NCBI RefSeq assembly: GCF_027595985.1
Contig: NC_073303.1
Coordinates: 97,208,591 to 97,272,590 of the forward strand
Source of the DNA: Sorex araneus
Taxonomy: Eukaryota; Chordata; Mammalia; Eulipotyphla; Soricidae
DNA: 64,000 bases
Direction: 5' to 3'
Shown here: piece after piece, positions 1-64,000 of the stretch
Position numbering within the stretch: the stretch's first letter is position 1
How the letters are laid out: the number at the start of each line of letters is the position of its first letter
Notes under the pieces: model-generated
What the model was told of the DNA's origin: nothing
What the model saw: the letters and a program-made list of their open reading frames with translations, nothing else
Database searches by the model: none
Made by a program: the position numbers and the translations under genes

Positions 1-808
1 ACAGTGATGGAAAGAAGCAACACCGTGGTGGAGCGTGAGGTGCTTTTCATGCAGGAGACCCTACCACTGAAACCATTGTAAGTCACAGAGCCTCAGATAA
101 AAACGTTTTTGGTTTTGAAAATCCATTCACCTCATGCCCACATCTCCAGCTCTCGGCCCCCTGCCCTGGTCCCTGTTCTTCCCGGGCTCCGGAATAGGTG
201 CCTATTGGCACCTCCCTGCCAGGTGCATTCCTCCTCTCACCTGCCGGGTCTGGGGGTTCCTTCTCTAGAACGAGAAGGGAGGTTTGGAGACGATGATTAA
301 TCTTGGCTGCTCGCCTCTCCCTAATGTCAGAAAAACAATCTGCTGTGGAGAGTCAGGTTAAAAGGAATCAAATTTGCACAGTGGGCAAGACTTAAGGCCT
401 CCTGCCAGTGTCCCTGCCCCCAGACTGATTCTAGGACACTTGTCACACTGCGCCTCTGTCACCTGGCAGCCTCAGGTCACCCTGGTGCCAGCATTATTGT
501 CCATCATGACCTACCTACAGCGCAGCGGTCTCTGGCCAGAGGACGTGGCCACCTGTCAGGTTTGGAAGCGCGTGCCCTTTCTTCCCTTCCCAGAGCATTT
601 CTGTCTCTGGTCTCTGCGACTCCTCTGGCCTTCAGCTTATCTGTCAAGTAACTATGGCTAACCCGTCCCAGCCCCTCGAGAAGCACACTTACCCCTAGGC
701 ATACCCTTGGTCCCACATTGCTCCCCTGCACTGGCCTTGAGGACGCCCACCTCTGAAGAGAAAACCCCACCCAGCATGGTGCTTAGTTCTTGTTAAAAAC
801 AAACCTTT

Positions 809-995
809 GGGGCTGGAGCGATAGCACAGCGGGTAGAGCATTTGCCTTGCACGCAGCTGACCTGGGTTTGATTCCCAGCATCCCATATGATGCCCCGAGC
901 ACCACCAGGAGTAATTCCTGAGTGCATGAGCCAAGAGTAAGCCCAGTGCATCACCGGGTGTGACCCAAAAAGCAAAAAATAAATAAATAAATAAT
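809..995 (+). mobile_element. Short-type tRNA-headed SINE, intact
   Basis: A complete short-type copy with A-box-like and B-box-like regions, body and an (AAAT)n tail. The 14-bp direct repeat aaaaacaaaccttt flanks it at 795-808 and 996-1009. Confidence 0.92.
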
Positions 996-1398
996 AAAAA
1001 CAAACCTTTAAGTTATGCTGATAGTCTCCCCAAAAAATACAAAGAGTAACTACTTGCATTCCTAGGTGGCAAGTCAAATCCCAGTCTTGCTCTGTGGCTT
1101 GTTGGAGGGTTCAAGGCACAGGACTCTAAAGTAGGGGCCAGCATGATCCAGAGACTCAATATAAATCTCTCAGAAGAGAGCACAGAACCATACACCAGAG
1201 CCATGCCGCCAGACGCCTCACCAGGCTGTTTCATCCGGGGCAACCCAAAGCAGAGGGTGGCTCTCCACACACTCGGAGGAGACTCACCCATGAGTGAATC
1301 TATTCCTGGACAGCTCACACTTTACACCACCAGTATACCAAGAGTAGCACACTATATTTGACTGGGTTTAAAGGAGAAGCAACCAATCTTAGGGGGAA

Positions 1399-1472
1399 AT
1401 ATATTTATACATATAAATGTAAATATGTATACATACATATATGTGTGTGTATATACATATATATATATATAT
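1399..1472. repeat. AT/TATG simple repeat
   Basis: Alternating TA/TG tract (tacatacatatatgtgtgtg followed by tatata runs). Confidence 0.8.
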
Positions 1473-1780
1473 GCACACAAGGCTCTACCTTTAACAGCAT
1501 ATTACTAATCTCTTATAGAAGGGCTTTACAGCTCCTGGGTGAAATACAACAGTTTTCACACACTTTCCTCTAAGAAACCTTTTTTGTCTCATTTTTAGTG
1601 GATCATTCATAACAAGCAATACAAAATAAATTATTTCAGTTCTGCTTTGGGGTTTACGATGGAAATATGATAGCAGAAAGGTGTAATGGTCGTGGGATTG
1701 GTGTTCAAATATTAAATGTAATAAACTATTGTGAACAACTTTATAAAAAAAAATTTTTTTAATAAAAAATAAATCAAGTA

Positions 1781-1915
1781 GGGACCAGAGAGATAGTAGA
1801 GGAACTTTCTTGAATCCCTGATCCCATTCAAATCCCTGCCACCACATATGGTCCTCTGAGCACTGCCAGTGTGGCCCGGATCCCTTCCCTCAAATACCAG
1901 AGTAGCAGAGCCAAG
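1781..1915 (+). mobile_element. Degraded short SINE
   Basis: The consensus is recognisable through ggaccagagagatag, accacatatggtcctctgagcac and a truncated end. No flanking duplication remains. Confidence 0.6.
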
Positions 1916-2186
1916 CATGTTTAAGGAGGCGGCGGGCCCGGAGTGCGGCCTTGGAGATGAGTGCAAGGGGTTGGTGTTGAGATGACCCTGGAAAGGCAGA
2001 GGTTCAGAGACGAGCTTTTCTTACCTCTGCTTCACCCTAAGCGTGCCTTGTCCACTAAGCCATCTCCAAGCTCCTTGTGCCTTTCTGGTTTTCGGAAATA
2101 GTCTTTTGTCTGGGAAGAAAATTAAGATGATAATTTTTCATTTATTTAGAACACTTTGTGGGCTGTGGGATTGGTAAAACCTGTGG

Positions 2187-2323
2187 TTCTTAGGGCTTCT
2201 TCTTGGCCTCTGTGTTCAGTGATCACTCCTGGCAATGCTTAGGGAACCTACATGATTCCGGGGATGGAACCCGGGTCAGCCATATGCAAGACAAGGGCCT
2301 CACTCCCTGTATTCTCTCTGCCC
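2187..2323 (-). mobile_element. Degraded short SINE
   Basis: The antisense body gtgatcactcctggcaatgc and the head gaacccgggtcagcc-atgcaag are still readable. The 3' tail has been lost. Confidence 0.65.
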
Positions 2324-2462
2324 CAGAATCTTTAAGTAGGAAAGTATCTTTCATCCTTTTGGAGCTACAAGAGGTCATTGTACCTGCAAGTGCCCCCTCT
2401 TGCTGTGTCTGGCACTGTGGTAATTCATTGTATGTGTTAACTTTTACATAATCTAATACTGA

Positions 2463-2492
2463 GTGTGCGTGTGTGTGTGTGTGTGCGTGTGT
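2463..2492. repeat. (GT)n microsatellite
   Basis: Short GT run interrupted by two GC steps. Confidence 0.85.
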
Positions 2493-2614
2493 TGCCAGGA
2501 AGGGAACCCCAAACCTTCACACATGTGAGGTATGCGCCCTACCACTGAGCTCACCCTGGCTCTCTAATTATTACGGTCCATAGGAGAGTCGGTGCTGCTC
2601 CATTTCAAAGGTAC

Positions 2615-2760
2615 TGAAATGTGGAGTCGTAGAGTTAGTACAGTGGGTAAGGTGCTTTCCTTGCATGTGACCAATGTAGGTTTGACCCTCAGAAACCTGT
2701 ACACTCGCCCAAACCCTCCAGAAGCAGGAGTAAATCCTGAGCGATGCCCAGAACCCAAAC
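2615..2760 (+). mobile_element. Degraded short SINE
   Basis: Head remnants gttagtacagtgggtaaggt and ttccttgcatgtgacc are followed by the body motif gcaggagtaaatcctgagcg. Confidence 0.6.
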
Positions 2761-2765
2761 TATAT

Positions 2766-2850
2766 AAGGATATACTGAAACTCAGACAGGTACAGTGGCC
2801 TGCCTAGGATCTCGCAGCTGGTGAGGGTGGGAGGCCTGGGTTCACCAGGT
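2766..2850 (-). repeat. MIR-like remnant
   Basis: The stretch gaaactcagacaggtacagtg through gatctcgcagctggtgagg resembles the antisense core of mammalian MIR ('aaactgaggctcagag ... cacacagct'). Confidence 0.4.
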
Positions 2851-3299
2851 GTGCCGGGGAACAGGCTGGCCCCTTGCTCACCCACCTCCCCACCAAACCC
2901 CCGGTCAGTGACTTGGTTCCCCCTCTCAGCACTTGGGTCTGCTTCAAGCCAGCAGGTGGGCACCCCGGCCTGGTTGTGTCTCCTCCTCCATCTGCAGGGC
3001 AGAGGCCCTGGAGAGCGGGAGCATCCGCGCCAGGCTCTTTGCTGCCAGAACCACACTCTCTGCGGCTCCCAAAATAGCTCAGGCATCACATTTCTGAAGT
3101 CCCGCCACTGATGTGTCCCACCATCTGTCTCAGGAAACGGCGTCAGTGAGCTTTGGGTCAGGAAACAAAGAGGCCTCTGGACAGAGCTAGATTTTGTGGG
3201 CAACTTGAGTTTTGAAGGGGCATTTTATTAAATCTCACCTTTGGAGGTTTGATTACTTTGTTTTTAGCCTACTTTTTAGCAGACTAGGACATTTATTTG

Positions 3300-3470
3300 T
3301 TTGGGGGGGTGGGGGTGATGGTTTGGGGTCACGGCAAGCAGGACTTAGTGCCTCCTCCCCAAGTTCTGCTCACTCCCAGATATGCTCAGGGGGCCGTATG
3401 CGGTGCAGGGGTAGAACTGGGTCGACCACGGGCAACGCAAGTGCCTGGACCCCTCTCCTGTCTCTCCTAA
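3300..3470 (-). mobile_element. Degraded short SINE
   Basis: Antisense traces: ggggtcacggcaagcagg, gctcagggggccgtatgcgg and gaactgggtcgaccacggg. Confidence 0.5.
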
Positions 3471-3854
3471 AGCCAGATCGGCTAGTCTTAGCACAGTTTA
3501 AAATTGGTAAAGATGTGAGGTCTACAGGAGAATAAATGTAGAGTTAATTTAAGTTCAGGAATGGGATGACTCTACAGATGGGTTGTGGTTCCGTGGGAGA
3601 GTACACACCTCTCGTGTGAGGCCCTGAGTGGCTGGAAAGAGACTGTGGTTTGGCCGAGGTGCTTACAAGCAGAAGCCCAGAGAAGTAGACAGTGATACAG
3701 TTCCTGGTGACTGTACGGCTAACCCTCTTCTGACACTTAAGGTTCTTGTAACACCTCAGAGGACCTTCTGGCAGGACCTGTGTCCTTCAGCCAATACTTG
3801 GAGCAGTTTCTGTAGAACACAGTGTGGGGAATAAAATGAAGAAACATTCAGGAA

Positions 3855-4019
3855 GGGCTGGAGAGATAGCACAGTGGGGAGGGCGTTTGCCTTGCATGCA
3901 GCCAACCCATGTTTGATTCCCAGCATTCCATATGGTCCCCTGAGCACCGCCAGGAGTAATTCCTGAGTGCAGAGCCAGGAGTAACCCTTATGCATCACCA
4001 GGTGTCACCCAAAAAGCAA
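3855..4019 (+). mobile_element. Short-type SINE, intact
   Basis: A full-length young copy with a perfect 16-bp target-site duplication aagaaacattcaggaa at 3839-3854 and 4020-4035. Confidence 0.95.
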
Positions 4020-4111
4020 AAGAAACATTCAGGAACCTGAGTTCCATCTAGGTTCTACATATCCCTAGCTACCTTTATGGTTTAGAATGACCTACATATC
4101 TGTATATGTAG

Positions 4112-4324
4112 CACTGTCATTCCATTGTTCATCGATTTTATCAAGCGGGCACCAGTAACGTCTCCATTGTGAGACTTGTTACTGTTTTTGGCATATCGAA
4201 TAGCCATGGGTAGCTTGCCAGGCTCTGCCATGCGGGCGGGATACTCTCGGTACCTTGCTGGACTCTCCGAGAGGGACGAAGGTGCAAGGCAAACGCCCTA
4301 CCCGCTGTGCTATCGCTCCAGTCC
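4112..4324 (-). mobile_element. Long-type SINE
   Basis: In antisense this copy carries the same tRNA-like head as the short type (gcaaggcaaacgccctaccc, then gctgtgctatcgctcca). The body is different: ctcggagagtcc, gagcctggcaagctacc, tattcgatatgccaaaaaca, and gtctcacaatggagacgtta. It ends in a CACTGTCATT-type tail rather than an A run. Confidence 0.85.
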
Positions 4325-4334
4325 TGTGTATATA

Positions 4335-4540
4335 TGCCACTCCAAGCGGTGTAGTGGGAGGAGGAGCTGGGGATACGCCCGGCAATACTCCACCCAGCTG
4401 TGTGGATCCGGTGCTCAGACCCAGTTCTGCAGTATGGGCTGGGTGGGGGTGAGATGGAGAACGGGCTTGTACTGTCAGGCGCCTCCCACCTGTCTGGCCT
4501 GATGTGCTTCACTCTTTGAGCCACATCCCCAGGCCCAAGC
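4335..4540 (-). mobile_element. Very degraded SINE-like sequence
   Basis: Only scattered antisense traces (gtgctcagacccag, tgagccacatccccaggccc). The call is weak. Confidence 0.3.
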
Positions 4541-4809
4541 ATTTTTTTTTCCCACGTAAAGTTACCACGAATTGATTCATTTTTCACACTTCAAGGCCAG
4601 AACTTGCAAGTCCTACAAGGCCTACGACTTTGAAAAGTGATCCGCAGCATGTAAATTACTTTATGGGAAGTAATACTTCCCATAATGGCCTCTGCTGAGA
4701 AATTCTCTGTTCTTCCATTTTCCCTGGGTTTCGCTGTGTGCTTTCACTTCAACTTCCGCTAGGCCCAGCCTCACTTTGCATGTGGTTCTGGAAATGACAA
4801 GGGCGGCAG

Positions 4810-4995
4810 CCTTTGGTAGGCTGTCATGCACTGGGCACTGTGACTTTATTGTGTTGAGACATTCTTATATTTAGCCACCACACATACAGACTGTTCCTCA
4901 CTTACAGAAGAGGAAGTTGAAACAGCAGTTCAGGGCCTTAGTCTAGGTCACAAACTCTGTAACGGTAGAGCTGGAATCTGAATCCACAGTTTCAC
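4810..4995 (-). repeat. MIR-like remnant
   Basis: The motif order cacttacagaagaggaagttga, then gtctaggtcacaaactctgta, then agagctggaatctgaatcc matches the antisense MIR core. Confidence 0.6.
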
Positions 4996-5115
4996 TCTGA
5001 GGTTTAGCCACTCTTCCTGGGCCTTTTACTAAACTGTTGGGCCAGCCCCCAGCTCCACTCCCACCTTGCTCTTGCCTGCAGCTTCTGCGCTTCAGTGATT
5101 GCCCTTGAGTCTTTC

Positions 5116-5302
5116 TCTCTTTTTTTTTTTTTTTTTTGCTTTTTGGGTCACACCCAGCGATGCACAGGGGTTACTCCTGGCTCTGCACTCAGGAATCACC
5201 CCTGGCGGTGCTCAAGGGACCATATGGGATGCTGGGATTCGAACCCGGGTCGGTTGCGTGCAAGGCAAACACCCTACCCGCTGTGCTGTCACTCCAGCCC
5301 CC
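5116..5302 (-). mobile_element. Short-type SINE, intact
   Basis: A complete antisense copy starting with a T17 run (its A tail). The flanks tgcccttgagtctttc (5100-5115) and tgcccttgactctttc (5303-5318) are a 16-bp duplication with one mismatch. Confidence 0.94.
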
Positions 5303-6407
5303 TGCCCTTGACTCTTTCAAGGTCATTTCCGCACACCCCTGTCCAGCATCGATCCCACACGCCCATCTGTGATGTGCCAGAGTCCTCTTCCAGCTTCCAC
5401 GAAGAAAAAAGGAAGGTTTCTGCTGTCCCTTGTACTGCTCGTCTCCTCCCTCTGTTACAATCCAATTTTCAGAAAGACTCGGAGCCATGTTTTTCCTTGC
5501 CAGGCACAGCAGGTAGCCAGCCTTTGCCTAGCTATGAGAAGAACAAGATTTCTGTCAACAGACCAGAGACGCCCACCCACCCTGGCATGTGAGCAGTGGG
5601 CAAAGAAAGGGCCAAGTCAGCACTATCGATCTCGAATTCAGCAGGCCCTGGGGCTAGCGAGCGTAGTTGTGTATGCGTTGCTTTTATTATCTACTGGGGT
5701 GGAGCCTCTCGGTCTCACATGCTCTGTCACTGAGCTATCACCCTAACCCCGTACTCGGGGCTATTCCTAAACGAACATGGCCAAGTCCTGTGTCGGAGAT
5801 GCTCATGTGGGAAGTACATCATCATTTCTGCTGCATTCCGTCAGTGGAGGTATAAATAAAAATAATGACCAGCCCTGTTCTTTCTATAGCTGTGCCCTGC
5901 ACTCCAGTTTCTCACTGGCAGTGTGGATACCCTTCAGCGAATTGGGTACGGTTACCACCTGCACGTCATAGATGAGGATGGGGAGATTCCATATAAAGGA
6001 AGGGTCGTCCTCACTAGTACCCACTGATCATCGGTGCAGCTGGCACTTAACGCCAGGCGTATGTGCCTTCCAACTCTTTACCCTATACCCTCCCTGTTGC
6101 AGAGTCCTGGGCGTACAAGTGACTGATGAAGTCTGACTCAGGAAGGAAAAATTCTGAGACATTGACTTGGAGCTATTTTATATAGGAATTCACCAACAGG
6201 GGAAGGCGGGGGTGGGGGGTAGGGAAGGAGGGAGGGGCAGGCATCACATGATGAAGGAGAAGGCAGAGTTACCTCAAGGGAACCAGAGAGGACAGTTATT
6301 GGAGCCCCTCAAAAATCACTGGAATGTTTTCTGCCTGGAAAGGGAGTAGCAGATGTTGCAATTTATTTCCTAAACTTAGAAACTGTCTTTGATATTTTTG
6401 ATGCTTA

Positions 6408-6530
6408 TCCCTGGCAAGCTACCCATGACGTATTCGATATGCCAAAAGACAGTAACAACAAGTCTCAAAATGGAGACGTTACTGGTGCCCGCTCGAGCAA
6501 ATCAGTGAGCATCAGGGTGACAGTGATATA
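6408..6530 (+). mobile_element. Long-type SINE, 5'-truncated
   Basis: Only the long-type body survives: ctggcaagctacccatgacg, gatatgccaaaagacagtaac and ggtgcccgctcgagcaaatc, ending agggtgacagtgata. The tRNA-like head is absent, as expected after truncated reverse transcription. Confidence 0.8.
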
Positions 6531-6607
6531 GTGTTAACTCATTTAAGACTAAATGTTTGAGATTTAATATCCAGCCCTAGGGATTTGGCATTGACCTTTG
6601 TGCTAAA

Positions 6608-6775
6608 ACGTGCCTAAGGCCAGAGAAGTAGCAACAGCAGGTAGGGCACTTGCCTCGCATGCGGCTAACCTGGGTTTTATCCCCAGTCCTTTAAACCCAC
6701 CAGCGGTGATACCTGAGCACAGAGCCAGGAGTAATCCCTGAATACTGCTGAGTGCCGGTTCAAAAACAAAACAAA
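6608..6775 (+). mobile_element. Degraded short SINE
   Basis: Recognisable by gcaggtagggcacttgcctc, gagccaggagtaatccctga and a CAAAACAAAACAAAAAG tail. Confidence 0.7.
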
Positions 6776-6998
6776 AAGTCCATATCTTCAAGGCTGTTGT
6801 GCACAGGGGATTTCAGAAAACGTGGTCAAAGTCCTTTGGTATTATAGTAGAGGTTCCTGGGAACTTGCTAATGATTAGGTGTGTCTTGTTAAATTCAAAC
6901 TGTCTTGACAAAGTCTTTGGTCCTGGTAATGCCAGTGTAGTTTGTCTCTTGTCGAGATTCTCAGTTCCAGAAGGTGCTGTCCAGAGGCCTCCGAGACG

Positions 6999-7125
6999 CT
7001 GGGGCAGTAGCTCAGAGGGAAGTGTGCTTGCTTTACTTGCAGGAGTCCCAGGTCCTTGATCCTCAGCACTACATGGTCTGCGTAGCACCCCCAAGCACCA
7101 ACAAGCATGGCCAAAAACAAGCAAA
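6999..7125 (+). mobile_element. Degraded short SINE
   Basis: Motifs ggggcagtagctcagaggga and gatcctcagcactacatggt remain. The tail is short. Confidence 0.55.
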
Positions 7126-7239
7126 GGCAACCCCAGAAGATGCCGTCTTAATAGTTGCCGCCACATCCATGCCAGTGGTGTTGGGCTCGGTGGGTTGGGA
7201 GATTAACTGATTGGAGCCATTCGGTCCAGACCCCGTGGG

Positions 7240-7440
7240 CGTGCTTCTCAGCGTTGGACTCCAGCTCTGAGCATTCTTTCCAGTTGTTTGACCTTGGGCG
7301 AGTCACTTTGTGTTTTTCACATTTGCAATGGAGGAGAATCGTATCCTAGATCTAAACCCAGCTACTGTCATGCCCTTAGAGCCTAATACTCATCACTCAC
7401 AGTAAGTACCCAGCAAACAGCTATTGTGTGCTGACTGATA
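7240..7440 (+). repeat. MIR element
   Basis: The diagnostic run gttgtttgaccttgggcgag then tcactttgtgtttttcacat, tttgcaatggagg and later gtacccagcaaacagctatt follows the MIR consensus order. Confidence 0.7.
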
Positions 7441-7489
7441 TTACCATTAGAGCATCGTGACAGGTGATGAAAAGTATGTAGCCTTATGG

Positions 7490-7605
7490 TCAGGGCTCCT
7501 GGACACAGAGCTTAGCCATGGAAGCTGCAGCCATTTATTCGCTTAACCTCATCTTTAAAATGAAGGCAAAGCCTCCTGCTGTTGTGAGGAGGTAAAGCTT
7601 TTGAG
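7490..7605 (+). repeat. MIR-like remnant
   Basis: The stretch cgcttaacctcatctttaaa then atgaaggcaaagcctcctgc and gttgtgaggaggtaaag follows the MIR 3' half. Confidence 0.5.
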
Positions 7606-7895
7606 CAGACCCCATGACATGAGTATCAATTCAGTCCTCTCCCGAGCCCTGTTTTCTTTGCCCTCCTGTTTCCCAGTACCACCTGGGAGATGTATCTGGG
7701 CATCGCAGCAGAGGGGGAAACGTCTGCAAAGGGAGGCAGGCTCTGGGGGCTCCTGTGCAGATGGTGCAAGGGCAGCCCAGAATAACTGTATTGGCGAGTT
7801 GCTCAGGATCCCTCTGGCACCAGGTCTCTGAGAACCCAGACCCTGCCCAGAGGGGTCCTAGATGCACCATTGTATCCTGTTAAAACTCTATCTTC

Positions 7896-8064
7896 AGGGC
7901 TGGAGCGATAGCACAATGGGTAGGGCGTTTGCCTTGCACGCAGCCGACCTGGGTTCGATTCCCAGCACCCCATATGGTCCCCCGAGTACCACCAGGAGTA
8001 ACTCCTGAATGCAGAGCCAGGAGTAACCCCTGTGCATTGCCGGGTGTGGCCAAAAAAGAAAAAA
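7896..8064 (+). mobile_element. Short-type SINE, intact
   Basis: A near-consensus copy with a good A box and B box. The flanks actctatcttc (about 7885-7895) and actctaccttc (about 8070-8080) are an imperfect duplication. Confidence 0.93.
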
Positions 8065-8852
8065 AAAATGACTCTACCTTCTTCCATCCAGAGCTCATGT
8101 GTCTGGTTTTGCTACTTACCCATTAAAAAGTCTTTTCACCATTTGGGTGTCCTGTTTCCCAGCAAGGACATTCCCTGCCACTCCTACCACTCTTTCCACC
8201 TCATTTTCACAGCTCCCAATCCTGGTCAGCGTGCATTCCACTCTACATTAGTAATGGTTCACGCATGCCCCTCTCTCAGAGCAAATGATGCACTCTGTGA
8301 AAGCAGTGCCTTTGGGCTTGCTCTGGCACCCTCTTGCTCCATATCCGTTTGGAACTGCTTTGTTACGGCAGATGCTTGCTACGTGCTGATGGTAGGAAAG
8401 CTGCTGAGTAACTTAGTGGGTGGGGCCTTGTCCATTTTTCGTCACCTGAGTCAGGGCCACACATGCAACCTGTGGGCTCTGAATTGCTTCAAGAGTGGTC
8501 CCCAGGGGACAGTCTGGTCAAGACTGGAAACCTCTAGGTGAACGCAAGCTTTACTCCTCTTGCTCTGCTCCCAAGAAATGAGACATTAATAAGTTCTGTG
8601 AGCTCAGAGACCTCTGCAAGGAGAAAGCTTAATAATAAAGACATCACCAGGCCCCACACGGATACCATTAGTTTCATTTTGCTTTGTTTGCCTTTCTGTG
8701 AGAAATGCCTGTTTCTGTTCAAAGAAACAGGACGGTCTTCTGCGATTTTTTTTTTCTGTAACCGGAGGGACCCGGGCCTGCCAAATCCCATATCCACAAA
8801 GTCCTTTTCCCTGTCTCAAGCTGCATCTCTGTCCATCTGACTCTCCCTGTAG

Positions 8853-8922
8853 GTAACGACGTGGGTCCGTCCTCTTCAAGTAAGACTGCGAACAAGTTTG
8901 AGGGACTGTCTCAGCAGTCAAG
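8853..8922 (+). CDS. ASAP1: ASAP1 coding exon (Ser-rich linker)
   Basis: This 70-bp internal exon is bounded by the acceptor ccctgtag and the donor aaggtaagc. It enters in phase 1: the glycine codon is split, with GT here. It encodes NDVGPSSSSKTANKFEGLSQQS and leaves with AG of a split serine codon. ASAP1 is a multidomain Arf GAP (BAR, PH, ArfGAP, ankyrin repeats, proline-rich region, SH3) that acts at focal adhesions, podosomes and endocytic membranes. This piece belongs to the low-complexity linker before the proline-rich repeats, and I recognise it as essentially the same as the mammalian ASAP1 sequence. The phase matches the next exon exactly, which supports both borders. Confidence 0.93.
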
Positions 8923-9049
8923 GTAAGCCCTGCTCGCACTTCTCTCCCACCAGGCGTCCTGGCAGCGGACCAAGTTCTAGAAATGGTTCTTAACAGCAGT
9001 CTGATCCCACTGGCACACGGAAGCACAGAGAGCTGTGCTCCCAAGATAT

Positions 9050-9225
9050 AGTCTGCCGGACTGGGGAAGCGGCTCAAAAAGGCTGGAGCACATTCTCTGC
9101 TCACAGAGCCCCAGCTTCAACCCCCGGCACCGCAGGGTCCCCAGAGTGCCACCAAGTGTGACGTGCACTGGGGCTGAGAGCAGCCCCAGAGCATGGCCAG
9201 TTCCACCCCCAAACAAAACAACAAA
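9050..9225 (+). mobile_element. Degraded short SINE
   Basis: Traces: ggactggggaagcggctcaa, cagcttcaacccccggcacc and agtgccaccaagtgtgacg. Confidence 0.5.
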
Positions 9226-9892
9226 CCTGGCCTAAGACCCATCCCCACTACGACCTCTAGTCAACTCGAAGAGGTGCGTAGGCATGAAGAGAGTAAAGAT
9301 TTTGTTTCTCATCATAATCAAACCAGCAAGCAAGACTGCACTGTGAGTCAGATGACGGTTTCTGGAGAGAGAGAGAAGGGAGGGTCCCCAGTGTGATGCT
9401 CAGAGGGCCCAGAGGCTACTCCAGGACCTGTAGTCCAGTGCAAAGGGGCCCAAGGATGCGATGCTTGGACCTTGTGGGCCACCTGGGCCCACCCCAGCTG
9501 TGCTCGGGGAATTCAGGGCTACCCGGCAAGGCTGGAAGTGGGGTCTGTGCCGAGCTTTGGGGCCAGGATCAGACGCTCTACCCCCTGGCTAGTCTCCCCA
9601 GTCCCTATTTTTTACTTTTTAAATGAAACCTTGTTTTGCTACTTCTCCGTTTGTAGACTTGAGAATGAAAAGATTTCTCTTCAGAGAAATACAGTGTCCC
9701 CAAGTATTTCAAACAGAAAAGTATGGCTCTTTCCAAATTCCTTACGATTTTTTTTTAATTTATTTATTTTAGGGTTAGACTAAAAGCAACATTTCTTTCT
9801 TCTCTCCTTGTACTGAAATGAGACACTTTGGAGAGAAGTGTGCATTAGTCTAGCCCCAGCTCAGAGACTTTCCTCTAAAGATGTTGTATGAG

Positions 9893-10085
9893 GGGCTGGA
9901 GCCATAGCACAGCGGGTAGGGCGTTTGCCTTGCACACGGCTGACCCGGGTTCGATTCCCACCATCCCATATGGTCCCCTGAGCACACCGGTAGGAGTAAT
10001 TCCTGAGTGCATGAGCCAGGAGTAATCCCTGTGCATTGCTAGATGTGACCAAAAAAAGCAGAATAACAATAATAATAATAATAAG
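9893..10085 (+). mobile_element. Short-type SINE
   Basis: A nearly full copy, with small insertions (gagcacaccgg, gtgcatgagcc) and an (AAT)n tail. The flanks gatgttgtatgag (9880-9892) and gatgctatatgag (10086-10098) match at 11 of 13 positions. Confidence 0.93.
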
Positions 10086-10609
10086 GATGCTATATGAGAT
10101 AGGGACAGCCCAGACCACTTCCAGACCCGAACTTTCAGTGAGAATTGGGGAGTGTGTGGAGGGTGCAGCTTTCCAAGGCTCCAGAGACAAACAGAATCTG
10201 TGTTCCTTTCCAAGCAGCTGTTGTACTTAACCTGTATGTGGGAAAGGCCCCGTTACTTTCCCCCTCTGCTCTGCAGAGGTTGAGAAGCACTGGCCATAAG
10301 CAGGTGAGGGCTGACTCCGTAATTCTGGGGCCAAGTGCTTTCCAAACAGTATTGCCTCTGGGAAGAGTTGTTCATGAAGGAGTTGGGTTTCATCACTAAA
10401 GGCAAGGTGTTTGGTTGTTGTTTTTTTTTTCTTCCCCCCCCTTCACTATTCCTCCCCACCCAGGCAAATGGAATTACAGAGTAAATGAACTAGAAATTTT
10501 GGAAAGATTTTCAGGTATTTCTGTAAGCACCTTTGGTTTCCTTGAATAACAGGTGATTATTGATGTTCTGCCACTTTTAAATCCTAAATCTGATTCTTAT
10601 TATAATTAG

Positions 10610-10668
10610 CACCAGTTCTGCAAAGACTGCCCTTGGCCCAAGAGTTCTTCCTAAACTACCTCAGAAAG
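10610..10668 (+). CDS. ASAP1: ASAP1 coding exon (linker before Pro-rich region)
   Basis: This 59-bp exon lies between the acceptor tataattag and the donor aaaggtaag. Its first base C completes the serine codon begun in the previous exon. It then encodes TSSAKTALGPRVLPKLPQK and ends with the G of a split valine codon. The VLPKLPQK segment is the first lysine/proline-rich stretch leading into the SH3-ligand repeats of the next exon. Small exons of this kind in the ASAP1 C-terminal region are candidates for alternative splicing. However, 59 bp is not a multiple of three, so skipping it alone would break the frame. Confidence 0.93.
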
Positions 10669-10928
10669 GTAAGAATTATCTTTTATCAAATGCACATGGA
10701 ATTAGCATCACTGTTCCCCTCCGAGGGAATCAGGGACCCCGGCCCTTAGGTCATTGCTCTGTCCTGATGTGTCAAGCAACACCTGGCAGGTGTCGACGCC
10801 CATGACATTGTTATTTAATGAAGAAAAGCATTTCATCAACTCAGGTGTAGTAACTGGCATCTCTAAGATGTACTTTCTCTTAGAGGACTCTCCCAAAAGC
10901 TATATGTTTATTTGTTTTATGTTTGATT

Positions 10929-11126
10929 TTTTTTTTAATTGAGACACCACTATTTACATAGTCATTCCAAGTTGAGTGTCAGGCAGGTAGTGTTTTCAAC
11001 CCCCATCCTACCACCAGCATCAGCTTCCCTACACCACTGTCTCCAGGTTGACTCTCACCCCCGTCCCCCACACCCCCAGCCTACCTCCTTGGCATTTTTA
11101 AGTTTGGTTGTTCTAGTTGGGATCTT
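10929..11126 (-). mobile_element. L1-type 3' end fragment
   Basis: The sequence begins (T)9AATTGAGACACCACT and runs into ACC/CCC-rich DNA. This resembles the antisense 3' ends at 55246 and 60703. The sense form would end ...tctcaattaaaaaa. Confidence 0.5.
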
Positions 11127-11374
11127 GGGCTGGAGTGATAGCACAGCGGTTGGGCGTTCACCTTGCACTCGGCCGACCCATGTTCGATTCCTCCACCCCT
11201 CTCGGAGAGCCTGGCAAGCTACCAAGAGTATCGCGCCCGCACAGCAGAGCCTGGCAAGCTACCCGTGGCGTATTGGATATGCCAAAAACAGTAACAATAA
11301 GTCTCACAATGAGAGACATTACTGGTGCCCGCTCGAGCAAATCGATGAGCAACAGGATGACAGTGACAGTGACA
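11127..11374 (+). mobile_element. Long-type SINE, full length
   Basis: This is the best complete long-type copy, about 248 bp. The tRNA-like head (gatagcacagcggttgggcg, catgttcgattcctcc) is followed by a tandemly echoed gagcctggcaagctacc segment, then gatatgccaaaaacagtaac, cccgctcgagcaaatcgatg and the tail gatgacagtgacagtgaca. Short flanks tgggatct lie on both sides. It sits inside an L1-type fragment. Confidence 0.9.
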
Positions 11375-11712
11375 TTTGGGATCTCATGAAAACGCTGTCA
11401 TTAAGATCCCCAACTTCCATTTCTTCTGCCCTTACAAACATTCTCAGACACTGCAAACAAGTATCGGTTCTCTCACTAGCTGTGTGGCTTGGATGGGCAA
11501 CCCAGTGTCTCACGAGGCCTCCAGCTCCCCAGCCTGAAAATACGGGGAGTGGGGCGGGGGGGATACCGACTGTGCAGGTTCCGGAGATGATGCCTCAGAA
11601 AGGCCCTAGCCAGAGAGTGATAGAGAATTGCTTCCCCAGCATGGCATCTGTGGGCAGAGCAGACCTGCGGCTCTGTGAGGAATGAGAGGGCGGTGCCTGT
11701 GAGAGCCGCTGC

Positions 11713-11868
11713 TCTGGGGGCCATGTGCATTTGCCCTGCACACGGCCAACCCAGGTTCAATCCCCGGCATCCCACATGGCCCCCTGAGCACCACCAGGAG
11801 GAATTCCTGAGTGCAGAGCCAGGAGTAACCCCTGAGCATCGTCCGGTGTAACCAAAAAAAAAAAAACA
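11713..11868 (+). mobile_element. Short-type SINE lacking the A-box region
   Basis: The body and B box (gttcaatccccggcatccc) are intact with an A13 tail. The head jumps from tctgggggcc straight to atgtgcatttgcc, so the A-box region is deleted. The flanks gccgctgctctgg and gctgctgctttgctgg are roughly similar. Confidence 0.85.
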
Positions 11869-13217
11869 GCTGCTGCTTTGCTGGGCCAAGACATTCAGCT
11901 CTTTGGCCAAAGCGTTTTTGACCAAACTTTTCGTTTGTAAAGCCAAAATTCTGGTCGTTTTAGAATAACAAACATGTTTTGCTACCTTTCGTGCATTACT
12001 TTAGCTTTAGAGTGAAAACAGTTGCAGAAGCCTTTGCTTCCTCCATCTGTCCTCACTTAAGTCCATGAGGCCAGCAGGGCCCGTGTTCTGTCTACACTGA
12101 GGAGAGCTGGGAGGCCCCTCCGTGGGTGCTCAGCATCGACAGCCAGCTTGGGACGGCGGCACTACTCTTGGCTGCTTGAAATAGATGACTTGGGAGAGGT
12201 TCCTGGTGAGAGCTGGGCTTCTCCACTCCGCCACTGTCTCTCAGGAGTGACAGACTTGGGGGCGGGGATGACGGTTGGGCCAGGCCCCCCCTTAATGTAA
12301 GATAAGGGGAGACCCAGGGGGCTGCTGCTGGGTCACTCACTGCTGTGGGATACAAAGGAAGACTTGGGGTTGCCTGAGATGTGATTTGAAGTCACCTTGC
12401 TTTTCCTTTTGAACCCCTGTCCCAAGGATTGTCATGTCCTCAGAGAGGGGTGCGGTGTGTCGGGACACTCTCCCAGCTGTTTGCAGCCTGTCGTAGAGCC
12501 AAGGCCCTGTGTGGCTTGCCCACTGATCGCCTGTGCCCGGAATCCCTTCCTCGCCACCTGTACCCAGACACCTGGGATTCTTCCGTCTCCATGGAACCTG
12601 CTGTGTCTGCCCGGCGCCTTCCTGTCAGTGCCGCGCATGCACCTCGGGTCCCCCTGCCCTGCTAAGACTCTCCCTCCCTCCCTGCTCAGTCCTGCTCACC
12701 GGGCAGACCCCAGGCCCGACAGCTCACACTGCATGTGTGATGAGAAGCATTTTCTCTCTGCAGTGGCCACTGAGCTCTGGTCCTCTCTCATGCCACCCGG
12801 CTGTCCCCCAGACTCTTAACCCGATCCGAGGGTCTCATAAGCTCAGGAGGCCCGGGGACCTGCAGGGCTGGTTTTGGCCAGTTGGTCAGTGCCAGGTTCC
12901 TTAGGATCTGGCTCTGCTCTGGCCCTGCCATGCTGCGGGTGGCCCAGGCTGCCCCGGGGGTACTGGTGGCCTCCAGGGTAACACCAGCATCGCTGGTGGT
13001 AAAGATAGATACGGGGTCAGCTGCCTGCAAGGCACGCACCTCAGCTACCCCCTGCCACCTCCAGTCAATGGCAGGATGGACTTTCCCGGGGTATCAGTAG
13101 TCCATCGCCTTGGGCTTCACATACGTCAGGCATTCCGTCAGCTCCACACTCACAGGCTTTAGTCCTTTCACCCTCAGCAGTGCTGTGCTGAATACCATAG
13201 CACAGATGCTTAAGTAC

Positions 13218-13390
13218 CTTTTTTTTTTTCCTTTGCATTTTTTTGGGTCACACCCATTGATGCTCAAAGGTTACTCCTGGCTCTATACTCAGGAGTTACT
13301 CCTGGTGGTGCTTGGGGGACCATATGGGATTGAACCCAGGTCGGCCGCGGGCAAGACCAACAACCTACCCGCTGTACTGTTGCTCCGGTC
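13218..13390 (-). mobile_element. Short-type SINE
   Basis: A complete antisense copy with a small deletion near the B box (gggattgaacccagg). The flanks cttaagtacctttttttt and cttaaatgcctttttttt form a near-perfect duplication. Confidence 0.9.
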
Positions 13391-13934
13391 TTAAATGCCT
13401 TTTTTTTTTCAGGAGTCTAGTGTTTTAGATGCCCAACACTGAAGTTTTTCTCCCCCCAACTATTTAGCTCACGCCGAGGGCTTTCCAGCCACACCATCAG
13501 GGAACCCCCCCCCAGCCACACCCCCCTCAGCCTCTGCTTCAGACTCTTATTTACCCAGTTCCTAACTTTCAGGAGACCTTTTTGAGCACTGCCAGGACAT
13601 GAGGCAAAGCTCAGGGACCAATCCATGAGCTGGTGCCCTCGTGCTTGAGTTCCTTAGGAAGGGGTGTGGCTGGGCAGACCATGGGCGGAAATCAGAGGCA
13701 GGACAAGTTGTAACGATTTACAATGCTGCTGGGATTTACCTTTGGTTTTTTTTTCCCCCTTTCCTTTTTTTAAAAAAGAGTTTCACTTATCTTTCTGAGT
13801 ATGTTGTATTTTTAGAATGGATTCCTTTGACCCGCTCAGTGCCTGAGTCAGCTGTGTCCTCACTGTGTTTGGCCCCTCTGCCAGGAGACCAAGTTTGAAG
13901 AATGCGTGAAAATATGAACCTGGCCTTCAGGGGC

Positions 13935-14125
13935 CCTGACGGAGAGGAGTGATAACAGTACTCTTATCGTATTTAGGCCCTCCCAGGGCCTGTTGACAAA
14001 TTCAGCTTGTATTGTAGAAATGAGAACTGGGAGGCACAGAGAGACAGAGAGAGGTTGTGTAATGTGCTCGTGGTGACACAGCTAGTAATAAGTGAGGATT
14101 GCAGAACTTGGAGACACCCTCAGTG
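13935..14125 (-). repeat. MIR element
   Basis: The antisense core tagaaatgagaactgggagg, then gtggtgacacagctagtaat and aagtgaggattgcagaactt follows MIR. Confidence 0.6.
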
Positions 14126-14448
14126 TCCCTGGTTCTCCAGAGCTATGGCCAGGAGCTGTGAGCATGATTCAGCAGATTCTCACATTCCCCCACCCCCACC
14201 CCCACCCCCAGGCTGGAGGGGGCTGCGGGTCATTACACAGAGAAAGCAGGAGCTAACAGAAATGCTCTCCAAGACATACTGAATGGGCAAAACAGAAAGT
14301 AGCAGACAAATATCTATTTTTTTTTCCCATTTACAATTTGTTTTGTTATTATTTATGGGTTTTAGATTTTTTTTTCCTTTTGTATGTTTTTTGTTGTTAT
14401 TTGTGGTTTGGGGTGATTTAGGGGGTGGTTGGTGTTGTTTTATTTTGG

Positions 14449-14622
14449 TTTTTTTTTTTCCTTTCTGGGTCATACTTGGTGCTGCCCAGGGATTACTCCT
14501 GGATCTGCACTCAGGAATTACCCCTGCCAGTGCTCAGAGGACCATACAGAATGCCAGGATCCAACCCAGGTTGGCCACGTGCAAGGCAAATGCCCTACCC
14601 ACTGTACTATCATTTCAGCCCC
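14449..14622 (-). mobile_element. Short-type SINE
   Basis: A full antisense copy with moderate divergence (gctgcccagggattactcct; aacccaggttggccacg). Confidence 0.9.
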
Positions 14623-14709
14623 AGTTTTTTTTCTTCTGCAATTTAGGTACCAACTTTAGGGTTAATGTCCGTGATCTTGATGTACTCTTACTGCCACTTA
14701 TGATTAATC

Positions 14710-14891
14710 TTTTTTTTTTTTTTCCTTTTTGGGTCACACTTGGTGATGCACAGGGATTACTCCTGACTCTGCACTCAAGAATTACTCCTGTCAGTGCTCA
14801 GGGGACCATACGGGATGCTAGGAATCGAACCTGGGTCAGCCGCGTGCAAGGCATATGCCCTACCCACCCGCTGTGCTTTATCTCTCCAGCC
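14710..14891 (-). mobile_element. Short-type SINE
   Basis: A full antisense copy 87 bp after the previous one. It carries a duplicated acccaccc near the head. Confidence 0.92.
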
Positions 14892-15269
14892 CCTGCCATT
14901 TATAATCTTTCAAAGTCCATGGTGCCACTGGACACCAGCAGCTTGGCCCTGGATACTCTGTGCCCCCCCAGTGAGGGCCCTCAGCGCCCGGGGCCCAGGC
15001 AGCACAGCGCCCTCCGGCCACCCGGTGACTGAGCCACCTGGCCCGGCTGGCTGAGTATTGGCAGGAGTGGCCCCGGGCCCTGAGCCATTCTTGCAAGTGA
15101 GGCCCCCGCCAGAAAAGAAAGAAGAAATATTCATGAGCACATTTGTGTGTATGGTCACGATGTGCAGGAGCCGCCAACTCAGACCAGACCAGCCCTTGTA
15201 GAGTGAGTGGGTCCTATTAGAGGGAGTTCATCATTTGTAATGAAACTGTGCTGTAGAATGTAACATAAC

Positions 15270-15575
15270 AAAATCGGGCTGGAGAGGTAATAAAGAAGTT
15301 AAGGGGGCTGGAGTGATAGCACAGCGGGTAGGGCGTTTGCCTTGCACTCGGCCAACCCAGGTTCAATTCCCAGCATCCCATATGGTCCCTGAGCACCGCC
15401 AGGAGTAATCCCTGAGTGCAGAGCCAGGAGTGACCCCTGTGCATCGCCGGGTGTGACCCAAAAAGAAAAGAAAAAAGACCTTAAGGTAAAGAGGTTTCAT
15501 GTAACTGACCACCCCCCTCATGGGTTCAATCCCCATATGGTCCCCTAAGCATTGCCAGGTATGGCCCAAAAGTAA
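15270..15575 (+). mobile_element. Older SINE split by a younger one
   Basis: The head cgggctggagaggtaataaag (15274-15294) and the body catgggttcaatccccatat ... gcattgccaggtatggccc (about 15500-15570) belong to one old copy. A younger SINE at 15305-15478 interrupts it. Confidence 0.7.
15305..15478 (+). mobile_element. Short-type SINE, intact, nested
   Basis: A near-consensus copy with an AAAAGAAAAGAAAAAAG tail, inserted within the older SINE in the same orientation. The flanks share ttaagg. Confidence 0.94.
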
Positions 15576-15629
15576 TTTAAATGGTTATGTGTGAAAAACA
15601 AACAAAAAAAATGTAATAACATGGCATAA

Positions 15630-15755
15630 GGGTTAAATACAGGGGTTAAGACACTTAATGCATGTGGCTGGTTCCAATTTGATGCTTGGTACTACATGGT
15701 CCCACAGCGGTCCTGAGAAATGCCAGGTGTGGGCACCTGCCACCAAAAAAATAGT
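15630..15755 (+). mobile_element. Degraded short SINE
   Basis: Traces: ggggttaagacacttaatgc, tactacatggtcccacagcg and gccaggtgtgg before an A-rich end. Confidence 0.5.
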
Positions 15756-16019
15756 TTTATTTATAAAAAATATTTTAAAAGGTCAAAAAGGAAAATAGAT
15801 CTAAATAGGGAAAGGTTTTTCTATTAACTTTAATTTTCTGTAGTGTGTGTTTATAACAAGTGTGAGAGAGAGATGATGATGAGTTTGGCATAATATCCTC
15901 ATGTAACGGGGGCATAAAATCTTACCACGTGGGTGCCTTCCAGGTTTCCAGCTTTTCATCCTTTTAGAAGGAGAGTCTGTAGGGAAAAGAGAGAAAGAGA
16001 AAAAAAGTGTCTGCCCTAG

Positions 16020-16305
16020 ACGCAGGCTGGGAGTTGGTGGTGAGACATGTACACTGCTGAAGGGACAGGTGTGGGAACTTTGTACGACTGACACCCAGTC
16101 GTGAGCAACTTTGTGATTGTGTATCTCACAGAGATTGAGTTTAACGGGGGAAGAGGGGAGTGGCGGGAAGGAAACGGGGGATATCGGTGATGGGAAATGT
16201 ACTCAGGTGGAGGGATGGGTGTTGGAGCACTGTATGACTAAACCCCAACCATGAACAGCTTTGTAGCTGTGTATCTCACGGTGATTCAATAAAAATAAAT
16301 AAATC
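16020..16305 (+). mobile_element. L1-type 3' end(s), possibly a tandem pair
   Basis: Two related segments lie head to tail. One ends agcaactttgtgattgtgta then tctcacagagattgagttt. The other ends cagctttgtagctgtgtatc then tcacggtgattcaataaaaa. The second carries an AATAAA and an (AAAT)n tail, and the same ending recurs at 33676, 35718 and 54525. L1 assignment rests on the 3' end style and the G-rich tract. Confidence 0.55.
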
Positions 16306-16372
16306 ACTTGTCATCCCTTGTCATCCCGTTGCTCATGGATTTGCTCGAGTGGGCACCAGTAACGTCTCCATT
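16306..16372 (-). mobile_element. Long-type SINE fragment
   Basis: Only the 3' third of the long type is present in antisense: cgttgctcatggatttgctc, gagtgggcaccagtaacgtc. It abuts the tail of the L1-type element. Confidence 0.75.
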
Positions 16373-16659
16373 CATCCCTGTCCCGTGCTGGTGTAGCCCA
16401 GTGGCATCTGCTCGCTCGAGGATTCAAAAGAGCTATACTTGGAATAAATGTCATGTTTCACTCAAGTGAGAGAAGTAAAAAATAAATAAAAATTTAAAAT
16501 ATTTTATGATTTTGTTTTTTAACAAGAAGAGAGTCTGCCCCAGCTGTGGGCCCTGAGTCCCCCAGTCCAACTTCTTGGGTTCTCTTTGGTGGGGCTGGCA
16601 GGCGGGCGGCCACCCGAGTCCCCTGCCCGTGACCCCGTCTTTGTGCTTGCTCCCTGCAG

Positions 16660-17144
16660 TGGCACTAAGGAAAACAGACGCCAGTCATCATCTCTCGCTT
16701 GACAAAGCCGGTGTCCCGCCTGAAATCTTCCAGAAGTCATCGCAGATGGCCGAGTTGCCGCAGAAGCCGCCCCCGGGAGACCTGCCCCCGAAGCCCACCG
16801 AGCTTGCCCCCAGGCCCCAGATGGGAGAGCTGCCTCCGAAGCCGGGAGAGCTGCCCCCCAAGCCGCAGCTGGGCGACCTCCCGCCCAAGCCCCAGCTCTC
16901 TGAATTGCCCCCCAAGCCGCAGATGAAAGACCTGCCCCCCAAGCCGCAGCTGGGCGACCTGCTGGCCAAGCCCCAGCCCGCCGACATCTCCCCCAAGACC
17001 CAGCCACCGGGGTCCCACCCACTGGATCTGTCCCCAAACATGCCGTCCCGAGACGCCGTCCCGAAGCAGGCCTCCGAGGACTCCGGTGACCTCACCCCCA
17101 CGCTGCCCGAGACACCGGTGCCACTGCCCAGGAAAATCAACACG
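16660..17144 (+). CDS. ASAP1: ASAP1 coding exon, (D/E)LPPKP proline-rich array
   Basis: This is the largest coding exon in the window (485 bp). It opens with TG, completing the split valine codon, and ends exactly on a codon (ACG) before the donor gtgtgtggg. It encodes about 162 residues: VALRKTDASHHLSLDKAG, then FQKSSQMAELPQKPPP, then a tandem array of ~7-10-residue units of the form (G/S/K)(D/E)LPPKPQ(L/M). Six units keep LPPKP exactly; LPQKP, LAPRP and LLAKP are decayed ones. The exon closes with DLTPTLPETPVPLPRKINT. In characterised ASAP1 these prolines bind the SH3 domains of partners such as Src and CrkL. The array is slightly GC-richer than its surroundings. The reading frame stays open beyond the donor as far as 17396 (see findings). 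Confidence 0.96.
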
Positions 17145-17250
17145 GTGTGTGGGCGCCCCCCCACCCGGCCTTCTCCGCTCCTCTGCTGCACCCTGGGATC
17201 TCGTGGGAGCATTGTCAGCTCTGGGTCGGCCCTGGGTGGCAGCAGGACTT

Positions 17251-17420
17251 TTTTTTTTCTTTTTGGGTCACACCTGGAGATGCACAGGGTTACTCCTGGC
17301 TCTGCACTCAGGAATTACTCCTGGCAGTGCTCAGGGGACCATATGGGATGCTGGGAGTTGAACCCGGGTCGGCCACATGCAAGGCAAACGCCCTAGCTGC
17401 TGTGCTATTGCTCCAGCCCC
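17251..17420 (-). mobile_element. Short-type SINE, intact, close to an ASAP1 exon
   Basis: A near-consensus antisense copy with a perfect 13-bp duplication ggcagcaggactt at 17238-17250 and 17421-17433. It starts 107 bp after the donor of the proline-rich exon. Confidence 0.95.
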
Positions 17421-17716
17421 GGCAGCAGGACTTCTTGCATGGGACGCCCACAGAGAGCCTTGGGGCTGGGGATCTGCCTCCGCCCAACAGATACGCATGA
17501 CCTTGGCCCATTCCCTTTCCTCCATGACGCCTGGGTTTCCTCATGCGTGTGGAGGAGCTGGAAGGATAGCAGCTCAGGGGGCTGCGTGCAGGGAGAAGCA
17601 AGTGGGCTCAGTTGCACAGAGAGAACTCTCTGTCTGATGGCCCTGGCTGCTCCGAGAACATGGCAGGGATGTGCAGGGAGGAGATTCCTTCCCCGGGGGT
17701 CACCCAAAACGGGGGT

Positions 17717-17903
17717 TTTTGGTTTTGTTTTTGTTTTTCTGCTTTTGGGGTCACAACCAGCAATTCTCAGGGGTTACTCCTGGCTCTGTACTCAGGAATT
17801 ACTCCATGCAGTGCTCGGGGGGCCATATGGGATGCTGGGAATCGAACCCGGGCCAGCCGCATGCAAGGCAAACGCCCTACCTGCTGTGCTATCACTCCAG
17901 CCC
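17717..17903 (-). mobile_element. Short-type SINE
   Basis: A full antisense copy whose head ends in a C run (ccagcccccccccccc). Confidence 0.93.
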
Positions 17904-18758
17904 CCCCCCCCAGGTTCTGAGGGTATTTCCCATCAGCACTTCCCACTGCCTCTTCCTCGAGGATTGGCACAAACCACAGTGTGGGCCCCAGTCTTTGTCC
18001 ATCATTTGCATGAAAGGCTTTTGACTTCATCGCTTGCTCTTGTCTGTAGAAAATATCTTGTTTCCTCCGCTTTGTGGGGAAGCAGTGCTCAGGGAAGATG
18101 CCCAGGGCAGTGCTCTGAGGGGACCCTGGCTCCTTCCTGTTGCGGAGGGAGCACAGTCACTTGATGGGGGTAGGGGGTCCAGGCAGCCTCTGAACAGACC
18201 AGCTCGCCCCACCCCCGTTTCATGATCACTGCACCATTGCAGGAAGTGTGTCACGCCAGTCCGAAAGGAACAGAAGCAGTGTAGCCCCATCCCCCCAGGG
18301 CTCCAAGGCACCAGCGGGGAAGTCTCGCGAGACCCACTATACCTCATGGCATCCCCAGGGCCAGCGTCACTTGCCAGCTCCTGCCATGCTTGGCACTTGC
18401 CCTCTGCTCCCTCTGAATGGTCCCTACTAAACCTGGTCAGGCTTTCTTGACTCCCAGCCCAAGCAAAGGACATTGAGCCCCACCCCGTCCCGCCCCGCCC
18501 TGTACCGACCACCCCCCCCCAGAGCCTTCTGCTGCTTCTCTTCCCCCAGAAGATCCTGAAGGGGAGGCATAGGGAAGGTTGAGGGGGCTGGGCACCAGAA
18601 GGGCACAACCCAGAGCACAGATGCAGTGCGCTTTGATGAGCTGGGCACCGGAAACATCCTTTAGATGATGAGTTCTCTGCCCTTTGTCTTCTGTGCAAAA
18701 ACCCAGAAAGCCAGCAAATAAAAGTCCAAGTTAAAATTGTTCAAAAATTTAAAACTTC

Positions 18759-18931
18759 GGGGCCGGAGTGATAGCACAGCGGGTAGGGCGTTTGCCTTGC
18801 ACGCGGCCGACCTGGATTCAATCCCCAGCATCCCATATGGTCCCCTAAGCACTGCCAGGAGTAATTCCTGAGTGCAGAGCCAGGAGTGACCCCTCAGCAT
18901 TGCTGGGTGTGACCCAAAAAGAAAAAAAAAA
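18759..18931 (+). mobile_element. Short-type SINE, intact
   Basis: Head gggccggagtgatagcacag and tail AAAAAGAAAAAAAAA. The flanks atttaaaacttc and atgtaaaacttc are a near-perfect duplication. Confidence 0.94.
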
Positions 18932-18944
18932 TGTAAAACTTCTG

Positions 18945-19085
18945 GACCGGAGACAGAGAGATGGTGGCACTTGGCTTTGCCACGTGTGGCCATGACAGTG
19001 GCTCCAGTCCCGGTGCTGCATACAGTCGCCTGAGCACAGAGCCAGGTATAGCTGACTGAGCACCTGAGCACCACCGTGTGTGGCA
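18945..19085 (+). mobile_element. Degraded short SINE
   Basis: It directly follows the young copy: ctggaccggagacagagaga, cagtcgcctgagcacagagc and gagcaccaccgtgtgtgg. Confidence 0.55.
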
Positions 19086-19439
19086 GCTTCCCTCCCTCCC
19101 ACATATACACACACCCTCCGTATAAATGGAGGCTTCTTTGGGAATCGCCTGGCCCTCCCCTCCCCCCACAGCTCCTACCCTCTCTGCAACTTGTGCTGAC
19201 TTGGTACTTTGCGTGAGGGGACTGAGAGATTTGTTTATGCTGTGTATTCAGTATGCAGAAACAGCGCGTTTTGCTTGACATCATGTTTCCCAGAACCGTT
19301 TTTAGCCTCTGCTGTCATCTCCGAGCTGCTGCAGCTGTGGGTGGGAGAGAGCAGAGCTGCCGATGTCAGGGTGCAGGTTGCATTCACACCCCTGTGCTCC
19401 CCATCTCCCTACGGGTGGGGCTGGGAGCGCACGTGCTCG

Positions 19440-19440
<1 letters not shown>

Positions 19441-19473
<33 letters not shown>
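19441..19473. repeat. (CA)n microsatellite
   Basis: About 15 CA units. A long pyrimidine-rich tract (to about 19615) follows. Confidence 0.9.
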
Positions 19474-19476
<3 letters not shown>

Positions 19477-19763
19477 CCATTCTTTCTCCTCTCCCTTTCT
19501 CCCTGCTAATCTCCCTTCCTTTCCTCTCCCCTCTCTCCTCTCCCTCTTCTCTTCCCCTCTACTCTGTCTCATACCTCCCCCTCTCCCCATCATCTCCCTT
19601 CTCCCGCCCATCCCATACAGACCCCTGGCAGACCCCCGCCCCTGCCCACCCCCTCCATCATGAAGGAATTAAGACTCTGCAGCTTCTGTCCCTTGCCTGG
19701 CTCAGGTGTCCCTTGCCCCCGGGGTCTATCCCCCCGTGCTGATTCCTGGTGTCTCTGTTGCAG

Positions 19764-19886
19764 GGGAAGAACAAAGTGAGGCGGGTGAAGACCATCTATG
19801 ACTGCCAGGCCGACAACGACGACGAGCTCACCTTCATTGAGGGGGAGGTGATCATCGTCACAGGGGAGGAGGACCAGGAGTGGTGG
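19764..19886 (+). CDS. ASAP1: ASAP1 coding exon, N-terminal part of SH3 domain
   Basis: This 123-bp exon (41 codons, phase 0 on both sides) follows the acceptor ttgcag and precedes the donor gtacgt. It encodes GKNKVRRVKTIYDCQADNDD, then ELTFIEGEVIIVTGEEDQEWW. Hallmarks of an SH3 fold are visible: an ALYDY-like motif (TIYDCQA), the acidic RT-loop DNDDELTF, and the Trp-Trp pair that starts the ligand-binding groove. In ASAP1 this SH3 domain binds proline motifs in FAK/Pyk2 and recruits the GAP to focal adhesions. The sequence looks unchanged from what I know of mammalian ASAP1, so strong constraint is likely. Confidence 0.96.
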
Positions 19887-20296
19887 GTACGTACCGGGCC
19901 TCCGAAGGCACCGTCCCCTCCCGCCCCTCCCCCCCACCGCTTCATGCTGGTGAATCCTGCCAGTCGCCACGTCACTGCTCCATGGGTCCTGGGTATCTAT
20001 CTGCTGCCACTGCTGTTACGTGCCGGGAAAAGCCGCAGCCGAGCTTCAGAACTGGGTCAGGGAAATTAACATGCGCGCGCGGGCCTTCCCCCGGCCACCA
20101 CACAGCAGCCTGCGCGCTCCGGGCATTTTTTGATTTTCCCAGACACACAACTTCAGGGAGTGGTGAAGCAAGCGGGGCAGCGTGAGGGGACGACTGTTGA
20201 GGTACCCCAGTCCCTCTCACCCCCACCCCCACAGTCCTCAGTTCGTCCTACGGTCGCTCGGTGGGACCAAGTGTGACACCTTCGTGGTAGGCCTTT

Positions 20297-20480
20297 TTTG
20301 TCTCTTTTGTTTTTGTTTGCTTTTTGGGTCACTCCCGGCGATGCACAGGGGTTACTCCTGGCTCTGCACTCAGGAATTACTCCTGGCGGTGCTCAGGGGA
20401 CCATATGGGATGCAGGGACTCGAACCCGGGTCTGCCGTGTGCACGGCAAACTTCGTGCCTGCTGTGCATTGCTCCAGCCC
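20297..20480 (-). mobile_element. Short-type SINE
   Basis: A complete antisense copy with head changes (gtctgccgtgtgcacggcaa) that weaken the internal promoter. Confidence 0.93.
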
Positions 20481-21046
20481 CGGGATGCTTTTTTGACACG
20501 AGACTTGCTGCCCAGGAGTTAGAGAGGAAAGTCACCACCCAGTGCAGCTGTGTGCACATCTGAGACCCCAGGAAAAGCCCCTGTTCGTATACCCGGGGAA
20601 TTCCCAGGCCGGAGGGGCAGCGTGTCGAAGGCAGCCTGTCTCACGCTCCCTAGCGGAAAATGGGTTAGTCCTCTGGGACACTTGCCTTAGTCCTCTGAGA
20701 TGCTCTTGGGTCGGCAGCCCCACTAATGTCCAGAAATACGTATGGGCACACCCAGGAGTTGGCCCGTGCAGGTGCATGCCTTGGGCTTTCCTTCCTTTCG
20801 TCCTGGACTGTGACCTCAGGCTCGCAGCAAAGCTCTAGTTGTTCAGCTTAAAGGGAAGCTGCAGTTCTTCACTCAGGGCAGAGACCCTCAGACGCTGGCT
20901 GGGCCCACGTCACCACGAGCCCCTTTCCGGGGAAGATCAGGCCTGGGCAGAAACCCGGCATGTGGAGGGCCAGCCTGGGCCAGACCCTTGGCTCTGCTGG
21001 TGCTCCGTACCGGGCCACTGGGCCTGCTCTGAAAGCCCTCTTCTCC

Positions 21047-21060
21047 TTGTCTCTCTCTCT

Positions 21061-21097
<37 letters not shown>

Positions 21098-21147
21098 CCT
21101 CCCTCCCTCTCTCTCTCTCCCTCCCTCCCTCTCTCTCTCTCCCTCCC

Positions 21148-21190
<43 letters not shown>

Positions 21191-21256
21191 CCTCTCTCTC
21201 TCCCTCCCTCCCTCCTCTCTCCCTCCCTTCCTCCCTCCCTCCCTCCCTCTCTCCCT

Positions 21257-21318
<62 letters not shown>
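21047..21318. repeat. (CT)n/(CCCT)n polypyrimidine tract
   Basis: About 270 bases that are almost purely C and T on this strand, in alternating (CT)n and (CCCT)n sub-blocks, inside the last ASAP1 intron. The translated open frames across it are artefacts. Confidence 0.95.
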
Positions 21319-21321
<3 letters not shown>

Positions 21322-22101
21322 CTTTGGAGCAGTAGGCCAGGATTCTTTTTACTGTAATTGCTACTGATATAAGTGCAATGATATATGGGGGATGCATGGC
21401 CTTTCTTTTTAGACTTAAGGAGGAGTAGTAAAAGTTGCCAGAGGGGCTATATCAGTCTCAGATTTGTAACAGTCTTTCATCTCCCCCCAGGCAGTCTGAT
21501 AATTTTCTTGATTTATAGGCACCTTTTCCATCTCACTGCCTTTTTTTTATTGGGCACCAGAACTTTGCAAGTCTAAGTGTTCATGTATGTTCGGGTACAA
21601 GGTGAATACACCACCTAAGTGCCTATATCCCTCCACCACCTGTAGTTAGGGGGTGGGGATTCGGGGACCATGCGGTGCTGGAGACCAGCCCGGGTTGCGG
21701 CCTTGACCCCTTTACTATTTCTGTGGCCCCTCCATCTCACGTTTAATGTAGTCTCCTGAGCCAGAAGCTGAGGGATTTTTAGCCCATTTTTCAGAGCCCA
21801 GCTGACAGGGCAGGCGGGGGCCCTGTCTGCCTCCGAACAGGGACACAGAGTCTGCAGCCCTCGTGAGAGCCAGTAGCGAAGAGCGACGCTCTGGACGGGC
21901 CACTGTCCCTGCGCAGGTGCAGTGAAGGTCCCAGGACCCTCTAGCCTAGGGGCGCCGTGGGCCCATGGGGAAGCGCTGAGTTTGGCATCGGTCCTGTTGC
22001 TCCGTGTTTGTGGGGGCATGTCAGGTGCCCTCTGTGGTTCACCAGCGGGCACCGATGGACCTGGCTCCATCTGCAACCTGACCACTCTCCTCTCTCTGCA
22101 G

Positions 22102-22176
22102 ATTGGGCACATCGAGGGGCAGCCTGAAAGGAAGGGGGTCTTTCCAGTGTCCTTCGTTCACATCCTGTCTGACTAG
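22102..22176 (+). CDS. ASAP1: ASAP1 terminal coding exon, C-terminal part of SH3 domain and stop
   Basis: The coding part of the last exon is 75 bp: 24 residues (IGHIEGQPERKG, then VFPVSFVHILSD) plus TAG at 22174-22176. It supplies the second half of the SH3 domain, including the conserved G-x-FP-x-x-(Y/F)V signature (GVFPVSFV) that completes the ligand pocket. The frame joins the previous exon in phase 0. The protein ends four residues after the SH3 fold, as is normal for ASAP1. Together the five exons give 809 coding bases plus the stop, about 270 residues, compared with roughly 1,130 for the full protein. Confidence 0.96.
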   Translation: MGHIEGQPERKGVFPVSFVHILSD

Positions 22177-22252
22177 CGAAAGGAGCACGCCCTGGAGATT
22201 GTCCACGCCCCTTGTGCAAGACTGCTGGCCTCGTGTCACCCCGCGCACACCG

Positions 22253-22329
22253 TGTACATAGCTGCTGTTACAGAGCAGGAAGCTGCTGGAAGGGCCGCCT
22301 CGACGGGGGGAGAGTGTGCGCTGTAAATA
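22253..22329 (+). promoter_or_regulatory. Two Pumilio-type elements in the 3' UTR
   Basis: TGTACATA (22253-22260) and TGTAAATA (22322-22329) both fit the UGUANAUA consensus bound by PUM1/PUM2. They lie 77 and 146 bases after the stop codon. The motif match is direct; use in vivo is inference. Confidence 0.45.
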
Positions 22330-24739
22330 TCCTGTGGTCGTCCGCCTTCGCCAGTATTAGGGTAGCCTTGGGACCCGGCACGCCTTACTGGTCTGCCAAA
22401 GCCATCCTTGGCGTCTAGCACTTACATCTCTATCCATGCTGTGTTTCAAGCAAACACACAAACAGAAATATCCGAACTGCCAGCTTCGCAAATAGAAAAC
22501 GGCCTCCAGCAGCCGCTGGGAGGCACAGAATTCACACTCCGTTCCTAACAATGCAGTATTCGCCATTGTGTTACTGAAAACACCGACATTAGCAAAGAGG
22601 TGGGTTCTGTTTTCCAGGTGAAACTTTAGCTCCATGACAGACCAGCCTGTAGTTAACCTGTGCACCGTTTACAGCTCCACAAACCTACTTTGGTATTTAT
22701 TAAAGAAAAGTGCTCAGTTAAATGTAAGTGTTATTCCTTCAGCAAAATGCTCGTTCGCCCAAAACCTCTGGTGACATTTTACTATGCCCACAGCCTCATG
22801 CAAGTTTAGACAAGTAGATTTATACTGTCTTAAAATGACGAGTGCCCAGCCCTGAGATATTATTACCTCATTATGCAAAAATACATATCCTTCATGACTA
22901 TTTTGACAAAAGTTTAAAATACATCTGAAGAAGGTCAACTTTCAGGAACCAAGGACTGCCAGAAATATTAGCCTCTACATTATGCATGCATTTAGAAGCT
23001 TACCCGAAATCTGCCTTTTATAAAGGAAAAGTATGGACAAGTTGAACTGTACATTTTTTTAAAAAAAACTTGATTGCCATTAAAGCAGAAATTATAAGGT
23101 TGCAACAATGTGTGTTTCTAGTCAGTCATTTGACTTCCTCAGCATGTATTTACATATCATAATATGAATTGTATCCTTCCATGTGTTAAAGCATCCAACC
23201 TGTCCATTTTCAATTGCTTTCTGAGTTTTGTTCTTAGGCAAATTCAAACTTTGGAAGACTCTTCAAGAAGATGGCAAGTTTAAAAGTCAACTCTCCACAC
23301 AATTTCCCCACTGTAAGAAGCCCAGGTGCTGACCTTTTTTTTTTTTTTTCATGCTTGTGATCAAACTGTAAGGGAGTTTTCCAGTCTTTCGCTCCATTCA
23401 GTAGACACATTACCCTTCAAGTCCGTTTACAAACACATGTGTGAATGCCACCATGCATTGCACTGTGCAGAATGCTCTTCCCTCAGTGAGTCTCTCCCTC
23501 TTGGTTTTCTTTCACTCCTGTGTGTTTCTCGGACCACAAAGGCCATCATGAGCGGATTTGGTCTCCTCCTTCCATTGCATTTTGAATTTAAAAAAAAAAA
23601 AAAAGTTTCACTCCCTAGTCACAGTCTGTTCTCCGAATCCCAGGCTCATGTGACCGGCATGGCAACACAACCGAAAACTGAAATTCTTACGCAGCTCCTC
23701 TTGGCAGCGAGTGAGAAAATGCTCATTTCACAGAAGCACAACCCCCAGCCCAGCCCCTAGGAAAAGCCCCTCCAGCAGCCACCGTGCTCGGTGAACATGA
23801 GTTCAGTCCTGCTTCAGTGATTACGCTCAGTAGCCACCTGATAAATTAAGTATTGCATGATAAACCTGCAACATACCCACTGTTACTGGAAAGTGATTTT
23901 TTAAGCTGTTGCTTCCTGCGTTTGGGGGCCCTGGGGGTGCTTCCCACACAGGATGAGCCCATCAGGACTCCGTGGTGTGTGTGGCTAACAGCGCCGGTGG
24001 GTGTCCAGAGTGCTTAAGCCACACTGATGTGAGCACAGGAAGCAAGGGAAGGTTGCTGTGCTGTCCCACATAGTTCGTGTACATGTCTTATATTGCTTTA
24101 CAGAACTACATTCTTGTGGCCTGCAGTTTCTTCATCTGATTTCGAACTGGTTTTGAACCAAAACTAAACTTAATATTAAAATTACATGACGTCGAGATCT
24201 AATAACTTCTTTCCCCTTTTGTAGAAACTTACATTTTTAATACTTTTTTCTGGTTTGGTTTTTTGTTTTCTATCAATAATTTGAGTTCTCTCTAACCCCA
24301 ACTTCCTGTGGGACATAGGAAAAGTCGGTATAAATACCCTTGGTGATCTAAGTTGAGTTTAAATAGAATATTGTGCATAAAGTCAAGTGAGCCACTATCT
24401 GCAATTTTGTACATGATAAAGTATTTTAAAGGTATGGAAATTTACGAAAAAATAGCTAGTTCTTTCCCCCTCCCCCCCACAGAGGGGAAAGTTATGTTCT
24501 GCAAATAGTGTGCATTCTATTTTACTGTTGAACAACAATTGCTATTTATTTTTTTATTGCCTAGAACTTCAGCATATTGTATAGGAACCCTGTAGGGCCA
24601 CTAGTTGAATTCCCTGTTCTTATCTGGATGTCACCGTCAGGCATCAGTACTCTTGTCATTTTACGTGTATTTAATGTGACAGCCTTTCAGTACTGTATGT
24701 GTTCATTTCTACTTTTTTTAATATTTAAAATTGCTTTTA

Positions 24740-24745
24740 AATAAA
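24740..24745 (+). terminator. ASAP1: ASAP1 polyadenylation signal AATAAA
   Basis: A canonical AATAAA sits in ttttaaataaacattctc. The SINE-free 3' UTR ends shortly after it, and a young SINE appears at 24900. Weaker variants (ATTAAA at about 22698 and 23078) lie upstream and could be used alternatively. Confidence 0.65.
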
Positions 24746-24899
24746 CATTCTCAGTTGATCCCAAGCATCTGATCTGATAACTAGACCAGTTCTTCTGACT
24801 AGAGGAAATTGGAAGTTAAATGGCTGGCGGGGGTTGGGGAGAGCACGATAACCCATGTCACCCTCACTCAGTGAGTGCTGGTTTTAGATACGGAAAAAA

Positions 24900-25075
24900 G
24901 GGGCTGGGGTGATAGCTGAGCGGGTAGGGCATTTGCCTTGCACGTGGCCGACCCGGGTTCGAGTCCCAGCATCCCATATGGTCCCCTGAGCACCACCAGG
25001 GGTAGTTCCTGAGTGCAGAGTCAGGAGTGACCCCTGTGCATCGCCGGGTGTGACCCAAAAAGAAAAAAAAAAGAA
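24900..25075 (+). mobile_element. Short-type SINE, intact
   Basis: A near-consensus copy with a perfect 15-bp duplication tagatacggaaaaaa at 24885-24899 and 25076-25090. It marks the first insertion after the ASAP1 3' UTR. Confidence 0.95.
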
Positions 25076-25101
25076 TAGATACGGAAAAAAAATAAACCGC
25101 A

Positions 25102-25330
25102 GGGGCCAGAAATGGCACAGCAGCTGGAGAGCACGCCCAGCACGTGGTTCCCCAGGCATCACGCGTGCGGCCCCCGTGCAGAGCACCTCTACACCACAGG
25201 ACCAGAATAGCATCATAGCCACAGGCCCTTGCATTGAGCTGCTGGTCCCACTGGCCAAGATTAAATAGTGGGGCCTCGGGGACTCCTGAGCACCACTTGG
25301 GAGTTCCCCCATCGCCAAAAAAAAAAAAAA
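25102..25330 (+). mobile_element. Degraded SINE
   Basis: Traces: aggggccagaaatggcacag, actcctgagcaccacttggg and an A13 tail. It is longer than usual, so it may be two remnants. Confidence 0.45.
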
Positions 25331-25994
25331 TGCATGACGGGGTCGGGGATTGAGTGCATGCTTCCATGCAGGAGGCCAGGGTTCACCCTCCAGGCACTGC
25401 CCACTGTGCCTCAAAAGAAAAATATTCATCATTTTCCTTAGCCTACAAAAGCCTGGGGTGTCGGTTTGGTTCCCAGGCACACCATTCCCTCTCCCATCTC
25501 TTAAGACATCCACTGACGTTCCTGTTTATGTAGACAAGGCAGGAAGAAGGGGGTCTGCAAAACTGGAAGGGGCCCCACACAGACCCAGTCCTGCGTATGT
25601 GCACCTCCAGGACAGTCCCGGCCCCGAGTGCCAAGTGATGGGCAGACCCAGGACCAGGTACAAACCCTGCGTTACCAACCCTCAGCAGCGGGCGGGAGAA
25701 GGAGGCTGGAGCCCACACAACTAACTGGTTCTGGCTCCAAGATGGGGCTCCCCAGGCAGATGGAAAAGAGCAGCGACAGGAAGACAAAGCTCCAGATCTC
25801 TGCATTCCTGTCGCCTTTCATGACTGGAGGTGTTCGTGCCTATTCCCACACCCTGTGAACCTTCACACGGGACGCCCTGCAACCTGCCCTGGGAAAGGCT
25901 TCGCCCTGGAAGCTGGTGACAGTGGGGGTATCTGGGAGAGGCCGTGGGACTGTCTGAGCAGATCCAGCAATATTTCTCAACACAAAAAAATTGC

Positions 25995-26115
25995 AGAAAG
26001 GCTGGGGACCGCACACTGAGGGCCCAAGCTCTGACTTCACGTGTGAAAGCCCCTGGTTTGATGCCCAGCACTGCATGCTCCCCCAGGTAGTGCTCGCATC
26101 CCCCTCCCCCCCCGC
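25995..26115 (+). mobile_element. Degraded SINE
   Basis: The stretch gaaaggctggggaccgcaca then tggtttgatgcccagcactg follows the short consensus. A C8 run interrupts the end. Confidence 0.45.
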
Positions 26116-26309
26116 AACAACCTTGGCCCACACCTCCAGTCTGCTCATCACCGGGAGTAATGGCCCAGAGGCCTGTTGCAGTGCTAATGAGGCCCAACTA
26201 TCTGCCCCCAAACAAGTTACAGGCCTGGGCAGTATCTGTGTGGAGTGAATTGACATCCCCCCTGAAGTCAGCCACCGCACTAGGGTCTTCAGGGCCGTTT
26301 CCTGCTCAA

Positions 26310-26400
26310 AGTTCTTCACTTGCTCTCCAGACAAGGAAATCTGCTCACAGAGCTGAAGACACTTGTGTGCTTCGGGTCACACACATGACAGCTGCAGCTG
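26310..26400 (-). repeat. MIR-like remnant
   Basis: Weak antisense resemblance: ctccagacaaggaaatctgc and tgcttcgggtcacacacatg. Confidence 0.3.
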
Positions 26401-27427
26401 GACATAAATTTTTGTGACCTCAACAGCTGCCTCCTGACTTCATGCCTAGAATCTGGATGTATGGCAGCAGTGGGTGGTGGCAATAAAACATTAGAAAAAT
26501 TTTGTCCCTTCTCCTTGACTCCTCTCTACCCGTGTGTATCCTCAGTCCCGAATGGGAGTCAAGTGTCATATCTGCAGTTCTTTTGGTGATTCAGAGTCCA
26601 CGAGCTCCCATTTCTAGAGAGTGCTCAGAACATGTGGTCCCTGGGGTAAGAGCTACCAGAAGCCGGGGGTGGAGGTAGAGCCAAGCCACTAATCTTATCC
26701 TGAGACATCCAAAGGGTATCCACAATCTGTTAAGACATTGACAGACAGAGGTGCCTGAAGGACAGGGACATGGGCAGGAGATGGAGGGAACATTCCAGAA
26801 AAAGGATGATCAGAGCTTCTCCCCACGGCCTGCACAGATGGAGTCAGTGAAGACAATGCATCCACAAAGATTGGTGGAACTTTGACATCCTGGAGCCAGG
26901 AGTGGAGACGGCGGATGGGACAAGGCCTGGATTCAGGCAGGACCCGCCCCGCCAGCACACTAGGCTGATTCTAGCACCAGAGCCAGCTCACCCGGTGGCC
27001 TTAGCAGCACAGTGAAAGGGAACTACTTTTCCCATCACAGCCGATGTTTCGGCAGATCAAGACAGAACCCAAACAGAAATCAGGGCATGTGTAGAGAGAT
27101 CAAGGCCCCGGGGTCTTCGGTCTCCTCGGCATGACCCTCTGCTGCCTCTTGGCTCCTGCTCTTCCCTGGCTGCCCTCTCTTTAGAGAAATGGGGTCAGAG
27201 CTGGCCTGGCAGCCTTCTCCCCGCAGATGAGCCAGCCAGGAAGAGGAAGCCAGGAGAAGCAGCCGCGTTTCCAGTCCAGAGCAGCGGCACGTGTGCCAGA
27301 AGGGCCCACGATGAGTGTTTCTTGGACAGCTGCTCTGCAGTTGGGAGCCAGAGGTCCGGCTGGCATGCGCTGTCCTGGGTGAAATGTGAGGGTGAAGAGC
27401 GCTATCAGTGAGCCTGTGAACACGGCA

Positions 27428-27448
27428 ACCCCCCCCCCCCCCCCCCCG
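27428..27448. repeat. Poly-C run
   Basis: About 19-20 consecutive C in aaccccc...cgtgcaag. The exact length may be affected by sequencing. Confidence 0.85.
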
Positions 27449-27695
27449 TGCAAGCCAGGAAACACTTCACTCCCAGACACAGCACTCAAAGCTTGGTTAA
27501 CTCAAGGTTTTATGAAACTCTGACTGTACAGGCGACTCTAGCCAGAGACACATGAGGCCTAAACTGTCTTCACGCAAGTCAGCCCTGAAGAAGCTGTGTT
27601 CCACGTGTCTACAGATAGTCAAACTGTTCCGTCTTTAAGTCCCAGCAGATCTGACAAGATGCAGCCAATAGGCCACTTGCAAAAGCTGCATTAGC

Positions 27696-27892
27696 AGGGT
27701 TGGGGCAGTAACACAGTGGGTAGGGCGCTTGCCTTGCATGCTTTCAACCCGGGTTCAATTCTCCAGCATCCCATATTGTCCCTGAGCCTGCCAGGAGTGA
27801 TTACTGATGCAGAGCCAGGAGTAAACCCTGACCATCACCAGTTGTGGCCCCAAAACCAAAAAGAAAAATAAATAAATAAATAAATAAATAAG
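27696..27892 (+). mobile_element. Short-type SINE with (TAAA)n tail
   Basis: A slightly diverged copy ending in an (AAAT)8 run. The flanks gcattagca (27689-27697 region) and gcattagca (27892-27900) form a short duplication. Confidence 0.9.
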
Positions 27893-28270
27893 CATTAGCA
27901 CCAGGTTTTAGATTTTGGGCCACCTTATTTGGGCTCCTAAAAATCACCCTCATGCGTCCTAACCCCATATCCCAGGGTGGCCAGGGGAACTGCTCTCTTT
28001 CATGGTCTCAAAAATAACAAGAACTTTAAGCCTCACCTTGCCCAGAGGTGAGTGAAGTCAGGCACTCAAGACGACTCCATGTCTAACACACAGTGGGCAG
28101 TCAGTAAGTGTGTCTTTGAACAGAGGCACACTTGAGACCAGCTGGCAGAAGAAACTGGAAGAGGGTGGGAGAGGTGGCTGAAAGAGCCGGAGAATGCGGT
28201 GCTTATTCCAGAGGCCTGAGATCAGTCCTAGGAACACATGGTGTCCTGAGGCCCAGCAGGCGTGCCTCTG

Positions 28271-28343
28271 CCGGCCACAGCGCTGTCTCAGCCCTGTGCC
28301 TGGGCATTGAAAAGACAGTCCCGGCAAGGCCTTGTGGGCAATG

Positions 28344-28388
<45 letters not shown>

Positions 28389-28487
28389 CACCACACACAC
28401 ACACACACACAGAGCCGGCCACAGCACTGTCTCACCCTTGTGCCTGGGCATTGAAAAGACAGTCCAGGCAAGGCCTTGTGGGCAATG

Positions 28488-28527
<40 letters not shown>

Positions 28528-28598
28528 CCGGCCACAACACTGTCTCAGCCCTGTGTGGGCATTGAAAAGACAGTCCCGGCAAGGCCTTGTGGGCAATG

Positions 28599-28643
<45 letters not shown>

Positions 28644-28738
28644 CACCACACACACACACACAGAGCCGGCCACAGCACTGTCTCACCCTTGTGCCTGGGC
28701 ATTGAAAAGACAGTCCAGGCAAGGCCTTGTGGGCAATG

Positions 28739-28780
<42 letters not shown>

Positions 28781-28851
28781 CCGGCCACAACACTGTCTCA
28801 GCCCTGTGTGGGCATTGAAAAGACAGTCCCGGCAAGGCCTTGTGGGCAATG

Positions 28852-28892
<41 letters not shown>

Positions 28893-28907
28893 ACACACAT
28901 ACACACA

Positions 28908-28938
<31 letters not shown>

Positions 28939-29169
28939 CACCACACACATACACACACACAGCCGGCCACAGCACTGTCTCAGCCCTGTGCCTGGGCATT
29001 GAAAAGACAGTCCGGGCAAGGCCTTGTGGACAATGCTCCACACACATACACACACACACACACACGCACACACACCACACACACACACACACAGAGCCGG
29101 CCACAGCACTGTCTCACCCTTGTGCCTGGGCATTGAAAAGACAGTCCGGGCAAGGCCTTGTGGGCAATG

Positions 29170-29215
<46 letters not shown>
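28271..29215. repeat. Compound minisatellite: (CA)n plus ~75-bp core, 7 units
   Basis: Seven copies of a ~75-bp core (starting gccggccacag(c/a)(g/a)ctgtctca and ending ggccttgtgggcaatgcta) alternate with (CA)n blocks of variable length. Core starts are near 28271, 28415, 28527, 28665, 28781, 28963 and 29097. Units alternate between a 'cacccttgtgcctgggc' form and a shorter 'cagccctgtgtgggc' form. The pair at 28415-28560 recurs almost unchanged at 28665-28815, giving a ~250-bp higher-order period. Open frames reading Thr-His or Cys-Val through it are artefacts of the CA runs. Confidence 0.95.
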
Positions 29216-29218
<3 letters not shown>

Positions 29219-29916
29219 TAGATGAACCTCCACTGTTACAAAGGGGACATGTGAGCAGAGGGTACATCGTGTTTTCAAAGGCCTAGAGAGACCCACCCCA
29301 AGCAAGGTTCAAAGCCAGGGAGCCTCTGGCCCACGTTGGCTCTTCCTACTTGTACTGTGCAGTAAACAGCCCGCTCGACAATGGCCCTCTTTTTACGAGC
29401 CGCAGAAAAAAGATTCGCCACCAGAATGCATTGTCTGAATGTACGGGCTGAGTTCCTGCTCAGCTGGAGCCACTTAGAGGATTCAAACACGGGGACTCCC
29501 CCGGCCTGCTCCAGCCCAGACCCCAGTCAGCTGCTTCCTCCTTGGAAGTCAGAAAGTTCTAGAGCTAAAGAGCAAGCCACGTGCCCCGGTGTCCCTGCTT
29601 TCCCTCACAGATGAGATGCCGGCGGCCTTGGATTCACTTCCCCGTCTTGAGCTGAGGCCTTGTTTGCCCAGTGCCAGGACGGAAGGAGCCAGGATGGAGA
29701 ACCAGCCTGCGAGCAAACGAGAAGTGAAGGGAATTGGCTGGACACAGGGTAAAGGAACAATCAGGCAACTTGACGGAGTCTCTTGACTGAAACTGAATAT
29801 AAGAGTGTCCCGTGGCCCAAAGACCAGCCCCCCAGTGATGTGCACAGTTGCTGGTCAGACACACAGAATCAGGTGCTCATAGCATAGAACCATCAGAGTT
29901 AAAAACCCGTGAATAG

Positions 29917-30092
29917 GGCTGGAGCAATAGCACAGTGGGTAGGGCGTTTGCCTTGCACGCAGCCGACCCGGGTTTGAATCCCAGCATCCCATATGGTCCC
30001 CTGAGCACTGCCAGTGGTGATTCTTGAGTGCAGAGCCAGGAGTAACCCCTGTGCATCACCAGGCGTGACCCAAAAAGCAAAAAAAAAAAAAC
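29917..30092 (+). mobile_element. Short-type SINE, intact
   Basis: A near-consensus copy with an AAAAAGCAAAAAAAAAAAA tail. It stands just before a degraded copy. Confidence 0.94.
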
Positions 30093-30099
30093 AAACATG

Positions 30100-30265
30100 A
30101 ATAGTCTGGAGAAACAGCATGGCAGTCAGGGTGCTGAACCTTGTGTGCAGCTGGCCGGGGCTCAGTCTCCCAGCACTGCCTAGGGACCTCCAAGCACCAC
30201 CAAGAGTAAGCCCTGAGCACAAAGCCAGGAGTAAGCCCTGAGTACTGCCAGGAGTAGGTCAAACT
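30100..30265 (+). mobile_element. Degraded short SINE
   Basis: Traces: gtctggagaaacagcatggc, caccaccaagagtaagccct and gccaggagtaagccctgag. Confidence 0.65.
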
Positions 30266-30934
30266 TAAACAACTCTGAACAACCGGGCTTTCCACCACCC
30301 GTGGTTGGCTTTGTACATTATGACAGAGTCACACAGTGGCTGCTGTCGTGAGAACTAATGACCACACTCACCAGTATGGCTGGATGCCTCAAGTTAGAGT
30401 CGCAAGCAACCAGCCAGACAAAGAGAATTCACTTTGAGTCTTCGTGAATAGGCAAAAACAGGCAGCCTGTACCACTACCAGTTAGAATCATGGTTGCCCA
30501 AAGGAAAACCCGAAGGGGTTATTAGAGGCTGGGGCTTTGGAGGTGGAGATACTGTTCTTTTTCTACACAGATCTTGAGTTTGGGGAAGATGCATTGAGCT
30601 GTTCGCCTCTGACAGGTGCTCATTTCTGTGTATTCACAGGAGGATGCTGATAAATATGCAAGCAGCTCTCAAAAATCTGTAAGCCCTTATTTGTAGCATT
30701 TGCCGATTCCTTGAGGTGTCAATATTTCCACCGTGGCTGATGACAGCCACCGATGTGATGTGGCTGAAAGCCAAGTTGGGAAAAATTAAAATAATTCATT
30801 CTTGCATATTGGCACGTTGGACTGAGCCAGCCCTTACAGGCCGCTTTCGTTTCTACCTTAGTAGATAAAAATTATTAAATTGTGGTTACAACACCACAAT
30901 TTCCCCCTTCTCTTTCATCTTTCATTATTGTTGT

Positions 30935-31100
30935 AATTTGTTCTTGAGCCACCCCCAGTGGTGCTCAGGGCTTACTCCTGGCTCTGCACTCAGGGATCCC
31001 TCCTAGTGGTGCTCATGGGACCATATGTGGTGCCGGAGATTGAACCCAGGTCAGCAGGTGCAAAACAAAATCACTCCCTGCTGTACTATTGCTCCGGCCC
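30935..31100 (-). mobile_element. Short-type SINE, diverged
   Basis: The antisense body cagtggtgctcagggcttac, gctctgcactcagggatccc and the head actattgctccggcccc are clear. Confidence 0.85.
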
Positions 31101-31339
31101 CTTCTTCTATCTGTTGTTGTGAGGACCAGACATGGCCTTGCTGGTTACAGAGCTTACCCCTGTAGTGATGGGCAGGGAGCACTCACTGTAATTATGGTGA
31201 TGGGGAGTCACGAACAGCAGTGCTCCAGGGATTGTCTCAGCAGGCGGGTCAGTGCCTTGGTTCAGCCTAGCACTACGAAGTAGATGTGCACTACTGCTGA
31301 GCAGGCAAAGCCACAGCAAATGGCTTTTCATTTGTTCGA

Positions 31340-31475
31340 TTTTGGTTTGGGGACCACATCCAGCAGTGCTCAGGAGCTACACCTGATTCAGTGCTCAGGG
31401 TTCACTCCTAGGGATGTGGGGGAGGGGAGACCAGGAGGTGCCAGGGATTAAACCCAGGCTCTGGCTTGCAAAGCC
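31340..31475 (-). mobile_element. Degraded short SINE
   Basis: Antisense traces: ccagcagtgctcaggagcta and gtgccagggattaaacccag. A CT microsatellite follows. Confidence 0.6.
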
Positions 31476-31480
31476 CTCCC

Positions 31481-31546
31481 TCCCACTCTCTCTCTCTCTC
31501 TCTCTCTGTCTCTCTGTCTCTCCCTCCCTCTCTCTCTCTGTCCCTC
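31481..31546. repeat. (CT)n microsatellite
   Basis: CT run with GTCT interruptions next to the degraded SINE. Confidence 0.85.
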
Positions 31547-31574
31547 GTGCTCCATAAACATTTTATCTTGAGTC

Positions 31575-31745
31575 AGTGGGGCAGGGACACACATTTAGCT
31601 GTGCTTGGGGCTTACTCTTGGGTCTGCTCAGGGATTGTTCCTAGAGCAGCCCTGGGGACTACAGATGATGCTCAGGATCAAGCCAGATTCAGCCACATGC
31701 AAGGTAAGTGCCTTACCTGCTGTCCTATCCATCGAGCCTTCTGGC
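31575..31745 (-). mobile_element. Degraded short SINE
   Basis: Antisense: gctgtgcttggggcttactc, gattcagccacatgcaaggt and ctgctgtcctatccatcgag. Confidence 0.65.
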
Positions 31746-32200
31746 CTTTCTTGAGCTGGAGTGGAGTGATATCTCATGTGCTTTTCACTATTCTCCTGCA
31801 AACTGACCATGTTGAACCTCTTCTCAGGGACTGACTGGCCACGGGCCAATGTCTTCTTTGTAACAATGACCATTTAGAAGCGCTGTATATTTTTTAATTA
31901 GATTGTCTGTTTAAAAAAAAAAACTGGGGAAACTACATCCTGAGGTAATCAGGGCTTACTCCTGGCTCTGTGCTCAGGGTTTACTCCTGGCTCTGTTAGG
32001 GATTGCTCCTGGCGGGTCTTGGGGAACCAAATGTGTTCCCAGAGATTTAACCTGCATTGGCCAGTGTAAGGCAAGAACCTGCAGTACTGTTGCTCTGGCC
32101 CTAGATTATCCTTGCTATTAGTGAGCTTTAGGAGTTCTTTGTATATTCTAGACACAGATCCCATATCTGATACATGATTCACAAAATCAATAAACCTGCA
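31746..32200. mobile_element. L1 fragment interrupted by a SINE
   Basis: The stretch tggagtggagtgatatctca, gaccatgttgaacctcttct, ccaatgtcttctttgtaaca and ttttttaattagattgtctg follows a widely seen mammalian L1 segment. It resumes after the SINE as gagttctttgtatattctag and cagatcccatatctgatac. Confidence 0.65.
31930..32103 (-). mobile_element. SINE nested in L1
   Basis: A diverged antisense copy (aatcagggcttactcctggc, gttgctctggccc) with an A-rich junction, sitting between the two L1 halves. Confidence 0.7.
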
Positions 32201-32229
32201 CCAAGCCTCTCCTCTAAGATTGTTTTTAT

Positions 32230-32395
32230 AAGGCCGGAACATGGTAGTCTAGCAGGTAAGGTGCTAGCTTTGCGCACAGTTGACCCAACACTACATATGG
32301 CTCCATGAAGCCCCTCCAGGAGTGATCTGAGACCACAGAGCCAAGAATAAGCTCGGAGCATTATTGGGTGTAGCCTCCAAAACAAAACAAAAAGT
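32230..32395 (+). mobile_element. Degraded short SINE
   Basis: Traces: aaggccggaacatggtagtc, acactacatatggctccatg and a CAAAACAAAACAAAAAG tail. Confidence 0.65.
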
Positions 32396-32399
32396 TTTT

Positions 32400-32615
32400 T
32401 AGGGGCTACAGCCAGCAGTGCATAAGGTGGTCAACAGGGGCCACTCCTGGTGATGCCCATCCCTGCACTCTGGGTCTGACTGTCCCTCCCTTGGGGGCCA
32501 CCAGAGCGCCAGCTGCCAGTGCTTGGGAGACCATGTAGTGCCAGGGATCAAGTTTGGGGTCTCACACAGGCTAGGCCTGTGCTTTATTTAGTGAACTATT
32601 TAGTTCCCGACATGA
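32400..32615 (-). mobile_element. Degraded SINE
   Basis: Antisense traces: cagccagcagtgcataaggt, ccatgtagtgccagggatca. The call is weak. Confidence 0.4.
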
Positions 32616-32849
32616 GTATGCCTCCAGGGAAGGTAGAATTTGGGCCCAGATGGTGGCAGGTGCCTACATTGCACAGGTGCTTCCACGGCCCAGGTCCCTG
32701 CACCACAGCACGACTGCCTGGCATGAGCCCAAGGGAAACTACTGTGAGGGTTCCACAGCCACCAGTGCCAGCTTCAGTGCCCCAGAACAAGTATGTGAGC
32801 ACCACAGTCAAGTACTGCAGTGAGGAAAGGGAAGGAAGTGGGAGTACAT

Positions 32850-33003
32850 TTGGGGGCGTGCAACCAGGAGTGCTCAGGACTTCCCCCTGGCTCTGGGGTC
32901 CCTCCTGACAGGGCTCTGAGGATCATATATGATGCTGGAATGGTGTCAAGGTTGACTGTATGCAAGGCAAGTGTCTTAACCCCTGTATTATCTTTCAGCC
33001 CAA
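32850..33003 (-). mobile_element. Degraded short SINE
   Basis: Antisense: caaccaggagtgctcaggac, gatcatatatgatgctggaa and cccctgtattatctttcagc. Confidence 0.65.
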
Positions 33004-33024
33004 TTTAATTTTTAAGATAGAATT

Positions 33025-33410
33025 TCAGGGGACAGAGAGATAATACAGATGGCCGGGCATTTGCCTTGCACATAGCCAACTCAGGTTCAATCTCTAGCAC
33101 CCCATATAGTCGCCCAAGTACCAGCAAAAGTGATTCTTTTTTTTTTTAATTTTTTTGCTTTTTGGGTCTTACCCGGCAATGCACAGGGGTTACTCATGGC
33201 TCTGCACTCAGGAATTACTCCTGGCGGTGCTCAGGGGACCATATGGGATGCTGGGAATCGAACCCAGGTTGGCCACATGCAAGGCAAACGCCCTACCCGC
33301 TGTGCTATTGCTCCATCCCCGCAAAAGTGATTCTTGAGCACAGAGCAAGAAGTAAGCCCTGAGCACTGCTGGGTGTGGCTCCAAAGCAAAAGAAAAAAGA
33401 AAAGAAAAAG
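33025..33410 (+). mobile_element. Older SINE split by a younger antisense SINE
   Basis: The 5' half (acagagagataatacagatg ... gtcgcccaagtaccagc) ends at 33138 and the 3' half (gagcacagagcaagaagtaa ... gctgggtgtggctcc) resumes after 33335. Together they make one complete short-type SINE. Confidence 0.85.
33139..33320 (-). mobile_element. Short-type SINE, intact, nested
   Basis: A near-consensus antisense copy inserted in the body of the older sense SINE. The target-site duplication gcaaaagtgattctt is perfect (33124-33138 and 33321-33335). Confidence 0.96.
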
Positions 33411-33439
33411 ATGGAATTTTGACGTGGGCTCTGTCTTTT

Positions 33440-33660
33440 GTTTGTTTTTAAATTTTATTTTATTTTTATAAAGCTGTCCACAATGATTATTACATTCAGT
33501 ATACCAACACCAATCCCACCACCATTACACCTTCCCGCCACTGTTATTTCCTATTTTCCCAACCACCACTCAAGCCTGCCCTAATAGCAGATCCTAAATT
33601 ATTTATTTCATTTAGCTTGTTATGATTAGTTTGCTAAAAATGATCAAAAAAGTTTTCCTT
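33440..33660 (-). mobile_element. L1-type 3' end, antisense
   Basis: Begins tttaaattttattttatttt then ataaagctgtccacaatgat, accaacaccaatcccaccac. This is the reverse of the element ending seen at 33676-33933. Confidence 0.55.
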
Positions 33661-33675
33661 AAAATAAAATCTCTC

Positions 33676-33933
33676 TGAAACTTATTAGTTACACAGGCGG
33701 GGGGGGGGGGTTAGGGTGGGGGGGCCCGGGGCGTGGGGGGGTTAGGGGGGTGAGGGGGTGGGGTGGAGCTATACTGGGATTCTTGGTGGTGGAATATGAG
33801 CACTGGTGAAGGGATGGGTATTCGAGCATTGTATAACTGAGATTTAAACCTGAAAACTTTGTAACTTTCCACATGGTGACTCAATAAAAAATTAAAAAAT
33901 AAAAAAATAAATAAATAAATAAATAAATAAAAT
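33676..33933 (+). mobile_element. L1-type 3' end, 5'-truncated insertion
   Basis: A G-rich tract (33700-33770) is followed by ggtggtggaatatgagcact, gaagggatgggtattcgagc, gtaactttccacatggtgac, TCAATAAA and an (AAAT)n tail. A perfect 15-bp duplication aaaataaaatctctc flanks it (33661-33675 and 33934-33948). The polypurine G tract and the tail fit an L1 3' UTR. Confidence 0.75.
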
Positions 33934-33950
33934 AAAATAAAATCTCTCAG

Positions 33951-34119
33951 GACTGGAGCAATAGCACAGTGGATAGCACATTTGCCTTGCATGTGGCCAA
34001 CCCGGGTTCGATTCCCAGCATCCCATGTGGTCCCCTGAGCACTGCCAGGGGTAATTCCTGAGTGCAGAGCCAGGAGTAACCCATGAGCATTGCCAGGTGT
34101 GATCTAAAAAGCAAAAAAA
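33951..34119 (+). mobile_element. Short-type SINE
   Basis: A full copy (actggagcaatagcacagtg ... ccaggtgtgatctaaaaagc) directly after the L1-type insertion. Confidence 0.93.
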
Positions 34120-34125
34120 GTCTGT

Positions 34126-34313
34126 GGGGCTGCAGCGGTAGCACAGCATGTAGGGCGTTTGCTGCCTTGCACGTGGCCGACCTGGGTTCGATTCCCAGTA
34201 TCCCATATGGTCTCCTGAGCACCTCCAGGAGTAGTTCCTGTGTGCAGAGCCAGGAGTAACCCCTGTGCATCACCAGGTGTGACCCAAAAAGCAAAATAAA
34301 TAAATAAATAATA
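34126..34313 (+). mobile_element. Short-type SINE
   Basis: A second copy in tandem orientation, 6 bp away. It has a 3-base insertion in the head (gtttgctgccttgcacg) and an (AAAT)n tail. Confidence 0.93.
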
Positions 34314-34439
34314 AAGTGTATGAAGATTGTTGTATCTCACACTGGATCAATCAAGAGCCCTTGAATAAGAGAATGCAGCATGGTATTACAGGCTAAGCCT
34401 TGTGTGTTAATACTATATTTTATTTTCTTTACCTTAAAT

Positions 34440-34620
34440 TGCTTAATTTTTCAGCTTTTTTTATTGAGTCACTGTGAGAAAGACCCTTACAAAGCTGCTC
34501 GTGAAGCGCGTTAATATTTTCTTCATTGAGATTGGTTACCTTCTACTTTACATCCGATTCAATGTAGTGTGCTACAGTTGTGTGGAGTATGAGATGTCGC
34601 TCTAGGAACGCTAAAATTTT
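34440..34620 (-). mobile_element. L1-type 3' end, antisense (uncertain)
   Basis: The segment cagctttttttattgagtca then ctgtgagaaagacccttaca and aagctgctcgtga echoes the antisense L1-type ends. The following sequence to about 35100 may belong to it but is unrecognised. Confidence 0.4.
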
Positions 34621-35159
34621 GAATGGGATGATGCACTTGGAGTTAAATTTTTAACTGGATGATGACTTTGGAGTCCAGAAGCATCTCTGCAGTTTGCTGG
34701 TCTCTTTCAAGATTGATTTATGAGTTTCTAGATTATGGCCAGTTAATGAGCTTAAATGGTGCCAGAGACAGTTGATGGGTGTTGACTGCCAGGCTCCTGG
34801 AAGAACAGGGAGCTGGGGATAGGTCACCCATCCCCAACTCTATGAGATCCTAGATATTTTGGCCACAAAACCTGCATACCTGAGGTTTTTCGACAGGTTC
34901 ATTCCTGGATGAGGTTTATCCCGGGCTTGTTGGAGTCCAGCCGTGAGCGTGGAAGAGATGTGGGCTTTAGATTCTCAGGCTCTGACTTTGCTGCTGTTCC
35001 CTTATATCCAGCCTGACTAACCCAGTGTCTTAGCCAGGATATAGGAATACTTCCTCTGCCCTCCCAAGGTCAACAGAGAGCCAACACTTGGACACTGCAA
35101 AGCAATTCCTCCCGAGTAAGGCTTAACTTGGTGTGCACTGTGCTTGCATAAACATTTTT

Positions 35160-35409
35160 CACTGTCACTGTCAGTGTCACCCCGTTGCTCATCGATTTGC
35201 TCGAGCAGGCACCAGTAATGTCTCCATTGTGAGACTTGTTGTTACTGTTTTGGCATATCAAATACGCCACGGGGAGCTTGCCAGGTTCTGCCGTGCAAGC
35301 AGGATACTCTCGGTAGCTTGCAGGGTTTCTGAGAGGGGCAGAGGAATCGAACCTGGGTCAGCTGCGTGCAAGGCAAACGCCCTACCCGCTGTGCTATGGC
35401 TCCAACCCG
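35160..35409 (-). mobile_element. Long-type SINE, full length
   Basis: A complete antisense long-type copy: tail cactgtcactgtcagtgtca, cgttgctcatcgatttgctc, body, then the head gctgcgtgcaaggcaaacgc and gctatggctccaaccc. The flanks aacattttt at 35151-35159 and 35412-35420 are a target-site duplication. Confidence 0.92.
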
Positions 35410-35717
35410 TGAACATTTTTATATAAAAAAATTTAACAACTAAAATGTAAGGTCCATATCAGGTCTGACATAAATCAGCTTCTTTGTCATGGCAGTCTGT
35501 GTCTTCACCCTGCTGGTTCTGCCACAGAGAGTGGTCCAGAGGCCTCCCACAGCCTGGAAGCTCTGGATCCTGATCTCCTCTCTGAGCCGAGGAAACTGGG
35601 CCTGCTCTGTTTGCCCTGCAGACTGCAGACTCCTGTCACCACTCTGGCTTTTCCCAATTGTTCTATCAAAGACAAACACAGTTTCTCAGCTGCTCAGGCC
35701 AGTAAGAAGCAACATGA

Positions 35718-36396
35718 GGTGGGCGGCACCGGCCCCACCCGTTTCTGAGATGTGATCCTGGGGGCCGCACGTGTGCAGCCCGCACCGCAGCTGCACAAGC
35801 ATGACTCCAGAGGCCAGCTAAACTAGTTTTGCTATGGGCAGCTCCTTGCAGAATGTCTCCAGACTGAGAACTAAGCTGTGGCCCCATGCCTGCCCAGGAG
35901 GGGAAAGGTATTTCTCTCTCTCGCTTTTTTCCTTGCGGGGGGTGAAGGGCGTGGTGACCGCCATATTATGAGGACCACAGATGAGAGTTACAAGCTTGCA
36001 ATGATCCAATATCTGGAAGAAACTTCCCTGGACTTAGTTGCTAAAATACAGAAATCCAAAATCGTGCGGCCGCTATTGCAGCTGCGCAACCTCATATCTC
36101 TTCACAACAGGTCTGACTCTAGTGGGGAACTCCTAACAAGAATAGTGAGGTTTTTGTTGAAATATTGAATGTAACCAAAGTAAAGAGAAAGTAAAGAGAA
36201 TTTTATCAGTTCGGTGGGGAGGGGCGGGATGGGAGGTATACTGGGCTTTTGGTGTTGGTTTTTTTTTGGTGGTGGAATATGGGCACTGGTGAAGGGATGG
36301 TTGTTTCAGCATTGTATAACTGAGACTTAAACCTGAAAGCATTGTAATTTTCCACATGGTGATTCAATAAAATAAAAAAAATTATTAAAAAAAAAG
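35718..36396 (+). mobile_element. L1-type insertion with GC-rich 5' part and 3' end
   Basis: A 9-bp direct repeat gcaacatga (35709-35717 and 36397-36405) brackets about 680 bp. The 5' part is GC-rich (gtgggcggcaccggccccac; gccgcacgtgtgcagcccgc), like an L1 5' UTR. The last ~200 bp are the L1-type 3' end (ggtggtggaatatgggcact ... ccacatggtgattcaataaa). An open frame of 96 codons (35878-36168) lies between; I do not recognise its product. I infer either a large internal deletion or a non-autonomous derivative. Confidence 0.6.
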
Positions 36397-36604
36397 GCAA
36401 CATGACAACTGGAACCAGGAGTGTTCCTTTGCTCTCCTTTTGAGAAGAGAAACAGCCTTTGGGCAAATGGGGTTGGGGAAGGGTCTCAGTATCCCCCACC
36501 CCACAGCATCTGACCCACCAGCAGGGGAACCCAGAAGGACCTCTGGGCCAGGTTGACTCTAATGGGGCGTGCAAAGCAGCAGGTGGCACCAGCTGGCTCC
36601 CCCC

Positions 36605-36830
36605 ACAGGAACAGGAAGTTCTCCTGTGGGGCTGGAACCATGTGTGAGACCAGAAGGCAGTGCAGGAGCTGGAGCACAGGCCAGGAATGTGTGGGAGCCC
36701 CCAGTTCCATCCTCAGCACCCCATTCCCCACCCCATCCCCTGCCCCACCAGCACTGCTGGAGGTAGTAGCCCAGGTGACCCAGTAACCCTCAGAGCTGAA
36801 CATAAGCCAGGAGTGACCCCCAGCCCCTGC
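36605..36830 (+). mobile_element. Degraded SINE
   Basis: Traces: gtggggctggaaccatgtgt, gttccatcctcagcacccca and cataagccaggagtgacccc. Confidence 0.45.
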
Positions 36831-37149
36831 GATTCACTAAGGGGTGGTCCGTAGTTCTTACAATGACAAAATATTAACTTAGAAGAGCTCTTCATCTGTG
36901 CCCTTAAGGGTAGGGTCACTCCCTGCCTGAGTCAGGCTGGGAAAAGCTGATGTCAGGGGACAGCAGTACCCTGGGCTGAGTCTTGTGACTCAGACACACC
37001 CAGCCAGCGCCTGCTCCCAGCACCTGAAGCCCAGCAGCCAAAGCATGTGCCCACATGTCTCCCGCTCTGCTCACCCACGGCTGTTTTCTGTCCCCTCTGC
37101 ATCTTGGGTCTCTCTGTTTCCTACGTGGTGCACAGACTGGCCTGTGAAA

Positions 37150-37330
37150 ATGCAAAGTGTGGAGAGAGAGAGAGAGCACAGGCAGGAAGGTACATGCATG
37201 TGGCCAACACCCATGCCATTCCTGCGGAGCTTCGCCAGGGCTGATCTTGGACCCAGAATCAGGAGGAAGCCCTGAGCACAGAACCGGGAGAGTACAACTT
37301 GAATGCCATAGGGTGTGACCCAATAAAACA
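37150..37330 (+). mobile_element. Degraded short SINE with CA tail
   Basis: Traces: acatgcatgtggccaacacc, aggaggaagccctgagcaca and gggtgtgacccaataaaac. It passes into a CA microsatellite. Confidence 0.6.
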
Positions 37331-37408
37331 AACACACACACACACACACACACACATACACACACGCATGTATGTGCGTGCGTGTGCACGCACACACACA
37401 CACACATT
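37331..37408. repeat. (CA)n/(TG)n microsatellite
   Basis: A CA run with an internal TATG/TGCG switch, seeded at the tail of the SINE before it. Confidence 0.9.
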
Positions 37409-37499
37409 GTGTACACGGAGCCAAGAGTAAGCCCTGAGCATAGCCAAATATGGCCCAAAAACCAAAGAACAGCAATAACAAAAGCAACCCTCCCTCTTA

Positions 37500-37548
37500 C
37501 CCACACCCACACACACACCCCCCCCCCCACACACACACACAAAAGCAC
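37500..37548. repeat. (CA)n/C-rich simple repeat
   Basis: CACACCC and C runs within an A/C-rich tail. Confidence 0.7.
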
Positions 37549-37714
37549 CCAAATGCTGAGTCAGCAGCAAGTTGTGCCTGGATTCAGGCCAGGAGCAAAG
37601 CCACAAGAGGACCCTGATGTGGGTGTTTGCTGACTGGGTTTGGAAGCAGAACATTCACGTATTTGATTTTGCATTTGGGAGGAAGAAGAGTAAGGAAGTT
37701 GAGCTGTGTTCCCT

Positions 37715-37855
37715 GAAGGATCACTCCTGGTGGTGTGTATGTGTTCTGGGGGTGTGTGTGTGGGGGGGGCGACCATAGATGGTGCTGGGAATTAAACCAG
37801 GGTCCCCTGTACTAGGCGAGCACCCTACTCATTGCACTATCGCTCTGTCAACCTG
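37715..37855 (-). mobile_element. Degraded short SINE
   Basis: Antisense: ggatcactcctggtggtgtg, gatggtgctgggaattaaac and cattgcactatcgctctg. Confidence 0.65.
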
Positions 37856-38354
37856 CATTATTTTAACCCAAGCAGCATGTGGATGCTAAGACAGGAAGGT
37901 TTGGAGCCAGAGAAACAGTTGAGTGATCAGGAGGCCCAGTCTAGCCAGCACAGCCCCAAACCAGAATCAAACAAAGGTTCTGATGGGCTGGCCTGGGTGC
38001 AGGTGGGAACCCCATCTTTCAGGCCCACTGGGACCCTCTCCAGTGAGCTCCCCTCAATCTGCCCAGTGCCCTGGTGCACCTGAGCTCCCTCCACTGGTCT
38101 CCAGGCCACCCAGCCACCCCCAAGCTTCTAACAGGCTGTCCCATGTGGTCCTGGCGCTCCTGCTGAAGGACATGCACAGAGCCCGTCCTCAAAGGGCGTC
38201 TTCAAGAACAGGCCTCCCAAATACCCCTGCCCTCGCACCCAGTTACCCAATCCTTTTATTTGAGGGGTCCCATTCTTTCAGGCCCGGGAGAGGTATCTAT
38301 TATAAGTTCCCTTTCAAAATGGGCGCCAGGACTACAAAGCCAGCCTGAGGAAGG

Positions 38355-38700
38355 AAGGACCTCACTGGGCTGTGCTGTGACTCGGCTCCTGAATCATATG
38401 TGTTCCCCTAAGCACTCCAGGGCTCGGTCCTGAGCACAGAGACAAGAACAGCCTCTGAGCACCTCAGGGGGCGTTGATTCCAGCAACCAAGGGAGCTAGC
38501 TTGGTGAGCCAGGCACATACTTTGCCTGTGCAAGTACACGAGTTCCATCTCTGGCACTTGCTACCCATACCTTCGTCACCGTGAGGCCCCCAAGCATCTC
38601 CAGGCTGAGTATTGCTGAAAGTCACCCCTGAGCAGAGGCATCAAACCAGCATCAACGGTACCCATGGCCAGGTGCCTCACCTGCGTACTGACTCTCTGGC
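38355..38700 (+). mobile_element. Two degraded SINE-like remnants
   Basis: Traces: gctcctgaatcatatgtgtt, ctgagcacagagacaagaac, then gtacacgagttccatctctg and ggcccccaagcatctccagg. Confidence 0.4.
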
Positions 38701-38894
38701 CCTTCTGCTCTTATTGTCCAGCAACAAAATTAAGTTATTACCATGTAAGTTATGTTATTATATAACAGGTAAATTATTTGAAATAGCTTAAATTATTTTA
38801 TCACTTGTGAATTATTAACAAATGAATTATGAGCTGCCCATCCAGTCCAATAATATCTAGCCATTCAAACAGCAGAATCCTAGATCGTGCTTTT

Positions 38895-39058
38895 GAGCTG
38901 GATCAGGGGTTCAGCTGATAGGGTGCTTGCCTTGTACACGCCAAGCTGGGTTTGATCCCCATATGGGTCCCTGAGTCCCACCTAAACACAGTGATCCCTG
39001 AGCCCAGAGCCAGGAGTAAGCCCTGAGCCCTGCAAGGTGTGCCTCCCCAAAACAAAAA
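38895..39058 (+). mobile_element. Degraded short SINE
   Basis: Traces: gctgatagggtgcttgcctt, gggtttgatccccatatggg and gagccaggagtaagccctga, with an AAAACAAAAATT end. Confidence 0.75.
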
Positions 39059-40079
39059 TTATAGACCTTGCTTTAATATAGGGAATGTCAGGGGGTCATC
39101 TAACAAACACCAAGCAAGGGATGGATTTACAAGGCTCTGGTACAGCCTAACTGCAAGTGACTCTCAGAATAAGAGAGGTGCTTCCTGTGCTGGAGAAAGG
39201 TCTTGTTACATACACAACTTAGACATCGGAACAGTTCTGGAAGGATTTGAAGTCTAAGTTCTGAGAACAATGCTTCTATACTTTCTTAGAAAAGTTCAGT
39301 ATATCATAAAATATTATTTATATAAAAATATAATAAGCCAGTGGTAACTCATCTGTAAGATGGAAGCTAACCTACATACCTAGCACACAGTGAGTGGGTC
39401 CTTTCCCTCATGGGCACGAATTGTCATGCAATAGAAGGTCTCTGAAAAAACGTATGAGAAGGGCAGAGTACTGAAATCAGGCAGAGATCTCAGTACACTA
39501 CAAGGAAGAACATGCATTTGTGTTCAGTGTAAACTGTGGCCTGCTACACCGTGCCACTCTTCTTGTGTTTCACAAGACCCCGTCTGTTGTAATCCCTAAC
39601 AGAGCCTGACTTTCATAGGTCTTTTTAACGAGAAAGGCCAGACGTGGGGAGCAGAGGAGATTCATGCTTTCCTACTCCCTGGGGGAAGGATCGATGAGCC
39701 AGGCATCCAGGCATCCTGCAGTGAAGAGGTTGGGGCTAGGGGCAGCAACATGCACACAGAGCATGGGCAAAAGAGAGCACTGCAGAAGGACTCCTACAAA
39801 TGCAATACTGGTAGGAAGGGGTACAAATCCATAAAATTTGACTAACTGCTTATGGATACATGGATGACAAACCCCTAACTCCCTCCGGGAAGCAGAATGG
39901 GGATCCAGGGCAGGGATGGGTTTCCCTGATGAAGAGAAGGAAAGAGGGGAAAGGCGGGAGGAAGGGTAGGAGACAGAGAGTACCACGCTGCAGAGAGGGT
40001 CAGACTGGAGTTGGTCCTGAGAGGAGGGTGTTTTGCTTTGGGTGGCATCCAAAGGTGCTCCGGGATAGAGAGTCCACAG

Positions 40080-40225
40080 GCATTTATTTTTGAGGGCGTA
40101 CTCCCAGCTCTATGCCCAGAGACCACTCACGGTGGTACCTGGGAAACCACATGGGTACCAGACATGGAACTGGGCTTCGTAATATGAAGGGCAAGTGTTT
40201 TGACCCCTATATTAATTTTCTGTCC
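40080..40225 (-). mobile_element. Degraded short SINE
   Basis: Antisense traces: cagagaccactcacggtggt, ccacatgggtaccagacatg. Confidence 0.45.
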
Positions 40226-40569
40226 TCTTCAACAAGTTTTAAATGAACTGTCGCCTATTCCAAAATCTTTTTTTTTTTTTTTTGGCTTATGAGTCTCTTT
40301 CACCAAAAGAGGAGGAAATGCAGATGAAACTGTTATTTCTCCAACTGTCAGCTTTTGGAAAGAACCGCTTCACTCTTTCTGTCCTTTCAAAATACCCTTG
40401 GTGTGCCAAGAATGTGACTTTTATGAGCTGTAGCTCTTTAATGATAATATCTCTGCTTTCCCTCTTCTGCTCACAATTAGTTACTGACAAAGAGTGCAGG
40501 AAGGAGCCACTTTCACTACTCAGGCAGCTGAGCCAATGGTCTATTTTGTATTTAATTAAAAAAAAAAAT

Positions 40570-40720
40570 GGTCTATGGTGCTCAGTGGTTATTCCTGGTT
40601 CTGTGCTCAGTGTACACTCCTGGTGGTACTCTGGGGACCATATACATCTCTGAAGATTTGAACCAGAGGTGGTTGCATCCAAGTATAAGTGTGTTGACCC
40701 CTTTATGATCTCCAGCCTTT
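40570..40720 (-). mobile_element. Degraded short SINE
   Basis: Antisense: tggtgctcagtggttattcc, ctctggggaccatatacatc and cctttatgatctccagcc. Confidence 0.65.
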
Positions 40721-40737
40721 AATTTTATAAAATTTTC

Positions 40738-40920
40738 TTTCTTTTTTTTCCCCTCTACTCCTCTTTCTTTTCACGGCTCCCTTCCTTTATTCCCCTGCCC
40801 CCTTTTTTTCCTCTCCCTCCCTTTTTTCCACGAATCTTACTGTCTTCTTTGCTTCCTGGTTTCCTTCCTCTCTCCCTCCCTCCCTTAGTCTTTCTCTTCT
40901 CTCTCATTGTCACTGCAGTG
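40738..40920. repeat. Pyrimidine-rich tract
   Basis: T/C-rich low-complexity DNA (ttcttttttttcccctctac and similar) with few purines. Confidence 0.6.
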
Positions 40921-41644
40921 AGGGGGCCTCAGTCACAGCTCCTGGGGTGCTGGGACCCTTGGCTGTGGCTTTGCTCACCAGGGCTCCTGTATCTGGTTGG
41001 GGAGCTTACACACATACCCCACCCGCCCTCAGTTACGGTTGGTGCTCGCACACACACAGACATTCTGATCCTTGGGCAGACAGAAATTATTTTCGATGCC
41101 CGAGATCACAAGCCACAAAGATCTGGGCTCAGGGGCAGAGCTGGTGGGAATGCCCTTAGCACCAGGGAATCAAAGTCTCAAGCCCTCTAGGTAGGTGTTC
41201 TGAGTCACTGAGTTACCACTTTCTTTCTAAAGGCATTTTTCCCTTTTAAGGATAAATGTTGCAGTGAATCATTTGTTCTTTGTGGAAGTGTTTGGTGAAC
41301 AGCATTCTCTGTATTACCCTGGTGCCTGGGGCCCAAAGTGAGCCCCTTCCATGCTCAGGCACCGCACTTGTGAACCCCAGTAGCCACCACACAGAGATAC
41401 AGAGAACTGTGGGGAGAGGCACAGAGGTAGGTAGGCAAGACAGAGCAGGAGTTACTTCCGTTGAAGATTACTCGAGTCATCCCTATGACCAAAAGAATGT
41501 CTCCTGCATATTTTGTCTTCATCCGTGACTCATTGCTCTCAGAACCCTTGCTTGGTATTTCCTGTGTTGAGAGTGAAAAAGGTGTGCTTTGTCACATGAA
41601 TGAGATTAACTTTTGAAAGCACCTAAGAATGGGGACCAGTTGCC

Positions 41645-42075
41645 AGACAATCTAGCCATGTGATTGGCGAGTGGAACTCTCCTTCTCCCTCAGTTCCACC
41701 TCTCCAAGCGGGGGAGAGGGGCTAGGTGGTTGTACCCGTTGTCGGTGGCCAGTGATTTTATCAGGCCTATGTAATGAGGCCTTCATACAAATCCAAGAGG
41801 ACAAGGTTCAGGCAGTGCAGGCTGGGAAACGGGAATCCTTCCTTGTGCCCCAGCTCTGGTCCCCACGCTCCTTTCAGGACCTCACCCTATTTGGTTGTTG
41901 ATTCACCTCCTTTAGCATCCTTTGTGACACATCAGCGGTCCAGTTGGTAAATGGGTTCCCTGAGTGCTGGGAGTAGTGCTCGAGTAAAGTTTTCAAACCT
42001 CGAGGCTTTCCCTTTACAGTCACTTGATCAGAATATCAGCCTGCGCTGACCCGTGTCTGACGTGGAGGGTTATCT
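41645..42075 (+). repeat. Ancient interspersed repeat (LTR-like, family unnamed)
   Basis: The series gtaatgaggccttcatacaa, acctcaccctatttggttgt, gatcaccctcctttag-like text, gtccagttggtaaatgggtt and ccctgagtgctgggagtag recalls a common mammal-wide LTR-type repeat. I cannot name the family by eye. Confidence 0.4.
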
Positions 42076-42195
42076 CGGGAAAAAGAACCCTCTTCCTGTG
42101 AAATCTGCTGTTATCTGGAGGTAGGTGGTGTCAGAAAGGAGCTGAATTCTCAGTCTGTCTGCCAGCACCCAAGAGCTGCTGTGGGTGTGGGCGAG

Positions 42196-42198
<3 letters not shown>

Positions 42199-42251
<53 letters not shown>
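42199..42251. repeat. (CA)n microsatellite
   Basis: About 26 uninterrupted CA units, likely polymorphic. Confidence 0.95.
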
Positions 42252-42253
<2 letters not shown>

Positions 42254-42309
42254 AGGAAGGAATTGGGTCTAAGAATCCATCAGATTTTGTTCTGGTTCTT
42301 TTGAGGATT

Positions 42310-42497
42310 TGGGGAGGGGGGAACTGAACTGGTCACACTTAGCTGTGCTCAGGACTTTATCCTGACTCTGTATTCAGGGGTCACTCTTGGGGGGTGGGGG
42401 TGGAGGTTAGGGGACGATGCTCAGTGCCATGGATTGAGCCAAGGTTGGTGCATGCAAGGAAAGTGTGTGACCTCACTGTACCCTCTCTCCGGCCCCT
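42310..42497 (-). mobile_element. Degraded short SINE
   Basis: Antisense: cacttagctgtgctcaggac, gattgagccaaggttggtgc and ccctctctccggcccc. Confidence 0.65.
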
Positions 42498-42519
42498 TTC
42501 GTTTTTCCATTTTGTATTT

Positions 42520-42700
42520 TAAGAGTTGAGCTGGGCGAATGGTACAGTGGTTAAGGCATGCAGCTGTAGCCAGGAACCTGGTTCTAATCCCTGATATTAT
42601 ATAAGGTTCCCTGAGCGCCACCAGATGTGACCCCTGAGTACAGAGCCAGGAGTCACAAGCCCTGAACACCATCAGTTGTGGGGACCTGCATAAGAAAGGA
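42520..42700 (+). mobile_element. Degraded short SINE
   Basis: Traces: gctgggcgaatggtacagtg, ccctgatattatataaggtt and gagtacagagccaggagtca. Confidence 0.65.
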
Positions 42701-42859
42701 ATAGGAGAAAATCAGGACTAGTCTGCTAGTGGTGCTGTGACAATTTACCACACAGGTGGCACCTCAAACTACAAATAAATTTTGTCATAATTTCTAGAGT
42801 CTGAATGTACAAGAACAAAGTGCCAGCAGATTTAATGTGAATGAGTCAATTAGTGAATC

Positions 42860-43070
42860 GTGAGGCATGAGGGCCAAGGAGAAGAGCACGCATGCTCTGC
42901 ACCAGAGGCCTGGGCTCGAGCCCCAGGACTGCATGGGCCCTGATCTCTGCTAGAATGACGCCTGGACATGAACTAGGTAGAGCCCCGGAGCACTGATGGA
43001 AGTGATGCAAAAGGAAATAACAACAGCAACCATGACAATAATACTAATAATAATAATAATAAAAAAAAGC
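42860..43070 (+). mobile_element. Degraded short SINE
   Basis: Traces: gggctcgagccccaggactg, gagccccggagcactgatgg. It ends in an (AAT)n run. Confidence 0.5.
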
Positions 43071-44191
43071 AGCTGACTGTTCCTCACAGCTCCACCAGTT
43101 GGGATGGAGCAGAAGGGGAGGCCGGGGGGAGGAAGCTCCTGTGCAGAACGGGCAGATCTAACCACGATCTGGTGGGGATCTGGCGTGTGGGGGCAGGCAG
43201 GGAATGGGAGAGAGTCGAGGTTCTGAACGGCAGCTGCCTGCAGCCTGGGTCGGCCTCAGCCTGGCTCTGCCTGTGCATCTCCGACGGTCCCTGTGCCAGA
43301 GAGACCTGCAGGTGCCACACCTGCATGGGGGGTCCCGTCTGCTTGTGAGCCTGGCCAGAGGATGCCTGAGACAGTGGTCAGCACACACGGGCCACTGTTG
43401 CCTGACTACAGTCCCCCCACACACACCCCACCACAGCGCCTGCCGCCCGCCATGTGTCACCAGGGCAGCAGCTTTCCCCCTGGGTTTCCGCAGTGCCCGG
43501 CAGCTTGTGATACTCAGGCAAGATGAGGCTGGGAGAATGGGGGTGGAAGTGAAGGGGCGCCCGCCAGCCAGCCGAACCCAGGCTAAGGGCAGCCCAGTCC
43601 TGTCCTAGGCCACTTGGGGGGTGAGGGTGGCGGAGGTGGGAAAGAGCAAATGGACTTTGTGCCGAAGTCCTAGGAGCCCCCCACCCTGGTCTCAGTGTAG
43701 GATAACATAGCCTCAGGTAGTTTAGGTTTATCGGCTTACTCCCATCACAGTGCTCCCATCCCTTTGTTTAGCTGTAATCACTTCTCTATGTTCTCTTTCC
43801 CAAAACAGTTAATCAGCTTTCCCCTAATCTGACTCTGCTAATTTGTAAGATCAGACCTTACTAGGACACTGAATATTATAATATTGCCTTTCTCCTCTCC
43901 CTATGTATTTTGAATAATTTACTTTAAAGCAATGTCCTTTTTGAATAGAAACAAGAAGACAATATTATGCTTTTGTAACTTAATTGGCTTCGAATATTAT
44001 TCATTCCCAGGCATCTGCTTTCTCCACTTAAGCCTCAGTTGCCTTCAGTTCCTAGCACCCCAAAAGCAGGGACGGGACGCATCCAGAGCAAGTGGTGAGT
44101 TATGTGAGTTATGTGCTACCCTGGTCTCGAGATGAGCCTGGCCAAAGTGCCTAATTCTTAACTATAAGTTAAGAGCTTGATCACAGACAAA

Positions 44192-44700
44192 TGCTGTCAT
44201 GATCCAAAAGTAATGATGAGACTAGGACCCTGCTAGGGATAAGAAAGACTGATCTGGCCTGAGCACTGTAGTCTGAGATCGAGATGGCCCCAGGAGAGCA
44301 ATTCTATAAGCTTTATTGCATTTCTTATTGTCTCCATACAAAATGATTAATATTATGAACGCTTATATGTTTGCTGGATGAGGAGAGGAGAAACACACTC
44401 ATGGGACTCCACCCTTGGGTGGATCCTCCTGTTGAAAGAGAATCAGTCCTAGGAGAAGCATCCCCTGAGGGAAAGGAACCTTACCCTATTGATTGTGACC
44501 ACACCTATGTGTAAGCCCCAACCCCCTCATGCTGGGGGGGATTTAACTAGGCTGTAAGAGTGGGTTGGGGGCCAGATCCACAGATCCAGAGAGAGATCCA
44601 GAGCCAGGAAAGAAGCAGAGAAAGAGAATGAAATAAACTGATCAAGCAACCAGTTTGGCCTTCTTCCTTCCGTCGCCTGCCCCTGACCAACAGCCACACA
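44192..44700 (+). mobile_element. Solo LTR of an endogenous retrovirus
   Basis: A 509-bp element begins TGCTGTCATG and ends GCCACACA, so it has the TG...CA termini of an LTR. A 4-bp duplication caaa lies on both sides (44188-44191 and 44701-44704), typical of class I (gamma-type) retroviral integration. Inside, AATAAA at about 44632-44637 lies near the 3' end and is followed by a CT-rich stretch, as in U3-R-U5 order. No gag, pol or env sequence adjoins it, so the internal region was lost, probably by LTR-LTR recombination. The orientation is inferred from AATAAA. Confidence 0.75.
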
Positions 44701-45536
44701 CAAAGGTTCCAGAGCACTGAATGTGGGCGGTGAGACAGAGCCGCTCGGAGAGCCCGAGAGTGCACATGACCTTTGGCGTGCCTTAGTTTTTTATAGTCTC
44801 AGTGTGAGCGCACCCCTGTGGGTCTGCAGACAGAGACCCTCATCCACCTCTCCTCTCGTAATCTCCCTTTGCAGCTGATCCCCATAAGCTGATGACTTTC
44901 CCTTGCACATACCTGGTCTCTAAAACCGGGCCTAGATGCTCTAGACCCAGAAGAGCCTGTCCCTTGGCCCTTTCCCCTCTGTGGGGAGCAGCCTGCATCC
45001 CTTGGCTTGTGACCCACTACCCTTGTCCTTTCTCGTCCCTCCTCCAGGCTTCGCAGCGTAGCCTTGGCCAGCCCTGCCTTCCTGTCCCCCTCCCTTGAGG
45101 TACCCTGATGGCCCAGGAACTGCTCGGAGTTCAGGATCCTCTCCCCACTCTGGAGGAAGGGAGTGCGCTCACAGGGGCTGTGATAGGAGAGGGAGATGTC
45201 TCCCGGGACTGAGCCTCCCTCTGCCCACCACAGTGGTGGGAGTCTGAAAAGAGGTATGTGGACAGTGCTCCTGAGCCCTCGTGGACTCAAGGGGTGCAGG
45301 AGAGCTAAGACTGCAGGCCCTGGGGTGACATCTTGAGCTATCTAAAAGGGGTGCTCAGTGTCACTGTGGCTACTGGCCCCTTGATCAGGTGAACTGATGT
45401 CTGGCGTCTCCATTTGCTACTCAAAATACACGAGATCCCAAGGCCACAGCCCTGATAAGCAACCAGGGGTACAAAAGGAAATATCAGAAGTATAACTTTC
45501 TTTTTATTTTAAAAAACATTCGTGGTGGGGTTAATA

Positions 45537-45697
45537 GTGAGTGATAGCACAAGAGGTAGAGCGTTTGCCTTGCACACAGCCAACCCAGGTTCGATTCCCA
45601 GCATCCCGTATGGTCCCCAGGAGTAATTCCTGAGTGCAGAGCCAGGAGTATCCCTATGCATTGCCGGGTGTGACCCCCAAAAAAAAATAGAAAAGAA
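45537..45697 (+). mobile_element. Short-type SINE with altered 5' end and a body deletion
   Basis: The head starts agtgagtgatagcacaagag. A ~14-bp gap removes the usual ctgagcaccgcc after tatggtcccc. The tail is A9 then AAAAGAAAAG. Confidence 0.88.
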
Positions 45698-45732
45698 AAG
45701 AACATTAGTGGGACAAAGCATAGCAGACTGCC

Positions 45733-46301
45733 ATTGGCTGGAACTGGTTGGCATGGACTGGCATAGGTTGACATAGGCTAGCACAGCCTGGCACTGATTG
45801 GCACTGATGGACTCAACATAGCATAACTGGCGAGTCTAGAACTAGATGGCACATCTTGACACAAGCTGGCAATCAGTGGCACATGCTGGTGTGGGTTGCA
45901 TTGGCTGGTATAAGCCGGTAATTATTGGCAGGGTTTGCATAGCCTAGCATAGGTCAACTCTCCCAACACAGACTGGCACTGAATGGCACTGGCAGCACTG
46001 TGTCACAGGTTGGCACTAACTGGCACTGACTGGCATGGGCTGGCATTTAAACCAATTTTTACTGACTGCCGTGTGCTGGCACCAGCTGGCATGTTTTGGC
46101 TTCAACTGGCTTGGGTTGGCATTTCCCCACAAGGCTGGCATGGTTGACACTGATTGGCATATGTTGGCACTGACACGTACATTCACTACTTGGCATTTGT
46201 TGGCATAGGTTGACATCAACTGTCAAATTTTGGCACTGATTGATGCCAATTGGTACAGATTGGTACTGGCTAGCACATGTTGGTATTGGCACAGGTTGGC
46301 A
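45733..46301. repeat. Degenerate 10-bp minisatellite, block A (TTGGCAYNGR form)
   Basis: About 57 diverged units of a 10-bp motif, e.g. ctggcatgga, ctggcatagg, ttgacatagg, ctggcactga, ttggcactga. TGGCA recurs at 10- or 20-bp spacing across the block. It is bounded by a SINE upstream and ordinary sequence downstream. Confidence 0.92.
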
Positions 46302-46369
46302 GATTTTCTGCGACTTCTCCTGATAACCAGACACCATCTTCCCTGTTTCTATTGCTGTCCCAATTTCCT

Positions 46370-46505
46370 CTGTCTATAAGGACACCAGTTAGAGTGGATT
46401 AGGGTCCATGCTAATGAGCTCACTTTAGTCACCTCCTCAAATACAGATACGGTCACATTCAGATGCAGAGGTATTTTTGGAGGGACACACAATTTGGCCC
46501 ATAAT
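46370..46505 (+). repeat. Ancient mammal-wide repeat (family unnamed)
   Basis: The run ctataaggacaccagttaga-like, ggattagggtccatgctaat, gagctcactttagtcacctc and gagggacacacaatttggcc is a widespread mammalian repeat motif series. I cannot assign the family. Confidence 0.5.
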
Positions 46506-46764
46506 ATCAGCCAAGTAATAAGATAATAGAGTTGGTGCCGGGCACTTGGTGGTTTTTTTTTTTTTTATTCATCTCTGCACTTGCTTTGCTTGCATTAAAT
46601 ATTTCCTGTTGAAAAATCCAGTGTGATTGATCACGATACTTTTCTCAGAATAAGGATGAGCAACCCTGGGGGTGGGAGTGGGGGTGGGAGGCGCACTAAC
46701 CCACAAGTAGCCCCTCTACATCTCGATTCAGGCTTTTAGCTCTGGCTTTACACTAAAGAACTTT

Positions 46765-46905
46765 AAGGGCTGAGCAGACAACTCAGGTTTGATCCCTAGC
46801 ACTACTCGGACCATCCCTGCCCCAAGCATCAGCAGGAATGATCCCTGAGAACAGAGCTGGGAGAGACACCTACAGGGTAGGACCCAAAACTCCAAAAGAA
46901 AAGAA
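46765..46905 (+). mobile_element. Degraded short SINE
   Basis: Traces: ggtttgatccctagcactac, aggaatgatccctgagaaca and a AAAAGAAAAGAAAAT end. Confidence 0.6.
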
Positions 46906-47614
46906 AATAACAAATAGAAGAACTCAATGAACATTCTAAAGTCTGATTCTAAAGTCTGATTCAGTTCAATCAGAATCTTGGGCGGGCACTCGAAGGCTAA
47001 TGAGTCCTCCACGTGCTTCTCACACGTACTTTGAGAAAGAGCTGTGCTGTGTTCAAGCTTCTGCTGCTTGGGAATCAACAGGAGGGTTAGATAAACCCAG
47101 TGCTGGGTGCCACTGCAGAATTTCTGAGTCAACGGGTGTGGGGCAGGGCCGAGACTTGAGTGTTGGAATCCCTGGTCAGGGCTGCTGCTGCTGATCTCAG
47201 GGCTGTCCGCAGGGAACTCTGTGAGTGGCTGCTCACTTGCTATCTGCAAGCAGTCACCTGCTGTTTTGTGAACACATGAGGGCTTATGAAGATATGAAAG
47301 ATGAATGTTTAAGAAAAGGTCACAAACTCTCCTCTGTCTGCAGTTTCCACCACTCCCTACTGCCCTGTGGGCAGATTTCTCAGCATGAAGCTTGCTGGGA
47401 AGCCCCACTCAGGGGCGCTGGGAATAGTTAGCAGCTCTTCTTATGTTTTTGTTTTATTGGGAGGGGGTGGGCCCACCAAATGACGTGGTACTAAGACCTG
47501 GCGTCCCTCCCACAGATTCTCAGCCAAGGAGGTCAGTAGCTCAATGTAAGGGCCAGAGATTGCAGTCCTCCTGGGGCCCTGTTGTGCCTGGACTTACCTG
47601 GGGGCCTCCAGGGT

Positions 47615-49330
47615 TGCACATGTGCCAGGCAGTACCAGCTGGCATCAGTCTGTAACAGTTTATGCCAATCAATGCCAGCACATGCTAACTTATACTGGTC
47701 CATATCAGGCAATGCCACTTTGTGCCAAGCATGATCTGTCTATGTCAACATGTGCCACTTAATGTGTATCAGTGCCAACCTATACCAACACATGTTAGTC
47801 TGTATCACATGGTGCCAGTGTCATTCTTGCCAGTTTATGCCAGCCTTGTCAGCCCTCCCTCCCCAATCTATGACTGCCTGCAACAACCTGTGCCAGTCTA
47901 TGCCAGTCAGTACCAACAGATAGCAGGCAGTGCTAACCTGTAACATCTTGTGCCAGTCCATGCAAACCTGTGCTAACCAGTGCCACCCTACATTAGCCTA
48001 TGTAAGTATGTGCCAACGCACACTGACCTGTACTAATTTATGCCAACCAATGTCAACCAGTTCCAGTTGATGCCAAATTCACCAGTCCTTGCCATTCAAT
48101 ACCGAGTTACCACCATAATCCTGTACCAAAACTACTCAGCCAATGCCTGCGTATGTCAGTCTGTGCTAACCAGGGCCATCTGATGCCAATCTTGACAATA
48201 TCAGACCATGCTGGCCAGTGCCAGTCAATGCCAACTTATGCCAATTGGTGATACTCAATACCAACTAGTGCCCATCTTACCAGATTGTACCAAATCCTGC
48301 CAGTATATGCCATACTGAGTTAGACCTTTCCAACCTTTGCTTGTGACTGTCTGCCAGTCTATAGCAGTCAATACCAAGATGTACCAGGCAGTGCCAGCTT
48401 ATACAAACCGGTGTCATCCTTGCCACCAGTATTTGTCAACTGGTGCTACTCAGTGCCAACTGGTATACCAAACTGTGCCAGTCTATACCAGATGGTGCCA
48501 ACTTTACCAGTCAAAAAAACAGTATCAATCTGTGACAATTTGTGCCAGCATATGCCAGTCAGTGCCAGTATGTACCAGGTGAAACCAACCTATACCAACC
48601 CATGCCAGGTAGTGGCAATCAGTGCTAAACTGTGTTGTAACAACCCACATCAAATGTGCAGTCCTTACCAACCTATGACAGTCAATGCCCACCTGTGCCT
48701 GGTGGTGTTATCTGGTGTCAGTCTATGGCAGCCAGTGCCTAACTGTGCCAGATGGTGCCTGTCAATACCAGTCTGTGTCAGTCTGTGCTACTGCCAAACT
48801 AACTGCCAACTGGTGTTTGCCAGAGCCCACTGGTGCCAGGAAGTGCCTCTCTGTGTTGAACTTCCTTGCCAATCAACATTGGACATCACTGTCAGGCAGT
48901 ACAAGTTCATGCCAAGTCATGCCTACCCATGCCAACCTTGCTGGGTGGTGCCAGCCCATGCCAACCGGTGCCATTTGGTGTAAGGCAGTGATAGATAATT
49001 CTAGCCTGTGAAAAATGGTGCCATTCAATGCCAACCAGTACCAAATTTGCCAGGTGATGCCATTGTCTATGCCAGCTGGTACCATTCTTGCCAACTCTTG
49101 CCAGTCTCTGCTGACCCATGTCGATTCGTGTCTGTCTATGCAAAACCTTGCCAGGCAGTGTTCTTCTATGCCAACCAGTGCTAGTCTATGCCAACCTGTG
49201 ACATTCTATGCTAGTCTGTATGGTCTATGCCAACTTGTGCTAGGTAGATACATTCTGTGTCAACCTGTGCCAGTCAATGCCAGTCTGCGCCCATTTATGT
49301 CAGCCAACGCCAGTGGATACCAGTGGTGCT
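47615..49330. repeat. Degenerate 10-bp minisatellite, block B (YNTGCCAGTC form)
   Basis: About 170 diverged units of the reverse complement of the block A motif: tatgccaatc, aatgccagca, tgtgccactt, tgtgccagtc and similar. TGCCA recurs at 10- or 20-bp spacing for 1.7 kb. Cys/Gln/Pro-rich open frames in it (for example 48411-48983) are by-products of the repeat. Confidence 0.93.
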
Positions 49331-49599
49331 AGGAATCAAATGCAGCATCCTACACATCCAAATTTTACTTCATCTAAACCGACATTTATGCCAAAGTTCT
49401 TGCAAAGGCTGGGCATGCCAGGAAGTGCCTTACCCCTACACCTTTAACAAAGATTGTGATGATCACAACAGCAGTGATGCCTGTGTTCAAGGTCCTATTG
49501 ATGTACACTCTTCTATACAGGTGCTATTTTATTCAATCCCAACATAATCTAATAAAGTAGTTTCTCAACAATTCCATTTCACAGATGAGCAAGCAAGGT

Positions 49600-49815
49600 T
49601 CAGTGGCGAAGAGTCGGGCTGTGCAGCCAGACAATCTGGGTTTGTGCCCAGCTCTGTACCATCTAATTAGTATGACCGCAGGCAAATTCCAACTCTCCCA
49701 GCTTCCTTATCTTGTTGCATAACACCGAAGCCTGTGGGGCTGTTGTAAGCACTATATTTGCCGGACACAACATTTGGCACCTGGTTTGGACTTGAAAAAT
49801 GTTTGGAATTTTTAA
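49600..49815 (+). repeat. MIR element
   Basis: The order gtgcagccagacaatctggg, agtatgaccgcaggcaaatt, cagcttccttatcttgttgc and ggctgttgtaagcactatat follows the MIR consensus. Confidence 0.65.
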
Positions 49816-50544
49816 TGCCCACTTGGTAAGTGGCCAAGGAAGGAAAGAAACTCAGCTCAGTACTGTCTGATCACAAATCTTTTTTTTTCCCCTACTCTTA
49901 TCTTCATACTTCAAGACCTGTTTCTTCCTTCCTCACTCTTCTCCAGCGGCATTGGGAACAGATCCATCAGCAAGACACTGGTGCTCACAGATGCTTTCCC
50001 CATTTCTCTCACTTGACCTAAATGATGTCTAACACTTCTAGAAAGGGGAGGGGATCCTCGGCTCCCTTTGCTTCTTGGAGTTCTTCCCTTCAGAGTTGAG
50101 TGCACACCCTTCCCCCTTCAAGGCTGATGCTATCTTGGCATCTGTTCTGCTCTTCGCACTTACCTGGCCTGATGCCTCTTATTTCCCCCTCAGGACCAGA
50201 TGCCCTGCTTGGAAAGTCCTCGTGGAGAGAAACCCATTCTCTCAGTACCCCCGCTCCGAGCCCTGGACCTGGGTTAGAGAAAGGGCAGAAAGCATTTCTG
50301 CTCAAAAACTCCCATCAGTCTTTGCTGTCATGTTTGCACTCCCACCTTCCAATCCAGAATGACTGGCAGGAAAGCTGAAAAACAATACAGCGGTGTGTGT
50401 GGGGGGGAGGGATGGTGGTTAGGGATGGGAGGAAGGGTATGAGAGTGAGGCCTCCTTCATGCAAAGCATGAGTTCCAACCCTCTGAGCTATCTAATGGAG
50501 AGGGAGCGAGGGAAGCTGAAGGTGATCAGGAGAGGCGGCCAGCT

Positions 50545-50600
50545 CCGTGTTCAGGGATCACTCCTGGCAGTTCTCTGGGGGACCATATGGGGTTGGCATG
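50545..50600 (-). mobile_element. Short SINE fragment
   Basis: Only the antisense body tgttcagggatcactcctgg through ggggaccatatggggttgg remains. Confidence 0.6.
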
Positions 50601-51239
50601 CAGGTTTGTTTGTTTGCTTTTGGTGTAACCCTTGATGCCCTGTTCCTGGCCAGTGAAGGGATACTTCAACGAATATGGTCTAGATTCCTTAAACCCTTGG
50701 CTCCAATTCAAGACGATGCTAGGACGGCAGTGACCGCGGAGGGGGTGAACGCGGGGGCAAGGCGAGGACAGAGTACAGCAGTCTTAATTTTCCAGGCAGG
50801 TCCTGTGGCAGTTGGGGAAATGAGGTGTTGGCCAGTACCGACCAAGGAGGGGCCCTGCCGTCGTCCTGGCGCTGGAATCACAGAGAGAAGCGTGTGGCTT
50901 GGGGATTTCTGTACCGAGTCCTGCGAGAGCCAGCTTCTGTCTACTGGGTCTGCGCTTGCTTTCTCTAGCGAATTGGCAACACCCTTCGCAGCAGATATGG
51001 GTGTATTGTCTGCTCCCGGGGCTCCGGGCAGGGATTTTTGTATTTGGGCTTCTGACGGTTACCCCCAGGGCCTAGAACAGCTCGGGTTCTTACAGGCCCT
51101 CCCGGAACATCTGGGGGTGCGCAGGGGTAGGGGGGGTGGGGAGTGGATGGAGCTCCTGAACGCACAGCCTCTCTCTGACCCACAGGGCATCATCCATCCG
51201 TCCCCCCACGTCCAGGTGGGGCCCGCGGCCAGGGCAGGG

Positions 51240-52300
51240 GGCAGTCGAAGCTGTGACCTGCCCGACAGGTTGTGACCTTGGCCCTGCCCGTGCTCCCGGA
51301 GCCGGCGTGTCCTCTCCTCCGGGAGGGCCCCGAGCTCCCTGCATGCTCCCCACCCGCTGCGCACCCCAGCAGCTGCGACTCGCCCAAGGTCATCACGGTC
51401 CCGGGAGGGCCGGGGGGGGGGGTGGAGGGGCGGGGGAGCCGGGGGGGGGGCCGAGAGGTGGGGGGTGGGCTTGTCCCCAGGACTCAGGCTCGCGCCCGGA
51501 CGCCCCCTCCCCCCGCCGCCGCCTTTTGGGGGGCGGTCCCGGGGCGCCACGCGCGCTGACGCGGGGCCCCGCGATGCGGCGGGGACCGGGCGCGGGGGGG
51601 AGGCGGCGTCGGCGAGCGTCCTCCTTTTGTGCGAGCGCCGGCGGCTGGGGCTGCTCGAAGGTAAACAGCGTTTCCTCTTCCTCCTCGAGGCGTCTCTTCC
51701 TTTTATAGTTATTTCTCGCCTGGCACTCGCCGGGGCCGCTGCCGCCGCGCCGGGGCCGCTCGCGAACCTGTGGCGGTGACGTGAGAGCGGCCAACCCGGA
51801 AACGGCGGCTCCGCTCCCCGCGCCCCGCGCCCCGCGCCCGCCGCCCGCGCCGCAGCCCGCCCGGCCGCCCGCCAGGTACGTGCCGCCCGGGCACCCCCGC
51901 TCGCACCCGCACCACCCCCGCGCGGCTCCCGCCCGGGGCGCGCGGGGTGCGGGGCGCGCGCGCGCGTGATGCTGGGTGGGAGCGAGGTGGGAGCGGGGTG
52001 CGCCCGGGTGCGGGAGAGGCGCCCCGCGGCTCGGGGCGGGGGGTGGGGTGGGGTGGGGTGGGGGTGGGTGGCCCCGGCGGTCGCGGGTGGGCTGAGGACG
52101 CCCTGGACGCGCGGGGCCGCCGCCCGGGTGCAGCCGGCTGCGGGGAGCGCGCCCCGAGGGAGGGGACGCGCGGGGTGGTCGGTCTCCCCCAGCCCCACCC
52201 CTGCCCCATCCACCCTGCTCCGCTCGGCCCACGCCTTCTGAGCCAGGTGAGGGCGCAGGGTCGTGCCGCAGCGCCCCCCGCGCGGCCCCCACCCCTCGGC
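51240..52300 (+). promoter_or_regulatory. CYRIB: CpG island, candidate CYRIB (FAM49B) promoter
   Basis: This kilobase is extremely GC-rich and keeps dense CpG, unlike everything else in the window, and no SINE is inserted in it. Possible elements are GC boxes, a TTTTATAG TATA-like motif at 51701-51708, TGACGT at 51777-51782 (CRE-like half) and CCGGAAA at 51796-51802 (ETS-like). In human chromosome 8 the gene beyond the ASAP1 3' end, in the same orientation, is CYRIB (FAM49B), a Rac1-binding inhibitor of the SCAR/WAVE pathway. The assignment is by synteny only; no CYRIB coding sequence is in the window. Long frames antisense to the island are GC artefacts. Confidence 0.65.
51735..51875 (+). 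other. Candidate non-coding first exon
   Basis: A strong donor CAG/GTACGTG ends this segment at 51875, downstream of the TATA-like and ETS-like motifs. The start is an estimate of about 30 bp after the TATA-like box. No ATG frame of a known protein is present, consistent with a 5' UTR exon. Confidence 0.35.
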
Positions 52301-52764
52301 CAACTTCCATGGGGAGTGGGCGGGCTTGGCAGGTCAGTGTCGGAAAAGAGGAACTGGGGAGGGGGGGGCTGGACCCGCGCCCCGTTGACCTCGACACTTC
52401 CTCCTGGGGTAACCCCCCGCCTCTGCTGGAAGAGCGCTTCCCCTTGGCCCTTTATCTTTCCATCAGGATTTTTGTTTTTTTAATGGGAGTTCGCCGGGAA
52501 CGGGTGGATGCCCTTGCGGCGGGTGTATCTGGCGCTGCCGAGTAGACACGCGCAGCGGGGCTCGAACCGGGGTGCCTTCCCCGGGGGCGGGGGGGCTTTC
52601 TCGGGTCGGGGCCGGGCGGAAAGCGGAACCGCCGAGGACTTCCCCTGCTGGACGGACCCCTGACTTGGCTCCCCACCCGGCTGCTGAGAAATGGAGTCGG
52701 TGGGGGGAGGTGTGGAGCGCGAAGGAGGCGACGCTGGGGACGCCCCTGGGGACGGGACTTTGCA

Positions 52765-52835
52765 TCTCATCCCTGGCTCCTGTGTGACCTTGGACGGACC
52801 GCCTTCCCTCTCTGATTCTGTAAAATGGGGCGGGG
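52765..52835 (+). repeat. MIR fragment
   Basis: The phrase ctgtgtgaccttggacggac, cttccctctctgattctgta, aaatgggg is the MIR central core. Confidence 0.6.
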
Positions 52836-53944
52836 GTGGGGGGTGACCTGGGCTGTCAGAAAATGAGCCAGAAGATTCTGGTCTGGAGAGGGGCGGTGGT
52901 GGTGGAAAGTGTCTTGGTCAAGTCACCTTTAATTCCTACCTTCCCTGTCGCCTGCGGAGGGGTTCCTGGAGCACTGGAGAGCAGAACTCCTTAGATATTG
53001 GCGGAATGAATGGTAGAAGGGGAATGGGTGTGGCCTCTCCTTTTGGCTTCTGTGCCCTGTAACCAGCATCCTACTACACCCCCACTCCCCCTTGTTTCCT
53101 TCCTGGGCTCTATGTAACTGCGTCTCCCCTCCCTGGGGAGGATTACCTTGAGAAAATATTGACTCCTCGTGAAAAGGAGCTTAAGTTCTGTCTTTGAGTC
53201 TCTTCCCATTCTTGGAAGATTGCATTGGGGTGGAAACAGAAAAGAAGCTTCATTTTGATTGCCACTGCCTGGGAGGGTGGCTGCCAGGCTCTGCGGCTGG
53301 GCTGGGCCCATTTCCCAGGCCCCAGGTTCCTGTTCCTGCGAGAGAACTGGCAGAAGTAGGCTGGGTCCCTTGCTCAGGGCTTGCCCAAGTGGTCAGCGCC
53401 TCTGAGTGTTCTTCCTGGAGGAGGTATGTTGTCATTTGCATGTTTGAGGTCTCGAAAGACTTTGGGTCCGAGGAGGACCAGGGTTTACCAGAGTAGAGAG
53501 GGCGGGTTCCTGCCCAGAGGTACTTGGAGGTCAGTGGCCTCTGGCAGGCGTCTCGTACTCTTCTCTCGGGGGGATTTTCAGATCCCTTTGCTTGCTGACA
53601 GCCATCCCTTTTTTTCTCACCTATCTTCGGACCCTTAGTTAGCTCTGTGGTTTTCCTCGGGTTTATTTTCCACCTCTGGAGGGCAGGAGAAACGAAGAAG
53701 GCATTGCTCTTCTTTTAAGAGTCAGCACCAGGCACCACTCAGCAGGCGCCAGCTGCCCTGGGGCACGTGCAAGTTCATTTTTAAGTCCCAGAATGGCCAC
53801 GCTTACCGGTGAAGTGCCTGCTTTTATTTCCATTTTATGAGGCGGAGGGAGGGGATACGTTTGGCCCGAGTCCAGCCAGGCAGCGTCGGATCCAAGCTTC
53901 TCACCTGAGTCTTCTCTCTGCAAGCCTCTGAATGCACAGTATAG

Positions 53945-54122
53945 GGTTTTTGTTTGTTTGTTTGTTTGGGGGATCACCTGGGGGTGCTCAGGGCTTACTT
54001 CTGACTCTGCTCAGGTATCACTACTGGCAGGACTGGGGGATTGATACGTGGTGCTGGGGATTGAAGCCGGGTCGGTCACATGCAAGGCAAGCTCTCTACC
54101 TGCTGTGTGATTGCTCTGTCCC
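53945..54122 (-). mobile_element. Diverged short SINE with (GTTT)n tail
   Basis: Antisense: tgtttgtttgtttgttt, then gggggtgctcagggcttact, ttgaagccgggtcggtcaca and gtgattgctctgtcccc. Confidence 0.85.
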
Positions 54123-54524
54123 CTGTTGTTCATGTATCGGGCAGAATGGGCAAAGGACTGATGATGTGCCCTTGGCTCTGTGGTTGTGCATTCTTTCTGC
54201 CCTCTTCATTGGCACCTTGGCCTGGAGGCCACCTCAAAATAGGTGGTTCTTACCAAAGAGGTCTTGGTTCCTTATTGGGAAATTTCAGTCTCCTGAGAGT
54301 AATTAGCTCCAGATCCGGGAACCCGGATAGGGTGGGGGACCCTACTGACTGAGAAAGTGGAAGTTAGGAAGGTGTGGCCTCAGGCTTGACATGGCTGTCA
54401 TCTTTGCTGAAGAGACCCCTGATTTGTAGCTTTGGTGGTCGCTGGGTGTTTGTCAGTCTTTGGTGGCGCCATCTTCCAGTGGATATTGTCCTGAAAAGGT
54501 AGTGTCACAATGGAAAAGTATGCA

Positions 54525-54870
54525 TCTTAAAGAAAGAGCCAAACTATGCAGTTTGTAGCCACTTGGATAAAACTAGAGACTTTGTCATGCAGAATGAATG
54601 AGAGGGAGAGATCAGAGTGAGCTCACTCATGCCTGGGACCTAAAGTTACACAACAAAGGATCGAAGGCAACACAACAGGATGACCGAGCCACACAGTTGA
54701 ATTGATGGGTGAGGGGGGATGGTGTTGAAAGGGAGGATCATTGTGGTCCTTGGGGGAGGGAGGGGGTACAGTAGTGATGGGTGTGGTTTTGGAATTATGT
54801 GCATGAGAAGTCATCACTAACAGTATTGTAAATCACAGAATCTCAATGGATTTTTTTTTTTAAAGGCAGT
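54525..54870 (+). mobile_element. L1 3' end
   Basis: The text gtttgtagccacttggataa, aactagagactttgtcatgc, agagtgagctcactcatgcc and tgggacctaaag corresponds to the end of L1 ORF2 and the start of the 3' UTR in mammals. It continues through a G-rich tract (54713-54770) to an end like cagtattgtaaatcacagaa. This copy is what ties the other short 3' ends to L1. Confidence 0.65.
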
Positions 54871-54914
54871 GTTATATTGGTGAAAAATCAAATTTGAAGT
54901 TAGTGCAGTTTGGA

Positions 54915-55080
54915 ACTGAGAGATAGTCCAGGGGCAGAAAGCATTTGCTTTGCATGCGTCAACCCCAGTTCAATTCCTGGCACAACATATATTTCTCTGA
55001 GCACCGCCAGGAGTGATCACAGATCACTTATTCACAGATCTGTGAATAAGCCCTGAGCATCACAGGGTGTGGCCTTGACA
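54915..55080 (+). mobile_element. Degraded short SINE
   Basis: Traces: gaactgagagatagtccagg, gtcaaccccagttcaattcc and gagcaccgccaggagtgatc. It contains a small palindromic duplication (cacagatcacttattcacagatctgtg region). Confidence 0.75.
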
Positions 55081-55245
55081 CCTTTCCCCCTTCAAAACCA
55101 GTATGCTTTACCTTGGTTCTGCCCGTGAGTCCTTACAGAGGCCACTACAGTCTAGGAACAGGCAGAATAATACCAGATGTATAATAATAATATCTCATCC
55201 ATCTCCTGTGTTTCTTAGGTAAGCACAAGATTCAAATCTTTAAAA

Positions 55246-55427
55246 AAAATTTTTTAATTAAATCACTGTGAGTGAAACAGTTACAAAGTTGTTCATGATT
55301 GGGTTTCAGTCATATAAATGTTCCAACACCCACCCCTTCACCAGTGTACATTTTCTATCACCAGTGTCCCAAATTTCTCTCCATCCACTCCCATCCCCCC
55401 AGCCTGCCTCTTCAGACACCTCTCCGA

Positions 55428-55471
<44 letters not shown>

Positions 55472-55674
55472 TCTTTCTCTTTCTCCCCCCCCCCCCTTCT
55501 CTCTCTCCCTCTCTACTTTTGGTCATTATGGTTTGCTATACAAGTACTGTAAGGTTACTTATATCCGTTTGCCTACTTTCATCACCCACTTCTTGTTCAG
55601 AGCGATCATTTCCAACTGACATTGTCATAGTGGTCCCTTCTCTAGCCTAATTGCCCTCTCCCTCTTCCCCTAGC
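55246..55674 (-). mobile_element. L1 3' end, antisense, with internal CT tract
   Basis: It starts aaaaaaattttttaattaaa, tcactgtgagtgaaacagtt, passes a C/T-rich tract (the reverse of the G-rich 3' UTR run) and continues ggtcattatggtttgctata. The copy at 60703 shares both ends of this pattern. Confidence 0.6.
55427..55515. repeat. (CT)n/C-run simple repeat
   Basis: (CT)n followed by C12, within the antisense L1 3' UTR. Confidence 0.9.
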
Positions 55675-55854
55675 TTTTTTTTTTTGCTTTTTGCTTTTTG
55701 GGTCACACCTGGCGATGCACAGGGGTTACTCCTGGCTCTGCACTCAGGAATCACCCCTGGCGGTGCTCAGAGGACCGTATGGGATACTGGTAATTGAACC
55801 CCTGTGGGCCTCATGCAAGGCAAACACCCTACCCGTTGTGCTATTGCTCCAGCC
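55675..55854 (-). mobile_element. Short-type SINE, intact
   Basis: An antisense copy with a duplicated tail motif (tttttgctttttgcttttt). It is inserted at the end of the L1-type segment. Confidence 0.93.
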
Positions 55855-55964
55855 CCTCCCCCCACTTTTGACAAGCTTCCAACTGCAGACCAGTTCTCCT
55901 GGCCCTCATTTCTACTGTCCGGTGGGTAATAGTCTCAAAGATTAAGAATCTGACCTCACTTCTC

Positions 55965-56120
55965 TTTTTTTTTTGGGGGGGGGGTAGGTTTTGGGCCACA
56001 CCCAATTCTGCCGGGGCCTGCTCTTTGCTGTGTGCTCAGGGGTCATTCCAGGTGGTGTAGTGCCAGGAATTGAAGCCCTGGCTTTGACTTATGGGCCCCT
56101 CTCCGGGCCTGCCATCTCTC
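55965..56120 (-). mobile_element. Degraded short SINE
   Basis: Antisense: gggccacacccaattctgcc, gctgtgtgctcaggggtcat and gccaggaattgaagccctgg. Confidence 0.65.
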
Positions 56121-56559
56121 TCTTTAAATTTGAATTGGAGTTTCCCAAGGAAAGACTATTAGAGAGGAAGTGTAGTGCTGAGTTTAATTCCTTGTCTCCT
56201 TCCCTCCTGTGGCCCTTGATGGCAAGGTCGCTCGAAGAACAAACGATTGTCAGCCTGGGTTCCATTCTTTTTGTTTTTTTTCCCCCTTTACCTCATGAAG
56301 TCTGTTTTTTTCTGTGCCTCGGCTGCTCGTTTCAGATCATCTTCACGTTCTCATGGCCTCCTTCCTGCTTTCGGCTGCGACACAACTTCCCCAGGTTTTG
56401 AGTGCATAGACTTCCTGTTGCTTCAGTCGAGCTTTATGAATCAAGTTTCTGATGGTCTTATAAGGGAAAATGGGCCTCACCAGGTTGGGAAGAAAGCTCA
56501 TGAGGACTGTAGTGGGGGATGAAAAGGCGTCGTTCCATTTTCCCTGCTCTTCTCTGCAT

Positions 56560-56735
56560 GTGCGGGTGGCCTGCTTGTAGGTTTGGGGCCAGGCTATTGG
56601 GGTTCATCTCCTGGTTCTGGGACTCATTAACCCTGCGACCTGGAGCACAGTATTTCTTTTTACTCTGGGCCACCTTCTTCTTTCACAGGGATAATAATTG
56701 CCACAGTGGGTTACAGTGACCCACTGGGCTTGCAC
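56560..56735 (+). repeat. MIR element
   Basis: The order ctcctggttctgggactcat, taaccctgcgacctggagca, ttctttcacagggataataa follows MIR. Confidence 0.5.
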
Positions 56736-57299
56736 TTACACTGGAAGTGCTGGGCAGTTGTTCATTTTCTCCCAATCCTGGGTCTCTCTCTGTCCCCACC
56801 TCAGGTCTCTAGGAGAACTGTTCCCAGTGGGAATGGAACCTGTGCTTGACCTTTTCTCCCTAGATCCAAGTTGGAACTTCCAGGCTACCCCAAATCTGAG
56901 CGTGCTGTCCTTGGGCCCGGCCTGAGAGCTGTTGGCTGGGCCTTCAGCACTTCCACGGAACGGAAGGATCGCCATGCCAGAACTGTCAGTAAGAGTATTT
57001 GGGGGAGTCAACTGAGTTTACATTCTGTCCCATTGACTTCCCCCGCCCCCCTTTCCTTTCCAAAGACTTAACTCACTGCCATCTGCTCCAAGGGAAGGAG
57101 ATATGTTCATAAATATATAAAGAATCAGAGTCAATGAGAGATAGGCTGGCAGAGCTATTGCTGAGAGTGGATTTTATAAATATTTGAGAAAATCTGGAGC
57201 CAATAGAGGACTTGGAGCATTTATTAAAGAACTGAAGATGTGCTTTGGGGATGGTCCCTTCTCACTCCAGTTGGAATGAGCGACAGGAGCAGCAGAGGA

Positions 57300-57470
57300 G
57301 GGGCTGGAGACATAGTATGGGGCTTGACAGTGCTTGCCTTGCATGGGGTGGATCCAGATTCAATCCCCGGCATCCCTCATGGTCCTCCGAGAAACACCAG
57401 GAGAAGTTCCTGAGTGCAGAGCCAGGAGTAACCCCTGAGCATTGCTGGATGTGTCCCCCACCCAAAAAAA
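57300..57470 (+). mobile_element. Short-type SINE
   Basis: A moderately diverged full copy (ggggctggagacatagtatg ... cattgctggatgtgtccccc) with an A11 tail. Confidence 0.9.
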
Positions 57471-57704
57471 AAAATCAGTAGAAGAGGGAGGAGCATTTCC
57501 TGAGCAGTGTGCAGCCGGGCCCACAGGGGCAGGTGGGCAGTGGGTGTGGGCCTCAGCTTCTGGATGTTGGCAGCTGTGCACTTGTTCCTTCAGGGGACCT
57601 GATGGGTGGGCAGGGCGGGGAGAGCTTAGTGCACAGAGCCAGGGCTGAGAGGCCCCAAAGTTACTGAATCTGCCTGGTCTTGGAGAAGGCCAGTGGGTCT
57701 CCTG

Positions 57705-58495
57705 CAGGCCAGAGCGGTAGTACAGCGGTTAAGGAGCTCGCCTTGTGTGAGGTTAAGATCCCCCTTGCCTCCTCTAGTCCCCTGCGCCTACCAGGAGTGA
57801 TCCCTGAGCCTACCAGGTGTGACCCCTGAGCCTACCAGGAGTGATCCCTGAGCCTACCAGGAGTGATCCCTGAGCCTATCAGGAGTGACCCCTGAGCCTA
57901 CCAGGAGTGATCCCTGAGCCTATCAGGAGTGATCCCTGAGCCTACCAGGAGTGATCCCTGAGCCTACCAGGAGTGATCCCTGAGCCTACTAGGAGTGACC
58001 CCTGAGCCTACCAGGAGTGATCCCTGAGCCTACCAGGAGTGATCCCTGAGCCTATCAGGAGTGATCCCTGAGCCTACCAGGTGTGACCCCTGAGCCTACC
58101 AGGAGTGATCCCTGAGCCTACCAGGAGTGATCCCTGAGCCTACTAGGAGTGATCCCTGAGCCTACCAGGAGTGATCCCTGAGCCTATCAGGAGTGATCCC
58201 TGAGCCTACCAGGAGTGATCCCTGAGCCGACTAGGAGTGATCCCTGAAGCTACCAGGAGTGATCCCTGAAGCTACCAGGAGTGATCCCTGAGCCTACCAG
58301 GAGTGATCCCTGAGCCGACTAGGAGTGACCCCTGAGCCTACCAGGAGTGATCCCTGAGCCGACTAGGAGTGATCACTGAGCCTACCAGGAGTGATCCCTG
58401 AGCCGACTAGGAGTGACCCCTGAGCCTACCAGGAGTGATCCCTAAGCACAGAGCTAGAAGTAAGCCTTGAGCACAACCAGGTGTGGTTAAAAAAA
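57705..58495 (+). mobile_element. SINE expanded by an internal minisatellite
   Basis: The head (ggccagagcggtagtacagc, ggttaaggagctcgccttgt) lies at 57710-57785. The 3' end (aagcacagagctagaagtaa, gagcacaaccaggtgtggtt then A10) lies at 58447-58495. A normal copy would be about 170 bp; this one spans about 790 because of the 22-bp array between the two parts. Confidence 0.85.
57786..58445 (+). repeat. 22-bp minisatellite, 30 units in exact register
   Basis: The unit gcctaccaggagtgatccctga (shown from 57786, 22 bases) repeats every 22 bp without indels from 57786 to 58445. That is exactly 30 units. Variants are at single positions: ACC/ATC, CTACC/CGACT/CTACT, GATCC/GACCC, GAGTG/GTGTG and GAGCC/GAAGC. 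The unit matches the SINE segment 'gag-cac-cgccaggagtgatccctga'. Confidence 0.96.
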
Positions 58496-58540
58496 AAAGA
58501 AGAAGAAAGAAAGAAAGAAAAGGAGGAGGAGGAGGAGGAA
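58488..58540. repeat. A/GAA/GGA purine run
   Basis: The SINE A tail grades into (GAAA)n and then (GGA)n, a microsatellite grown from the tail. Confidence 0.9.
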
Positions 58541-59034
58541 GTTTCCTGCGGTGCTCTCCTTTGGTTGAGTGTGGGCTGTGTTGGAGTGATTCTTGCTGGG
58601 ACCCCCGTGGTGGTCAGATGGTAGGATGGGGGCTGGTGGGACAGGGGACCCTCAGAGCCGGACATGTCTTGGAGCAGTGTGTGCCTCTTAAGCCCTCTGG
58701 GATTCCCCTGCAGATGCTGCCCGTGGTCTGGGGTGGGTGCAGATCCTCTCATCCTCCTTTGGGGCACGCTTGTGGGTGGAGCATGCTCTGAGTAGGGCGC
58801 CCTGGGGGGTCACCGTCCACCCCTCTCGTTCACCCAGAACCCAGACTGACACTGGGGATACGGATCTGAATTTGATACTGAAGGCTCCGGAGGCAGCTGA
58901 GAACTTGGTGAATGGGAGAAACGGAAATGCCCAAAACACATTTGGCAAACTGGTATTGTTCTAGAACAAGCTACAGGGAAAACATAGCTGGGGAGCAGGG
59001 GAAGTAGAGATAGAGGAGATAAACCCCCCATATT

Positions 59035-59200
59035 GGGGCAGGAGAGATAGTATAGTGGAGGGGGCATTTGCTTTGCACATGACAGACCAGGGTTCCATCC
59101 CAGCACCCTATGGTCCCCCGAGTATACCGAGTATCCCTGAGTGCAGAGCCAGCAGTAAGCCTGGTGTGGCCCCAAACAAAATCAAAAGGGGGAAAAAAAA
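59035..59200 (+). mobile_element. Diverged short SINE
   Basis: Traces: ggggcaggagagatagtata, ccagggttccatcccagcac and gtgcagagccagcagtaagc. Confidence 0.75.
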
Positions 59201-59446
59201 ACCTTCAAACCCTTCATCTGCCAGTTGGTGCTTCATGGGCCCTGGAGAGTCTGGAGGCCTGAGGGGGTGGGTGGGGTGGCGGCAGGAAGGGAAGAAAGGG
59301 AAGCAGAGTGGTGAGGACAGGCCTTCGCACGTGACTGTGGTCTGGAAGGACGAGCAGGAAGCTGGGGCTTGGTTTCAGGCCTTGGCAGCCTGATCGTCAC
59401 ACTGAGCAGACGAGGGAACTGGGGACACAGAGTGGGAAGCCTCTTT

Positions 59447-59590
59447 TTTTTTTTTTTTTCTTTTTTGGGTCACACCGGTCGATGCCTAGGAGTTACTCCT
59501 GGCGGTGCTCGGGGAAGCCTATGGCATGCTGGTAATCGAACCCGGCTCAGCCGCGTGCAAGGCAAACGCCCTCCCCGCTGCTCCAGCCCC
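59447..59590 (-). mobile_element. Short-type SINE with internal deletion
   Basis: An antisense copy lacking the 'ctggctctgcactcaggaat' segment and part of the head. A perfect 18-bp duplication agagtgggaagcctcttt (59429-59446 and 59591-59608) shows that it inserted in this form or lost the segment later. Confidence 0.95.
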
Positions 59591-60079
59591 AGAGTGGGAA
59601 GCCTCTTTCTCAGGAGGCCCAGTCGGAACTAGAATCGCATAGCTTCTGGCCTTTTGGCTCGGCCTTTCCCGTGGCTGTGGGGCCTCCAGCTGTGCCCGTG
59701 GCAGCAGCTGGAGTTGGGGGGGCGGGGTGTCAGACAGCCTTTCCCAGCTGAGAAGATGCCTCAGGTTTCCCTTTGATAGAGGCGAAGGCACTTTCCCTTC
59801 TATCCAGGGTCAAAAGAAGGCTCAATACAGGGGGGGAAAGTGGCCGCCTGGGAATGCCAGGTCCTGTCACCAACCGATGTCTGCCTCTCCCCTGCCCTGC
59901 AGCATGAAAAGGGGCGTGGACAGGGGGTGCAGTTAATGCAGCAGCGCTCAGGGAGGGAAGAGATTTGGGCAGGAGGAAGGGATGCTCATCCCTTCGTGCC
60001 TGTGCTTACTAGCCAGGATTCACTGTGAGCTCCTGGGAGGTTACGACCAGGGCTACATTGTATCCCCCTGCTGAGCCAG

Positions 60080-60225
60080 CGCTCAGAGGAGGGCCCGAGA
60101 GACAGTAGTGGAGGGGGGGAAGGCAGTTGCCTTGTGTGAGGCTGTAGGGTCGGTCCTAAACCTGGTTTGAACCCTGGTACTACCTCCAGTCCCCTGAGCA
60201 CCAGCAGGGCACGCCTAAGCCCCTA
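60080..60225 (+). mobile_element. Degraded short SINE
   Basis: Traces: gggcccgagagacagtagtg, ggcagttgccttgtgtgagg and agtcccctgagcaccagcag. Confidence 0.55.
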
Positions 60226-60702
60226 ATTGTGACGAAGTCCTTTGAATATGATACTGTCGGCCCCCGCATCACAGCACCCGCTTTGTCGCTTGTTGTTGTG
60301 GTTCTTCAATCAGGAAAAGTCCTGAAGGAGCCAGCTTTCAGGACTGCTGGGGTCTCAGAGGCGCAAGGTTTCACCCTGTTCACACAGCCTCGGGGGCTGG
60401 GACAGAGGAAGCCAGCTCAGAGTCGGAGAGGGAGGGAGACCTGTCTGCTTCTGAAACTGGCCCTGCTTTGCTCAAAACCAGAGTTGAGGTGGAATATAGA
60501 AGACACGGTGGAAGTGAAACTCGGCAATAACATCCTCAAATGTCTGCTTCTCCTTCCCGCTCGCCCCCAATCCTGGGTTGCTGTGCACTTGCCCTCCGGA
60601 GGTGCCCGAGAGAGCAGCTGGGGCGTGCAGAGATCAAAGCCGGGGGGAGGGGGAACGGAAGCAGAGCGATACTGCCCAGTCATTTCTGAGCAAGCCTTTT
60701 TT

Positions 60703-60960
60703 TTTAATTAAAAAAAATTTTTTTAATGAATCACCGTGAGGTACAGTTATAGACTTACCAATTTTTGTGCTTATGTCTCAGTCATACAATGATCGAGTAC
60801 CCATCCCTCCATTGGTGCCCATTCTCCACCACCAATGTTCCCCGTATCCCTCCCCCTCCCCCCCACCTCTGTGGAAGGCACATAGGCACATCCCCTTTTA
60901 CTCTCTCCTTTTGGGTGTTATGGTTCATGATACAGGTATTAAGTGGCCATCATTGAATAC
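60703..60960 (-). mobile_element. L1 3' end, antisense
   Basis: Starts ttaattaaaaaaaatttttt, aatgaatcaccgtgaggtac, then gatcgagtacccatccctcc, tctccaccaccaatgttccc and a C-rich tract. This is the reverse of the ending at 33676-33933. A young SINE is inserted directly after it. Confidence 0.65.
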
Positions 60961-61136
60961 TTTTTTTTTCCTTTTTGGTCACACCAGGTGATGCTCAGGG
61001 GTTTACTCCTGGCTTAACACTCAGGAATCACTCCTGGCAGTGCTCAGGGGACCATGTGGGATGCTGGGAATTGAACCTGGGTTGGCCACGTGCCAGGCAA
61101 ACGCCCTACCTGCTGTACTACCTGCTGCACTAGCCT
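60961..61136 (-). mobile_element. Short-type SINE
   Basis: An antisense copy with a small head duplication (ctacctgctgtactacctgc). Confidence 0.92.
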
Positions 61137-61806
61137 TTGGGGCGCTCAAGTGTTGGGTTTGTTGTGGTGGAGTAAGACCCGTCCTGCTGCATGAGAACGG
61201 TAAAGGAGTAGGTCTCCTCGCCCCCCCGCCCCGCCCCCACGCACGATTCTCCCTGTATGTGAGCCCGTGTGTGGGGTGAATACCGCAGATCCTACTGCCG
61301 CCTCCCTCCGGTTCTTAATGGCTGAGCTGACTCGGATGGGGCAGACTTTGAGTTTATTTCTCGGGCTAACCCCGAGCCCTCAGAACATAGAAGAGCTCTG
61401 TAGGTTGACAACTGGGGTAGTGGGGAGTCACGCAGGATCTGGAGGGGCTGGTGTCCTCCTCAGATGGACAGGGAGAAGGAGATGGACAGTGAGGGAGGGA
61501 GCACCACTTGCCTTGGCCTGGGTCGCTCAGAGGCTAGTCCTGGCCTGGTGCTGGGTGAGGCACATGCTTTCTAGAGCTTCTACCAGGCCTTCTCCATTTA
61601 CACTGTCCACGGGGCGCTTTGAACTCTCTCTCCCACCCCGGGGTGGCATTTCTGAGCCGGGCTTTTCAGGCTGGGACAACCTTCCTGATGACCAGACTCT
61701 TGTGCTTGGCCAGCTCTGCGTTTTATGATGTGGGTATTTTGTTTTTTTTTTTTTTGTGGGCGGTGTGATTTGCTTATCACAAGAATTCTCCCTTCTGGTT
61801 CTTTTT

Positions 61807-61978
61807 TGCTTTTTTTTTGGGGGGTCACACCCAGTGATGCTCAGGGGTTACTCCTGGCTTTGCACTCAGGAATTACTCCTGGCGGTGCTTGGGGGACCAT
61901 ATGGGATGCTGGGGATCGAATCGGGGTCGGCCGCATGCAAGGCAAACGCCCTAACCGCTGTGCTATCGCTCCGGCCCC
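61807..61978 (-). mobile_element. Short-type SINE, intact
   Basis: A near-consensus antisense copy. A perfect 16-bp duplication cccttctggttctttt flanks it at 61790-61805 and 61979-61994. Confidence 0.95.
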
Positions 61979-61994
61979 CCCTTCTGGTTCTTTT

Positions 61995-62165
61995 GTTTGT
62001 TTGTTTGTTTTTGGCTACACCCAGCGGTGCTCAGGGCTGACTCCTGGCTCTGTGCTCAGGGGTCACTCCTGGCAGGCTCAGAGAACCATCTGGGGTGCCA
62101 GGGATCAAATCCAGGTGGACCACATGCAAGGCAAGCACCCTACCCGCTGCGCTCTCGCTGCAGCC
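61995..62165 (-). mobile_element. Short-type SINE, diverged
   Basis: An older antisense copy with a (GTTT)n tail (ggctacacccagcggtgctc ... ctctcgctgcagccc). The younger SINE before it landed in its tail. Confidence 0.9.
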
Positions 62166-62756
62166 CAAGCTCTCTCCCTTCCTGAGTATCTACTTTGCAT
62201 GTTTCGTTTCTGGCTTTCCCCTCCCAGAGCCAGCCTTTCCCTTCCACAGATAAAGGGAACTCAGAAAATGGTGGGGTCACCAAGCAGCAGAACCAGAATC
62301 GAGACCTCTTGTGCTGAATACAATGCACCGCCTCTCGCTTTTACTACCTCTTTTCTGGGAACCCTGAACAGGACTTGAGAACTACCCGCCCTGTCTCTCC
62401 AGCCCCACCGGGGTGCAGCTGCGGCCTTGACTCGCTGCTGTTCAGAGTCTCGCTGGTCTTCCTAGGCAACCTTTGTGATGAGCATCCTGGCACCAAGCCC
62501 TTCTGGAACTACTGACTGTGACTTGTCAGTGGGGTAGGAGTCAGAGGGCGGGGGGCTTACAGGTAAGAGGTTGTTCTTATCTGTGTTGTTCTGGGGCTAA
62601 TTTGAGTGGTGAGGTTTTGGGTCAAAAGAGTGAAACGGACTCATGTCGTCAAGACATCTCCTGTCAGTATAAATGGTGCATTAGGTGTGGGATTTATAGT
62701 CCCCTGTGTCCTCCATGGTACCTTGCTTGAGTGTACCCTATAAGAGAAAGATAAGG

Positions 62757-62920
62757 GGCTGGAGTACAGCGGGTAGAGCATTTGCCTTGCATGCAGCCAA
62801 CCCAGGTTGGAGCTCCAGCTTCCCATATGGTACCTGAGCACTGCCAGGAGTAATTTCTGAGTGTAGAGCCAGGAGTAACTCCTGAGCATTGCATGCTACA
62901 GGGTATGACCCAAGAAATCA
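62757..62920 (+). mobile_element. Short-type SINE with a 6-base A-box deletion
   Basis: The head reads ggggctggagtacagcgggt, missing cgatagc. The end reads gagcattgcatgctacaggg. It is followed at once by a GA microsatellite. Confidence 0.88.
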
Positions 62921-62933
62921 AAGGGAGCAAGGG

Positions 62934-62936
<3 letters not shown>

Positions 62937-62994
<58 letters not shown>

Positions 62995-63084
62995 GAGAGA
63001 GAGAGAGAAAGGGAGAGAGAGATGGGGGAGAGAGAGAGAGAGAGAGAAAGGGAGAGAGAGAGAAAGGGAGAGAGAGAGATGGGG

Positions 63085-63112
<28 letters not shown>
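62937..63112. repeat. (GA)n/(GGGA)n polypurine tract
   Basis: About 176 bases of GA with AAAGGG and ATGGGG interruptions that recur in a ~50-60-bp pattern. Confidence 0.95.
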
Positions 63113-63115
<3 letters not shown>

Positions 63116-63369
63116 ATGGACCTTGGGCTTATATAATGGGGGAAATTGGAAGGAAATCTCTGTGTTTGGACAATGGTCATCTTAGACTTGAAGGAAAAAA
63201 ACCTGCTACCTTTGCTTGGGTTAATGGACAAACATCCGCTTTCAGTCCATTTCGGATCTGGCCAGAGGAGCTGTGTTACCTCATTCTCAGTATTCTGTTT
63301 TATAACTTCGGTCTTCTTAAACTTTCTATTCAGGGGTAGGGGAGAGGGTCAAGATCCATACTTTTTGGT

Positions 63370-63590
63370 GAGATCTCCCCAACAGTGCTCAGGGGGCCTG
63401 GGGGCCACTCCCACAGATAACTTGGCCTGGCTATGTGGACTTTATGGAAGTTTGGAGCTCAGGTGAGTCATCCTCGGGGCTGCCAAGGCAACAGCCAGTT
63501 ATGCTGGGAGGGGACATGTGGTCCCTGGGATTGAACTCAGGGCCCGGTGCATGTGTGGCGAGTGCTGACCCTTTGGGCTATCTACAGTCC
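63370..63590 (-). mobile_element. Degraded SINE
   Basis: Antisense traces: caacagtgctcagggggcct, ccctgggattgaactcaggg and gctatctacagtcc. Confidence 0.45.
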
Positions 63591-63594
63591 ACTC

Positions 63595-63762
63595 TTTGCT
63601 TTGGAGCCAGTCCCAGGGGTGCTCAGGCTTATTCCTGGCCCAGTGCTCAGCCGTCATGTGTAGTGGTACTTGGGGTGGGAGGCAGAGGCAGGGTTGGCAA
63701 CCAACTGGGGTTGGCCATATGCCAGACGAGTGCCTTCACCCCTGCACCATCGCTCTAGTCCA
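63595..63762 (-). mobile_element. Degraded short SINE
   Basis: Antisense: ccaggggtgctcaggcttat, ctggggttggccatatgcca and caccatcgctctagtcc. Confidence 0.65.
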
Positions 63763-63800
63763 ATAATCCAAATTTTAATGAACATTCTCAAGTGATTTTT

Positions 63801-63969
63801 TTTATGCTTTTTGGGTCACACCCGGCAATGTACAGGGGTTACTCCTGGCTCATGCACTCAGGAATTACCCCTGGTGGTGCTCAGGGGTCCATATGGGATG
63901 CTGGGAATCAAACCTGGGTTGGCCATATGCAAGGCAAACGCTCTACCCGCTGTGCTATTGCTCCAGCCC
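63801..63969 (-). mobile_element. Short-type SINE, intact
   Basis: A near-consensus antisense copy. The flanks tctcaagtgatttt at 63786-63799 and 63970-63983 are a perfect 14-bp duplication. Confidence 0.95.
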
Positions 63970-64000
63970 TCTCAAGTGATTTTTGATGTAGTGTACCCAC

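Follow-up and report, generated by a model that had tools for sequence, protein, structure and literature searches.

The stretch of DNA analyzed here, referred to as the window, is 64,000 nucleotides (64 kb) long and is mammalian, as judged by its putative ASAP1 exons. The features to which we refer are as follows.

16669..17100 (ends approximate), plus strand: ASAP1-type proline-rich exon; its translation displays (D/E)LPPKP repeats
19743..19886, plus strand: part of the ASAP1 SH3 domain, matching the ASAP1 SH3 chain 8ze8 (E = 1.9e-24) and PF00018 (E = 4.8e-8)
45724..46301, minus strand: block A of a 10-bp repeat, 60 analyzed units, TTGGCAY.. on the plus strand and NRTGCCARYC on the minus strand
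46302..47620, no strand assigned: spacer between blocks A and B, with no 10-bp period (lag-10 identity, 0.29)
47621..49324, plus strand: block B of the 10-bp repeat, 175 analyzed units, NRTGCCARYC on the plus strand
about 51200..52330 (ends set by eye), plus strand: CpG island recognized from the sequence, about 1.9 kb past block B

The (D/E)LPPKP motif is one that we take to mark the proline-rich exon of ASAP1; the exon at 16669..17100 gave no family match in Pfam. A coding repeat of 27/48/81 bp is present within it at 16775-17004. The SH3 segment lies about 26 kb before block A, and both blocks are flanked by the 3' end of ASAP1 on one side and by the CpG island on the other. Within the island, a candidate splice donor for a first exon follows about position 51875. 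Judging by the human gene order, the island is likely to be the promoter of CYRIB/FAM49B. Short peptide motifs of the CYRIB coding exons were sought across the 64-kb window, and none were found. Rfam gave two tRNA matches in the window (815-885 and 7902-7972), and a tRNA-type SINE is abundant throughout it, with one copy in the spacer at about 46774-46935. The abundance of this SINE agrees with a shrew as the source, as supposed in the initial annotation. Four of the 12 stop-to-stop ORFs listed for the spacer, encoding 226, 84, 71, and 68 amino acids, had no family match in Pfam. The regions 25192-25330 and 47446-47586 match in opposite orientations (61% across 141 bp) and are perhaps copies of an old interspersed repeat.

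Two further tandem arrays are present in the window. The region 57780-58447 contains about 30 copies of a 22-bp unit with the consensus CCCTGAGCCTACCAGGAGTGAT, 91% matching, and ends in a SINE-like tail; by its sequence, this array seems to have expanded from the 3' part of the local tRNA-type SINE. It is young, in contrast to the decayed 10-bp array. The other, at 28270-29215, is a compound array with units of about 111-134 bp that each include a long AC run and match at 92-96%.

The initial annotation had described two blocks of a degenerate 10-bp repeat at 45733-46301 and 47615-49330, lying in opposite orientations. Our results clearly confirm this description. Autocorrelation gave a 10-bp peak in both blocks, with a lag-10 identity of 0.49 in block A and 0.44 in block B, against 0.25 expected from base composition and 0.29 in the spacer. 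The peaks recur at 20, 30, 40, 50, and 60 bp, and by 60 bp they have fallen to 0.29 in block A and 0.34 in block B. A circular 10-column profile fitted by expectation maximization to each block separately gained 224 nats in block A and 609 nats in block B, whereas refitted mononucleotide shuffles (four per block) scored from -29 to -19 and from -99 to -87 nats, respectively. The head-to-tail repetition of one unit, which characterizes minisatellites and simple-sequence satellites, is thus above chance in this DNA. The bounds used here were obtained with a two-state profile hidden Markov model scan of the 64-kb window and agree with the earlier coordinates to about 10 bases; the scan revealed no third block. 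TGGCA occurs on the plus strand in block A and TGCCA on the plus strand in block B.

Read on the TGCCA strand, the unit is N-R-T-G-C-C-A-R-Y-C (columns 0 to 9). With both blocks pooled, the columns of the TGCCA core are 72-90% pure, and columns 2 and 6 reach 86-90%. Columns 1 and 7 are close to an even mixture of A and G, column 8 is also near 50:50, and column 0 is mixed. Edge units were excluded from the counts (4 of the 64 parsed in block A and 2 of the 177 in block B). Tandem Repeats Finder, which the initial annotation had proposed as a check, listed two fragments of the blocks, at 46136-46173 and 49156-49211, each with a period of 20, and missed the rest of the array. The fragments amount to 38 and 56 bp of a 2.3-kb array; the divergence of the units is probably too high for the program. 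Old short-unit arrays of this kind may thus be undercounted in genomes. A coding reading of block B was rejected, as each of the six frames contains 12 to 34 stops; the longest open stretch is 219 codons.

Blocks A and B represent a single 10-bp family in two opposite orientations. Their motifs agree after reverse complementation, so that neither of the two outcomes named in the initial annotation as refuting (no 10-bp peak, or differing consensus motifs) occurred. The column profile of reverse-complemented block A correlates with that of block B at r = 0.98 over 40 cells. The heterogeneity between the two profiles (chi, 28.7) equals what permutation produces (mean, 29.2; p = 0.50), and the thirds of block B differ from one another to an equally small extent (p, 0.14 to 0.53). 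Divergence of the core is 0.175 in block A (95% interval, 0.128-0.230) and 0.207 in block B (0.179-0.237), and these intervals overlap. Unit order, on the other hand, is not common to the two blocks. Among 300 shuffles of unit order, 260 scored as high as the actual order; with three different scorings, 27, 39, and 34 of 80 shuffles attained the best ungapped match between the blocks, and 46% of 300 shuffles attained the best A-to-B unit offset. Inverted arms are listed between the blocks, for example, 45724-45812 with 49130-49218, which are 71% complementary over 89 nucleotides. As the order of units differs between the blocks, block A is not a still recognizable inverted copy of a stretch of block B, and the possibility that it was copied from part of block B was rejected on the unit-order and ungapped shuffle tests. 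The flanks of block A bear no likeness to those of block B; 270 and 348 shuffles, out of 500 each, matched as well.

In growing arrays, neighboring units are usually more alike than distant ones, a property that is usual in active arrays and not strictly defining. Such local homogenization was found in neither block. The identity between adjacent units is 0.545 in block A, against 0.539 after shuffling (z = 0.4), and 0.506 in block B, against 0.528 (z = -2.3), so that neighbors in block B are slightly less alike than random pairs. In simulations that apply equal mutation to all columns, a burst followed by decay gave a lag-1 identity equal to the mean identity, at 0.58 with 25% and 0.52 with 30% mutation per site, values that bracket the observed 0.53-0.54. 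Under slippage of single units, lag-1 identity exceeded the mean by 0.03 to 0.20 in each of five settings. When blocks of as many as 5 or 20 units were duplicated and then decayed, almost no neighbor signal was left. Since block duplication with long decay mimics a burst, the data show that growth was followed by long decay, and they do not single out one burst or any other mode of growth.

Some of the variation among units is probably old. Among 245 column pairs, taken from the same unit or from units one or two steps apart, four pairs of adjacent columns (9-0, 0-1, 5-6, and 7-8) exceeded z = 7, and the next strongest (column 8 with the following column 0) had a z of 3.9. At columns 7-8, AC (53 units) and GT (51) prevail over GC (29) and AT (22), a dimorphism that we take for two old unit types. 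Some of the unit variation, A/G at two positions and AC/GT at columns 7-8, probably predated the growth of the array. Clear clustering or alternation of the AC and GT types is absent from block B (lag-1 mean, -0.14; n = 37); the block A value of -0.5 comes from too few units to judge (n = 8). The alternating 20-bp dimer hinted at by the period-20 rows was accordingly discarded, as the types do not clearly alternate. Units 48 apart in block B (about 480 bp) are weakly similar, with a z reached by 1 of 1,000 shuffles over 99 lags. This signal does not repeat at lag 96 (z = 0.6), and a higher-order repeat in block B was rejected on that ground and because the A-to-B offset is at chance level.

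Both blocks are strongly depleted of CpG, with observed/expected ratios of 0.12 in block A and 0.09 in block B, compared with 0.22 for the spacer and 0.34 for the window as a whole. At the junctions between units, CG was observed 2 times against 16.3 expected, TG 23 against 7.2, and CA 51 against 39.8, which is a deamination signature. Within the core, GC-to-AT transitions (26 of 174 in block A and 104 of 515 in block B; 130 of 689 overall) outnumber those from AT to GC (8 of 117 and 16 of 345; 24 of 462). CpG loss and such a transition bias are what methylated, unselected DNA would undergo. We considered C[G/C]G as the ancestor of the unit junction and dropped the idea: 167 of 208 triplets are reachable from it by C-to-T or G-to-A changes, and independent columns predict 165.3. 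As these numbers are nearly equal, the evidence for deamination at the junction is the CpG deficit alone, and not that ancestor.

Transversions are rarer in the core (75 of 1,151 cells) than outside it (219 of 1,127, or 123 of 899 without column 0). The excess outside the core stems mostly from columns 0, 8, and 9 (42, 21, and 13%); columns 1 and 7 have 8.3 and 12.2%, and the core columns have 2.6-10.5%. Old variation among units would explain the low rate in the core, and selection on the core would also explain it. The numbers of units keeping 5, 4, 3, 2, and 1 of the five core bases are 82, 84, 37, 16, and 4, against 72, 93, 46, 11, and 1 expected. Broken cores are thus more uneven than independent decay predicts, perhaps due to misparsed units.

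One alternative reading is that the array is a maintained set of sites for an NFI-like protein, with selected TGCCA cores and drifting linkers, near a CpG island. The NFI motif is the half-site TTGGCA/TGCCAA, and NFI dimers prefer a palindromic spacing. The recurrence of the half-site proposed in the initial annotation is borne out: TTGGC/GCCAA occurs 16 times in block A (28 per kb) and 24 times in block B (14 per kb), against 2.3 per kb in the spacer and 1.9 per kb in window positions 1-45000. The purity of the core relative to the linkers, transversions included, and column mixtures that resemble a binding matrix, are equal in both blocks, and show little linkage between distant columns also speak for such sites. 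The arrangement of the half-sites argues against them. TTGGC-N5-GCCAA with zero or one mismatch is absent from blocks A and B, and a single case appears in block A at two mismatches; the window as a whole holds five with up to one mismatch, the nearest at 49823. The A after the core, which creates GCCAA, is no more frequent where the core is intact (34 of 81) than where it is broken (57 of 139), and the transversion rates of linker columns 1 and 7 are near those of the core.

Helical phase is likewise not maintained. The turn of B-DNA is about 10.5 bp, and the suggestion that every TGCCA faces the same side of the DNA does not hold at longer distances: the TGCCA positions in block B, taken modulo 10, number 0, 3, 1, 10, 13, 4, 8, 3, 12, and 4 for phases 0 to 9, the cores being spread because of indels. 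The half-sites are many by composition and lack the arrangement that NFI dimers prefer, and the NFI idea is weak. We regard a maintained array of such sites as quite improbable. A broader version, in which the 235 units are like independent draws from one binding matrix, the same for the two blocks and with most columns unlinked, and form a maintained two-sided array of TGCCA half-sites that an NFI-type protein would read in either direction to shape chromatin just upstream of the CYRIB promoter, appears to us very improbable. Instead, we infer that the array lacks a function and is most likely an ordinary, if unusual-looking, relic rather than a working switch.

For the origin of the two orientations, the initial annotation had offered two explanations, that one array was partly inverted or that two expansions took place independently. 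We favor the inversion of one array because the column mixtures of the blocks are equal and their core divergences overlap; no breakpoint was identified. A degenerate 10-bp minisatellite would have grown in a quick burst, by multi-unit unequal exchange or by reinsertion of a circular concatemer. A local inversion would then have cut it into blocks A and B, and point mutation together with the loss of methylated CpG, presumably in the germline, would have eroded the units without further homogenization. Taken as a whole, this account has, in our view, a somewhat better than even chance of being correct. Uniform decay does not account for the contrast between columns 1, 7, and 8, with their nearly 50:50 mixtures, and columns 2 and 6, with a purity of 86-90%. 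The mismatch between the flanks of the blocks fits an inversion, but it also fits two separate insertions.

The latter explanation, that members of one satellite family present elsewhere in the genome inserted or expanded twice, in opposite directions and 1.3 kb apart, would account for the identical unit, for the absence of a common unit order (260 of 300; 27, 39, and 34 of 80), and for the unrelated flanks. It requires two events with overlapping ages and equal mixtures within 1.3 kb, and other blocks are absent from the 64 kb. A comparison of the outer-edge regions 45641-45780 and 49301-49420 revealed no direct repeat of at least 7 bases between them, a search that shorter repeats would escape. 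We consider two insertions unlikely and prefer a single array split by an inversion. The two inverted blocks of 10-bp units on either side of a unique center also resemble a foldback-type transposon, in which short tandem repeats make up the long inverted arms. The longest direct match between the outer edges is 6 bases (a shorter target-site duplication would be missed), the 7-base inverted matches there fall in repeat units or in repeat-like TGGCA, the arms are not complementary in order, and the four spacer ORFs have no Pfam family. We know of no foldback element of this kind in mammals, and such an origin seems very improbable. A further proposal concerns the birth of the satellite and is compatible with a single inverted array. 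The segments 46302-46520 and about 45700-45733, which flank block A, read like a putative old MLT1-type long terminal repeat (LTR) on the minus strand. Block A may have grown inside this LTR, with an MLT1-like piece on each side, the satellite being born from it. The window lacks a second copy, and the unrelated flanks indicate that, as far as the flank comparison sees, the blocks do not lie in the same LTR stretch. An LTR birth is, in our judgment, rather unlikely. On the preferred reading of one array divided by an inversion, a pair of blocks with overlapping ages and no later homogenization provides a clean record of decay in a short-unit array, along with its CpG loss, and the burst and the inversion could each be dated by a comparison among shrews.

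The array can be compared with several known systems. With NFI/TGGCA half-sites, it shares the frequent TTGGCA/TGCCAA, but it lacks the dimer spacing and does not favor A at the distinguishing base. The FB elements of Drosophila have inverted arms of short tandem repeats, a feature shared with the shrew blocks, which differ in that their outer-edge direct repeats do not exceed 6 bases and their arms are unordered. The HS-beta satellite of the kangaroo rat has a 10-bp unit and forms large heterochromatic blocks. The HS satellites of that animal resemble the shrew array in having a mammalian host and short, variable units; they differ in their large heterochromatic blocks and in unit sequence. 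The initial annotation knew of no described satellite of this form, a statement that stands among the matches listed in word searches of open-access full texts, a route by which this 10-bp unit is easily missed; as a kind, short-unit satellites with 10-bp units are known. Excerpts of one paper describe human satellite III, with 5- and 10-bp units, and Drosophila satellites with units of 5-10 bp, and propose growth through circles and unequal exchange (PMC8122249). The shrew array shares with the satellites in these excerpts the very short unit, 10 bp included, and the proposed mode of growth. Unlike them, it spans only 2.3 kb, lies outside known heterochromatin and near a CpG island, is strongly decayed, and is divided into two opposite blocks.
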